Shown here: piece by piece, positions 1-45,863 of the stretch | Position numbering within the stretch: position 1 is the first letter of the stretch | Layout of the letters: each line of letters opens with the position of its first letter | Source: a virus | Length of the DNA stretch: 45,863 nt | Direction: 5' to 3' (one strand) | Virus record (IMG/VR): IMGVR_UViG_3300030117_004523 | Span: 1-45,863 of that record | The notes under the pieces: generated by a model | What the model saw: the letters and a program-made list of their open reading frames with translations, nothing else | Told to the model about the DNA's origin: nothing | The model's database searches: none | Made by a program: the position numbers and the translations under genes

Positions 1-251
1 TCTGTATTATCTTGTAGTCTTCTATCATCCCCACTTGCACCGCTCGCCCAAACTGCTTTACCTCCAGTTATTGAAAGCCCATCATTTCCAACAATATCAC
101 ATGACCAGTGGTCTCCAGTAGCTCCACCTGCTACATTTACATCAAAACTTGGGTCTTCAAGTAATTGATTACCTACTATTTGTTCTCCAGTAGAAGTATC
201 TAATCCTCTAGCTCGTGTTGGTTTTAATATTTGTTGTATTGTAGCTGCCAT
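1..251 (-). CDS. Partial virion-associated protein, N-terminal part (cut by window edge)
   Basis: The reading frame starts at ATG 251-249 and stays open to base 1, giving 83 complete codons. The start overlaps the stop of no known gene on its upstream side but its own ATG shares a base with the TAA of the next gene (TAATG), so the two are translationally coupled in the late operon. The visible part begins MAATIQQILKPTRARGLD and continues with a Gly/Ser/Asp-rich stretch (NQLLEDPSFDV, GDHWSCDIVGNDG, GGKAVWASGASG) that resembles the first strands of carbohydrate-binding jelly-roll domains found in phage appendage proteins. The domain assignment is only a resemblance. If the genome is circular this frame continues in frame into the gene ending at 45695. 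Confidence 0.6.
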   Translation of the reverse strand, partial: MAATIQQILKPTRARGLDTSTGEQIVGNQLLEDPSFDVNVAGGATGDHWSCDIVGNDGLSITGGKAVWASGASGDDRRLQDNT

Positions 252-991
252 TATGAAAGTGTCCCATTATTTGAGCCATGTGAATCATTAGCATCTGCGC
301 TAAGATTCCACCATGATACTAAGTTTGTTTTTTCGCTGTCTGTTAATCCAGCATAATTCTTATTCATTATAGATTTAATTTGTGGTTGTGTTAATACTGA
401 TGACCATACACCAACATTGCATATATATCCATCCCAATTATTATTACTAGTATCAGATTCTTGTCCAATCCTTACACCAGGCGTGCTTGGTACATGTAGA
501 TTTCCTGTAATATCACCACTATCAGTACCATCATGAACACCGTCTACATATATTTTACATTCTCCATTTGAAGAGTTATAATTAACAGCAACGTGATACC
601 ATTTACTATAATTTGTATATGTTGAATCTGACTGGCAAAGTTCTATATCCGAGCCATTAACAGAAAATCTTCCAACAAATCGGCCATTTGACTTATCATA
701 TCTTAAATGCCAAGATTTTTCATCACCATCACCTACTATTATTCTAGAATAACTATCAGTTGGAGCTTCTCCAGGAAGCCGAACCCAAACAGCAATTGTA
801 ATAGAATTTGGGTTTAAGTTTGTAGTTCCACATTCTATATAGTCATTTACTCCATCAAAAAATGCAGCACCATCACTTATAGGTACTACACTGCCTGCAT
901 CATACTTATGCTTTAGTACGAGGTTATCTGTTACTATACCAGGTTTTGTTAATCCTGTTTTTGATAAGTTAGAGCTTAAACCTAAGGCCAT
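251..991 (-). CDS. LamG / concanavalin A-like lectin-domain virion protein
   Basis: A 246-residue protein. From about residue 43 it matches the pattern of a LamG-type (concanavalin A-like) jelly roll: FFDGVNDYIECG, then SITIAVWVRLPG, then KWYHVAVNYNSSNGECKIYVDG, then VRIGQESD and the closing YICNVGVWSSVLTQPQI strand followed by NLVSWWNL. Such domains bind sugars and are common on phage appendages and decorated capsids. The first 40 residues (ending GAAFFDG) would be the virion anchor. It lies in the head part of the late operon, one base pair of overlap before the next gene and 2 bases after the 112-residue gene. The likely role is surface decoration or adhesion. Fold assignment is fairly sure; ligand and exact virion location are not known. 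Confidence 0.7.
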   Translation of the reverse strand: MALGLSSNLSKTGLTKPGIVTDNLVLKHKYDAGSVVPISDGAAFFDGVNDYIECGTTNLNPNSITIAVWVRLPGEAPTDSYSRIIVGDGDEKSWHLRYDKSNGRFVGRFSVNGSDIELCQSDSTYTNYSKWYHVAVNYNSSNGECKIYVDGVHDGTDSGDITGNLHVPSTPGVRIGQESDTSNNNWDGYICNVGVWSSVLTQPQIKSIMNKNYAGLTDSEKTNLVSWWNLSADANDSHGSNNGTLS

Positions 992-993
992 AC

Positions 994-1332
994 TTAACCT
1001 AAATAAGCTATAACTGTTCCACTTGCCAAATTAAATTTTGACCATCTACCATATATAGTCATACCTGATGGGAATGTAATACCTGATGTGGTATCACCAT
1101 TACTATCTAAATCTGTCGCTCCCGCAGCAGACCCATACCATCTATTATCTTCTTGAGTTAATGTCGTAAATGTTGCGTCATCAATTATTTGAATTGCAAC
1201 CCACACGTTTGGAGATGGAGCGTCAATATCGTTGCTCGTATCGTTTGTTAGTAAAGCACCTACTTGTCCCATTGATGAGTTTTGTGCCTCTTGTACTGTG
1301 TAGCCTTGTAAGCCACCTTTAATTCTTGCCAT
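994..1332 (-). CDS. Small virion protein, unknown function
   Basis: A 112-residue protein with a strong ribosome binding site (AGGAGG ending 6 bases before the ATG). It is rich in Thr, Asn, Asp and Gly and has no membrane segment or enzyme motif. The C-terminal half (GITFPSGMTIYGRWSKFNLASGTVIAYLG) reads like a beta-sandwich, the composition usual for phage decoration or tail-surface proteins. It sits between the capsid-side 156-residue gene and the lectin-like gene in the late operon, so a structural role is inferred from position and composition only. Confidence 0.55.
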   Translation of the reverse strand: MARIKGGLQGYTVQEAQNSSMGQVGALLTNDTSNDIDAPSPNVWVAIQIIDDATFTTLTQEDNRWYGSAAGATDLDSNGDTTSGITFPSGMTIYGRWSKFNLASGTVIAYLG

Positions 1333-1468
1333 GTTATCCTCCTGCTCTAAGCACTGGCTGTGCGTGAATGAGCTTGTTAATTTTAAGTTATGTTACATAG
1401 ATTCGGGGGCCATCCTTCATACGATAACCCCCATAGTTCTATAAACTATTAATCCTTATTGATTTGGA

Positions 1469-1939
1469 TTAGCTAGCAGCGCCAGTATGGAATAATGTAT
1501 CTGAGCCTAGAGCAGCTGCAATGCCTCTTACATACCAACGATTCCCATCGGTAAATATTTGAACATTGTCACCAGGACTAGCTGCTGCAGTAAAGTTGAT
1601 ATAATCATCATTATTTACCGCAGTATCACCAGCTGCGTCAGCAACCGATGCTATATGTCCTACTATATCTACGCCAGAACCAAAATCGATATTAACGATT
1701 TGGCCCATACCGCCATCGGAACCATCAGTATCTTCAGTTACCCATACTTCGCAATTCCAACCTGGAGGTAAATCTGCCACAGTCGGCATATCTAACTCAG
1801 TTGTTGCAGTTGGGTGAACTAAAAAACAAGTTCCGCTATCAGCTTCAGTCACTGTGTAATTTTCAGTTATTTTTTTAACTTTCTTTACATAAGTTCCTGT
1901 AGACGAGCTATTTGAATTTAAATAATCACTTCTCATCAA
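1469..1939 (-). CDS. Probable capsid-associated (decoration-like) protein
   Basis: A 156-residue protein starting 8 bases after the major capsid gene, with AGGAGG just upstream. The N-terminus is basic and Ser-rich (about 25 residues), then the protein becomes Gly/Asp/Thr-rich with short beta-strand patterns (TCFLVHPTATTELDMP, GWNCEVWVTEDT, NVQIFTDGNRWYVRGIAAA). No enzyme motif is visible. Genes of this size immediately after the capsid gene often encode decoration or cement proteins, and that is the best guess. The gap of 136 bases after it holds only a weak G5/C5 hairpin (1405-1432) and the binding site of the next gene. Confidence 0.5.
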   Translation of the reverse strand: MMRSDYLNSNSSSTGTYVKKVKKITENYTVTEADSGTCFLVHPTATTELDMPTVADLPPGWNCEVWVTEDTDGSDGGMGQIVNIDFGSGVDIVGHIASVADAAGDTAVNNDDYINFTAAASPGDNVQIFTDGNRWYVRGIAAALGSDTLFHTGAAS

Positions 1940-1947
1940 TAACCTCC

Positions 1948-3336
1948 TTAATTTAAGTCAGTGAATGAATACAACATGTGAGTTTCAGGGATTGTAATTT
2001 CAAGACCTGCTTCTGTAAGAATCATATCTTTTCTTAAATCCTCGTCTGCTTGTTGTACATTCGTTGTTATTGAAGTATCACGATTTAATCCGTTTCCAAC
2101 AAGTGGTCGGTAAGCTAATTGATTCATATCAGCTAGTAATAACATACCTGCTGACATTCCTCTGAACAATGGTTCTCTAATAAGATTTAAATCACCATGA
2201 ACAGTGTTAATCATCATAACTTTATGACCAAAAGCGCCATCTCTTTGAGATGCTTGGAAATTGTAAAGATTAGAATTAGATTCAGTACTAGATGAAGTAT
2301 CTAAACTCTTTGTTACAAATCCTGCGCCCATTTTGTTGAAATAAGAAATTACAGGTAAACCCGCTAAAGCAAGTTTACTTGAACCGCCACCCCTTGCAGG
2401 GTCAAAGAAAACTTCAAAGTCTTGAAGGAAAGTGTCATATGTTATAGATGTAGAAGCTGCTGCTGCAAAATATGGATTACCTGCGCTATATGTTATAGCA
2501 CCAGGAGTTTGAGCTTGTCTTCTTACAAGTATATCACCAACAAGTCCTGCTGATGTTTGAACACCATTTTGTCTTCCTTTTTGTCCAAATAACATTGCTC
2601 TTTCAATGTCTACTTTATGTTCTCTTAGTTTTAGATTCCAGATTCGTTGCCATTCGTTTGCATATCCTCTGTAATTTGTAGCAATAGCTGTATTTGTCAT
2701 TTCTGCAGCTGTCTTGAAGATTTGAGTGTAACCATAATCATCGTCTAATGATTTAGACCATACATCAGGAGAACCTGAACCTTCTGCGAAAGCTGTTCCA
2801 ATAACTTGACATTTATCACCATCTGCAATTGCGTCATAGCCACTTTCACTTGAATTACCAACACTTAAACATGTAACTTGAGCTGTTGTTTGTGTTGTCT
2901 CATGTGTAAGTGAATCTATTCTAACGATTGCGTGTGATTTTCCGTCCACAACTTCAACTGCTACTACCATTCCTTTAATAAGCCAATCTACTGAAGCATC
3001 ATTTCCATCTTCAAAAGCTACTTGGCCACTTACGCCAGCAGCTAATGAGCCTAGAGCTGAATCAGCATTAAAAGACCTATTTGTCCAATCAATTTTAGAA
3101 CGATTTTCTAAAAATCTGAACACAGGGTCGGTTGTAGCAACTTTGCTAACCTTACTTAAATATGTAAAAAATGGAGATTCGTCTGGGCTTAGTTCTGCAA
3201 CTCTATCACTCAAGTCGTATAATCTACGCTGGTCGCCAGCGACACCATGTACAGCGTCGTGTGCGTTAGCGATAGTAGTAGCAGCACCAGTACTGGATAA
3301 AGACCCAGGTCTGATTGTATTTGCACTATTTGCCAT
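1948..3336 (-). CDS. Major capsid protein (HK97-fold, SU10/DUF5309-like)
   Basis: A 462-residue protein. The N-terminal region with DLSDRVAELSPDESPFFTYLSKVSK and the following TDPVFRFLENRS is typical of the SU10/DUF5309 group of phage major capsid proteins, and the length is usual for that group. The long Ala/Gly/Ser-rich middle and the C-terminal NLIREPLFRGMSAGMLLLADMNQLAYRPL region fit an HK97-fold shell protein. It follows portal and scaffold genes in the standard packaging-portal-scaffold-capsid order, with GGAGAG close before the ATG. No fused protease was seen, so capsid maturation cleavage, if any, is not explained here. The identification rests on motif resemblance and gene order. Confidence 0.85.
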   Translation of the reverse strand: MANSANTIRPGSLSSTGAATTIANAHDAVHGVAGDQRRLYDLSDRVAELSPDESPFFTYLSKVSKVATTDPVFRFLENRSKIDWTNRSFNADSALGSLAAGVSGQVAFEDGNDASVDWLIKGMVVAVEVVDGKSHAIVRIDSLTHETTQTTAQVTCLSVGNSSESGYDAIADGDKCQVIGTAFAEGSGSPDVWSKSLDDDYGYTQIFKTAAEMTNTAIATNYRGYANEWQRIWNLKLREHKVDIERAMLFGQKGRQNGVQTSAGLVGDILVRRQAQTPGAITYSAGNPYFAAAASTSITYDTFLQDFEVFFDPARGGGSSKLALAGLPVISYFNKMGAGFVTKSLDTSSSTESNSNLYNFQASQRDGAFGHKVMMINTVHGDLNLIREPLFRGMSAGMLLLADMNQLAYRPLVGNGLNRDTSITTNVQQADEDLRKDMILTEAGLEITIPETHMLYSFTDLN

Positions 3337-3396
3337 TTTGCTCTCCGTTTCATTCCTCTATCAACTGCTTTCGCCTTCAAGTAGGAATTAATTAAT

Positions 3397-4089
3397 TTAA
3401 GGTAATTTGTTACCAACCTTAGTTGCTCCCAAAACACCATTCCACATATCTTCATCACTTGAAGTTGTTTTAGGCATCTCACCATTTAATATACCACCAA
3501 CCGCAGGATTGCTTTGTGTCCTTTGTATTGGAGCTAATGGGTTTTCTTGAGCATTAGGGTTGTTTCCCTTATAAGCATTATACATTGAAATAATTCCATC
3601 AATACCAAATTCAGCTGGGTCAGTATCGGCAAACTTAATAAAGTCTTCGATTTGTTCTTTTCCCATTCCTCTGTCCCGCAACTCAGATTCAAGGGTCTGC
3701 ATAGCCTGCTTTTCCTCTATATGAGAAGTTTGAGTTCTCACTTGTTGTTGAACTGCGCTATTGATATTGCTTTCCATTTCTTGCATTCTAAACTTATAAG
3801 ATTCGGACTTTGGGTCATTATAAGCTTCCCAAGGGTCAAAATTTTCAGGTCTTTGTAATGAAGGTTGTTCAGGATTATTAAGCTTTTCCTTTACTGCCTC
3901 AACAATATCAGGTCTAGCTTTTAAAGCTTGTCCAAGTTTTTCATATTTTTTTAACTGTCTATTTTCTTCAAAGAGTTTATCCTTTTCTGATTGAAAGTAC
4001 TTTGCTTGACTTTCCCAAGAACTCTCTTTTGCATTATCACCTTTGTCCTCGCCAGTGATTTCACCTTGATTAAGATTTTCACTATTCAT
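3397..4089 (-). CDS. Scaffold-like capsid assembly protein
   Basis: A 230-residue, charged protein with no hydrophobic core. Residues about 25-75 form a likely coiled coil (SQAKYFQSEKDKLFEENRQLKKYEKLGQ), residues 100-150 a second helical stretch rich in Glu and Gln, and the C-terminal 60 residues are Asn/Pro/Thr-rich and probably unstructured. This composition, and the place between portal and major capsid genes, are the hallmarks of phage scaffolding proteins, which co-assemble with capsid protein and leave before or during DNA packaging. No sequence-level family match is claimed. Confidence 0.75.
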   Translation of the reverse strand: MNSENLNQGEITGEDKGDNAKESSWESQAKYFQSEKDKLFEENRQLKKYEKLGQALKARPDIVEAVKEKLNNPEQPSLQRPENFDPWEAYNDPKSESYKFRMQEMESNINSAVQQQVRTQTSHIEEKQAMQTLESELRDRGMGKEQIEDFIKFADTDPAEFGIDGIISMYNAYKGNNPNAQENPLAPIQRTQSNPAVGGILNGEMPKTTSSDEDMWNGVLGATKVGNKLP

Positions 4090-4121
4090 CTATTTTCTCC
4101 TTTTTTGATGTCTAAACACAG

Positions 4122-6143
4122 CTAACCACTTTTTTTGTCGGCTTTTGCCTTATTTTGTAATCTCTGTGTTTCTAGTTTCACCGCATCACCAAGCCTTCCA
4201 GCTTGAATCTTTGAATTTGCCTTTTGGCTTAACTCTATTTCTTTTAATTTTCCTTTAAATTTCTCTACTTCAGTCTTTTGATTAGACTGTATAGTTTCTC
4301 TTTGAGCTGTTTGAAGGTCTCCAGAAAGCTTTTTAATTTGTTCTTCAGCTTGCTGTACCATTCCTTGTAATTTAGAAATTTCATCTGTTCTTTGTAACAC
4401 TCCTTGTTTATCAAATATTTCTGTTTTCTTCAATGCTTCAACCCTATCTATTAAACCTGCTTGATACGCTTGCATATAAACTTCCCATTCGCCCCATTTA
4501 TTAGAAGGCATAGTAGAGTTGCCTATTACTCTAATATCAAACTGTCCAACAGTTAAATCGTTTTCAATTGTTTGTATTTCTTTGGACTTGTCATCAATTA
4601 ATCTTTTATTAACAGTATATTCATCAATGTCATTATTAGGCTGTACTACTCTAAATGTTTTTTCGAAATCGTAATGACTTTTTGAAAGATTATAAACAAC
4701 TCTACCTAACCTTTTAATACTTCCTTCAATATCTCTTAATTTAGACTTACTTCTTCTTTGCCCTAAATCTTCCATCATCATTGTAGCCGAATATGTTCTA
4801 GGAGCAGCTTGCGCATCTCCATGCATCATTTCAAATATACCCATATTTAAATCTATATATTTTTCAATTAATTGTGGTAATTGCATAATAGATGATGCTA
4901 ATGGCTGTGGTGAAGGAAAGTGTGGTTCCCCAAAAGAAGGGTCATATTCAATAGTGGCATTTGGATTGGCCCAATCTCTTTCTAATTCTTCGATATCATG
5001 AACACTACCTTGTGGAATTAGGAGTTTAAGACCAGAACTTGCTTGTGCGTGAGAGGTTATAAGGGACACAACTTTATTGAGGAACCTTTGAAAATCTTTA
5101 TTTTTTCTTACATCACTCATAGGGTAAGGAGTATTAGTCCATATATTTGGGACAGGAATTATAGGGAATATATCTGTTTCTAATATTTTTTCATATAATA
5201 CTATTTGACCGAGAATGCAAGTTAATTTAATTCTAGTTTGTGGTATTTCTACATATTGTATATTCCCAAGTTCAACTTGTTTATTGAAAGCTGCTGCTTT
5301 TAAAGGCTCATCCATTATAGCTTGAAATTGTTGTGGAGACAATATTTTAGTAGTCCCATCCTCTAAATTAGCTATTCTATAATAATTTACTTTAATTTTT
5401 GAGTAATGCTCAATAAGACGATACTTTTCACTACCTTCTCCAGAATCAGCATTCTTTATAATGTCAGGAGTGTAGCTACCTTTTGTTCTTGTGTTAGATT
5501 GACTTGGATAATCCTCATCATCAAAATCACCTTCAATCAAATCAACTAAAGGTTTGTCTTGTCCTTCAGGTATAGTAGATAATTCAGGATATAAATCTAT
5601 AAGTTGCATTTTTGTAAATATAGTTGAAACCATAATACCTGCAGCATCATCAAAATACCTATGCCTAGAATTTGGGTCAACAGCAACTCTAAAAGGATTT
5701 ATATGTGTAAACTTTATTTCACCTCTTCCATAATCAGCTTCTTTATCTAAATATGCATAGAAATAACCTAACCCTGTAACAGAATAATCATGTATAGCTT
5801 GCTTAAATACTTCGTCACCATCAGATATATCCCATACATATTCAAGTAATGTTCTCCATACTGCTGCTACTTTATTGTCAGAATCTTCTCTTGCAACTGC
5901 AGAAAACTTAGGAGGTTTGGATGTGATAATAGCTTTAAATTGCTCAATGGCAGAATATAATCTGTCAATTGGCATACTTGATTGATTTCTTGACTGTAAA
6001 GCGTCTAGCTCTTCAGCAGAAAAATGATTGCCTAAATAAAAATCTATATCATTACGAGCATCATTATCCCACTCTTTTCGGGCATCTGTCCATCTTCTGT
6101 GAAGTTCTTTTATTTGTCTTACTGTATTTGTTTCTTTTATCAT
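4122..6143 (-). CDS. Portal protein (P22-like)
   Basis: A 673-residue protein that starts 44 bases after the terminase large subunit gene. The N-terminal part (IKELHRRWTDARKEWDNDARNDIDFYLGNHFS, then MPIDRLYSAIEQFKAIITSKPP) and the central ILETDIFPIIPVPNIWTNTPYPMSDVRKNKDFQRFLNKVVSLITSH are typical of the P22-type portal family. The C-terminal about 90 residues form a long Gln/Lys/Glu-rich coiled coil, matching the barrel extension of P22-like portals. It forms the DNA channel vertex where the terminase docks and the tail attaches. Length and gene order agree with this call. Confidence 0.9.
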   Translation of the reverse strand: MIKETNTVRQIKELHRRWTDARKEWDNDARNDIDFYLGNHFSAEELDALQSRNQSSMPIDRLYSAIEQFKAIITSKPPKFSAVAREDSDNKVAAVWRTLLEYVWDISDGDEVFKQAIHDYSVTGLGYFYAYLDKEADYGRGEIKFTHINPFRVAVDPNSRHRYFDDAAGIMVSTIFTKMQLIDLYPELSTIPEGQDKPLVDLIEGDFDDEDYPSQSNTRTKGSYTPDIIKNADSGEGSEKYRLIEHYSKIKVNYYRIANLEDGTTKILSPQQFQAIMDEPLKAAAFNKQVELGNIQYVEIPQTRIKLTCILGQIVLYEKILETDIFPIIPVPNIWTNTPYPMSDVRKNKDFQRFLNKVVSLITSHAQASSGLKLLIPQGSVHDIEELERDWANPNATIEYDPSFGEPHFPSPQPLASSIMQLPQLIEKYIDLNMGIFEMMHGDAQAAPRTYSATMMMEDLGQRRSKSKLRDIEGSIKRLGRVVYNLSKSHYDFEKTFRVVQPNNDIDEYTVNKRLIDDKSKEIQTIENDLTVGQFDIRVIGNSTMPSNKWGEWEVYMQAYQAGLIDRVEALKKTEIFDKQGVLQRTDEISKLQGMVQQAEEQIKKLSGDLQTAQRETIQSNQKTEVEKFKGKLKEIELSQKANSKIQAGRLGDAVKLETQRLQNKAKADKKSG

Positions 6144-6187
6144 GCCTAATAATATAAAAAACTATTTGGATAAAAACCAAGCATATA

Positions 6188-7753
6188 TTACATTCTTTGC
6201 CCTGTTATCCAATTATATATCTTCTTCTTTGATGTCCAGACACCATTCTGCTTAACTTTTTTCTTTTTTCCAGCCTTTGGGTTACCTTTAGCAAATTGTG
6301 TCGCTAACCAAAAAGCATCTATGCAATCATCGTGTGAACCTTTAGGGAAATCTAGTAACTCCCCAATAAATTCATGCATATTCTTTTTTAAATGAACAGC
6401 TCCTGCTTTAAACATAGGTTGTAGTCCTTCAAATAATCTGTCTTTCTTCTTTTGTTGACCATACCCTTTTATACCTTGCTCTATGCCAGGTAAGAATTTT
6501 CCTTCACTTTTACTACGTTTCATAACATAATCTCTTAACATCTCTTGATAAGATATTGTTTCTATATTTATTCTTCGAATCGGATGGTATCGTTCTGCGA
6601 TTTTAAATATCTCATCTGCACATTCCATAGGAAGTACTCTTTTCCTCCAATATTCAAGAACGTAATAATCATATTCAGCACTAACGCCAATAACCATAAT
6701 AACGGAATAATCGTTACGAATACCAAGAGTGGAAGCAGGGTCGACTCCAATATATATATTAATATATTCTTGCCTGCCATCAAGGTGCTTAATGTACCAT
6801 GAGTCAGCTTGCTCATCAAATCTAAGATTACCTTGATATAGCCCATTTGTAATATCCTCCTCCTGAAATATTTCATCTTCGGGAGATTTAGCTTGATTCA
6901 TATATTCTTGATAGAATTTAGCTGGAGTCCCAGAATCTATATAAAATTGCTTTCTTTCTTCTAATTTTTTAAGTGGCCACCTAGAAGGCCATAATGGTTG
7001 GCCCGTATCTAAGATAGCTTTATAGGTTAATACATCCCAAGAATAATCTTCTCCCGTATTTTGAGCTTCTCTTGAACCTTTTAACAATCCATTAAGAAAA
7101 CTGTCATAATGAACTACAGTTCCATTGCACCATAAAAAACCACCTTTATCAAAATCAATCGCAGGATATACCGCAGCAGTTACCCAATCTTTAATTTGTT
7201 GTCTTGACTCAGGAGTTTTAGTATTTAACTCTGATTCAAAGTCATCAAGTATCATTCCTGTGTATCTAGTAGATAATTGCTTTTTTCCTCTCAATCTTTG
7301 TGAAGTACCTTTAGCAATCATTCTACAGCCATTTCTTAGTATGATTTCATTTTTAGTCCACTTATTTCCTTCAAGGTCACCAAAGTAATAATGAATAGCA
7401 GGATTTTCCATAATATGGTTAGCTATCCAAGCTAAGTTATCACAGGCTTGGTCTTGCGCCTCACCTATCCAACAAATAAATTCGGGAGAGTCTTTTTGTG
7501 CAAATAGAAATCTATGCAATACTGCAGTTGAAGCTAAAGTAGATTTTGCGTGGTCACGAGGTATAACGAGTGCTAATTGTTGATTTTCTCTATCAACTAG
7601 CTTTTTACCCACTTCTATATGGAAGGGGGGCGTCGCAGACGCCAAAAAATCTTGAGGTGAAAAAAGCTTACCAAAAGCAATCAGGTCTTTATAAGCAAGC
7701 TGTAGAACCTTTTCCTTCTCAGAAACACTACCATTAAGGTTCAGATTAGCCAT
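6188..7753 (-). CDS. terL: Terminase large subunit
   Basis: A 521-residue packaging ATPase/nuclease. The Walker A-like motif is PRDHAKST (residues 65-72), the Walker B region is MILDDFE (167-173), and the C-terminal RNase H-like nuclease shows IYIGVDPAS (Asp 338) and HDDCIDAFWLA (Asp 475/476/479). These motifs in this order define phage TerL. The start overlaps the stop of the endolysin gene by one base. The protein translocates DNA through the portal and cuts the concatemer. The variant Walker A without the usual Gly-Lys-Thr spacing is common in this terminase group. Confidence 0.95.
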   Translation of the reverse strand: MANLNLNGSVSEKEKVLQLAYKDLIAFGKLFSPQDFLASATPPFHIEVGKKLVDRENQQLALVIPRDHAKSTLASTAVLHRFLFAQKDSPEFICWIGEAQDQACDNLAWIANHIMENPAIHYYFGDLEGNKWTKNEIILRNGCRMIAKGTSQRLRGKKQLSTRYTGMILDDFESELNTKTPESRQQIKDWVTAAVYPAIDFDKGGFLWCNGTVVHYDSFLNGLLKGSREAQNTGEDYSWDVLTYKAILDTGQPLWPSRWPLKKLEERKQFYIDSGTPAKFYQEYMNQAKSPEDEIFQEEDITNGLYQGNLRFDEQADSWYIKHLDGRQEYINIYIGVDPASTLGIRNDYSVIMVIGVSAEYDYYVLEYWRKRVLPMECADEIFKIAERYHPIRRINIETISYQEMLRDYVMKRSKSEGKFLPGIEQGIKGYGQQKKKDRLFEGLQPMFKAGAVHLKKNMHEFIGELLDFPKGSHDDCIDAFWLATQFAKGNPKAGKKKKVKQNGVWTSKKKIYNWITGQRM

Positions 7754-8148
7754 TAATAGTCTCTAAGCTCAAAATGTGGTAAGTCTTTAAAATTTGTGTC
7801 TTTTACTTCAGTATTATCGTTCCAATCCCCACCCCAACGAATAGGGATACCCATTTGAGATGCTATACCTTTAACAAAACCTGAGAAATAATACATTCTA
7901 TCGGTGTCGTCCCAGTCGATAGGGTAAGGAACTACATCTACAGCATTGGAAGGATTAGCGTTGTGGCGCCCGTTTGGGTACCTAACCTTACTTTTACCTT
8001 CATCAAAATACTTATTTTGCTCTTCTTCACCTCTATGTCCTTGGATAACAGTACAATCAAAGTATTTAATTACTTCATTGAATAATTCTTGTAAATCTTC
8101 ATGACATGTTTCAAGATTCTTTCTTGAGCGTCTACCAAATCTAGGCAT
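7753..8148 (-). CDS. M15-family peptidoglycan peptidase (endolysin)
   Basis: A 131-residue enzyme. The zinc ligands of the M15 (VanY/T5 endolysin) family are visible as H62 (GRHNANPSNAVDV), D71 and H125, with the catalytic acid E127 in PHFEL. The QGHRGEEEQNKYFDEGKS stretch is the usual substrate-side segment. Enzymes of this type cut peptide cross-links of the cell wall. There is no signal peptide or membrane segment, so export would need a holin. Unusually it lies inside the packaging module, between a zinc-ribbon protein and TerL, with one-base stop/start overlaps at both ends. Confidence 0.88.
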   Translation of the reverse strand: MPRFGRRSRKNLETCHEDLQELFNEVIKYFDCTVIQGHRGEEEQNKYFDEGKSKVRYPNGRHNANPSNAVDVVPYPIDWDDTDRMYYFSGFVKGIASQMGIPIRWGGDWNDNTEVKDTNFKDLPHFELRDY

Positions 8149-8384
8149 TATGTTTCTCCTCTTATATGTTCATTTCCCATTATATAGACAACTTTATTAT
8201 CAAAATCAAATTCTGTCTTACAATAAGGGCAAAGCCAGCCGATAACATCGTCATCATCATCAACAAGCCCAACTCTTTTGCTTATATCGCTGTTTAAATA
8301 TAAGTCTTTTTCACAAACAGGACAATAGTCTTTTATTCTACTCTTTTTTGTCCTGGTGACCGATAAGTTTTGTTTCTCCGCCAT
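8148..8384 (-). CDS. Zinc-ribbon protein
   Basis: A 78-residue protein with two CPxC knuckles: CPVC near residue 21 and CPYC near residue 52, enough to bind one zinc ion. Between them lies an acidic DDDDD run. The gene overlaps the terminase small subunit gene by 47 bases in another frame and shares a base with the endolysin start, so expression is tightly coupled to packaging genes. A role in DNA packaging or as an RNA/DNA-binding helper is possible, but nothing in the sequence proves it. Confidence 0.65.
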   Translation of the reverse strand: MAEKQNLSVTRTKKSRIKDYCPVCEKDLYLNSDISKRVGLVDDDDDVIGWLCPYCKTEFDFDNKVVYIMGNEHIRGET

Positions 8385-9081
8385 TATTAATCGCCTCCAA
8401 TTGCTCAGGTGAGAACCCAGCCCACACTGTTAGTTGTTCTTTTTTCTGTTCTGTGTCAAATAAGCCCGCTATTTTAGATAATGCATCTAATGAACGCAAT
8501 TTATCAGTATCTCGCTCCGATAAATCTACAATATCTCTATATTTAGCTATTATCCACTCAGGAGTAACACCTTCTTCGGCTAAAACTTCTTTAATCTCTT
8601 CTTTAATCATCTTTTGAACGTTTTCCTTTTTTAGTAATCTTTGAGTCTTGTCTTTAATATACGATTCTTTTTTAGCATTTGGGTATACTTTTCTAAAAGA
8701 TTCGATTGCATCAACGCCTGAAGCAACATATCTAGCAAAAAGAGTTTCTTTTGCGTTTAAATCGCTTTTCTTGTAATCTTGTATCGCTTTATAGTTTCCA
8801 GAAAATGAATAAATATTTTCAACAATACCTTCATCTCCAAGCATTTTAACGTTATTATTGTTAATTGAGAACATTCCAAGAACAGTTCTAACATACTCAG
8901 TAGTTCCAACATTCCCTTTCTTAAGTATTTGGCATACAAAATCATCATCAGTTAGTACCCAATCTCCTTCATTCGAAAGGCGCCAATCATACACAAGAGG
9001 TTTATTAGGTTGGAAAGCTTCAAACTCTTTTATGTTATCATAAACGTAGTGTTGAACACTTTTGATAGTTTTAAAATCCAT
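8338..9081 (-). CDS. terS: Terminase small subunit
   Basis: A 247-residue protein and the first gene of the leftward late operon. The central part (LNAKETLFARYVASGVDAIESFRKVYPNAKKESYIKDKTQRLLKKENVQKMIKEE) is the helix-turn-helix DNA-recognition region of the Terminase_2-type small subunits. The C-terminal EQLTVWAGFSPEQLEAI is a usual oligomer or TerL-contact tail. It recognises phage DNA for packaging. No Shine-Dalgarno sequence precedes ATG 9081, and a good promoter places the transcript start at about the same base, so this gene may be read from a leaderless mRNA. Confidence 0.85.
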   Translation of the reverse strand: MDFKTIKSVQHYVYDNIKEFEAFQPNKPLVYDWRLSNEGDWVLTDDDFVCQILKKGNVGTTEYVRTVLGMFSINNNNVKMLGDEGIVENIYSFSGNYKAIQDYKKSDLNAKETLFARYVASGVDAIESFRKVYPNAKKESYIKDKTQRLLKKENVQKMIKEEIKEVLAEEGVTPEWIIAKYRDIVDLSERDTDKLRSLDALSKIAGLFDTEQKKEQLTVWAGFSPEQLEAINNGGETKLIGHQDKKE

Positions 9082-9087
9082 ATTTAA

Positions 9088-9116
9088 AATATAATTCTAA
9101 AATAAATATTTGACAA
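9088..9116 (-). promoter_or_regulatory. Leftward sigma70-like promoter for the late packaging genes
   Basis: On the minus strand, TTGTCA (9116-9111), a 17-base spacer and TATATT (9093-9088). The expected start point is about base 9081, which is the first base of the terminase small subunit ATG. Another promoter with the same -10 and the same spacer lies at 36972-37000. Confidence 0.55.
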
Positions 9117-9137
9117 GTATTTAAATTGTATTATATT
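9110..9137 (+). promoter_or_regulatory. Rightward sigma70-like promoter overlapping the leftward one
   Basis: TTGACA (9110-9115), a 16-base spacer and TATATT (9132-9137), with a start expected near 9144. Its -35 box lies on the same seven bases (TTGACAA) as the -35 of the leftward promoter, so the two cannot be occupied at once. Confidence 0.55.
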
Positions 9138-9182
9138 ACATCTCTCGCATATATGTAAATTGGTTGAAAACTTGTTCCGTAT

Positions 9183-9278
9183 ATGTATAAAGGGTTAGAA
9201 CAAGGGGGAGTAGCAAAGCCTAAGCGCAAGTCGAAGATGAATAAGCGTGCTACAAAGTCAAAGCAGACGAAAATATAG
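9183..9278 (+). CDS. Possible 31-residue, very basic micro-protein
   Basis: An ATG (9183) to TAG (9276-9278) frame of 31 codons, downstream of the rightward promoter. The product is strongly basic: after MYKGLEQGGVA almost half of the residues are Lys or Arg (KPKRKSKMNKRATKSKQTK), with no acidic residue in that part. This is the composition of nucleic-acid-binding peptides. No good ribosome binding site precedes the ATG, and an internal ATG (9237) is in frame, so translation is uncertain. It could instead be part of the noncoding RNA. Confidence 0.3.
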   Translation: MYKGLEQGGVAKPKRKSKMNKRATKSKQTKI

Positions 9279-9279
9279 T

Positions 9280-9385
9280 CATCCATTCTAAGAAGTGCTT
9301 TCAACTTAGATGTCCTTTCGGGCTCCGAAGAAACAAGGGCAGGACTACCTCTTTCTTAAGTATAGGGGGTAGATAGTCTCTGTCC
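9280..9385 (+). ncRNA. Candidate structured RNA in the divergent intergenic region
   Basis: Three adjacent stems can be drawn on the plus strand downstream of the rightward promoter. Stem 1: CTAAG (9288-9292) with CTTAG (9305-9309), continued by CAT/ATG outside a bulge. Stem 2: GTCCT (9312-9316) with AGGAC (9341-9345), enclosing TTCGG-GCT-CCGAA (9317-9329). Stem 3: CTACC (9345-9349) with GGTAG (9368-9372), or alternatively GACTA (9343-9347) with TAGTC (9374-9378). No open frame of useful length covers it. Stem density well above its AT-rich surroundings suggests a functional RNA, but no family is recognised. Confidence 0.4.
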
Positions 9386-9514
9386 AATACCCACCAAAGA
9401 AACAAGTATAATATAATGTAACAGGCAAATTTCTAAAAAAAATTCCCAAAATATTTTACAATCCCTTAAATTTCAAAAATAGCAATAGAATGAGTGTCAG
9501 GGTTTTTATGAGCG

Positions 9515-9546
9515 AAGCCCACCCCCAAAAAGGCTCGAGGGGGCTT
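9515..9546. other. GC-rich hairpin in the intergenic region
   Basis: AAGCCC (9515-9520) can pair with GGGCTT (9541-9546), and a competing pairing AGCC/GGCT lies inside. The C-run and G-run make it stand out from AT-rich flanks. No T-run follows directly, so it is not a classical terminator. Confidence 0.3.
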
Positions 9547-9650
9547 GACGATTAGGTTGAAATTTTCAATCACAATTATAATTCTTCTTTCTTATTATGG
9601 TGTAGCCTAAGGAATAAAGAACGACCACTTTCGAAAAATCCCTTTATAAG

Positions 9651-9682
9651 AAAAAACCCCAATCTATCAAATCGGGGCTTTT
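9651..9682. terminator. Bidirectional intrinsic terminator
   Basis: CCCC(A)AT (9657-9663) pairs with AT(C)GGGG (9671-9677). An A6 run on the left gives T6 for leftward transcripts, and CTTTT on the right serves rightward ones. It would end the RNA made from the 9110-9137 promoter before the early genes begin. Confidence 0.6.
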
Positions 9683-9704
9683 AAGGTAGGTTATAAGGTG
9701 GGCT

Positions 9705-9729
9705 ATATCTTGCGAGGCTTACAAGATAT
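9705..9729. promoter_or_regulatory. Perfect 8-base inverted repeat, possible operator
   Basis: ATATCTTG (9705-9712) and CAAGATAT (9722-9729) are separated by 9 bases. The centre-to-centre distance of 17 bases fits a dimeric DNA-binding protein contacting one face of the helix. It lies between the terminator and the AT-rich block in front of the early genes. Confidence 0.35.
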
Positions 9730-9884
9730 TACTCATAATTATATATATTGTCGCTAATGTAAGTAATAAGTTAATCATCTCTTTATCTTTCTTTATTATT
9801 ATAGTTTATTTCGTTTGACATTCGTCTATTGTTTACTTCTCTTCTTAATGTTATTATATAGTATGTATTCATTTGTTTTACTCC

Positions 9885-10010
9885 TTGTTTAATGATATAT
9901 AAATATAATATATAATATATATAATAAACAAATATTAAATAACTATTGTTATATATATTGATATTTAATATATTTAATTAATTGCTAACGCAATTATTAA
10001 TAAATAACCA
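9885..10010. other. Very AT-rich block, candidate replication origin / early promoter region
   Basis: About 125 bases made almost only of A and T (runs of TATA, ATATAT, TTAATATATTTAATTAATT), directly before the first early gene and between the two divergent operons. TATAAT-like hexamers are frequent. Such blocks act as unwinding elements or promoters. No iterons were recognised, so the origin assignment is inference from position and composition. The remainder of 9082-10034 outside the listed elements shows nothing further. Confidence 0.3.
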
Positions 10011-10034
10011 AAAAAACAGAAAGAGAGTTACATA

Positions 10035-10406
10035 ATGGCTAAAGAAAACAAAAGCCCAATAATGTCAAAAGAAGACATTTTAAAAAGTATGGGTATAGAC
10101 CCATCAAAAGTGAAGAACACAAAAACAACTAATAACGCTTCTTTAAGTGAGAAGGGCAAAGTTAGAAACGAAATAAAAGAGGGTATGGAAAAAGCAATTA
10201 GTGAAAGTACATATAATAAACTAATTGCAACAACAACCCTTAAAGCACAAAACGACCCAAAAGCCGAGCCTAAAATCAAGGACTTTGAAGGGCGTTTTTT
10301 AGTGATAGATAACAAGGAAAAAGGAGAGTATGAAATAATTGTGCCTAAGTTATATTTTGAGACTTACACAACACCTTATGTGAATTTCCTTGATGAAACA
10401 AAATAA
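10035..10406 (+). CDS. First early gene, unknown 123-residue protein
   Basis: A 123-residue, Lys-rich soluble protein with GAGAG 9 bases before the ATG. The first 60 residues are polar and Lys/Ser/Asn-rich; the last 35 (FEGRFLVIDNKEKGEYEIIVPKLYFETYTTPYVNF) look like a small beta fold. It is followed by a clear terminator before the rest of the early region. As the first gene after the divergent promoter region it is a candidate early regulator or host-takeover protein, but no motif supports a specific role. Confidence 0.65.
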   Translation: MAKENKSPIMSKEDILKSMGIDPSKVKNTKTTNNASLSEKGKVRNEIKEGMEKAISESTYNKLIATTTLKAQNDPKAEPKIKDFEGRFLVIDNKEKGEYEIIVPKLYFETYTTPYVNFLDETK

Positions 10407-10433
10407 CTAATAACACAAAATAACGAGGACAAG

Positions 10434-10466
10434 CCCTTGCACTTTAATTAGTGTGAGGGTTTTTTC
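10434..10466 (+). terminator. Intrinsic terminator after the first early gene
   Basis: CCCTTGCAC (10434-10442) pairs over its whole length (two G-U pairs) with GTGTGAGGG (10451-10459), loop of 8, followed by TTTTTT (10460-10465). It separates the first early gene from the downstream early genes, so these need their own promoter or antitermination. Confidence 0.75.
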
Positions 10467-10516
10467 TTACTCTTAACATTTCAACCATAGGCAAATAAAT
10501 CACACAATAAATTATT

Positions 10517-10526
10517 ATGATAGTGA
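10517..10526 (+). repeat. Early-region repeat motif, copy 1 (ATGATAGTGA)
   Basis: Ten bases of the shared motif, in the leader 24 bases before the start at 10550. The 16 bases ATGATAGTGATTAAAG are identical to those at 18142-18157. Confidence 0.6.
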
Positions 10527-10549
10527 TTAAAGGAATAGGAAAGGCAATT

Positions 10550-10834
10550 ATGACACCCAAAGAGATAGGCAAATTATTAGGCAATAAAAATTATGAATAT
10601 AAAGTAAATAATTTAGGCAATGGAAAGACACAAGTTATTATACAAAAGAAATTAATTAAGTGTGCAATGTGCAAGACAGAGATAAAACAAGATGAAGGCA
10701 TTAAAAAGCAAGACAGAAGAGTTGTTGCACTTATAGTTGAAAGAAAGTACTGCAAGAATTGTGCAAGTAATATTGATGATATACTGCACAACATTAGTGC
10801 TTCACACAAGGAGCCAATAGGAACAATGGTTTAG
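10550..10834 (+). CDS. Zinc-finger-like small early protein
   Basis: A 94-residue protein starting MTPKEIGKLLG. The ATG at 10550 is preferred over the in-frame ATG at 10517 because AGGAAAGG lies 5 bases before it, while 10517 has no binding site and lies in a repeat motif. Two CxxC pairs (CAMC and CKNC, about 34 residues apart) would bind one zinc ion. The N-terminal 45 residues (IGKLLGNKNYEYKVNNLGNGKTQVIIQKK) look like a small alpha/beta element. Function unknown; small zinc-ribbon proteins are typical of phage early regions. Confidence 0.65.
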   Translation: MTPKEIGKLLGNKNYEYKVNNLGNGKTQVIIQKKLIKCAMCKTEIKQDEGIKKQDRRVVALIVERKYCKNCASNIDDILHNISASHKEPIGTMV

Positions 10835-10845
10835 CGACTATTGTT

Positions 10846-10858
10846 CTGATGATAGTGA
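10846..10858 (+). repeat. Early-region repeat motif, copy 2 (CTGATGATAGTGA)
   Basis: Full 13-base copy in the gap before the start at 10892. It is followed by a purine-rich stretch (GGAATAGGAATAGGAACAAGGAG) similar to that after copy 1, so motif plus leader seem duplicated. Confidence 0.65.
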
Positions 10859-10891
10859 TAACAGGAATAGGAATAGGAACAAGGAGATTTT

Positions 10892-11140
10892 ATGATAGAC
10901 CCAGAAAGAAAGATACAGGCTGTAATAAACAGGCTTGAAGATGAAAAGAATTTATACAAGAAGATAGTTACAGACCCTCAAAAGAGCAAAGACCTTGTAT
11001 TGCTTAGTGATAACGAAAGGCAAACAGAAGAGCGTTGGATACAGAAGTGTTTAGGTATAGTTAGGGGCATAGAGATAGCAATAGATAAATTAGGATTATT
11101 AATAAATAAAGTCACTGATGATAGTGACAGGAAGGAATAA
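10892..11140 (+). CDS. Small helical early protein, unknown function
   Basis: An 82-residue protein with AAGGAG 5 bases before the ATG. It is almost entirely helical and charged (MIDPERKIQAVINRLEDEKNLYKKI, then QTEERWIQKCLGIVRGIEIAIDKLGLLI), likely a helical hairpin or dimer. Its last codons (DDSDRKE) are written by copy 3 of the repeat motif. No family recognised. Confidence 0.6.
   Translation: MIDPERKIQAVINRLEDEKNLYKKIVTDPQKSKDLVLLSDNERQTEERWIQKCLGIVRGIEIAIDKLGLLINKVTDDSDRKE
11115..11127 (+). repeat. Early-region repeat motif, copy 3 (CTGATGATAGTGA)
   Basis: Full 13-base copy, inside the 3' end of the 10892 gene (read there as Asp-Asp-Ser) and 17 bases before the start at 11144. It runs directly into the ribosome binding site AGGAAGGA. 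Confidence 0.65.
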
Positions 11141-11143
11141 GTA

Positions 11144-11572
11144 ATGGACGAACTTACATTCAAGTTACCTGTGGACAGTATAACAGAGGAAGATATGAAT
11201 GAGGTTATACGAGATAGACACAGAATTGACCTTAGAGAACACAGGTTACACATGGCACTAAAAACATCGGGAATATTAAATGATATATTCAGAGATGAAA
11301 ACCCAAAGAAATGTATATGCAGTGATGGATATTTATATGCATTTGTGTATTATGAAGGAAGGGAAGCAAAGCAGTATGGTTTATGGGTTAGGTCTGAGGA
11401 TAATCAAGAGATATGTTATGAGTTAACAGGTTTAAAAAGCCCTAAGGAAGCACGCCAAGAATGGGGTGAAGTGACAGATTTAACAGGCGTTACAGTATAC
11501 ACATATCAAATGCTTAAAGAAATAGCTGTTAGCATTGGTTGGATAGATGAAGACAGCAAATGGTTAATATAA
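11144..11572 (+). CDS. Unknown early protein (142 residues)
   Basis: A soluble 142-residue protein with AGGAAGGA before the ATG. The first 50 residues are charged helix (DELTFKLPVDSITEEDMNEVIRDRHRIDLREH), the middle is beta-like (CSDGYLYAFVYYEGREAKQYGLWVRSED), and the C-terminus again helical. No catalytic or metal-binding motif stands out. It belongs to the run of closely packed small early genes. Confidence 0.6.
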   Translation: MDELTFKLPVDSITEEDMNEVIRDRHRIDLREHRLHMALKTSGILNDIFRDENPKKCICSDGYLYAFVYYEGREAKQYGLWVRSEDNQEICYELTGLKSPKEARQEWGEVTDLTGVTVYTYQMLKEIAVSIGWIDEDSKWLI

Positions 11573-11603
11573 ATAAACAAACAATAAAAACAAGGAGAAA
11601 CAA

Positions 11604-12383
11604 ATGTCAAACTTTACAGATGACGAAGGAAACGCATTATTTAATGAGATAGCAGGCACAAATGATGATATAGAGTTAATCTATAAATCAGTAGATGTGT
11701 TGAATAAATCAAAAGGACTAACAGGTGAGGAGTATATTGCATTTAAGGCAGTAATAGATAGAATATTCTCTGAAACAAAATTAAACAATAATGCTATTGA
11801 ATTATTTCACAAAACAAATAGCACAGGGTTTAATTGTAACGACATTTCTACCCTGTATGAGACACCAGACCAGGCGCACAAGTTATTCAAATGGCACAGA
11901 ATGGATAGGGCTTGGAGGCTATTTTACAGAAAAGATAAAAATAGAAACATTGTTGCTAATGATATGAGTGCAGACAAAATGTATAATACAATACGAGAAA
12001 AGATTCATTCAAGGCTCGTTATTGACTTCAGTTGGCCACATCAGTTAGGCTCACAACTTATATTGATAAGAGATTATTGGGGTAATTACGTTGCACATCA
12101 AGCGCAGGGTCAGCTCAAACCAATAGATTTTGCTATATGTTTACAGGGTATAATAGATACTGTTGGTAACTATTTATATAAGCAAGACAAAGAACAGACA
12201 ATATATAGCACTAAACAGGCAAATCAAATGGCTGATGAAGCCCTTGAAGATACAACATTAATAAGGTGGTGGATTGAAGACTATATAAAAGCAAACCCTA
12301 ACTATGTGCACCCAACTTTACAGGAAGTATTAGATAGGATAGAAGAAACAAAAGATGATAGTGATACAGAGGGAGGAGAATAA
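11604..12383 (+). CDS. Unknown early protein (259 residues)
   Basis: The longest product of the first early block, 259 residues, with AAGGAG 6 bases before the ATG. It is predicted helical and soluble. Segments such as LFKWHRMDRAWRLFYRKDKNRN and VIDFSWPHQLGSQLILIRDYWGNYVAHQAQGQ are aromatic-rich and probably form the core. The acidic C-terminus (ETKDDSDTEGGE) is written partly by copy 4 of the repeat motif. No known domain was recognised. The stop overlaps the start of the next micro-gene (TAATG). Confidence 0.6.
   Translation: MSNFTDDEGNALFNEIAGTNDDIELIYKSVDVLNKSKGLTGEEYIAFKAVIDRIFSETKLNNNAIELFHKTNSTGFNCNDISTLYETPDQAHKLFKWHRMDRAWRLFYRKDKNRNIVANDMSADKMYNTIREKIHSRLVIDFSWPHQLGSQLILIRDYWGNYVAHQAQGQLKPIDFAICLQGIIDTVGNYLYKQDKEQTIYSTKQANQMADEALEDTTLIRWWIEDYIKANPNYVHPTLQEVLDRIEETKDDSDTEGGE
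12354..12364 (+). repeat. Early-region repeat motif, copy 4 (GATGATAGTGA)
   Basis: 11-base copy inside the 3' end of the 259-residue gene (read as Asp-Asp-Ser-Asp), 18 bases before the start at 12383. It is followed by the ribosome binding site GGGAGGAG. Confidence 0.6.
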
Positions 12384-12484
12384 TGAAGGATAGAACACTT
12401 AAACGAATAACATGGACTGTAATACTTATAACAGGTACACTATTTTGGTATGCAGTTATTAAAAGAGTAATGGAGGCAATGTAA
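12383..12484 (+). CDS. 33-residue single-span membrane protein
   Basis: A short frame linked to both neighbours by TAATG overlaps (12381-12385 and 12482-12486) and preceded by GGGAGGAG, which strongly supports translation. The product has a basic N-terminus (MKDRTLKRI), one membrane span (TWTVILITGTLFWYAVI) and a short tail (KRVMEAM). Positive charge on the N-terminal side predicts an N-in topology. Function unknown; such phage micro-proteins can act on membrane-bound host enzymes or in superinfection exclusion. Confidence 0.6.
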   Translation: MKDRTLKRITWTVILITGTLFWYAVIKRVMEAM

Positions 12485-12747
12485 TGACAGCATTTAATTC
12501 AGACCTTAGAAAGATAATACAAGACGAAGTGGAAAGAACACTTCTAAGCAGAGACAAAATGAAGACACTCAAATCAGAGCTTGACTTTGTTATGGGTGCT
12601 GTCACTGTGATGAGAATAGTAAATATGCACTTATATTGTACAGATGATGAGCAAAGTATGGATTGTGTACCACCTATGTGGTTATTATATCCAATGTCAG
12701 GCAGAAGTATAGTGGAAGAGCTAAAGAAGGGAGTTAAAGATGATTAA
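12484..12747 (+). CDS. Unknown early protein (87 residues)
   Basis: An 87-residue soluble protein coupled to the membrane micro-gene by TAATG, with ATGGAGG in its upstream region. The N-terminal half is a charged helix (DLRKIIQDEVERTLLSRDKMKTLKSELDFVMG); the rest has two Cys and a hydrophobic MWLLYPMSG segment. It overlaps the next gene by 8 bases. No family recognised. Confidence 0.55.
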   Translation: MTAFNSDLRKIIQDEVERTLLSRDKMKTLKSELDFVMGAVTVMRIVNMHLYCTDDEQSMDCVPPMWLLYPMSGRSIVEELKKGVKDD

Positions 12748-13198
12748 AGGCAATACATCATCATTGTGGGACAAGATGTCTGTTGAAGATAAACATATAA
12801 TGGAAGGTGAGCCTAACAGTTGTAGAGACTGCCCTATTGCACTTGCAATGACAGATTATGAGCCCTTATTTGATATGGGTAGAGAAAAAAGGCATAAAGT
12901 TAATATAAATACACTAGCAGAAGATTGGTTTGCTGAAGATGTTTGTGGAGCAATGTCGCACAGAATTATAGTGCATCCTGATGATGTGTATGAGGTAGAA
13001 CAGTTCATAGACAGCTTTGACCATATAAACGATAACCCACACAGTAATGAGACAGAAGATTATTATGATTGGGAAGAAAATTATAGAAATGAAAACTTTG
13101 TTCCATTCACATTTAGATACAGGGTTGTGCCTTGGTATGAAACGATAGAAAAGATTTGGGTAGATGGTGAACTCAAACTACAGAAAGGTGGCAAGTAA
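12740..13198 (+). CDS. Unknown early protein (152 residues), possibly metal-binding
   Basis: A 152-residue acidic protein with GGGAG before the ATG. It contains Cys at NSCRDCPIALAM and a further Cys in EDVCGAMSHRIIVHPDDVYEVEQF, with several His, so a metal site is possible. The central region is very acidic and aromatic (NETEDYYDWEENYRNENFVPFTFRYRVVPWYETIEKIW). Linked to the next gene by TAATG. Acidic proteins of this kind may mimic DNA, which would be in keeping with an anti-defence role, but this is only a suggestion. Confidence 0.55.
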   Translation: MIKGNTSSLWDKMSVEDKHIMEGEPNSCRDCPIALAMTDYEPLFDMGREKRHKVNINTLAEDWFAEDVCGAMSHRIIVHPDDVYEVEQFIDSFDHINDNPHSNETEDYYDWEENYRNENFVPFTFRYRVVPWYETIEKIWVDGELKLQKGGK

Positions 13199-13428
13199 TG
13201 AGGTTTGTATTTATAGTAGATGATGCAGAGCATGATGAGGCTGCAGGCCTTAACATAAGAGAAGAAGCAAAGTTAAACAAAGTATCAACAGATGAGATTA
13301 TCAATGACATATGTAATGGCTTTTGGCAATTTGCACAGAGCTATGAGCTATGTTGCTATACTGATGATATTTATGAAAAACCATTTAGTAATGTAAAGGA
13401 GGATGATAGTGAAAGCAATAAAAAGTAA
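13198..13428 (+). CDS. Small acidic early protein
   Basis: A 76-residue protein, start coupled by TAATG to the gene before, with AAAGGTGG upstream. The first strand (MRFVFIVDDAEHDEAAG) and acidic composition are visible; no domain recognised. Its 3' end overlaps the next gene by 26 bases, and its codons for EDDSESNKK are written by copy 5 of the repeat motif. Confidence 0.55.
   Translation: MRFVFIVDDAEHDEAAGLNIREEAKLNKVSTDEIINDICNGFWQFAQSYELCCYTDDIYEKPFSNVKEDDSESNKK
13402..13412 (+). repeat. Early-region repeat motif, copy 5 (GATGATAGTGA)
   Basis: 11-base copy placed directly after AAAGGAGG (13395-13402). It contains both candidate start codons of the next gene: ATG 13403 and GTG 13409. Confidence 0.6.
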
Positions 13429-13618
13429 ACCTAAGTTCTGTTCTATATGCACAGAGCCAATAGATAAACAAAGAACTGAAGATGGCACAGTATATTGGGA
13501 CCAAGGCCATAATGCAGAGCCAATTAATGGTGGTAGATGTTGTAGTCTATGTAATAATAATGTTGTTCTACCTGCTAGACTATCTCAGTTTGGATTAAAA
13601 ATAGACTTGGAGAACTAA
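13403..13618 (+). CDS. Zinc-ribbon early protein
   Basis: A 71-residue protein with two CxxC knuckles, CSIC (near residue 13) and CCSLC (near residue 48), a typical small zinc ribbon. The Shine-Dalgarno sequence AAAGGAGG touches the ATG at 13403 with no spacer, whereas GTG 13409 is 6 bases away, so the true start may be the GTG (two residues shorter). The C-terminal NVVLPARLSQFGL is a short helix. TAATG links it to the next gene. Function unknown. Confidence 0.65.
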   Translation: MIVKAIKSKPKFCSICTEPIDKQRTEDGTVYWDQGHNAEPINGGRCCSLCNNNVVLPARLSQFGLKIDLEN

Positions 13619-13887
13619 TGGGTATACAATATAAATTTCATTGTAGTGGCTGTAGCAAACCTGACAAAGAGTTTCCTGTTAGATTTGAAGACTATGAAAT
13701 AGGACACCCTATATACAATGCACCAAGAGTAACAGAACATATGTGGGCAAGGAATGATGCTTATGGTATATACACAGGCTTATACTGTGATAAATGCTAT
13801 AATGACCCACATACATACACATACAGAAAAGATAGATACCACGATGAAGCATATTGTGGGGAAAGGATAGAACCAGATGATTTTTAA
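13618..13887 (+). CDS. Cysteine-rich small early protein
   Basis: An 89-residue protein with CSGC near residue 10, CDKC near residue 58 and a further Cys in the tail (YCGERIEPDDF), plus many Tyr, His and Asp. This is consistent with one zinc site and a compact fold. It follows another zinc-ribbon gene with TAATG coupling. No family recognised. Confidence 0.6.
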   Translation: MGIQYKFHCSGCSKPDKEFPVRFEDYEIGHPIYNAPRVTEHMWARNDAYGIYTGLYCDKCYNDPHTYTYRKDRYHDEAYCGERIEPDDF

Positions 13888-14083
13888 ACAGGTAAGGCGC
13901 ATTAAATCGCAGAAAGTATATTCAAAGAACAATTGGGAAGAAGTTCCTTCTGAAGACCTGTGGGAAGACGGAGAGCTTTCTGTTTTAGACTTAATGCATA
14001 AGATAGAGCGTAAAGTTTTAGTGGAAGGCAGTTGGATATTAATAAGGAGGCGACCAGATGACAATGAACATCGCAACAGTTAA
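13877..14083 (+). CDS. Small early protein, unknown
   Basis: A 68-residue protein with a basic start (MIFKQVRRIKSQK), an acidic middle (EEVPSEDLWEDGELSVLDLMHKI) and a final strand (KVLVEGSWILIRRRPDD). AAAGGA lies about 10 bases before the ATG. It overlaps both neighbours (11 and 26 bases), the usual packing here. No domain recognised. Confidence 0.5.
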   Translation: MIFKQVRRIKSQKVYSKNNWEEVPSEDLWEDGELSVLDLMHKIERKVLVEGSWILIRRRPDDNEHRNS

Positions 14084-14258
14084 GATGGATGATAAGGGTA
14101 GGATAACACTGCCCACATCATTCCTTAAAGCAAACAATATAGACATAGGTGGTTGGGTAATAATAAAACCTGTGTATAACGATAACAGTGCTTGTAAACT
14201 AAAGTTCAAGCCTAGAAAGAAAGAGGTAACAGATGGCATGGCAAAAGATAATATCTGA
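14058..14258 (+). CDS. AbrB/MazE-like DNA-binding protein
   Basis: A 66-residue protein with AAGGAGG 8 bases before the ATG. The first 45 residues (NIATVKMDDKGRITLPTSFLKANNIDIGGWVIIKPVY) carry the swapped-hairpin signature of the AbrB/SpoVT/MazE superfamily (D-x-K-G-R-I-x-L-P), which forms a dimer that grips DNA. The tail is short and basic. It is one of few recognisable regulators in the early region and may control the early/late switch or host genes. No partner toxin gene is next to it, so an antitoxin role is not supported. Confidence 0.7.
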   Translation: MTMNIATVKMDDKGRITLPTSFLKANNIDIGGWVIIKPVYNDNSACKLKFKPRKKEVTDGMAKDNI

Positions 14259-14529
14259 AGATGGAGATTATCAGACAATAATATACAGTAACAAAGAACA
14301 TAAGCCCACATTGGAACAGATGCAAAAGTTTGTTGGTGGCTATATACAAGTAGTAACCAATGAAGATGGCGACCAGTTTATTGTTGATGAGGAAGGCAGA
14401 CTTAAAGGTAAGCCTGTTAACCCTGATGCAAGTGAACTGTGGCTTGGAGACCATTGGGCAGAAGAAGATGACTTTAAAAATCTTGTAGGAGATGTAATGG
14501 TTCTACAGGGGGAAGCGAGGATAGACTAA
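14233..14529 (+). CDS. DUF3846-like protein
   Basis: A 98-residue protein. The stretch LEQMQKFVGGYIQVVTNEDGDQFIVDEEGRLKGKPVNPDASELW followed by LVGDVMVLQGEA has the shape of DUF3846, a small domain common in phages and mobile elements (GYIQVV, then D-E-x-G-x-x-K-x-x-x-N, then GDVMVL). Its molecular role is not established. It overlaps the AbrB-like gene by 26 bases and joins the next gene by TAATG. Confidence 0.65.
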   Translation: MAWQKIISEDGDYQTIIYSNKEHKPTLEQMQKFVGGYIQVVTNEDGDQFIVDEEGRLKGKPVNPDASELWLGDHWAEEDDFKNLVGDVMVLQGEARID

Positions 14530-14804
14530 TGAGTAGATTCTATGGGACTGTACATAGCAGTAACTTTAAAACAATAGCCTCAAGACGAGGACATACTGAT
14601 GTAAGCGGACACATTAGAGGATGGGACGCAGGGGTTAAGGTACACGGGTACAAAGCAACTGATGATAGTGATGAGTTCCAAATATACCTCACAAGTGGTA
14701 GCCGAGACAGTAGAAGAGATTTATTCTTAGGCACAGTAGTGCTTGAAAATAACGAGACCAGGTTTGTGCCTGGAGCTCACATTAACGAAATAATAACCAA
14801 ATAA
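14529..14804 (+). CDS. Conserved phage protein of the MSRFYG type, unknown function
   Basis: A 91-residue, His/Arg/Gly-containing beta-rich protein. The opening MSRFYGTVHSS followed by SGHIRGWDAGVKVHGYKA resembles a small protein seen in many tailed phages (start MSRFYG, later HxRGWxxGxxV). The repeat motif CTGATGATAGTGA occurs inside it (14659-14671) and writes DDSD, the only full copy far from a start codon. GAGGA precedes the ATG. Function unknown. Confidence 0.6.
   Translation: MSRFYGTVHSSNFKTIASRRGHTDVSGHIRGWDAGVKVHGYKATDDSDEFQIYLTSGSRDSRRDLFLGTVVLENNETRFVPGAHINEIITK
14659..14671 (+). repeat. Early-region repeat motif, copy 6 (CTGATGATAGTGA)
   Basis: Full 13-base copy inside the 14529 gene, read as Thr-Asp-Asp-Ser-Asp; the next annotated start is 150 bases away. 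It is the exception to the near-start pattern. Confidence 0.55.
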
Positions 14805-14821
14805 AAGAGAAGGAGGCAGAA

Positions 14822-15307
14822 ATGTCACAAGCAATAACAAGCACAAGAGAACTAATTAATATATTAGACAGTGCAGAAATAAATGCAAAAGAAATAGCAT
14901 CAATTAAAGATGTAGTTAACTATTCGCCAAATGGTGAAAAGGACGCTGATGGTAATGAAATAACATTGTCAAACTATATTTATATTACGATGCAGGACTT
15001 AAAACAAGAAGTTAAAGGGCTAAAGGAAGAGTCTAAAAACATAACTGCGGACTATGTTAAATCACAGTGCGACAAAACACATGTTATGGTCGAGAGGCAG
15101 ACATTAAAGGATATGGTAAGGTCTTGTAGCAGCGCTTATGATGACGCAGATGCTGTAGAGTATGATGCTGAAGAGACTGAAAACTATGCAAGAAGCATAA
15201 CAAGCTCCCTTAGTGACTGCAAATCATCAATAGACTACATCAAAGAAGACCTTGAAGGCTTAGCATTTCGAGATATGCCTGAGGAAGAAGAGAAATCTGA
15301 TGAGTAG
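14822..15307 (+). CDS. Acidic helical early protein
   Basis: A 161-residue protein with AAGGAGG ideally placed. It is rich in Asp, Glu, Ser and Lys and largely helical, with probable coiled coil (LKQEVKGLKEESKNITADYVKS) and an acidic middle (YDDADAVEYDAEETENYARS). The C-terminus is PEEEEKSDE. No catalytic motif. It overlaps the next gene by 8 bases. Confidence 0.6.
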   Translation: MSQAITSTRELINILDSAEINAKEIASIKDVVNYSPNGEKDADGNEITLSNYIYITMQDLKQEVKGLKEESKNITADYVKSQCDKTHVMVERQTLKDMVRSCSSAYDDADAVEYDAEETENYARSITSSLSDCKSSIDYIKEDLEGLAFRDMPEEEEKSDE

Positions 15308-15605
15308 TGATGATATGAAGAGAAGACTTGAGCTTGAGAGAGATGATTTAACAAGCTTATTGTCAGATGGCGACCCTGAGGTAATACAAAATATGCAGGC
15401 TTGGTATGATGCCTGTAGTGGTATCGCTAAACTACAGAGCGCAGAAAAAGCACATTATGAATATCTTGATATGAGAGGTATGATTGCACTTAGCGGTGCA
15501 GACCTACCTTTAATTAAAGATTACATAGATGATAAATGCGTAATACTTATTCCCAAGAAATCCTACAAAGATGCTTCTGCATCAATGGATACATCAAGGG
15601 ATTAA
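15300..15605 (+). CDS. Small early protein before the RNA block
   Basis: A 101-residue acidic, helical protein (MSSDDMKRRLELERDDLTSLLSD, then YDACSGIAKLQSAEKAHYEYLDMRG). The region of its start, CTGATGAGTAGTGATGA (15298-15314), looks like a variant of the repeat motif with one inserted base. It is the last gene before the 580-base noncoding block. No family recognised. Confidence 0.55.
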   Translation: MSSDDMKRRLELERDDLTSLLSDGDPEVIQNMQAWYDACSGIAKLQSAEKAHYEYLDMRGMIALSGADLPLIKDYIDDKCVILIPKKSYKDASASMDTSRD

Positions 15606-15607
15606 AC

Positions 15608-16144
15608 TTCCGTATGGGTCTTAGACAAGTGCCCAAAACAGATACGGAACAACACCTATGTAATGCACGTTGCTTAGCAATAGATGTTTTAGGTGTGGGG
15701 GCAATAACTGGTCCTATAAGTCCTATGTAATTCAACAGTAGAGTGTTTACACTTGCTCGTATTAGGCAAAGGAATATGTGAGCCCCCATTATAGACGAGA
15801 GGCTGATTGGATAGGCAGTGGTCTGCAAAACCACACTAAACGGGTTCGATTCCCGTCTCGTCTTCAGAATTGAGAGTATAATAAAGATAGGGAGCCCAAT
15901 ATATCTTCGGAGAAATGGTATGCTACTAGTCATCGAAAGTCTAACTGCAGTAATTCGAGTAGGTTATACTCTCAAAATATTAGGCAGAGTAGAGAGCTGT
16001 GCACACTTTTACTACATAAGTGCATCAATATAAAGAGTTTTAGTATTGCATTTGTTTTCTCTTTATTATGATTCGTGAGAGCAGACGGGGTGCTAAGGTT
16101 ACCTTATTACCTATATCATCCTATTTGATACTCTGCCGATATTT
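15608..16144 (+). ncRNA. Candidate large structured noncoding RNA with an embedded tRNA
   Basis: This 540-base stretch has no coding frame consistent with its neighbours but contains consecutive long-range stems. TTCCGTAT (15608-15615) pairs with 15642-15649. ACACCTA (15652-15658) pairs with 15690-15696 and encloses TTGC-TTA-GCAA. GGGGGC (15697-15702) pairs with 15782-15787. Then comes the tRNA-Cys. TTGAGAGTATAA (15870-15881) pairs perfectly over 12 bases with 15964-15975. GGCAGAGTA (15983-15991) pairs with 16129-16137, extended by AAATAT/ATATTT, and encloses ATAAAGAG/CTCTTTAT (16030-16037, 16059-16066). Size, complexity and the tRNA recall the large ornate phage RNAs GOLLD and ROOL; membership is not shown. 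Confidence 0.55.
15793..15864 (+). tRNA. tRNA-Cys (anticodon GCA)
   Basis: Acceptor stem AGACGAG (15793-15799) with CTCGTCT (15857-15863), anticodon stem GTGGT/ACCAC around the 7-base loop CTGCAAA with GCA at 15825-15827, five-base variable loop and T arm ACGGG-TTCGATT-CCCGT. The discriminator base 15864 is T, as required by cysteinyl-tRNA synthetase. The D arm is short with a weak stem, and position 8 is A rather than the usual T. CCA is not encoded. GCA reads both Cys codons; the early genes encode several Cys-rich zinc ribbons. Confidence 0.88.
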
Positions 16145-16162
16145 AACTAACACAAATAAACA

Positions 16163-16175
16163 CTGATGATAGTGA
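16163..16175 (+). repeat. Early-region repeat motif, copy 7 (CTGATGATAGTGA)
   Basis: Full 13-base copy in noncoding sequence, running straight into the ribosome binding site AAGGAGG of the gene at 16188. Here the motif is clearly not protein-coding. Confidence 0.65.
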
Positions 16176-16187
16176 AAGGAGGCTCTT

Positions 16188-16469
16188 ATGAGCAAAATAG
16201 ATAAAGACAAAATAGTTGAAGCCCTTGATACAGTAAAGGCTGTTTACCCTGATATATTTGGAACAAACAGCTCTTTTGTGGACGACTTCAACAAAATGTT
16301 AGAGGTTATAGGTATGGAACCTTCTGGCAAAATGAAAGAAAAGCTAGAAGACCTAACTGAAGCTGCTGACAAAATGATGGCACAAGAAGAAAAAACAAAA
16401 CAGTCAATCAAAGACGCACAGAAGGAGATTGACAGACTTTATAATCAAACTAAGAAGGAGAACAAATAA
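16188..16469 (+). CDS. Small coiled-coil early protein
   Basis: A 93-residue helical protein with AAGGAGG in front. After a short globular-like start (KIVEALDTVKAVYPDIFGTNSSFVDDF) it ends in a Lys/Glu-rich coiled coil (LEDLTEAADKMMAQEEKTKQS, then DAQKEIDRLYNQTKKEN). The stop overlaps the next start (TAATG). Function unknown. Confidence 0.6.
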   Translation: MSKIDKDKIVEALDTVKAVYPDIFGTNSSFVDDFNKMLEVIGMEPSGKMKEKLEDLTEAADKMMAQEEKTKQSIKDAQKEIDRLYNQTKKENK

Positions 16470-17008
16470 TGGGATTCGATTTATATGGCGAAATGCCACA
16501 GATGAACAAACATACAAAAGAGTATAAAACATATCATAAATATGTTGACATGAACTTCAGTGATAAGCAGAAGATTTTTGAAGAAAAACCTGAGCTACAA
16601 GATAAATACTACGAAGAGATGAGTCAGTACGAGGAAGATAATCCTGGTTTTTATTTTAGGAATAACTGTTGGTGGTGGAGGCCATTATGGGACTTTGTTT
16701 ACGCATCTTGTGACGACATATTAACAGAAGATGATTACTCGCATGGAAACTATAATGATGGGCACTTAATTGATAAAGATAGAGCTTTAGCGATAGCAGA
16801 TAGGCTTGATGAGTTAATCAAAGATGGCACAGTAATGAGACATCAAGTTGAATATGAAGCACAAAGAGCCCAAGCACAAGAAGATAATAAGGGTAAAAAG
16901 TCAAGTGATGAAGGATATTCTTGGCAAGCGAGCTACCCTTTTGATGCAAAGAATGTAGAGGACTTTGCGACATTCTGTAGACAGTCTGGAGGTTTCTCTA
17001 TATGTTAG
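16469..17008 (+). CDS. Conserved phage protein of the MGFDLYG type, unknown function
   Basis: A 179-residue protein with AAGGAG 8 bases before the ATG. The opening MGFDLYGEMP and the central YFRNNCWWWRPLWDFVYASCDD are hallmarks of a small protein found in diverse phages and some bacteria; its function is not known. Other features are the run of aromatic residues around NNCWWWRPLWDF and an Asp/His-rich stretch after it. The C-terminus (WQASYPFDAKNVEDFATFCRQSGGFSIC) resembles the conserved end of that family, giving good confidence that the frame is complete. Confidence 0.65.
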   Translation: MGFDLYGEMPQMNKHTKEYKTYHKYVDMNFSDKQKIFEEKPELQDKYYEEMSQYEEDNPGFYFRNNCWWWRPLWDFVYASCDDILTEDDYSHGNYNDGHLIDKDRALAIADRLDELIKDGTVMRHQVEYEAQRAQAQEDNKGKKSSDEGYSWQASYPFDAKNVEDFATFCRQSGGFSIC

Positions 17009-17064
17009 AAATAATTGTTGCTACAATTCTTGTTATTGGTATAGTTTTTCTTTTTTTTGGTTGA
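17002..17064 (+). CDS. 20-residue membrane micro-protein
   Basis: ATG 17002 to TGA 17062-17064, overlapping the end of the 179-residue gene by 7 bases, with GGAGG 9 bases upstream. The product is almost only a membrane span: MLEII, then VATILVIGIVFLFFG. The good binding site and the overlapping-start layout support translation, but the frame is very short. Function unknown. Confidence 0.45.
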   Translation: MLEIIVATILVIGIVFLFFG

Positions 17065-17184
17065 GATAACTGTGAGAATGATTGAGATTATTAACGAGTA
17101 TTAAAAATAATAAAAATATTGTTTGGTATATTAATGTATTTAATGTATTTTTTTATATCAATAATTGCTAAAAAGAGGAGCTAT

Positions 17185-17355
17185 ATGGACGAGAAATACA
17201 CAACTTATGTGATAAAGTCAATTCCAAGAGAGACCTGGAGAATGTTTAAGATGAGATTTCTGCAAGACGGGTTTGATACTTGTAATGAAGCACTGCTTCA
17301 CATTGTGACAAAATATTCAAATGGAGAACTAAATGCCAAAGAAACGGAACGCTAG
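17185..17355 (+). CDS. Ribbon-helix-helix-like small regulator
   Basis: A 56-residue protein starting MDEKYTTYVIKSIPRETW. ATG 17185 is preferred to the upstream in-frame ATG 17119 because AGAGGAG sits 4 bases before it and the upstream extension would add an unlikely hydrophobic leader. The pattern of a short strand (YVIKSIP) followed by two helices (RETWRMFKMRFLQDG and CNEALLHIVTKYSNG) fits ribbon-helix-helix DNA-binding proteins. It overlaps the nuclease gene by 23 bases, so it could autoregulate the recombination genes. Confidence 0.55.
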   Translation: MDEKYTTYVIKSIPRETWRMFKMRFLQDGFDTCNEALLHIVTKYSNGELNAKETER

Positions 17356-18133
17356 TCCTGTTGACATAGAAGGCATCTACGAAGATTATATATCGAATAA
17401 GAGCAACGAAAACAGAAAAGCTAGGTATGATGGTAAGGAGAGTTATTACCATGCTAGCAGCACTGGTTCCTGCTCAAGAAAGATATGGTTTGAGTCTGTG
17501 CAAAAAGCTGTACCAACAAATCTTCCAGATAGTAGAGCTCAAAGACTTCTTCGTCTTGGGACTATTGTTCATGATGATATTCAGGAATCTTTGTTACAAT
17601 ACAATGTTACAAGTAATGTTACAAGTAATGTAACAATACATAGTAACGAAGAAAAAGAAAATAATATAAAAGAAAAAGAATCTGAGTTTTTCGTAGAAGA
17701 AGAAATTACTATACCTTCCCTAAATGTTAGAGGTTTTTACGACCTTGTTGCTAAAGTTTCTGAAGAGGTTTACCTTTTTGATTTTAAGACTATGGCTGCA
17801 TACACTTGGAGTAGGAAGTTTGGTCATAACAAAGACCCAAATCCTTCAAGGTTACACGAGATGCAATTAGGCACATATGGTATCGCCATAAAGGAGAAGT
17901 TTGGAAGACTTGATGGTATGTATCTCTGTTACTACAAAAAGGACGATTCAAGGCTTAAAACTGTCCCTGTTTCAATGAGCTATCTTGGCTATGCCGAGAG
18001 CTATTGGAGGGATATTAACGAGGAACATAAAAAGGGTTTACCTATGTTTAGAGAGGGAGTTTCACCTGCATATCCTTGGATGTGTGGTTACTGTCAATTT
18101 AAAACTCTCTGTAACCCCGTTTCTTTTAAATGA
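17333..18133 (+). CDS. Cas4/RecB-like PD-(D/E)XK exonuclease with iron-sulphur cysteines
   Basis: A 266-residue nuclease. Catalytic residues of the RecB/Cas4 group are visible: H80 (LGTIVHDD), D137 (GFYDLVAK), D150 and K152 (LFDFKTM), then a Gln motif (HEMQLGTYG). Four cysteines placed as in Cas4 and AddB (C47 in GSCSRK, C251, C254 and C260 in CGYCQFKTLC) suggest a 4Fe-4S cluster. Followed by a Rad52-like annealing protein, it would resect DNA ends in a two-component recombination system. Residues 91-102 carry three NVT units from a short DNA repeat. Confidence 0.82.
   Translation: MPKKRNASPVDIEGIYEDYISNKSNENRKARYDGKESYYHASSTGSCSRKIWFESVQKAVPTNLPDSRAQRLLRLGTIVHDDIQESLLQYNVTSNVTSNVTIHSNEEKENNIKEKESEFFVEEEITIPSLNVRGFYDLVAKVSEEVYLFDFKTMAAYTWSRKFGHNKDPNPSRLHEMQLGTYGIAIKEKFGRLDGMYLCYYKKDDSRLKTVPVSMSYLGYAESYWRDINEEHKKGLPMFREGVSPAYPWMCGYCQFKTLCNPVSFK
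17604..17639 (+). repeat. Three tandem 12-base units inside the nuclease gene
   Basis: Two identical units AATGTTACAAGT (17604-17615, 17616-17627) and a diverged third (17628-17639). They code for NVTS-NVTS-NVTI between the conserved H80 and D137 blocks, in a Lys/Glu/Asn-rich linker. Confidence 0.7.
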
Positions 18134-18140
18134 AAGGAAG

Positions 18141-18151
18141 GATGATAGTGA
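18141..18151 (+). repeat. Early-region repeat motif, copy 8 (GATGATAGTGA)
   Basis: 11-base copy directly after AAAGGAAG, containing start candidates ATG 18142 and GTG 18148 of the Rad52-like gene. Bases 18142-18157 equal 10517-10532. Confidence 0.6.
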
Positions 18152-18609
18152 TTAAAGAGAAAGACCTTAGCAATTTAACAAGCGACACACCTATAGAAGA
18201 AAGAAAGTATAGGGTAGGCAATACTTTTGACTATAATGGTAAAAGGTGGGCTAATATGCTATGTTATGTTGATGCAAGGTATGTTCAAGATAAACTTGAT
18301 AGTGTGGTTGGTATCGGTAATTGGAGTAATAGCTTTAATGAGATTAAAGGTAGTCTATTCTGCACAATAACTGTTACTTACCAAAGAAATGATGGAAGTA
18401 TTGCTACGATTCAAAAAACGGATTGCGGTACTGAGTCTAACGTAGAGAAACAAAAAGGTGAGGCAAGTGATGCCTTTAAACGTGCAGCAGTTCAATTTGG
18501 TATTGCTAGAGATTTATACAATCTTGACCAAAGCAAGCATAGAGTTGAAATGATAAAGGGCACTAATGGTAAATATTACCCACCTAAAAACTGGAAACCA
18601 AGTAAATAA
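18142..18609 (+). CDS. Rad52/Rad22-like single-strand annealing protein
   Basis: About 155 residues. The core WANMLCYVDARYVQDKLDSVVGIGNWSNSF, then GSLFCTITVTYQ, then KTDCGTESNVEKQKGEASDAFKRAAVQFGIARDLYNL is the signature of the phage Rad52/Rad22 (Sak-type) annealing family. It would coat 3' tails made by the upstream nuclease and pair them. The ATG at 18130 lacks a binding site; AAAGGAAGG lies 0-5 bases before ATG 18142 and is better spaced for GTG 18148, so the exact start is open. The previous stop is only a few bases away. Confidence 0.85.
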   Translation: MIVIKEKDLSNLTSDTPIEERKYRVGNTFDYNGKRWANMLCYVDARYVQDKLDSVVGIGNWSNSFNEIKGSLFCTITVTYQRNDGSIATIQKTDCGTESNVEKQKGEASDAFKRAAVQFGIARDLYNLDQSKHRVEMIKGTNGKYYPPKNWKPSK

Positions 18610-18619
18610 AAGGAGATGT

Positions 18620-19225
18620 ATGGAGAATATGAATGAGATGTTCAACAATGCAACAGATAGTTCCGTTTATGTAGACAATGGTGAGGAAAAGAAAAAGTTC
18701 ACACCTATACAGCCTGGAGAATACAAAGGGCACATAAAGGAATATAATTCTAGAATTGTTGAGTGGACAAACAAACAAAGTGGAGATGCTTACAAGGCAA
18801 GAGTTCACAACTATAAGGTTGAGTTAGCAGGCAATGCTGGCCCCTTTGAAGAGTTTAATGGAAGAATGTTCCGCTCAAGCGGTTGTTTTCAATTCTTAGA
18901 GCCAAAAGAGGGAGATAATTTTGTTTCAAACAAAAGTGGAAACAAGTCATACCTTAGGTTCTGTGAAGATATAGGAATTGAGTGTAAAGAAGTCGAGAGA
19001 GAGGTTGATGGCCAAACTGTGATAGTGAAGCAATTACCTAATCTTGAAGAGAAAACTGTATTAGGTAAACCTGTTGTTGCTGTTCTTAATTATGGTAAAT
19101 CTTACAAGAATAAGAATGGCTTTGATACAAAGCCTATGCAGGTCAAGTTTATTAAGAGGTGGGAAGATGGTAAGCCTCTTGATATTAAAACTGAAGAGGA
19201 AAATCTTGATGATATTCCGTTCTAA
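18620..19225 (+). CDS. Single-stranded DNA-binding protein, DUF669-like, with SSB-type tip
   Basis: 201 residues, start ATG 18620 chosen for AAGGAG 6 bases upstream. The region FTPIQPGEYKGHIKEYNSRIVEWTNKQSGDAYKARVHNYKVEL resembles the OB-fold start of DUF669-type phage SSB proteins. The protein ends LDDIPF, the acidic-hydrophobic tip by which bacterial SSB recruits repair and replication proteins. It lies between annealing protein and helicase genes, as expected for a replication/recombination cluster. The call is based on the tip, context and fold-like pattern rather than a full family match. Confidence 0.72.
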   Translation: MENMNEMFNNATDSSVYVDNGEEKKKFTPIQPGEYKGHIKEYNSRIVEWTNKQSGDAYKARVHNYKVELAGNAGPFEEFNGRMFRSSGCFQFLEPKEGDNFVSNKSGNKSYLRFCEDIGIECKEVEREVDGQTVIVKQLPNLEEKTVLGKPVVAVLNYGKSYKNKNGFDTKPMQVKFIKRWEDGKPLDIKTEEENLDDIPF

Positions 19226-19337
19226 ATCATCAAAAAAACTATTTAGTAGGGTAATGTATAGGTTTGGGGTTAAAACTACTAAAATAGCTAGAATAATGCG
19301 AATATCAAGGGCAACTGTCTATAGATATATTAAATAA
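19209..19337 (+). CDS. 42-residue helix-turn-helix micro-protein
   Basis: Start ATG 19209 lies inside the last codons of the SSB-like gene in another frame, with GAGGA 8 bases before it. The product is very basic (MIFRSKSSKKLFSRVMYRFG) and ends KIARIMRISRATVYRYIK, a good match to resolvase/Hin-type helix-turn-helix segments (IA-x-x-x-x-ISRATVYRYI). It is about the size of the isolated DNA-binding domain, so it may be a stand-alone regulator or the remnant of a larger recombinase. Confidence 0.55.
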   Translation: MIFRSKSSKKLFSRVMYRFGVKTTKIARIMRISRATVYRYIK

Positions 19338-19349
19338 TAATGTGAGGGT

Positions 19350-19400
19350 CTGTTGGTCGCACGCTTATGCCACCCCCTGTTATACATAAAACACCAACAG
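19350..19400 (+). promoter_or_regulatory. Leader hairpin before the 19430 gene
   Basis: CTGTTGGT (19350-19357) pairs perfectly with ACCAACAG (19393-19400) across a 35-base loop, in the gap between the micro-gene and the next start. It ends 20 bases before the ribosome binding site and could control translation. Confidence 0.35.
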
Positions 19401-19429
19401 GCTCTTGCCCATTAAAAATAGGAGAAATT

Positions 19430-19633
19430 ATGGGTAGAGCAATACAAATGGAAAATGATATTGAGAAGCTTCGTAATGACGTTTCTAAATTAAACAGCGA
19501 GGTAGAATTTTTAAAGACAACTATAACTGAGCTTATAGAATTAGCAAAGGGAGGTGTTGATGAGCAGCCAAAACCAAAAAAGAAAAAGGCTAAAATTAAA
19601 GACAGAGTTAAGAACAATACATCTGACGAGTGA
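19430..19633 (+). CDS. Small coiled-coil protein with basic tail
   Basis: A 67-residue protein; ATG 19430 is chosen for AGGAGA 5 bases upstream rather than the in-frame ATG in the hairpin loop. Residues 7-40 form a coiled coil (MENDIEKLRNDVSKLNSEVEFLKTTITELIELA), followed by a Lys-rich tail (QPKPKKKKAKIKDRVK) likely to bind nucleic acid. It overlaps the next gene by 74 bases. Confidence 0.55.
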   Translation: MGRAIQMENDIEKLRNDVSKLNSEVEFLKTTITELIELAKGGVDEQPKPKKKKAKIKDRVKNNTSDE

Positions 19634-19916
19634 TGGTGGTAAGTTTTTCTCAAAAGAGGAAGCAGAACAACATCAGATTAGATGTGATGAAGAGATGCTA
19701 AGAAAGGAGTTAAGTATGTACGAAGAATTAAGCAGTTTAATTCAGACTATATTAGATAAGAATAATTGGGGTGTTCATTATAAGTCTCACCCATTACAGG
19801 TACATCCAATAGATGGTGATGCACCAATGTATGCTGTTAATAGCGTAGATGAGACCACTCTTAATGCAGCTATAAAGAATGCTATATTGGAGGGTAAGGA
19901 TGATACACAAGGGTAA
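19560..19916 (+). CDS. Unknown early protein (118 residues)
   Basis: Start ATG 19560 has GGGAGG 5 bases upstream. The first 25 residues are very basic (MSSQNQKRKRLKLKTELRT), perhaps an effect of reading the overlapping Lys-rich tail in another frame; the rest is a soluble helical/beta protein (FFSKEEAEQHQIRCDEEMLRKEL, then HYKSHPLQVHPIDGDAPMYAVNSVDETTLNAAIKNAIL). A later start at ATG 19696 (MLRKEL) cannot be excluded. It overlaps the methyltransferase gene by 17 bases. Confidence 0.5.
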   Translation: MSSQNQKRKRLKLKTELRTIHLTSDGGKFFSKEEAEQHQIRCDEEMLRKELSMYEELSSLIQTILDKNNWGVHYKSHPLQVHPIDGDAPMYAVNSVDETTLNAAIKNAILEGKDDTQG

Positions 19917-20715
19917 TGCCCTTGATGTCTTTCCTTCTTTAAAAACACACTCTGTACAAACGATAGTGACAAGCCCGCCCTATTGGGGCTTGAGAGATTA
20001 TGATAATGACGAACAGTTAGGTCAAGAAGCGACCCCTGAGCTGTTTGTGAAGAAACTCGTCTCTATTTTTGATTCAGGTAGGCATACTTTAAAGGAAGAT
20101 GGAACATTATGGGTGAATATAGCAGATACATTTTTTGGGCCAAAAGGTGGGCATTTTAATTCTAGCAATAGTATTACAAATAAAGACACAGGGGCTGAGT
20201 ATAGAATGAAGAAGAAAGCTCCCGCTCCTCATTTGTATTTAAAAACAGGAGATTTGTGTGGGGTTCCATGGCAATTTGCAATAGCTATGCAGAAAGATGG
20301 TTGGTGGCTTAAGAATGATATTATATGGCACAAACCAAACCCTATGCCCGAAGCTGTTAATAATAGGTGTTGTAAAGCACATGAGTATATATTCTTGTTT
20401 ACAAAGAGCAAGCAGTATTACTTTGACGCAGACGCAATTAGAGAAGGTGACAATAACGTTAGGAAGACTGATGTGTGGACTATCAATACGTCACAATATA
20501 AGGGAGCACACTTTGCTGTTTTCCCTTCACAGTTGCCTGAGATATGTATAAAGGCAGGTTCTAGAGTTGGAGATACAGTTTTAGACCCATTTATGGGTAG
20601 CGGAACTACCGCAGAAACAGCTATTAGATTAGGAAGAAAATGGGAAGGTATAGAACTTAATGAGGATTATATAAGAATTATAAAGGAGAGAACATCACAA
20701 ACTGAACTGTTTTAA
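19900..20715 (+). CDS. DNA methyltransferase, beta class (N4-C or N6-A)
   Basis: 271 residues from ATG 19900 (GTAAGG upstream; the ATG at 19879 is less likely). The catalytic motif TSPPYWGLRDY (SPPY at 25-28) comes before the S-adenosylmethionine motif DPFMGSGTT (229-237), the beta-class order; ELNEDY follows. SPPY is more usual in N4-cytosine enzymes. The central LKEDGTLWVNIADTF and KNDIIWHKPNPMPEAVNNRCCKAHEYIFLFTK segments fit this family. No restriction gene is adjacent, so it probably modifies phage DNA against host restriction. Confidence 0.88.
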   Translation: MIHKGNALDVFPSLKTHSVQTIVTSPPYWGLRDYDNDEQLGQEATPELFVKKLVSIFDSGRHTLKEDGTLWVNIADTFFGPKGGHFNSSNSITNKDTGAEYRMKKKAPAPHLYLKTGDLCGVPWQFAIAMQKDGWWLKNDIIWHKPNPMPEAVNNRCCKAHEYIFLFTKSKQYYFDADAIREGDNNVRKTDVWTINTSQYKGAHFAVFPSQLPEICIKAGSRVGDTVLDPFMGSGTTAETAIRLGRKWEGIELNEDYIRIIKERTSQTELF

Positions 20716-20728
20716 AGAAAGGTAATAG

Positions 20729-22081
20729 ATGAGTAGTATTAATGATGATATAGCTGAAAAGGCTATCCTGGCCAATGTGCTTAGGGACGAAGAAAATTTT
20801 GACAAAGTGTCCCCATACTTTAAAGAAGATGGAGTTATTGAAAGTTATGAGGTAAAGCTTTTGTGGGACAAGTTTACAGAACTAAAAGATAAGAAGATTC
20901 CAATAGATTTAATAAGTGTATGTAATTCTTTAACAAAAGAGGATAAACTTTTGGGTTTAACTCCAGATTTTGTAATTGAGTGTTCTGAGGTTGAGTCGGT
21001 TGAATGGCGGACTGAGACTTATGCAAGTCAACTTTACGAGAAGTTTCTACTAAGAAAGGTTGTCAAAAAATCTCAAGAGATACAAGATAAAGCTTCAGGA
21101 AATTTTCCTGATGTTTATGAGAAAATACAAGAGGCTCACACTCTTATAGGTAATCTTATAGATGTGAGACCTCAAGAGAAATTTAGTGTTGCTGACGAAT
21201 TAGGTGAAGCAATAAGCGATATAAGTTCAAAAGAAAAGAAATTAATAAATACAGGTTATGAGAGTCTTAACAGGTTCGCAGGCGGATTAACACGAGGCGA
21301 AATTACTATTATAGGTGGGAGACCTGGACATGGGAAAACAACTTGCATGCTAAACCTCCTAGTGAAAGCAGTTTCTAATGGGTATAGAGTTATATTATTC
21401 AATAGAGAGCTTCCCAATTCTGAGGTCTTTAAAAAGTTAATCTGCCTCGAATCTAATAAACTTTCATATTCAATGGTTAGGAAGGGCATATACGAACAAT
21501 CTGATTTAGATGAGCTTGATAGAGTTAGGAAAGTTATGATTGAGAAGTATGATAGTGATAATTTTCTTATGTTTGATGATATAAGGGATTTCACATCATC
21601 TGTTCCTGAAATAAAGAAGTTTAAACCTGATATAATATTTGATGACTACATACAGCTTATATGCTCATCTTCCAAGGATGATAGAAGGTTTCAGATTGAG
21701 AAGTTGGTTAATGACTACAAGTGGTTATCTAAAGAGATGCAATGTGCTACTGTTATTGTCTCTCAATTAAATAGAAATGTAGAGTATAGAGGGAATAAAG
21801 TTCCTCAGTTATCGGATTTAGCAGAGAGTGGCTCAATAGAACAAGTTGCTGAGAATGTATTCTTTGTTTTTTATGAGTACAAGGCAGACCCTAAGTCAAA
21901 CTTAGGTAGTAATGTAATAACACTTTGTGCAAGAAAGGTTAGGTATGGTGACACAGGTAGTGTAAACTTAGGGTATGATGGAGATAAGTGTACCATATAT
22001 AATGATTTAAATGAATTAGAAAATGCAAGAATAGAACAAGAAAGTCAAAGGAATATAGATACTAGTGACATCCCATTTTAA
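20729..22081 (+). CDS. DnaB-like replicative helicase with C-terminal DIPF tip
   Basis: 450 residues. The N-terminal helical domain (DIAEKAILANVLRDEENFDKVSPYF) is DnaB-like. The RecA-fold domain has Walker A GGRPGHGKTT (196-205), Walker B IIFDDYIQL (302-310) and the SQLNRN motif (345-350), followed by LSDLAESGSIEQVAENVFFVFYEY, all typical of DnaB. It would unwind the fork for host polymerase, as no phage polymerase is seen. The last residues TSDIPF imitate the SSB tip found also in the upstream SSB-like protein. AAAGG precedes the ATG by 8 bases. Confidence 0.9.
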   Translation: MSSINDDIAEKAILANVLRDEENFDKVSPYFKEDGVIESYEVKLLWDKFTELKDKKIPIDLISVCNSLTKEDKLLGLTPDFVIECSEVESVEWRTETYASQLYEKFLLRKVVKKSQEIQDKASGNFPDVYEKIQEAHTLIGNLIDVRPQEKFSVADELGEAISDISSKEKKLINTGYESLNRFAGGLTRGEITIIGGRPGHGKTTCMLNLLVKAVSNGYRVILFNRELPNSEVFKKLICLESNKLSYSMVRKGIYEQSDLDELDRVRKVMIEKYDSDNFLMFDDIRDFTSSVPEIKKFKPDIIFDDYIQLICSSSKDDRRFQIEKLVNDYKWLSKEMQCATVIVSQLNRNVEYRGNKVPQLSDLAESGSIEQVAENVFFVFYEYKADPKSNLGSNVITLCARKVRYGDTGSVNLGYDGDKCTIYNDLNELENARIEQESQRNIDTSDIPF

Positions 22082-22562
22082 TTATATAGGAGTAGACCCT
22101 GGAAAATCGGGCGGAATAACTAGGATATATGAAGGCTATATTGAGTCTTTTAAGTGCCCAGAAACTCCAGAAGAGATGAGCTATACATTTAAAAAGATGT
22201 TAAGCTTTTGTGATGTTAAGATACCTAAGAAAAATACTAAGTTAATCATGGAAAGAGTTTGGGCAAGACCAAGTAATGCTACAAGAAGCGCATTTAATTA
22301 TGGAGTTAATTATGGACAGTGGCTTGGCATTTTTGCGAGCCATGGTATAGAGCTAAATGCTATACTTCCAACAGAATGGATAAGATATTATAACTGTGAT
22401 ACAAAATTAGAATATAGTGAAAGGAAAAGATGGTTGAAAGAAAAGGCTAGTGTAATATTAAAAGATTATAAAGCACACACTTGGAAAGGTGTGGCAACAT
22501 TAAGCCTTGCTGATTCTATCTTAATAGCACATTATGGAAAACAAAAATATTTTAAAAAATAG
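22065..22562 (+). CDS. RuvC-like Holliday junction resolvase
   Basis: 165 residues from a GTG start that overlaps the helicase gene by 17 bases. The RNase H-fold resolvase motifs are YIGVDPGKSGGI (D11), IMERVWARP (E63) and TLSLADSILIAHYG (D150), in the RuvC order. The NYGVNYGQWLGIFASHGIELNAILPTEW segment is typical of phage RuvC-like enzymes. It would resolve branched DNA before packaging. The GTG is used because no ATG occurs before the conserved first strand. Confidence 0.82.
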   Translation: MTSHFNYIGVDPGKSGGITRIYEGYIESFKCPETPEEMSYTFKKMLSFCDVKIPKKNTKLIMERVWARPSNATRSAFNYGVNYGQWLGIFASHGIELNAILPTEWIRYYNCDTKLEYSERKRWLKEKASVILKDYKAHTWKGVATLSLADSILIAHYGKQKYFKK

Positions 22563-22581
22563 AAAAAACCAGGCTAGACGT

Positions 22582-22674
22582 ATGTCTATTATAAAGAAGC
22601 TCACAGGTGACGGGAGATGCTGGTGGGTACATCAATATATAATAGGTAATATGAATAGCAAAAACAGTTCTTAA
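22582..22674 (+). CDS. Doubtful 30-residue frame in the resolvase-nuclease gap
   Basis: ATG 22582 to TAA 22672-22674 codes for MSIIKKLTGDGRCWWVHQYI and ten more residues. There is no convincing ribosome binding site, and the stop lies in a hairpin. It is listed because the gap is otherwise noncoding; it may just be part of a structured leader. Confidence 0.2.
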   Translation: MSIIKKLTGDGRCWWVHQYIIGNMNSKNSS

Positions 22675-22749
22675 GAAGAACAGGGGAGAGTTCCTAACTC
22701 GTGAGACTAGGAGAGTAGCTAACCTTTCGCTGCTTGGTTTGCTCTCCCC
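22667..22749 (+). ncRNA. Candidate three-way-junction RNA element
   Basis: GTTCTT-AAG-AAGAAC (22667-22681) is a perfect hairpin. Directly after it GGGGAGAG (22683-22690) pairs with CTCTCCCC (22742-22749) and closes two inner stems: TCCTA/TAGGA (22692-22696, 22708-22712) with CTC/GAG inside, and AGTAGC/GCTGCT (22714-22719, 22729-22734, one G-U). The fold resembles a tRNA without a T arm. No T-run follows, so it is not an ordinary terminator. It may be a leader element of the nuclease gene or an independent RNA. Confidence 0.45.
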
Positions 22750-22767
22750 ATTATTAAAAAGGAATAA

Positions 22768-23235
22768 ATGATAACACTAAGAGAAGTTGTTGATATTTTT
22801 GGCAGCTTTCACATTAAAACAAGAGGAAGGTGGGTACCTATGACTGATGAATATATCAAAGGTTGGGACCTTGATTTGAAGTTCGGTAAAATGGGAGAAG
22901 ACTTTACAAGGGATGTTTTTGAAGGTAACTCTAAGGTTGAAGTAAAAACTGAAAGAGACATCTGGAAAACTACTGGAAACATAGCTATTGAAATAAGATA
23001 TAAAAATAGACCCTCAGGTATAACTACTACTGAGTCGGGGGTCTGGGTTCATCTTTTAGCTTATGATGGCAACATAGAAGGTGGTTTTATATTTAAAGTT
23101 AATGAGCTTAAGGATAAGATTAGAAAGCGAAAAAGAGATAATAATCTTAAGATTGTTATGGGGGGAGATGATAACCTAAGTCAGTTAGTTCTTCTTCCAA
23201 TAAAGGATTTATTCCCTAGCGTTAAGGAACCATAG
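22768..23235 (+). CDS. PD-(D/E)XK nuclease
   Basis: 155 residues. The active-site pattern is E44 (GKMGEDFTRDVFEG), then E58-V-K60 (SKVEVKTERD), followed by GNIAIEIRYKNRPSGITTTESGVWVHLLAYD, which resembles small phage endonucleases of this superfamily. A-A-GGAA precedes the ATG. It is the last early gene and its end overlaps the end of the leftward 8-kb gene by 14 bases. A role in DNA processing or host DNA breakdown is likely. Confidence 0.7.
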   Translation: MITLREVVDIFGSFHIKTRGRWVPMTDEYIKGWDLDLKFGKMGEDFTRDVFEGNSKVEVKTERDIWKTTGNIAIEIRYKNRPSGITTTESGVWVHLLAYDGNIEGGFIFKVNELKDKIRKRKRDNNLKIVMGGDDNLSQLVLLPIKDLFPSVKEP

Positions 23236-26200
23236 TTGCCTTTACTCCAAGTTTCTGAAGTTCTTCATCTATACTTTTTATATCTTTTAAAATTCTATTT
23301 ACTTCATTATCAGATAAAACTTGATTTTGGACCCTTTTAACTTTTTGACTCATCGCTGTTACTAGAAGTTCTTTTCTTCTTCCAGGGTCAATATCCATAT
23401 TTCCATCAAACAATATTTTCTGTATATCATATGCTTCATTTAACTGATTAATATCAAGCTCTTTATGAAGAGGGCTGTTTGAGTAAAATTTACCCGTTGA
23501 ATCATCAACAACAATATCAAACATACCTGACTCTGTATATAGAAATTTATAAAATTGCTCAATTCTTTCTTGTGTCTCTATCAAGTAGTCAATTTGATTT
23601 TGAGAAGCAGCTTTATCTTTTTCATCTAAGAAGCTCACATACTCCCAAAAAAGACTTTTCTTTGTTGATGGACTTTTATCTTTTAACTGCCCATGGTACC
23701 AATTACTTATGCTACCATTATACCATTGACCTTTTTCATTCTTAATAGGCATTAATATTTTTGGGTACATATACAAAGGTTTTCCAGACTTTCCTTTTTC
23801 TTCACTAGGGAAAAATCTAACCCTAGAATTTTTTGAAGACACAGGTTCATAAATAATTCCATCAAATCCTGTAAAGTTATTTGGAGTTAGATAATTAAAC
23901 AACTCTTTTCTAGCTGCAAGAAGAGCTTCATCAGGTTCTGTTATAACTCCTTCATCTCTTGTCATATAATCATTCATTTGAGATGTTAGGAATAAAGCCA
24001 TTGAACGCTTTAAGTCGTTCCACTCATTAGGCTTATTAAAATCAGCTCCTCTAAAAATATCTTTAATCTGCCTTTTATATTTAAGTGGAGTAAAAGAGTC
24101 TACTCTCCAGTAATTGTTTTCATCAAAAGCTGCTGTTGTTAGTTGTTGGATTTTTTTCATTCCGTTGAACTTATTCCCACTAACATAACCATATCTTCCA
24201 AGCTCATTCGGTTCATAAATAGGAGCCCAATCTGTTTTGCTTTGAGCCGATTCTTTACCGTTTGAATCTATCCACTCATAGAATCTTTTTCTTAAATCTT
24301 TAGATTTCTTTTTATAGGGATGATTACGTCTTTCTATATTTGCATCAAAAAATCTGTAAGCACCTGATTGATTTTCGGCAAATTTAGCAAACATATCAGT
24401 GTATTCATCAGGGTGACTATTTGGATGTGTAAGTCTATCAGCCATATCAAAGCCAAATCCTACCATATCACTTGCTAAATTTAATGGAGCTATATCAAAT
24501 ATTCTTGTCTTATCGTTTATTCCGTAAGCCCAAGCTGCTATTTCTCCTGCCATACTAAATGCTTCACCTCTAAATGCGTAATAGAAGAATCTTTTTATAG
24601 GCTCATCTTGATAGCTTATCTCTCTTCCCATTAAATGGTGAGCTGTGTTTTCAAGTAACCACCCATTAGCAGCACTTCCAGTCAGAATCTTTATTATTGG
24701 TGCTATCGTACCCATAACACTTCCATTTTGGTAACCCATCTTTACTAATTTATTTGATGATAGTGTTCCCATATATGCCATCTTTTTAAATAACAGTGTA
24801 TTTGTCGCCCATTTGTTATCTAAAAATCTTGGTGTAAAAGCCCTGTTGGTTGTTCCTTGAGTTCTTACAGCACCAATAACTCTAGCTTTTTGTATTGTAT
24901 TAGCATAATCAATAGCTGTAGTTGTTCTCAACTTTTCATCTTTTATTTTCATAAATTCAGGTGTTTTAACAAGGTCGGAAGCCTCTTTAAATTGGATACC
25001 ATAAGTTTCAAGCAACTCTATTTGCTTATCCGTTAAGTTGTACCAGTCTTTTAACATCCTTAATTCTTTTGAAGCATCAACTTTTTTACCCTTAGCAGGA
25101 GTAAGTTTTGAAGCTTTAAGTTTGTTTACATAAAATTCAAGAGCCTGCATAGTAACAGCATCAGTTGTATACCTATTATAATATTCCATAACTCTTGTTC
25201 CACCAATCTTAAATGGAACTTCTAAGACTTGCCTTACTCCATAAGGTATATCAACATCATATATTCTAGTACCTGCTCCAGTTAATCCAGCTTTTCTAAC
25301 ATCAGCTCTAAATTCGGGATATAAAAACTTGGTAAGATTTTTAAGGTTGAAGCCTTCAGGTGTTGCTACTAAATTCATAACTTGACCAACAAGACTATTC
25401 TTCATACCATGTATAAAAGGAGTACTAAGTTGCATTTTAGCAGAAACAGCAACAAGGGGAAGAGTTTTCCTTCTATATATATCTCCCGTAGAATTAGGGT
25501 TTCCAAAATCAAACAATTCTTTTAATGTATTTACTATAAAGTTTTTAGTATTAGAGCTTAATCCTTTAAGGTCACCTTTAGCTAATGCTTTTGCTAAATT
25601 TTCTGAGCCTCTATTCCCTTTCATCCCAGGAATACCTTCAATATAAACAAAGTTTTTAAAGAACTCTAAACCACTAAGCATTTTTGCCATAGAATAATTA
25701 TATCCACCAATAACATTATCAAAAGCCCCTTCTCCTATTTCATAGGTTGGTATTTCCTCTTGTAACCTTAGTAATCTTTTTATTCTTTTAGATTGGAAAC
25801 CCTGTGGAGTAACATAGCTAAATTTTAATTCACCTTTAGCTCTCGACATCAATGGAGACGCAGTTATTCTATTTGTTTCCATATTAAATATTGTGCCCAT
25901 TCTTGGTATAGCTTTTCTTTCTGCTATATCATTAACAATTTCCCCATTAATAGTATGTTTGTTTCCCCATTCCAAGAGTTCTTCTACTGACATTTTCTCA
26001 ATATCAACATTACCCTTTTTATACTCTTTAACTAGTATCTTACCTACCTCTTGAGAAAGGATGTCTTGGTATATAACCTCATGAGCATCAGGTTTCCCAG
26101 AATCTTTGTCGGTAGTATAGTATTTTAACATTTCATTTGAAAGTCTTCTATGACCATACGAGTCTAACCACTTCTCCCCATTTTTTCCATAAAGATTAAC

Positions 26201-29200
26201 AAATTCCTTATATTGTTTTGCAGATAAGGTACGTTTAGCAACATCACCAAGAAGAGATTTATATTGCGAGTAATAGTCTCTTATTGCTTTAATGGCTTTG
26301 CCTTCCATAGTATCAGTTCTTAACTTATAGTTATCCTTATAAGCTTTTTTAATAAAGGTTTTATAAGCCTCAGCATTCTTACCCATGTATACATCAATAA
26401 ATAATTGACCTTCTTTTATTTGGCTTTCACTTGTCATAATCCATCTTGCAATTTCTGGGTCTGTAACAGCAGCCATAATGTCTTTATACTTTTTAAGTTC
26501 CATTTTAGCAGCAGCCCTTTTTATAGGGTTCATAGAAGGAGCATAAAAAATATTACCTTTACTGTCAACTTGTTTGGATGTCGCATAAATATTCAGAAGG
26601 TTGTCTTCAAGAGCCTCTATTCTTCCCCTGTGTTTTTCAAGAACAGCTCCATAGAGTTCCAAATTATTGGCATATTCCTCACCTAATAATTTTTTCATAA
26701 CATCATTTTTGAACGTCATCCAATTTGAGCCTCTTCTAAATAAACTAAGAAAGTCAGACTTTTTTCCACTTTTCTTAATTTTGTTATCAATGTCTTTTAA
26801 AGCTGCTTCAATCTCAGGAGAACCAGATGTTTCAAAATGGTTGCTTAATATATAATCTTCAACGTATTGAAGTTGTTTAAATGATGCTCTTCTTATTGTT
26901 TCTGCTAGATTACTTCCTAAGGGCACACCAAATGCCTCTAGAATACTCATCATTTCACTTTCGCTTATTTTGAGAGTCTCAGCATGGTCCTTAACTCTTC
27001 TTTGGATTTTGTTCCAATTAAGCTTGTTTGTAGTACTCATTTTTTTAACAGGACTTAATGAAGTTACAAGAGAGTTAAACTCAATCATATCATTAATAGT
27101 ATTTTCATTAGTTAATCTGTTTGTTATTAATGCATCAGGGTTATCAAATCTTGATAATTGCTTATCGTTAGCACTACTAAGTATATCTAATATAGCATCA
27201 CTTTTTAACTTTTTATCTGCCTTGTTTATACCCATATCATTTAGGTACCTAAAGAAATTCTTTCTTGTCTCATCTTTAATCTTTTTAACATAACCTTCAG
27301 GGTCTTTCATGAACTCTGTTGCTTTTTCATATAGATTCTTAATGATTACATCACTGTTTTTTATTTTACCAATAATAGGAATATCTTTAACAATTTCTTT
27401 TTTAAAGTTTTCAAATTCATTAACCCTTCCAATAACTTTAGATAATGTCTCGGTTGCTGCGAGTGTGTATAAAGCTTGATTGTTTTGAATTTCTTTGGTA
27501 TACCCAACAGTTCCTATATTCTTTTTCTTACCAAGTTCTCCAAGCCTTTCTATCGTTCTTACTATAGACTTTTTACCTATGTCAATAATTTGTTTAGCAA
27601 CATCTGGAGTTATACCTACACCACCATGAAGCTCAATAATATTATCCTTATGTTCTAATAACTCTCTTTTTTCGTAAAAGTCTTTAAGAGTATCTCTACC
27701 CAGACGTGTAGATAAATCATAAAGGTCGGAAATGGTTGCGCCTTTGTGTTTTACGACCATTTGGTCAATAATTTTTTTAAGGTCTTCACCACCAACACGT
27801 TTAGCATCAGTTAGTATCATTCTTCTATAATCTTGAACAAAGAGTCTTTTTTTCCCACCATAAAAATCTAAACCTTTAGTGTTTTCTATAATCTTTGTAT
27901 TTACTTGGTTCAGAATTTCTCTTCCAACACTAATTTGCCCTTTCGTTTTAAATGGTTTTCCGTTAACATCTAACAATAAAAGTTCTTTTGAATTATCAGC
28001 TCTATTACCTTTTGCATCTAACATTTTTTGCCATATTTCAGGATGCAATTCTCTCATTGGGTAGTTAGTTAAATTTTCTAAACCTTTTTGTTTTGCTCCT
28101 GTTTTAACTTCTTTAATTTTACCATTAACCCAATCAATAGTGTTTACCCTTAAATATCTAAAAATAAGTGGAGAACGACCGCCTAAAACATAAAGTAAAT
28201 TTTCTGCCAAATCATATGTCTTGATAGACATTTCTTGACCTCTGTTTGTAAGTTCTTTTTTTGAAATAAAGTCTTTACCTTTACCAATTAAGGAATTAAA
28301 TGATTCTTTAATTTTTTGACGAATAGTTGGGGCGACACCACCAACATCTTCTATACTAACTCTGCCTGTTTTTCTTGTTTCTCCTATCTCTGATACTGAA
28401 GGCGAAAAACCTTTGTCTCCCATATAATCATAAGCCCATCCTTTTCGTATTTTTTGAACTGAAGCTTCGGTTCCTGTGCCAAAGAATGTAGAAATCGCAT
28501 TATTAAACCTATTTCTAGCTCCAGATTTTTCGTATATACCACCTTTATTATCGTTTACCCATTCAATATATTCGGTAGTTAATTCTCTATTAGTATCAGA
28601 TAAGCTTCTTATACCCTTTGAATGTAAATATTTAACATAGTCTATAATTTCCATAATCTTTTTAGGGTTTCTATAACTGTCTACTTGAGCAATGTATTTG
28701 TTTATTCCATAATACAATTCATTTGCTAATTGTTGTGATATTTCACCATTTTTAAGAGAACTATCAATGTATTCTCCAATCGTTTTTCCTTTTAATTTTT
28801 GTGGTTTTAATTTAAAAACGCTGTTATCTTTAATAGTATTAAAATCTGCTGCTGCTAAGTCTTGGTCACGTTTTTGTGTAGGCTCTACATCAACTTCTTT
28901 TCTGTATTTTTTGATTAATGCATCAACCTTATCTTCAATGATATAACCTTTCCCTGTATCTGGGTCCATTATTTTACTTTGTATATCTTTACTATTCATA
29001 ACGTCTTCAACACTAACAGGTTTACCTGTGACTTTTTCCATCAATATTGCGAGCTCTTCAATTTTACCCTTTAAAGGGTCTGAAGATTTAATGTCTTGCT
29101 CAGTTCTTTTTTCTACTTCTAAGACAGACATTGGATTAATATCATTTAATATTCTTTTTAACGATTTATTATAAAAATCTTCAGTAATTTGTTGTTTTTT

Positions 29201-31267
29201 TAATGCCTCAGCTAAGTCTTTTAATTCAGCCGATTTGTTTTTGTCTTTACTTAATATCTCAGACACTAAGTTATCATTCTCTTTTCTTCTAAACTCAGTA
29301 GTTGGAGCTTTATTTTCTTCGCTTAAGTTAATCTTCCCTTCATTCTCTCCACCTTGTTCTTGCTTTTTTCTGTGAATTTTATCTATATAGTCTGAGGTTT
29401 TTTCAATTGAAGACTTAATCATATTAACAGTATTATCTATAAGTTTATCTGATATTTCTACACCTTCTCCGTATTCTTTCTCAAGATATTCCTTAATTTC
29501 TTTTCTAAATTCTTTTGGATTCTCAAGAAGAAGTTCAACTCTATGTCTGTTGGATGTCCAATATTCAGATATATTTTGAAGAGTTTCTTGAGCTTTCATC
29601 TTAGGGTCTTTTATCATAGATTCAACATCTTGTAAAAACTCATCACCATAAGGGTTTATATCTTTACCTATCAATTTTTGAAGCTTAAGAAATTCAACGT
29701 GCTCTGTTTTTTCTAGCACAGAATTTTTCAAATCTTTTATAGCCTCAATGTCAAGTTTTACTTTATTCCCATCAATATCGGTAATGTCTGCAAACTTTTC
29801 CATTTCTTCTATTGTTTTCTTTTCAATATCTATCTGCTTATTTATTTCCTTAATTCTTTTCTCAATTCTAAACTGAACAAATTTTTTACTTACCGCATAA
29901 GGTGCTCGAGCTACATTAAATCCACCAAGAATTGCTGTATTTGTTAAGAGGTGCTTGCCTGAATACTTAAAGAATCCACCTTGCTTTTCAATTTCATCCC
30001 AATCAAAAAATGTTTTTCCTTCAGATGTTCTTTCTATTCCTTGGTGTAATTCTGTTAAAGCGGTAAGTGTAAAAGCTTCTGTTCCGAATTTAGGTAAAGG
30101 GCCACTTGCAAGAGTTTTTACAGAAGCACTAAAATCTTTTCCTTTCATAAGGTTATTAATACTACTTCTATGCCCACCTGTTAAACCTCGATTTATTTGG
30201 TACATTTTTGCTAGTTTATGTTGAACAAAACCCATAAGTTGACCTTTTATACCTTCATCAAATGAGTGTTGAGTAGCCACGCTCATAGCTTGCCATGTGT
30301 CCAAAGGTTTGTCAGGAAATCCAGCTTCAATGTTTTTCATTTTTTGCATTACTAAATCTTGTTTATACCCAGAACCCCATGTAAATCCAAACCAACTTCC
30401 AAAATGGGTAGCATTTCTTGAGACAGCATCAACACCTCTTTCAATCAACTCTTGTCTAGTTTGTAATCCAGCCATTTGCTTAAGAGGAACGTTTTTGTAT
30501 TTCTTTAAAAGAGCTTTTTTTGCCCTATTTTTTATACCATCCTTAAAGGCAGTTGTGTACCCAAAAGCAGCTAATGTTTTTGGAGAATTTTTAAACATTT
30601 CTTTTGCTACTGGTTTTACCAAATCTCCACCAATAATTCTTCCAACGGTTTGCCCTCCAATCATCCAAGCTGATGACTCAAGTTCTGTAAAAGTAGAAAA
30701 GAATTGAGCAATATTATCTTTCCAATCATTGTCATAATCATTGACTTGAGGAAATGGCATTGTGCTTTCTCTCATATAGTAATTTTGTGCACTCATAAGG
30801 TTATTAAGAAGCCACATTTCTGATTCTTTTTGTGCATCAGGGTTATCATGAATAATTTTAGAAGCATGTTTTGCAAAAGATTTTGCTAAACCACCTGGTT
30901 CGTATGTGCTTTTATCTGCGAGTATGTTATCAATTTGTCCAGCATCAAATTGAATATCAATTAATTCTTGAGGGTTTTGGCTTTTTCCTGCAATCCTCCC
31001 CCTTGTTATTGTGTCTTTATCACCAAAGTCAAACCATGTGGGTATATTTCTTAAAGGATATTTTTCGCTAAGAAGATTTCCATTTTCATCTCTTTCTTTT
31101 AAAGAGAAATCTCTCATTATATCGTACACAATTTCATCGGCTTTGGCTTCATCAAATCCCATCTCTATAGCTCTATTCCATGCATGAGCCCAATTTTCTT
31201 TAGCAAACGACAATAAGTCTTGTTTATTATAAACGTGTTTTAGATTGTCTTTTGTTAAGTCTGTCAT
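23222..31267 (-). CDS. Giant virion/ejection-type protein with a tyrosine recombinase-like module
   Basis: 2681 residues, last gene of the leftward late operon, after two other large proteins, a position typical of podovirus ejection proteins. Residues about 845-932 look like the SAM-like core-binding domain of tyrosine recombinases (KYLHSKGIRSLSDTNRELTTEYI, then RNRFNNAISTFFGTG). About 1015-1190 resembles the catalytic domain: GGR1031SPLIFRYLRVNTIDW, a Lys in VKTGAK (1055/1059), QDYR1148, H1174 and Y1183, with H and Y nine apart. A long coiled coil lies near 480-560. The C-terminal third has amphipathic or hydrophobic stretches (NGSVMGTIAPIIKILTGSAANG). It may be a polyvalent protein injected with the DNA; virion location is inferred. 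Confidence 0.75.
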   Translation of the reverse strand: MTDLTKDNLKHVYNKQDLLSFAKENWAHAWNRAIEMGFDEAKADEIVYDIMRDFSLKERDENGNLLSEKYPLRNIPTWFDFGDKDTITRGRIAGKSQNPQELIDIQFDAGQIDNILADKSTYEPGGLAKSFAKHASKIIHDNPDAQKESEMWLLNNLMSAQNYYMRESTMPFPQVNDYDNDWKDNIAQFFSTFTELESSAWMIGGQTVGRIIGGDLVKPVAKEMFKNSPKTLAAFGYTTAFKDGIKNRAKKALLKKYKNVPLKQMAGLQTRQELIERGVDAVSRNATHFGSWFGFTWGSGYKQDLVMQKMKNIEAGFPDKPLDTWQAMSVATQHSFDEGIKGQLMGFVQHKLAKMYQINRGLTGGHRSSINNLMKGKDFSASVKTLASGPLPKFGTEAFTLTALTELHQGIERTSEGKTFFDWDEIEKQGGFFKYSGKHLLTNTAILGGFNVARAPYAVSKKFVQFRIEKRIKEINKQIDIEKKTIEEMEKFADITDIDGNKVKLDIEAIKDLKNSVLEKTEHVEFLKLQKLIGKDINPYGDEFLQDVESMIKDPKMKAQETLQNISEYWTSNRHRVELLLENPKEFRKEIKEYLEKEYGEGVEISDKLIDNTVNMIKSSIEKTSDYIDKIHRKKQEQGGENEGKINLSEENKAPTTEFRRKENDNLVSEILSKDKNKSAELKDLAEALKKQQITEDFYNKSLKRILNDINPMSVLEVEKRTEQDIKSSDPLKGKIEELAILMEKVTGKPVSVEDVMNSKDIQSKIMDPDTGKGYIIEDKVDALIKKYRKEVDVEPTQKRDQDLAAADFNTIKDNSVFKLKPQKLKGKTIGEYIDSSLKNGEISQQLANELYYGINKYIAQVDSYRNPKKIMEIIDYVKYLHSKGIRSLSDTNRELTTEYIEWVNDNKGGIYEKSGARNRFNNAISTFFGTGTEASVQKIRKGWAYDYMGDKGFSPSVSEIGETRKTGRVSIEDVGGVAPTIRQKIKESFNSLIGKGKDFISKKELTNRGQEMSIKTYDLAENLLYVLGGRSPLIFRYLRVNTIDWVNGKIKEVKTGAKQKGLENLTNYPMRELHPEIWQKMLDAKGNRADNSKELLLLDVNGKPFKTKGQISVGREILNQVNTKIIENTKGLDFYGGKKRLFVQDYRRMILTDAKRVGGEDLKKIIDQMVVKHKGATISDLYDLSTRLGRDTLKDFYEKRELLEHKDNIIELHGGVGITPDVAKQIIDIGKKSIVRTIERLGELGKKKNIGTVGYTKEIQNNQALYTLAATETLSKVIGRVNEFENFKKEIVKDIPIIGKIKNSDVIIKNLYEKATEFMKDPEGYVKKIKDETRKNFFRYLNDMGINKADKKLKSDAILDILSSANDKQLSRFDNPDALITNRLTNENTINDMIEFNSLVTSLSPVKKMSTTNKLNWNKIQRRVKDHAETLKISESEMMSILEAFGVPLGSNLAETIRRASFKQLQYVEDYILSNHFETSGSPEIEAALKDIDNKIKKSGKKSDFLSLFRRGSNWMTFKNDVMKKLLGEEYANNLELYGAVLEKHRGRIEALEDNLLNIYATSKQVDSKGNIFYAPSMNPIKRAAAKMELKKYKDIMAAVTDPEIARWIMTSESQIKEGQLFIDVYMGKNAEAYKTFIKKAYKDNYKLRTDTMEGKAIKAIRDYYSQYKSLLGDVAKRTLSAKQYKEFVNLYGKNGEKWLDSYGHRRLSNEMLKYYTTDKDSGKPDAHEVIYQDILSQEVGKILVKEYKKGNVDIEKMSVEELLEWGNKHTINGEIVNDIAERKAIPRMGTIFNMETNRITASPLMSRAKGELKFSYVTPQGFQSKRIKRLLRLQEEIPTYEIGEGAFDNVIGGYNYSMAKMLSGLEFFKNFVYIEGIPGMKGNRGSENLAKALAKGDLKGLSSNTKNFIVNTLKELFDFGNPNSTGDIYRRKTLPLVAVSAKMQLSTPFIHGMKNSLVGQVMNLVATPEGFNLKNLTKFLYPEFRADVRKAGLTGAGTRIYDVDIPYGVRQVLEVPFKIGGTRVMEYYNRYTTDAVTMQALEFYVNKLKASKLTPAKGKKVDASKELRMLKDWYNLTDKQIELLETYGIQFKEASDLVKTPEFMKIKDEKLRTTTAIDYANTIQKARVIGAVRTQGTTNRAFTPRFLDNKWATNTLLFKKMAYMGTLSSNKLVKMGYQNGSVMGTIAPIIKILTGSAANGWLLENTAHHLMGREISYQDEPIKRFFYYAFRGEAFSMAGEIAAWAYGINDKTRIFDIAPLNLASDMVGFGFDMADRLTHPNSHPDEYTDMFAKFAENQSGAYRFFDANIERRNHPYKKKSKDLRKRFYEWIDSNGKESAQSKTDWAPIYEPNELGRYGYVSGNKFNGMKKIQQLTTAAFDENNYWRVDSFTPLKYKRQIKDIFRGADFNKPNEWNDLKRSMALFLTSQMNDYMTRDEGVITEPDEALLAARKELFNYLTPNNFTGFDGIIYEPVSSKNSRVRFFPSEEKGKSGKPLYMYPKILMPIKNEKGQWYNGSISNWYHGQLKDKSPSTKKSLFWEYVSFLDEKDKAASQNQIDYLIETQERIEQFYKFLYTESGMFDIVVDDSTGKFYSNSPLHKELDINQLNEAYDIQKILFDGNMDIDPGRRKELLVTAMSQKVKRVQNQVLSDNEVNRILKDIKSIDEELQKLGVKATMVP

Positions 31268-31273
31268 AAAATA

Positions 31274-33799
31274 TTATTCCTTAATATCTTTTAGAAGTTT
31301 ATCTACCTTAATTAATGCATTTCTTAATTGTGGCAGGTTGTATATAGATTGAGCGTTTGTTTGAATTTCCTTAAAAGGAACAGGATTAAACGAGCCTCCG
31401 TAAGAAGGATGCTCATAAGGGTAAGCAGAATACCTATCATCTTCAGGGAGTTGCAATTTAAATGTTGATTCAGAAAAAGATAGTTTTCTTATTTCTTCTT
31501 GAATGTCTGGTAAAACCCCTAAATCAAAGCTTAAGTTTGAAAGGGCGCCTTTAATCCCGTACCACATATTATCATAATCAGTATATTTCCCGTAGGCTTC
31601 ATTAAATCCAGGGATAGACCTTTTCATATTTTCACTTATATCTCCATAATTACTAATATAATCTTCTTCGTTCATTTCAGATAAATTATGAAGTTCATCC
31701 CATAATTTTTGAGGAAAACTCTCAGGTTTAGGAACTTGCCTTAAAATCATATTACCAGCTTTTTCACCGCTAATACTTAACCTCCCCATAATATTTAAAG
31801 CCCCTTCAAAAGTGTTATGAGATTGAACATAGTTTGAAAATATCTTTTGGTATTCATTACCATTGAATGCTTTATTGTAAAATTCTTTTAAGAAGTATTG
31901 CTCCTGCTCGTCTTTATTAGATATAGATTTAAATTCTTCACTATTTTGTATATCGCTAATTATTTTTAACCCTGCTGTATTTAATGCTTGTGTTGATAAT
32001 ATAGCATCATTGTGACTATGTACAATAACTGTAGATACATCTTTATATATCTCTTTCATATCTTTATGCATAGCACCATAGAAAGATTCCCCTTGGCTCA
32101 TTGGCCCAACTATTACAGATAAAGCAAACTCTCCTATTGAGTCTATAGGCTTTTGTTTATAATTTCTTTCTCCTGCATCAGGTTGCCATCCAAAAGAATT
32201 AAATATTTGTCTACCATAATATGTTTTAGGATAATTATCAGAAGAATCCCCACCAAACATATAACCACCAAGGTCTCTTACTATATCAGGTCCAGCTTCA
32301 GCTAAAAATAAAGCAAGCCCCGCAGACCCTATTCTATTTTTTATGAAATTTTTTGGTATTTTTTTACCTGCTTTTATTCCTCTTTGAAACCATGTTAAAT
32401 TTGGTTTACCTTTAGGTTTTGGCCATCCATACTTATTAACAAGGATATCAGCATTTTTGTTCATACTTAAAATAAAATCATCAAGATTTCCACCCATAGC
32501 TGCTATCGTGTTTCTTGCTATAGTATTTTGATATGCTGTATAAGCAGTTCTTGTTCCTCCTGGTATCAACCACCATGTCCAAGGGCTACCAAAAGGAACA
32601 TAACCTTCGGCAGCTTCTGAATGTGTTTGATTTATTGCATCTTTTAATAAGTATGATTGTATAGCATTTATTTGTCCATTTAAAACTGTAGGGTCACTTG
32701 TAGGTTTTCCTTGATTTAATCTTAATAATAATTCATTAATCCCTACATTTAAATTATTGTGGTATTTTTCAGGGTTTTTATAATCATCATAACTTATATT
32801 CATACCCCAAGGTTTTGGGTCTTTAATCTCAAGTTGTTCGCCAGACTCTAAATACTGATTAAAAGTATCTATTATCTTTTTAAAACCATCATTATGAAAC
32901 ATCATTGCTTGAAGGTTTAATTCTGGAGTTGTAATACCAAGATTGTAATCAACCCACATTTCAAACATGTTTCCTCTCATAAAGTCTGGGATAAGAACCT
33001 CTTGCTCTCCTAATTTAGCTTCTAAAGCCCCACCTAAGATTTGTTTTAAAGCTACTTGCTTTGACATATCTTCATCATTACTAATATCAAAATGTTTAGC
33101 AAAAGCATCTTTATAATTAATAAGAAGCTCTTTCATTGTGTCGGTATTTCCAAGCTCTTTAATTGATTTGTTTACAGCGCTTCTAAATGGTCCAAACCTA
33201 GATTGAAAATTATCTAAATACTTTAATGCTTCATTTTCTGAGCTTTGAATCCAATCTTTTTTAAATTGGTTAAAATTTTCTTCTGTATCCCAATACTCTT
33301 CATTGTAATGAAAATATCTATTTGCATACCTTTCAAAAGGGCTTGCAGTATCTGGGTCTCTTATAATAGCAGCTAAGTTTCTATCATCATTAGGAATAGA
33401 CTCTTCTATCCTCATTGGAGATAGGCCAGGAATATTTGTATTGTTATCGCTTTGATAAAGACTTTTATTTAAAAGCATTTGAGATAAGTCTAAGGTAGTA
33501 AGACCAGCAGCATCTGGTGAGTAATCTTCTTCAGGTGGATTAAGAATAGAGCCAACAGCCATATTTGTGTAGTAATCAATTAAGTTTAAAACAGGATATA
33601 CAGCTCCATTTTTTTCATTTTCTATTGTTCCAACATCATAGTAATTATCTTTACTTCCACCTATAGATATATCTGAAGGAATAGGTATTTCTTTGTAATT
33701 ACCATAAGGGTCAATAGTTGCATATGATGATGGGTCAGCTTCTTCTTCATACTTTCTTTTAAAGTAATCATCTATTTCAAAAAATTGCATTACTGCCAT
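31274..33799 (-). CDS. Large probable ejection/internal virion protein
   Basis: 841 residues, 6 bases before the giant gene. It is mostly helical and charged with no enzyme motif. One clear hydrophobic segment (RIGSAGLALFLAEAGPDIVRDLGGYMFGG, about residues 490-515) could insert in a membrane. The N-terminus (FEIDDYFKRKYEEEADPSSYATIDPYGNY) is Tyr/Asp-rich. Size, place between smaller virion genes and the giant protein, and composition fit an internal protein that leaves the head with DNA. No family match is claimed. Confidence 0.6.
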   Translation of the reverse strand: MAVMQFFEIDDYFKRKYEEEADPSSYATIDPYGNYKEIPIPSDISIGGSKDNYYDVGTIENEKNGAVYPVLNLIDYYTNMAVGSILNPPEEDYSPDAAGLTTLDLSQMLLNKSLYQSDNNTNIPGLSPMRIEESIPNDDRNLAAIIRDPDTASPFERYANRYFHYNEEYWDTEENFNQFKKDWIQSSENEALKYLDNFQSRFGPFRSAVNKSIKELGNTDTMKELLINYKDAFAKHFDISNDEDMSKQVALKQILGGALEAKLGEQEVLIPDFMRGNMFEMWVDYNLGITTPELNLQAMMFHNDGFKKIIDTFNQYLESGEQLEIKDPKPWGMNISYDDYKNPEKYHNNLNVGINELLLRLNQGKPTSDPTVLNGQINAIQSYLLKDAINQTHSEAAEGYVPFGSPWTWWLIPGGTRTAYTAYQNTIARNTIAAMGGNLDDFILSMNKNADILVNKYGWPKPKGKPNLTWFQRGIKAGKKIPKNFIKNRIGSAGLALFLAEAGPDIVRDLGGYMFGGDSSDNYPKTYYGRQIFNSFGWQPDAGERNYKQKPIDSIGEFALSVIVGPMSQGESFYGAMHKDMKEIYKDVSTVIVHSHNDAILSTQALNTAGLKIISDIQNSEEFKSISNKDEQEQYFLKEFYNKAFNGNEYQKIFSNYVQSHNTFEGALNIMGRLSISGEKAGNMILRQVPKPESFPQKLWDELHNLSEMNEEDYISNYGDISENMKRSIPGFNEAYGKYTDYDNMWYGIKGALSNLSFDLGVLPDIQEEIRKLSFSESTFKLQLPEDDRYSAYPYEHPSYGGSFNPVPFKEIQTNAQSIYNLPQLRNALIKVDKLLKDIKE

Positions 33800-33801
33800 T
33801 T

Positions 33802-35076
33802 TTAACCACCCATATTATTTAAATAAGAAGATTTTCTTTCATCTGATTCACGCCTTGTTTCTCTTTCAAGGTCTTGCAATATCATTTGGTCAGGAACTTT
33901 ATCACCATCTGTATTATACAGCCCTAAATTGTATGTAAATACGCCCTTTTCATCAATAGCTTCGTTCTCTGCTTCGTAATCAAAAACTTGCTCTTTTAAT
34001 GAATATATAGGCTCGTTTGACCATTTAAGGTGAGCGTAGTTAAGCCCGTCATTAGAGTTTCTTAATTGGACTAATTTGCTTTCTATTAAATCCACAACAT
34101 CTTGTGCTTGCTCAACAGAAAGAACTTCATTTCCAGCTTGAATCTGCATTATACTATTTGTAATGTCATTGTCCATTGGATTGTCTGGGTCCATCTTATA
34201 TGTAAGTGCATCGTCTGCAGTAAGTGCTAATTGCACCTCTTTTCCGTCCTTTAATACCTTTTTATTTGCAAAGCTAACAAGCATATTTTCATATCTATTT
34301 AACGCAGAAACATTATCTTTAAATTCTTTTTGTAAAAAGGTTTTATTTTCTGTTACGATTTCATCATACCTATTCATATCACCTGTTAATATTGCTCTTA
34401 TATTATCTTGTGTTAATAAAGGAATCATTACTTCTTGTGATATACCTACCCCATTAACACTTTTCTGAACATTAAACGTATGCTTTTTACTTTCAGCAGC
34501 ATCTGCTAAAACAATTTGAAACATATTGTCAAGGTGATTAAATTGGTCAATAATAACTTTATCTGCTGCTCTTCCCGCTGTAAAGTTTTGCCCATACGGG
34601 CTTGTGTTTTCATTGTTTCCTTCGGGTTTACCAAAAGCAAGGCGACTTTTAATTGTTCTTATTTCATTAGCTACTCTTGTAATATCTTTCATTGTCCAAT
34701 TTTTAGTCGCTTTAAATATTTCTTCAGGGTCTCCTCTAAGCCATACTGCTGTTCCCCAAGCACTTTGTGGGTCTTCAATTAAATTTCTTGCGCCTTGAAT
34801 ACCCTTTGTGTACTCATCATACTGACCCCTTTTTTCATCAAGAGTACTATCCATTATACTTCTTACATTTCTATATTCTGGAAAATAAGGGTTTAATGAA
34901 TCTTTATATGTCTCCATTACATCAAAGTCTCCCTCAGAATTTACATTATCAACATTATCAAAGAAGTCTTTTAAAACATTATTTGCATGTTCCCTTCTTC
35001 CGATTGAATAATCTTGACCTTGACCTATTATATTAGCAATGAAATCTTGTATTAATTGGTTATCTTTTTGTGACAT
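33802..35076 (-). CDS. Probable internal virion protein (424 residues)
   Basis: 424 residues, helical, Asn/Asp/Gln-rich, without membrane segment or catalytic motif. It begins MSQKDNQLIQDFIANIIGQGQD and has several heptad-like helices (ESKLVQLRNSNDGLNYAHLKWSNEP). It abuts the 205-residue gene upstream and the 841-residue gene downstream with almost no gaps, so all are probably made and assembled together. Function is inferred only from the ejection-cluster context. Confidence 0.6.
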   Translation of the reverse strand: MSQKDNQLIQDFIANIIGQGQDYSIGRREHANNVLKDFFDNVDNVNSEGDFDVMETYKDSLNPYFPEYRNVRSIMDSTLDEKRGQYDEYTKGIQGARNLIEDPQSAWGTAVWLRGDPEEIFKATKNWTMKDITRVANEIRTIKSRLAFGKPEGNNENTSPYGQNFTAGRAADKVIIDQFNHLDNMFQIVLADAAESKKHTFNVQKSVNGVGISQEVMIPLLTQDNIRAILTGDMNRYDEIVTENKTFLQKEFKDNVSALNRYENMLVSFANKKVLKDGKEVQLALTADDALTYKMDPDNPMDNDITNSIMQIQAGNEVLSVEQAQDVVDLIESKLVQLRNSNDGLNYAHLKWSNEPIYSLKEQVFDYEAENEAIDEKGVFTYNLGLYNTDGDKVPDQMILQDLERETRRESDERKSSYLNNMGG

Positions 35077-35694
35077 TTAGTCCCCTATATTTGCCATAGC
35101 TTCATTAATAATATCATTAACAATCTTAGCAGCAGAATCCCCATATCGGTCTTGTATATTCAAATATTGGTCTCTTGTTTTGTTTTTGTTTGTCCCAAAG
35201 CCCGTAGGATTCATTTGTGGAGAACCAAATTGATTCCAAACACTGTCAATTTCTCTTTCCGTTTGGCCTAACATTTTTTGCTCTTTTTTTATTAAATCTG
35301 GAAATTTATCTTGAATTAAATTTGTCAATTCCCAATTGTAATCATCAATACCTTTTGCGTGTAAGAATCCTCTTATATCATCTCTTGAGCCACTTGTTAA
35401 TATTTTCATAATGTCCCTATTACTAAAATCAGACATTTTTCTTTTTCCTTTATACTTCTCAAGCCAAGTTTCATATTCGTGAAAAGGCTTATAATCGGTA
35501 GTTGCAAATCTACCTGCAGCACTACCAAGACTGTCACCTCTTGACATATAGTCTAACTTGTCATACATGGAGCTACTTGTAGGTGTTATAACTTGAAGAG
35601 CGCCTGTTAAAGCTTTGCCTAAACCTAACCCCCTTTGTCTAAAAGGTTTCCATGCTCTCCATGCCTTTGGTGGCGTTACCATCTTTTTACTCAT
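35077..35694 (-). CDS. Probable internal virion protein (205 residues)
   Basis: 205 residues with a basic, Trp-containing start (MSKKMVTPPKAWRAWKPFRQRG) and a glycine-rich amphipathic stretch (LGLGKALTGALQVITP), then a helical polar body. Its start overlaps the end of the 152-residue gene by 8 bases. The position in the ejection-protein cluster suggests a virion role; no family recognised. Confidence 0.55.
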   Translation of the reverse strand: MSKKMVTPPKAWRAWKPFRQRGLGLGKALTGALQVITPTSSSMYDKLDYMSRGDSLGSAAGRFATTDYKPFHEYETWLEKYKGKRKMSDFSNRDIMKILTSGSRDDIRGFLHAKGIDDYNWELTNLIQDKFPDLIKKEQKMLGQTEREIDSVWNQFGSPQMNPTGFGTNKNKTRDQYLNIQDRYGDSAAKIVNDIINEAMANIGD

Positions 35695-36145
35695 TACTAA
35701 TCTCCTTTAAATCACATTTAAATATTGTTTGTTCGGGCGTAACTTTTATTCCCGCCTTTTTTAAATTTTTAACCCAAGCCTTTTGGTTTCTTAATGTTGA
35801 AAATCTTATTGCATCACACCCATATTCATTTTTTGCAATATCAATTATTGCATTAAACTTTCTTACAGTGTCTTTTTTTGAGAATAAAGACCAAATGTAA
35901 AAAGATTTGTCTTCTATATTTTCACCTTTGTAATTAACTCCTGTGTTATCGTGAACAGTATAGTCTACAAAAGCTCCATCATCCCATTCATATACATAAT
36001 GAAAATCAGGAATTTCGTTAAATTCTTTGGGGTAATCCTTAGATTTTTTACAATATTCATCTACATACTTAGTTTGATTAGGTGTAAGTTCTCTTGGATT
36101 GTTATAAAATTTACCCAAATTAACTGCCCGTTTCCATATCTTCAA
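35687..36145 (-). CDS. Possible GNAT-like fold protein in the tail/ejection cluster
   Basis: 152 residues. The C-terminal half (FNAIIDIAKNEYGCDAIRFSTLRNQKAWVKNLKKAGIKVTPEQTIFKCDL) has the helix-strand-helix-strand pattern of GNAT acetyltransferase-like proteins sometimes present among internal virion genes of podoviruses. The glycine-rich acetyl-CoA loop is not evident, so it may be an inactive relative with a structural role. It overlaps the next upstream gene by 26 bases. Confidence 0.45.
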   Translation of the reverse strand: MKIWKRAVNLGKFYNNPRELTPNQTKYVDEYCKKSKDYPKEFNEIPDFHYVYEWDDGAFVDYTVHDNTGVNYKGENIEDKSFYIWSLFSKKDTVRKFNAIIDIAKNEYGCDAIRFSTLRNQKAWVKNLKKAGIKVTPEQTIFKCDLKEISNE

Positions 36146-36947
36146 TTAAATTTAAGATTTCTTCATAACCCGCAGGGTCTTCAATATCAAAATCCATTAT
36201 ATTGTTTTGAAGAACATTTTGAAACATTTCTCCACCCGAATATGTTTTCATTCCACGACCTGATATATAATTTCCTAAAATATTTTTAACTTGATAACCA
36301 CCTTGTATTTTGCCATTTTCCATATCTAAAGGGTCAACAACTCTATTGTCTGGATTCAAAGAATTAAGCAATCTATCTTTAAAGGTTGGAGCCCCTATAT
36401 CTTCAGACTCAATATCTTTTATACCTTCTTTTAATAATTTTTTATCACTTCTAGTTAGCTCAGGGCCTGTAGGCATCGCATCTGCCATTGGCGTTGAAAA
36501 ATCAAATTCATCTTGACCTGTTAAAAAGTCTCCCCAATTTTCTCTATTTCTTATAGTCTCCCAATAAGCTTGCTTCGCTTCTTTAGGGTCTAAACCATAT
36601 TCTTTTCCGAATGCTTTTATATCGGCTCTTATTCCTTCAGTAATAGAACTTGTAACATCTCCCATTGCGTCATCTTTTATTCCTTGCACATAGGATTCTC
36701 TTTGCTCTTTTGGTAAAAGAGAAGATGCTCCTACATAGTCGACATCCCCTAAAATTCCTTCGTTTATAACTTTATCAGCAACAAACCCAATAATCATGCC
36801 AGGAAGTCCACCAACTTTTGAAAAGTTTCTTATTAAACCACTTAAGAAGTTTCCCGCCATTTGTGAAAGCCAACCTCCACTTGATTGATTGTCAAGAAGC
36901 TCTTGTACTCTATCTTGTCTTGCTCTTTGAAAATCTGTATAACTCAT
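36120..36947 (-). CDS. Probable virion protein with amphipathic N-terminal segment
   Basis: 275 residues, AAGGAATAAG before the ATG and a promoter just upstream (36972-37000). After a charged start, residues 24-62 are hydrophobic and glycine-rich (GGWLSQMAGNFLSGLIRNF, GGLPGMIIGFVADKVI), like membrane-active segments of small ejection proteins. The rest is acidic and polar. It heads the ejection-protein block downstream of the fibre-like gene. Function inferred from pattern and context. Confidence 0.55.
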   Translation of the reverse strand: MSYTDFQRARQDRVQELLDNQSSGGWLSQMAGNFLSGLIRNFSKVGGLPGMIIGFVADKVINEGILGDVDYVGASSLLPKEQRESYVQGIKDDAMGDVTSSITEGIRADIKAFGKEYGLDPKEAKQAYWETIRNRENWGDFLTGQDEFDFSTPMADAMPTGPELTRSDKKLLKEGIKDIESEDIGAPTFKDRLLNSLNPDNRVVDPLDMENGKIQGGYQVKNILGNYISGRGMKTYSGGEMFQNVLQNNIMDFDIEDPAGYEEILNLIEDMETGS

Positions 36948-36971
36948 TTCTTATTCCTTTTCTTCATATAT

Positions 36972-37000
36972 AATATATTAAATATAAAAATTACAGACAA
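36972..37000 (-). promoter_or_regulatory. Internal leftward late promoter
   Basis: On the minus strand TTGTCT (37000-36995), 17-base spacer, TATATT (36977-36972), in a 70-base AT-rich gap. The start point near 36965 gives an 18-base leader with a ribosome binding site for the 275-residue gene. Same -10 and spacer as the promoter at 9088-9116. Confidence 0.5.
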
Positions 37001-37017
37001 TATAATTATCTTTTACT

Positions 37018-37854
37018 TTACCCAGCATCTGCTGCTCCTGTTGGATTACTCAGTGAAAACCAATCAGTTCCATTACAATATAATGTCCATCCTCCATAAC
37101 CAACAACTCTTTCATCAGAACCTGAAGTTAAATAAATCTTTTGATGCCCTGCAGGGTTTGTTGTTGTTTCATTATGTTCTAACTGTATAAAGTTAGTTGT
37201 ATCTGTTTTTACTATATATAAAATCTGCCCTTGTACGCCACCTTGAAATCCACCCATAGTTACATTATTACTTGAAGTATCTACTTCTAATACTGTAGTA
37301 TCTGATACATCAATACCATCTGTAGGTCCTGCGGTACTGAATGCAGTATGTTTATATGATACAGTACCTTCTACGTCAAGTGTGCTAGCAGGACTTGTAG
37401 TTCCTATACCTACTCTATTGTTATCGCCTTCTACTACTAAAGTATCAGTATCAACAATAAAATCATTTCCTTCATCTGTCCCTAGTCTTACAGCTATTGA
37501 TGTGCCTGTATCAGAACTTATTGTATCTAACGATATATCCCCTACATTAGTAATGCTATTGTCATTAAATGATGTTGATGCTAAAGACGAATCTCCTGTT
37601 ACAGTTAGTTTATTATTAACGTTTAAACCATTTGATTCATCAAAAGTTAATTTCTTTTCTCCCCTTATTCTTAAGGCTCCATCCCAAACACTTACTTCGT
37701 TTCTGTTTGTTCTGCCTTTCTTTAGAATATCATTAGAAAGTCTCATCCATTCACCATTGTTTTTAAAATAAAAATTACTATTATAAATAGCTATATCTCC
37801 ATCAACTCCAAAGCTATTTGAAGGGTCGTTATATAATCTATGTATTGTAGACAT
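37018..37854 (-). CDS. Tail fibre/appendage-like protein
   Basis: 278 residues, beta-rich, with repeat-like segments common in phage fibres: NEVSVWDGALRIRG, LTFDESNGLNVNNKLTVTGD, then DNNRVGIGTTSPASTLDVEGTVSY, a widely shared appendage motif. The C-terminal part (GQILYIVKTDTTNFIQLEHNETT, then GGWTLYCNGTDWFSLSN) is a distinct small domain often at fibre ends. It follows the nozzle protein gene with a one-base overlap, so it is likely a tail-attached fibre or spike subunit, though it is shorter than typical receptor-binding fibres. Confidence 0.7.
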   Translation of the reverse strand: MSTIHRLYNDPSNSFGVDGDIAIYNSNFYFKNNGEWMRLSNDILKKGRTNRNEVSVWDGALRIRGEKKLTFDESNGLNVNNKLTVTGDSSLASTSFNDNSITNVGDISLDTISSDTGTSIAVRLGTDEGNDFIVDTDTLVVEGDNNRVGIGTTSPASTLDVEGTVSYKHTAFSTAGPTDGIDVSDTTVLEVDTSSNNVTMGGFQGGVQGQILYIVKTDTTNFIQLEHNETTTNPAGHQKIYLTSGSDERVVGYGGWTLYCNGTDWFSLSNPTGAADAG

Positions 37855-40800
37855 TAAAGTTTAACCTTTACATTTTTTATTTTATAAACAAAAGTTATAT
37901 CGTTAATTTCAAAATCAGAAGGCATTGCTCTACCTTCAAGTCTTAATTGTATTGAATAACAATTTATAGGACTACCAAATAACAAACTTGCAACTTCCCA
38001 TTTCCCTCCAGTATCATTAAAAGAATTGTTATAGTTTGTGCCATCTCTTCCTGTTTCAAAAGGTAAACTACCTTCTTCACCATCAAGGTTATAAGACATA
38101 TCCGCTCCAGAGTCTCCTGTGCATCTATAAGTTACATATATTTGGTATATCCTTTTTATATTATGAGGATAATCAAAAGTTAATTCTTTTGTATTAAAGC
38201 TAATATTATTAAAGTTATCTTGTTCTAACGGAGAATTATGCCATTTATAAACTTTACTAGTTGAATCGTTGACATGATATATTATTTCTCCATCTGAAAG
38301 TGTTGCAAAATTGCTTGTGTAAGCACTAGAATCTTTTAGTGGAGCAAAAGAATAATGTTTAGATGAATCATATGTATCATCGACACCTTCATCATCAACC
38401 CCTTGAGAATCGTCTTCTGTTCCATTTATATTTGTTGTCCAACTTCCTGTGTAAGCGTCATACACATAAATATGAGAAGCGTCATTATCTTTAACATATT
38501 TACAACTTTTTTTGATTATAATCTTTCTATTTTCCCCATCATAACCTACAGAAGGAACGTATTCATTTTCATCAGTAATGTCCCAATAATAAAGACCCTT
38601 TCTATTTGGCCTTGGTGTATTACTGAACGACTCGTCCCAATCATAAAATTGTGATTTTTCATTATTATTAACCCAACCTCTTTTATCTTTTGAAATTTTA
38701 CCTTCAATAAGATTTTTAACTCCATAACCTTGTTCTGTTCCTCCAAACAAGAAGCAACCTTTATCATTAACCCAAACAATACCCATATCAGTTTTAATTG
38801 ATTGACATTCATGCTTTATCCCTTGACCAGCATTATTTGCAAATACCAATGGAACAGATTGAGACATATCGAGTATATAATAACTATCTAAGCATAGTAC
38901 TATTAAATATTTAGACAAACCATACATTTTAACAATTCTTGATTCTGATATCCCGCTCAATCTTAGTATGTCTGTATCAACACAATACATGTCACTTTTT
39001 CCTCCCGAAGACCTAATGATTGAAGTAGGGTAATAATCATAGGCTGGTCTAAATTCATCATCTCTATGTGTTGTTGATGTTAAGTTACTAGGAATAGCAA
39101 AATTACCTACATATTTCCTTCCACCAACAGAAGCCATTGTACCGTATCTTATGTTGCCCATGCCAGGCTCATTATATTTATGCCCATTATTACTCATGTT
39201 GCTATAAGAAGGAGTTGTTAAAGGTGGGTCTATCCATTCAAAAAATGGTTTTGTTGCATCAGAATATTGAGGCATAACTTTTGAATTTTCTGTTTGAGAT
39301 AAATCAAGAGTTAGGTTTTCACCATCCACAGTGTAAGCTAAAGCATAGTCAGACTCTGTCCCAATGTAACTTTGTGTCCAAGGAACCCAATCTCCAGACC
39401 CTGCTCCCCATTGCCTACAACCTTTTTTCCAATCCATTTCCAATAGAAGACTAATGTTTTCAGTTTCTGTGTTTGATGATTCTGATTTTGTTTTTCTATA
39501 ATAAATATTTGAACCTGTGATTCTTTTGTCCATCATATCATAATGAAATCCATCTGAAGAGAAATTGACCGCTGGAGAGAATTTTAATCTTCTTGCTGTT
39601 TCAAAGCCTATTGTATTTGCTGAATAAAGATATGTTGCACAACTTTCTTGAATCCCATCTCCAGGTGTGTCAAATAAAAATGTTTGATAAAATTCATATT
39701 TAGCATCAATCCAACCTGCAGAATCAGTGTCCGATTCAATATAATCACTTGTGCTAAAAAGACAAACAACAGTATTATCTTTAAAATATCTTTTTGCAAG
39801 ACTCACATTAGATATAGTACCAACCCAATCATCATTTGTTGGTGTAAATTTTATAAGATAATTATGAGTGTCTGCATCTTCGTTAATATCTAAATTTAAT
39901 GAAATATTATAATAATCTTCTTTACTAGAGCTTGTATCAACAGTTACCTCAGTTCCCCCTTGTATCCTAACCTTCAAACCATGACCAGCTGTGCAATCGT
40001 TTAATGTAAATTTTAAAATATATGTTTGACCATATAATTCATATGTAGTATCATTAGTTCCTCTACTAAAATATAACGGGTTTTGATTGCCAGCTGCTTT
40101 TGTAATACTTCCGTTTCTTATACCGTCTTTATCATCAGTAGCTAAAGCTTGAGGATTCCATGTCCAAGTATTACTTCCAGTAGTTGAAACATAATCACTA
40201 GTAGGCGAATAAGAATCTCCCCCTGCTTCGTCAGGGTCATGCCAATATTCTAATGTTGTTGATGTCGCAACCTCACCATAATCTGCTTGCGATATTCTCA
40301 TACTTCCATCAGGGAGATGATTAAACATTGCAAGTGGTGATATAGGGTCTCCACCACCATCTCTTGCCCAACCTCTTCTTCGAGCTAGGTTTTGCATTCC
40401 CTCTAAACTACAATGGTCATCTCTAAGCTCTCCTTTACGCATATGTACAACTCCTGACATATTGTGCCAACCACTTCCCGTTGTAACTGATTCTGTAAAT
40501 CTTTTTGTATCTGCCCAAGTTTTATTTCTAGTCCATTTGTCTTCACCATAAGTTATAGCACCAGTTTCCCAAGAAACCCTATCTTCAATAGTATCAGCAG
40601 TATAATTTCCAAAATGGTTTACTGTATTATTTCGACCTCTAGTTGGAGGTCTTATATTCGCATCAGTTAAATACCATTCATTTATATTAGTAACAGAAGA
40701 ATCTAATCCAAATAAATTCTGTCTATGTAAATACCCAAACCATCTAGGGTTTGAATGTTGGTTTGTGTCCCCATCTGAATTTCTCATAATTCTATTTGAG

Positions 40801-41720
40801 GCCCAATATCTTAAAGTGTTATCAGAAAAAAAGAATGAAGGTTTAATTGCGTAATTAATACCATTTGCTTGTGGCCAATATTCAAAGTTATTTGCTTGCC
40901 CTAAATCTAAAGAATCGTTATCTCCTTCTAAACCTATTAATCCTGATTTACTTGATAAAGTTCCTAATGTTCCAACAGGTATTGTTCCTTTGGAAAATAT
41001 ATTTTGAGAACCTAAAACATCATAATGTAAGTCAAGACATTCTCCATTTTGTGTTACAATATATCTTGTATAGTTTACTTCTGGTATTGTCTTAAAATAT
41101 CCACCATGAGTAGCACTATTATAAGAAGCTAATGTACTAAATTTAGAACTATCAAGTATTTGATTCTTTCCATAAAAATAATTACATAATTGAAATGTTC
41201 CATTATCATTAACATCTTTGACTTTAAAATGCCTATCATTTAAATCGTGCATTCCTGTTAGGTTGCTTATTCCCCAAATATAAATCCAATCACCTTCTTT
41301 AATAGGAATAGCATCTGTTATAGAATTTCCTGTCCCTTCTTTAATAGGTGTTGAAGCATCTGGTGTTATTTGAATATGAGGGTTTGGTGTGCTTGCTTCT
41401 GCAGCAATTGCACTAATTAACCCTACATAACCAAACGAGTATTCAGATGTAAACGAAAATACACCTGAACCTGGGTCTTGAACGGGGTTTCTTTGCTCCC
41501 CTAATACCGAAGAATTGGTAGCATCCATATTCTTATAACTATAATTAAACTCAGCATCATCAAATAAATGATTAGCTTTTCCTAATAGGCTTAAAGTTCC
41601 AGGTCTTTCAGGGGTTACTCCTTGAGACTTTGCTAAAGCATCATCTTTTAAATCTCTTGGAGCAACCTTAGAATTATAGCCTAAAGTAAATGCTTTTAAA
41701 CTATGTGTTTTTTTAGCCAT
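37854..41720 (-). CDS. Tail nozzle/hub protein (T7 gp12 / P22 gp10-like)
   Basis: 1288 residues. The start (AFTLGYNSKVAPRDLKDDALAKSQGVTPERPGTLSLLG) resembles N-termini of short-tail nozzle proteins, in which a list of virion positions is followed by a beta-propeller. Residues about 925-985 (RIVKMYGLSKYLIVLCLDSYYILDMS, then GIVWVNDKGCFLFGG) have the usual propeller pattern of that group. The large Tyr/Asp/Ser-rich middle may carry extra domains, since the protein is about half again as long as T7 gp12. It forms the distal tail tube and sits between connector genes and the fibre-like gene. Confidence 0.68.
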   Translation of the reverse strand: MAKKTHSLKAFTLGYNSKVAPRDLKDDALAKSQGVTPERPGTLSLLGKANHLFDDAEFNYSYKNMDATNSSVLGEQRNPVQDPGSGVFSFTSEYSFGYVGLISAIAAEASTPNPHIQITPDASTPIKEGTGNSITDAIPIKEGDWIYIWGISNLTGMHDLNDRHFKVKDVNDNGTFQLCNYFYGKNQILDSSKFSTLASYNSATHGGYFKTIPEVNYTRYIVTQNGECLDLHYDVLGSQNIFSKGTIPVGTLGTLSSKSGLIGLEGDNDSLDLGQANNFEYWPQANGINYAIKPSFFFSDNTLRYWASNRIMRNSDGDTNQHSNPRWFGYLHRQNLFGLDSSVTNINEWYLTDANIRPPTRGRNNTVNHFGNYTADTIEDRVSWETGAITYGEDKWTRNKTWADTKRFTESVTTGSGWHNMSGVVHMRKGELRDDHCSLEGMQNLARRRGWARDGGGDPISPLAMFNHLPDGSMRISQADYGEVATSTTLEYWHDPDEAGGDSYSPTSDYVSTTGSNTWTWNPQALATDDKDGIRNGSITKAAGNQNPLYFSRGTNDTTYELYGQTYILKFTLNDCTAGHGLKVRIQGGTEVTVDTSSSKEDYYNISLNLDINEDADTHNYLIKFTPTNDDWVGTISNVSLAKRYFKDNTVVCLFSTSDYIESDTDSAGWIDAKYEFYQTFLFDTPGDGIQESCATYLYSANTIGFETARRLKFSPAVNFSSDGFHYDMMDKRITGSNIYYRKTKSESSNTETENISLLLEMDWKKGCRQWGAGSGDWVPWTQSYIGTESDYALAYTVDGENLTLDLSQTENSKVMPQYSDATKPFFEWIDPPLTTPSYSNMSNNGHKYNEPGMGNIRYGTMASVGGRKYVGNFAIPSNLTSTTHRDDEFRPAYDYYPTSIIRSSGGKSDMYCVDTDILRLSGISESRIVKMYGLSKYLIVLCLDSYYILDMSQSVPLVFANNAGQGIKHECQSIKTDMGIVWVNDKGCFLFGGTEQGYGVKNLIEGKISKDKRGWVNNNEKSQFYDWDESFSNTPRPNRKGLYYWDITDENEYVPSVGYDGENRKIIIKKSCKYVKDNDASHIYVYDAYTGSWTTNINGTEDDSQGVDDEGVDDTYDSSKHYSFAPLKDSSAYTSNFATLSDGEIIYHVNDSTSKVYKWHNSPLEQDNFNNISFNTKELTFDYPHNIKRIYQIYVTYRCTGDSGADMSYNLDGEEGSLPFETGRDGTNYNNSFNDTGGKWEVASLLFGSPINCYSIQLRLEGRAMPSDFEINDITFVYKIKNVKVKL

Positions 41721-41905
41721 TAATCGTTAATTAAAGCTTCTTTAACTGTATCTTCAATGCTATCCCAAATAGCGTCCAAGATTTTAGCTTCTGTTTTTTC
41801 TGATATAAATGGAATATCAACATTCTCATTCATCTTGGTTATCATTTTTTCTTTCATTTCGTCATTGAATATGTATCCAGCAACTATTTTTCCGAAACCT
41901 GACAT
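41720..41905 (-). CDS. Small late protein, unknown (61 residues)
   Basis: 61 residues, starting MSGFGKIVAGYIFNDEMKEK and ending in an acidic helix (AKILDAIWDSIEDTVKEALIND). AAGGAG lies upstream and its stop overlaps the start of the nozzle gene by one base, so translation is likely coupled. No domain recognised. Confidence 0.55.
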   Translation of the reverse strand: MSGFGKIVAGYIFNDEMKEKMITKMNENVDIPFISEKTEAKILDAIWDSIEDTVKEALIND

Positions 41906-41928
41906 TCTTTCTCCTTGTATTGTTATTG

Positions 41929-42411
41929 TTAAGCTGTACCTGCTATATATATTTCTATATCACAACTACCTGTATTTGCATCCGCTTGGATATCTTTTAA
42001 ATCTGCAAGAGCTGTATCAGAACCAGCGTCTCCAGCAACAGCGTTCATCATAGATGCCATACCACCTGAATTATCACCAGCTAAAACAAATGTTTTGCCA
42101 GCATCTAATTTAATAGCGACTTCATCATTAGCTGAGTTTTTTAAAGTCAAAGTAACAAAGTTTGTATCATCAAGATTTGTAAACCTCATATATGCAATAT
42201 TAGCTGGAATATATTGTCCTGCGCCAATTACTGTGTCAAATGTTATTATTGTAGCTTCGGTAGTAGTTATAGTCTCAATTCTTCGAGTAACATTTTTTAT
42301 ACTTGAAAATGTTGAAGAAGAAGTCCCACCATAATCTCTCCCATCTATAGTAAGCGACTCTGTAAGCTTAACAGTTAGTGTTCCACCACTATAAGCTGTC
42401 TTTCTAGCCAT
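41929..42411 (-). CDS. Probable small tail or head-surface protein
   Basis: 160 residues, Thr/Ala/Asp/Gly-rich and beta-like: TLTVKLTESLTIDGRDYGG, then IETITTTEATIITFDTV, then AYMRFTNLDDTNFVTLTLKNS, ending SCDIEIYIAGTA. This composition resembles the 171-residue late protein (44766-45281) and the small capsid-side proteins. No enzyme motif. A virion surface or adaptor role is inferred. Confidence 0.55.
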   Translation of the reverse strand: MARKTAYSGGTLTVKLTESLTIDGRDYGGTSSSTFSSIKNVTRRIETITTTEATIITFDTVIGAGQYIPANIAYMRFTNLDDTNFVTLTLKNSANDEVAIKLDAGKTFVLAGDNSGGMASMMNAVAGDAGSDTALADLKDIQADANTGSCDIEIYIAGTA

Positions 42412-42619
42412 TTTTTATCTCCTTTTTATCTTTATATTTACACTTAAAATTTTTAGGTGAACTCGCTATATTTTCTAATATTTTAAGGCGGTCCTCCAAA
42501 TTCTTTACCTTTACATCTAATTCGTTATCTTCAAACACATAATTCATTATCTTATCTAATTTAAAATGTTTTGCTAATTTATTAGCAACTGTATTTATAA
42601 CCATCTTAGTCAACATCAT
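42404..42619 (-). CDS. Small coiled-coil late protein
   Basis: 71 residues: an N-terminal amphipathic helix (MMLTKMVINTVANKLAKHF), a coiled coil (DELDVKVKNLEDRLKILENI-like) and a Lys-rich tail. Its ATG overlaps the TGA of the 46-residue membrane protein (ATGA), so the two are translationally coupled. It may be a partner of that protein. Function unknown. Confidence 0.5.
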   Translation of the reverse strand: MMLTKMVINTVANKLAKHFKLDKIMNYVFEDNELDVKVKNLEDRLKILENIASSPKNFKCKYKDKKEIKNG

Positions 42620-42756
42620 AATTTCATAATTTTCTTAAACATTAAAACGCACAATATAATAAGCATTACACTTGCTATATCAACAAAATGATTACCACTA
42701 TCTGACTCAATTGACCCTATAGGAGTTTCTATTTTTACTCTTTTAGTTTCATTCAT
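42616..42756 (-). CDS. 46-residue single-span membrane protein
   Basis: ATG 42756 lies in the last codons of the 102-residue gene and the TGA (42616-42618) overlaps the next start, a tight coupling that supports this unlisted-size gene. A polar N-terminus (MNETKRVKIETPIGSIESDSG) is followed by one membrane span (IASVMLIILCVLMF) and a short basic end (KKIMKL), predicting the C-terminus in the cytoplasm. Its place next to another membrane-anchored coiled-coil protein makes it a lysis (holin, antiholin or spanin) candidate. Confidence 0.55.
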   Translation of the reverse strand: MNETKRVKIETPIGSIESDSGNHFVDIASVMLIILCVLMFKKIMKL

Positions 42757-43057
42757 CTACCATACCGCCCTTTTCCATCATTCTAAGAAACTTATCTTTA
42801 AGTCCATTTCCGCTTAATCTAGCAATGATTTCTACTTGTGCTTTAAATATTCCGTTTAATTTCTTTTGTTCCATTTGTACTAATTTTTGTTGGTCTATTA
42901 ACTTAATAATAATACCTTCCAACCTCTTGAAATCTTGGTCTAATTCTGTCATTAGAGTTTCTTGGATGAACCTGTTCTGTCTCCATATGAAGAATCCGAA
43001 CGCCATTGCCACTGCAACAGGTATTCCAAATTGTTCCAATATTGTAAGTATATCCAT
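42749..43057 (-). CDS. N-anchored coiled-coil protein, holin-like candidate
   Basis: 102 residues: a hydrophobic N-terminal span (ILEQFGIPVAVAMAFGFFIW) directly followed by basic residues and a long coiled coil (LDQDFKRLEGIIIKLIDQQKLVQMEQKK). This layout recalls BhlA/UviB-type holin-like proteins, which have one N-terminal span and a charged helical tail. No endolysin is adjacent (it lies in the packaging module), so the lysis assignment is tentative. GGAGAATAATG joins it to the gene before. Confidence 0.5.
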   Translation of the reverse strand: MDILTILEQFGIPVAVAMAFGFFIWRQNRFIQETLMTELDQDFKRLEGIIIKLIDQQKLVQMEQKKLNGIFKAQVEIIARLSGNGLKDKFLRMMEKGGMVDE

Positions 43058-43359
43058 TATTCTCCATAACTTTTTTCTGCAAAAAGTCTTTCTAAAATCA
43101 AGCCAATATCGTCATAAGTATAAGTTCTGTCAGTATAAGGATTTTTATACATAAAATTGTACCCCGCATCCATTTCTGCTATTAAGCCTTGCAATAATGT
43201 TGGGTGCCCCATCATTTTCAATATTAATCCTTCATCATTATGTAACGGATTTTCTGATTTATCGCTAGCCACACGAGTACGCCAATGTTCTCCAATTCTT
43301 GGGACCATTCTATTTCGTATTGCACTTAAATAATCGTATTTACCTCTACGCTTCTCCAT
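43057..43359 (-). CDS. Unknown late protein (100 residues)
   Basis: 100 residues with a basic N-terminal third (MEKRRGKYDYLSAIRNRMVPR) and a helical rest (LILKMMGHPTLLQGLIAEMDAGYNFMY, then YDDIGLILERLFAEKSYGE). Start and stop overlap neighbours in the same GGAGAATAATG junction. No domain recognised; soluble. Confidence 0.5.
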   Translation of the reverse strand: MEKRRGKYDYLSAIRNRMVPRIGEHWRTRVASDKSENPLHNDEGLILKMMGHPTLLQGLIAEMDAGYNFMYKNPYTDRTYTYDDIGLILERLFAEKSYGE

Positions 43360-43829
43360 TATTCTCCGTAATCTCCACCTGGAGGAGGGATTTTTAAACC
43401 CTTTAAAAGACTATCTAAAGTAGTCGCTGAATTTTCTTCTTTTGAATAGTTAACTAACCTTAACCAATCAGGGTCAAACATATTGCCTTGTTCATAGTCA
43501 AATAATGCTTTTTCATTATTCTCTCTATCTACTAATTCTTGAATATCATCTACATCTAAAGGATATTCATTTAAATCTCCAAATAATTTAGCAATTGTTG
43601 GGCCAAATTTATCTGCAAGAACTTGCATTCCAATATAATGTCTTAAAGCGTCCCTTTCTGGAGGACTGTATCTAGGTGTGAATCTATATTCTTCATCAGG
43701 ACTTGGATTAAATTCTTCTATACCAAACTCACCTAATAAAGAATCTAATATAGTTATCGTAGTCTCAGGGTTTAAGTTATCTAATATGGTTCCTTCGTAT
43801 GTTTTCTTATTTTTATTTTCTGTTTCCAT
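43359..43829 (-). CDS. Protein with an RDALRHY...GDLNE...DxxNN pattern, unknown role
   Basis: 156 residues. The middle (ERDALRHYIGMQVLADKFGPTIAKLFGDLNE, then LVDRENNEKALFDYEQG) has the order of conserved residues found in a family of phage and secreted proteins (DUF6973-like: acidic-A-x-RH, G-x-x-x-A, D-x-x-NN). These are suspected enzymes, but activity is not settled. It overlaps the phosphoesterase gene by 17 bases. Family resemblance is moderate. Confidence 0.45.
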   Translation of the reverse strand: METENKNKKTYEGTILDNLNPETTITILDSLLGEFGIEEFNPSPDEEYRFTPRYSPPERDALRHYIGMQVLADKFGPTIAKLFGDLNEYPLDVDDIQELVDRENNEKALFDYEQGNMFDPDWLRLVNYSKEENSATTLDSLLKGLKIPPPGGDYGE

Positions 43830-44592
43830 TAATCAATTCTCCCCATAGTGAGGTTTTCCCGTTTATTATTTGTATAATATGTACTGTGAATAATCCTTTT
43901 GCATAAAAGTCTACTATTGCAAAAGCATGTGCCCAGTTAATTCTTCTGTTATCAAGCCAAGAGTTTGCCTCTTCCTTCATATCTTTTAAACATCCAATAC
44001 TCCATGCTGACTTTGGTCCATCCATATGAGTAGCAGACATTTGTTGTAAATCGTGCCAATGCCCATACATTATATTACACCCAAGTTTTCTAAGGTGATT
44101 AGCAGTATGATATTGACCACCATATTGATGGCCATGATAAAAGTATAGTTTTCCCATTTTAAGATGCTTCCCAAACTTGACGTATTTATACCCACGACCA
44201 GAAAGGTCAACAGCATTAGCAAATTTATACTGAGGTATATAGGGATATTTTTCAACTGCCATATTACACCAATTGTCATGATTGCCCTCAGTGAAATACT
44301 TTTCTGTGCAATTAGCTTTATCAAGACTCTCGTCAATTTGGTCCATTCCACTGTTAACATCTTTTACATCCTTATCAAAATCATCTATTAAATATTCTAA
44401 TGGAGGTGCCTTTTTTCTTTTAAACCTCCAAGCACTAAATGCGTGCCATTCTCCAATATCACCCAAATCTATGTAAGCATCTGGCTTTACTATTTCTATT
44501 GTCTTTTTAAGACAGTTAATTGAGGGTTGGTCGTGCAAGGGAAAATGTTTATCAGGAGTTACAATAACTCTTTTTACGACACCTTTATCCAT
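43813..44592 (-). CDS. Calcineurin-like metallophosphoesterase
   Basis: 259 residues with the metal-binding set of this superfamily: D14 and H16 (TPDKH), G44-D45 (DLGDIGEWH), GNHD (103-106), HGHQYGGQYH and GHWH. The substrate cannot be predicted (nucleic acid, nucleotide or phosphoprotein). Its place among connector and lysis-candidate genes in the late operon is unusual; related enzymes occur in phages with unclear roles. The motif set is complete, so it is expected to be active. Confidence 0.8.
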   Translation of the reverse strand: MDKGVVKRVIVTPDKHFPLHDQPSINCLKKTIEIVKPDAYIDLGDIGEWHAFSAWRFKRKKAPPLEYLIDDFDKDVKDVNSGMDQIDESLDKANCTEKYFTEGNHDNWCNMAVEKYPYIPQYKFANAVDLSGRGYKYVKFGKHLKMGKLYFYHGHQYGGQYHTANHLRKLGCNIMYGHWHDLQQMSATHMDGPKSAWSIGCLKDMKEEANSWLDNRRINWAHAFAIVDFYAKGLFTVHIIQIINGKTSLWGELINGNRK

Positions 44593-44595
44593 ATA

Positions 44596-44757
44596 TTATT
44601 CCTTTAGTTGTTTACGAATTAATGCTGTTTTGTAGGCAAAGTAAACTATAGTAGTTATTCCTACGCCCATTTTAACTAAATCAGGCAAAAAATCCATAAA
44701 TTGGACACTAAGTCCACCTGAACCAATTATTGCTGATTTTAAGCTATCTAAATCCAT
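44596..44757 (-). CDS. 53-residue membrane protein, holin candidate
   Basis: ATG 44757 with AGGGGGA 5 bases upstream; TAA at 44596-44598. The product has a Gly/Ser-containing first half (MDLDSLKSAIIGSGGLSVQF), then a membrane span (MGVGITTIVYFAYKTALI) and a basic tail (RKQLKE). It fills the gap between the phosphoesterase and the 171-residue gene. Small single-span proteins with a basic tail are common among holins, but no family is recognised. Confidence 0.55.
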   Translation of the reverse strand: MDLDSLKSAIIGSGGLSVQFMDFLPDLVKMGVGITTIVYFAYKTALIRKQLKE

Positions 44758-44765
44758 TTTTCCCC

Positions 44766-45281
44766 CTAAACATTATCAATAATTGCAGCTACTATACATT
44801 GTATTTTGTTTCCACCTGTGCCACCACTTGCTTTAGCTCCAGATATACAATGAATATCCGCTACTGTTACGCCATTAAATTTTCCATACCAAGCTTCATT
44901 TGGCCCTATCTCTATAGCATCAGCTAAATTGTGAGCTGCGGTTCCTGCGTCTAGACATAAATATACGCTATCAGCTGTATTGGCTGTAGTCCCATCATCT
45001 CTTACACCCGTATGTTTAATAAATAAAAATTTTACTTTATCTCCAGTTGCTATAGTATGCATAGCACTTCCCGTGTCATCTCCTTGAGATGTTCCCCCAA
45101 ATTGCAAATAAGTATTAGCTGCAATCAAATCAGCACTACTTGTAGTTACGTCTGTTAATTTATAATACCAACCTTCCGTTGCATCAGCAGGAGTGTAAGT
45201 CATACTTAATGAACTTAAAGTTTTTGAAATTTCATCTGGCAATATTGTTGCCGATAGACTCATTGTTGCATCATCTGCCAT
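44766..45281 (-). CDS. Probable virion surface protein (171 residues)
   Basis: 171 residues, rich in Ala, Thr, Asp and Gly with beta patterns (SSLSMTYTPADATEGWYYKLTD, then GDKVKFLFIKHTGVRDDG, then SVYLCLDAGTAAHN, then IEIGPNEAWYGKFNGVTVADIHCISG). The last pattern (GPNEAWYGKF) is like small phage tail or head-fibre proteins. No enzyme motif. Virion role inferred from composition and location. Confidence 0.55.
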   Translation of the reverse strand: MADDATMSLSATILPDEISKTLSSLSMTYTPADATEGWYYKLTDVTTSSADLIAANTYLQFGGTSQGDDTGSAMHTIATGDKVKFLFIKHTGVRDDGTTANTADSVYLCLDAGTAAHNLADAIEIGPNEAWYGKFNGVTVADIHCISGAKASGGTGGNKIQCIVAAIIDNV

Positions 45282-45290
45282 TATTTACTC

Positions 45291-45695
45291 CTATAATTTT
45301 GGTACACTTAATGTTCTTACTCCAGACTTTCTTAACGGATATTGAGATATTGCTCTTGTAAACATTTGTTTGAAATACATAGCTTTTTGAAAATCCCCCA
45401 AATCTTCATACAATCTTGCTTTTAAATAACAGACTAATGAAGGCATCAACCCAGCCTCTAATCCAGTCTCTCTCATTGTTTGGTCTAATTTGCTATTAAT
45501 AGGAGAATAATGCCCATGGTAAGTTATTCTTAAACCATCTGAAACATCATCTCCAGTATATGTGTCAAATTCACCTGCTACAGTTCCTTTATCAGAATCT
45601 GTTATTAAAGAATGCCAAATAATAGCTAATGAATTATCATCATTGTACCAAGCAAAATGATTATTAGGATAATCTCTTCTGTCTGTGCTAGCCAT
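45291..45695 (-). CDS. Probable head-tail connector/adaptor protein
   Basis: 134 residues, TAATG-coupled to the gene upstream. The helical C-terminal half (AGLMPSLVCYLKARLYEDLGDFQKAMYFKQMFTRAISQYPLRKSGVRTLSVPKL) resembles small proteins encoded just downstream of capsid genes in podoviruses and likely to act at the portal. The N-terminus is polar and Asn/Asp-rich. If the genome is circular, it would lie a few genes after the capsid gene, the usual adaptor place. Confidence 0.5.
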   Translation of the reverse strand: MASTDRRDYPNNHFAWYNDDNSLAIIWHSLITDSDKGTVAGEFDTYTGDDVSDGLRITYHGHYSPINSKLDQTMRETGLEAGLMPSLVCYLKARLYEDLGDFQKAMYFKQMFTRAISQYPLRKSGVRTLSVPKL

Positions 45696-45863
45696 TATTC
45701 TTCATCTCCTTTTAATAACTTATGAGGGTCGCTTAATTTAGGAATCATAACATACCTACCATTATTGTCTTTAATTTCTATCTCAATAATATCTATAAGT
45801 TCAGCAGGTAATGAATACCATCTTTTATCTTTAGATAATGTAAATTTTTTACTATAAACCTTT
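45695..45863 (-). CDS. Partial late gene, C-terminal part (cut by window edge)
   Basis: Open from base 45863 to TAA 45695-45697, giving 55 residues: KVYSKKFTLSKDKRWYSLPA, then ELIDIIEIEIKDNNGRYVMI, then PKLSDPHKLLKGDEE. The stop shares a base with the next ATG. The W-x-x-LP-x-x-x-I-x-I-x-x-IEI pattern is a small beta fold. If joined across the window ends, its frame continues exactly the frame of the partial gene at 1-251, giving a 139-residue protein. Confidence 0.6.
   Translation of the reverse strand, partial: KVYSKKFTLSKDKRWYSLPAELIDIIEIEIKDNNGRYVMIPKLSDPHKLLKGDEE

Follow-up and report, generated by a model that had tools for sequence, protein, structure and literature searches.

The virus record IMGVR_UViG_3300030117_004523 (45,863 bases), the whole of which constitutes the window analysed here, encodes a P22-like portal protein (phrog_156, E 1e-66) and, according to profile matches, a large terminase (phrog_38), a major head protein, a DnaB-type helicase and a DNA methyltransferase. 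IMG/VR contigs include many close relatives of the terminase (78–91% identity), but those of cultured phages share only about 25% identity with it. The leftward late operon ends with two adjacent large ORFs:

23222..31267, minus strand: giant late ORF of 2681 aa, final gene of the leftward late operon, carrying the module described below and having homologous giants in related IMG/VR records
31274..33799, minus strand: 841-aa ORF located directly upstream of the giant, with 27% identity to an ORF of the related record L087

In several relatives, an ORF of 600–1100 aa occupies the position of the 841-aa ORF, which is probably a second ejection or core protein. In P22 and T7, the gp16 ejection proteins are encoded at such a place of the late operon. 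The giants resemble these ejection (internal core) proteins in that they close the late operon behind the 600–1100 aa ORF and in the presence of a P22-like portal, but they share no detected sequence similarity with them, are roughly twice as large as T7 gp16 or larger still and carry a recombinase-fold module. Ejection of the giant with the DNA is only inferred, from its late-operon position.

Elsewhere in the window, a PD-(D/E)XK nuclease adjoins a Rad52-type annealing protein (17333–18609), the two making up a recombination pair. A 15-nt inverted repeat with a 10-nt spacer (9932–9971) is found in an AT-rich gap between divergent operons; its layout is lox-like and it probably arose by chance. 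A search of the window for lox-like sites retrieved only AT-rich palindromes, no att or lox site being identifiable, and the record has no terminal repeats. Record-wide Pfam and PHROG scans detected no separate integrase in the window or in 25 related records, many of which are fragments.

From the sequence alone, the first-pass annotation had proposed that a tyrosine recombinase-like module is buried in the giant. The features of this module are the following:

28472..28735, minus strand: core-binding (SAM-like) region, residues 845–932, of which residues 864–906 (28550–28678) are supported by profiles
27698..28225, minus strand: catalytic-domain region, residues 1015–1190, recognised by its residue pattern and by its position, which matches that of the recombinase domain of other giants
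28175..28177, minus strand: codon of R1031, candidate box-I Arg, pattern only and without statistical support
28103..28105, minus strand: codon of K1055, candidate beta-hairpin Lys, pattern only
27713..27997, minus strand: residues 1091–1185, C-terminal half of the catalytic domain, H1174 and Y1183 being aligned in register
27824..27826, minus strand: codon of R1148, candidate box-II Arg within Q1145-D-Y-R1148, where clade-1 alignments put the family Arg, the clade-2 profile being 4 residues off
27746..27748, minus strand: codon of H1174, candidate box-III His (residue pattern and family alignments)
27719..27721, minus strand: codon of Y1183, candidate nucleophile (residue pattern and family alignments)

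The ORF is exactly as annotated, G1029-G1030-R1031, K1055, K1059, Q1145, R1148, H1174 and Y1183 all occur where they had been placed, and the reported spacings are correct (152 residues from R1031 to Y1183, 26 from R1148 to H1174 and nine from His to Tyr). By itself, this residue pattern carries little weight. When the giant was shuffled 1000 times, a G-x-R/K/R/H-x8-Y pattern with comparable spacings turned up in 74 of the shuffled sequences and a version typical of the family (D-x-R-[RKE] in box II) in nine of them, both patterns having been picked after the sequence had been seen. It is only the homologues that strengthen the claim.

Giants of roughly 2200–2900 aa are encoded by related uncultured phages. 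The records that share the terminase and cover the gene in its entirety have one of about 2250–2900 aa, and the conserved C-terminal part of the giant, used as a query, retrieved further ones, some of them shorter or cut. Most giants carry a core-binding and a catalytic tyrosine recombinase-like domain at about residues 700–1290, an interval in which clear recombinase-like sequences are found (e.g. GIRxxEI, K-T, x-D-L-R and GH...Y). An HMM built from eight of these modules also matches the corresponding part of eight additional giants (L104, L088, L098, L112, L107, L113, L093 and L111). The nearest relative of the window giant, that of L087 (2924 aa), has BLAST matches to window residues 1–614 and 1284–2616, the module interval remaining unmatched. 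An HMM built without L087 matches its residues 929–1048 (E 2.3e-16) and its corresponding interval aligns with the family (P 1.9e-7). The C-terminal half of its module is degraded, box II, the His and the Tyr not being recognisable. The best-conserved stretch of the giants lies further downstream (window 24488–25885, residues 1795–2260; LTGAGTRIYD, RTQGTTxRxFTPRF and LLLFKKMAYAGT) and includes no recognised domain. No match was obtained when the giants of the window and of three relatives were compared by tblastn with 50,697 phage records, when genome contigs were scanned with the conserved C-terminal part or when viral contigs were scanned with single proteins; a scan with an alignment of the window and L087 giants recovered only the contig of L087 itself.

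The match to recombinase profiles that the first-pass annotation had put forward as a check was obtained at the family level. Searched against 177,635 PDB sequences, a profile of 11 modules retrieved at E<=10 only XerD (E 1.1e-5) and XerA twice (E 0.046 and 0.16), while a profile restricted to the catalytic part retrieved XerA (E 0.0016), followed by weak matches that include the Tn1549 integrase and Cre. When the module profile was aligned by hhalign with a profile of six recombinases (lambda Int, Cre, P2 Int, HP1 Int, XerC and XerD), the match extended over 222 columns (P 8.2e-8; P 0.59 for the reversed control). A second and more diverged clade (L090, L092, L101 and others) also matches known recombinases by hhalign (P 5e-7); among PDB sequences, its profile places the integrase 3nkh (E 0.0083) second, behind an unrelated topoisomerase II (E 0.0049). 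For 17 full-length giants, integrase is the sole PHROG family at E<=0.01 (4.6e-5), and Phage_integrase (0.0017), Phage_int_SAM_4 (0.0079) and SAM_1 (0.021) appear among scattered weak Pfam matches. In record-wide scans of 25 records, all matches to the PHROG integrase family fell on the module of five giants. Pfam integrase matches concern the giants of three records, at the module in two of them and outside it in the third. The latter, a weak Phage_integrase match of G007/L089 (E 7.7e-4) at residues about 2029–2095, which belong to the conserved C-terminal part, was not retained as support because of its position outside the module.

Structure prediction points to the same fold for a homologue. 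The AlphaFold model of the L120 module, based on a 12-row alignment, has a pLDDT of 77.8 and a pTM of 0.65. In a Foldseek search of PDB with this model, ranks 1–18 are all Cre (including a Cre derivative), XerA, the lambda, HP1 or P2 integrases or human topoisomerase I, with probabilities up to 1.00; TM-scores are moderate (0.3–0.5) and no PDB match has an E-value below 0.001. Integrases also dominate the top matches in a viral structure library. The single-sequence AlphaFold model of the window module is uninformative (pLDDT 34.5), and a window-first multiple alignment intended for AlphaFold was dropped because MAFFT set the R1 region out of register. The recombinase-fold prediction made for the window was thus borne out for L120 and not for the window module itself, whose single-sequence folding failed. 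The fold of the superfamily, in which a helical core-binding domain precedes the catalytic one, is met by L120 and by the family profiles, and only partially by the window. Taken together, it is practically certain that the module of the family adopts a recombinase fold.

The expectation that homologues would keep both Arg, the His and the Tyr was largely fulfilled. Among 24 giants, including that of the window, the Tyr is found in all, the box-II Arg in 22, the box-I Arg in 21 (missing in L092, L101 and L121) and the His in 21 (missing in L096_97, L094_95 and L102), some clade-2 members lacking R1 or the His; the box-II Arg is missing in L088 and L098. These sites were located via motif strings picked by eye, and L087 was left out of the counts, as the second half of its module could not be recognised. 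In clade 1, the Lys is nearly invariant and the 12 members other than L087 all keep R1, the His and the Tyr although most of them share only 17–30% identity. The box-II His is replaced (by T, Y, F, K or others) in nearly all giants, and an Asp often precedes the Arg by two residues; clade-1 giants often have D-x-R-R in box II, with which Q-D-Y-R-R of the window is consistent. The replacement of this His by Gln, described in the first-pass annotation as the only deviation, is therefore real (Q1145) but is no peculiarity of the window; it is a family trait.

The window giant is the weakest and a very diverged member of the module family. Direct searches of the window protein and module against Pfam, PHROGs and PDB gave no relevant match, nor did the clade-2 profile match the module by HMMER. 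By hhalign against the whole giant, a family profile built without the window finds its best place at residues 864–906, at core-binding positions (P 0.061), with a score equalled in one of 120 shuffles. A clade-2 profile, also built without the window, finds its best place in the 2681 aa at residues 1091–1185 (P 0.0072; score reached in none of 120 shuffles), with H1174 and Y1183 opposite the GH and Tyr of the family. With this profile, the box-II Arg falls four residues N-terminal to R1148; in clade-1 alignments, it coincides with R1148. The R1031 stretch is not significant in pairwise comparisons with known recombinases (52 of 500 shuffles being as good). Statistical support, which is modest, therefore concerns the core-binding stretch and the H...Y half of the proposed module, R1031 and K1055/K1059 remaining pattern only. 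Membership of the window module in the recombinase-fold family is moderately supported and it very likely has this fold; overall, the recombinase-like reading is supported.

The giants share with XerD, XerA, Cre and phage integrases the order of the core-binding and catalytic domains, the fold and the R...R...H-x8-Y signature, the Tyr being found shortly after the box-III His (H1174 and Y1183 of the window align unforced). They differ from them in that the module sits within a giant late-operon protein instead of being a free enzyme of 300–400 aa, in that the box-II His is replaced and in that no attachment or lox-like site was identified. Since the His of HxxR, typical of canonical tyrosine recombinases, is absent (Q1145 in the window), the module was assigned to the DNA breaking-rejoining superfamily and not to canonical tyrosine recombinases. 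Type IB topoisomerases, which belong to the same superfamily and are represented by human topoisomerase I among the top structural matches, also have a residue other than His at the box-II position. The domain layout of the giants is recombinase-like, unlike that of these topoisomerases, and no relaxation activity is known for them.

Homology and fold at the family level, conservation of the residues and conservation of the location have been established. The overall explanation that best accounts for these data, and which seems reasonably likely, is an ejected giant including a DNA-handling recombinase-fold enzyme that acts on the entering genome, packaging, ejection, substrate and catalysis being inferred. 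The process could be viewed as follows. The giant would be a late, probably virion-internal (ejection-type) protein, the middle of which would be a domain of the superfamily of tyrosine recombinases and type IB topoisomerases. It would enter the cell together with the phage DNA and its two-domain module would wrap the entering duplex. In lineages retaining R, K, R, H and Y, the Tyr might make transient phosphotyrosyl nicks that would relax the incoming genome or join (circularise) it. In the sub-lineage of the window, the module may persist mainly as a DNA-binding clamp. It can only tentatively be proposed that the packaged domain is active, i.e. that it is injected as a protein of tyrosine recombinase/topoisomerase IB type and breaks and rejoins strands of the entering genome before phage gene expression. 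Circularisation need not depend on the module of the giant, as the phage itself encodes a Rad52-type annealing protein, which could achieve it together with the adjacent PD-(D/E)XK nuclease.

The main rival of an active enzyme is a co-opted and catalytically inactive fold, serving as a DNA-binding clamp or as part of the ejection conduit and in which the catalytic residues would only be remnants. The family-wide replacement of the box-II His, the loss of R1, the His or the box-II Arg in some giants and the degradation of the C-terminal half in L087 are in its favour, the last making an inactive DNA-binding role a real possibility in the sub-lineage of the window. Nevertheless, a pure clamp would not need the Tyr that every counted giant keeps, nor does this hypothesis fit the retention of R1, the His and the Tyr throughout clade 1, L087 excepted, despite low identity; it appears rather unlikely.

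A zincin-like HExxH motif (e.g. DTLPHEVSHHV or QPxDFxHENxHRLK), conserved at residues about 1050–1270, follows the module in most giants, including those of L089, L090, L092, L101, L107, L113, L116, L118, L120, L126, L128 and L135, and suggests a zincin-like peptidase; it is absent from the giants of the window, L087, L088, L098, L103 and L121. Between the module and this motif, L092 (residues about 1005–1050) and likewise L090, L101, L096_97, L094_95 and L102 have a 'MFDYMIQTGPRLNEI' stretch that resembles a second box-I Arg helix of tyrosine recombinases, whether by duplication, permutation or chance. Polyvalent proteins are presumed to enter the cell by injection and to be cleaved by zincin peptidases (Iyer et al. 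2017, PMC5512222). By analogy, the giant could be an injected effector directed against host DNA or host defence and processed by the neighbouring peptidase of most relatives. The presence of HExxH after the module, which recalls the polyvalent proteins that include a zincin peptidase (PMC5512222), agrees with such a role, which is nevertheless improbable, as the window and L087 giants lack this motif and no other effector or LPD family was detected (Pfam scan of 17 giants). LPD38, sought as the identity of the C-terminal part, had no match in 25 records, the positive control giving no match either. The giants thus resemble polyvalent proteins (PMC5512222) as very large multidomain phage proteins presumed to be injected, most of them with HExxH, but neither LPD38 nor any other Pfam domain listed for these proteins was found in them. 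As the main text of the 2017 survey never mentions recombinases or integrases (PMC5512222), the published idea, with which the first-pass annotation had associated the giant, covers its architecture and not its recombinase-fold domain. Least probable of all is that the window giant has lost the domain and that its residues are aligned by chance, as could be suggested by the occurrence of the generic pattern in 7% of shuffles, the lack of HMMER match and the failed single-sequence folding, since two profiles built without the window pick, in the correct order, the expected stretches of the whole 2681-aa giant, one of them with a score unmatched by shuffles, and since the domain is present in L087, which is similar to the window giant on both flanks of the module interval.

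To our knowledge, phage tyrosine recombinases are stand-alone enzymes made after infection. The presence of a recombinase-like domain within late giants implies that these phages may inject such an enzyme with their DNA. No report of recombinase-fold ejection or polyvalent proteins was found in the literature available as open-licence papers. These data also indicate that family-level profiles can resolve a motif that is too weak for library searches. A recombinase fold conserved in late, probably ejected giants of a group of related phages would add a domain class that is not mentioned in the main text of the polyvalent-protein survey (PMC5512222). If the proposed reading as a DNA-handling enzyme is true, injected proteins would gain a new function, the handling of the topology or of the ends of the incoming DNA.
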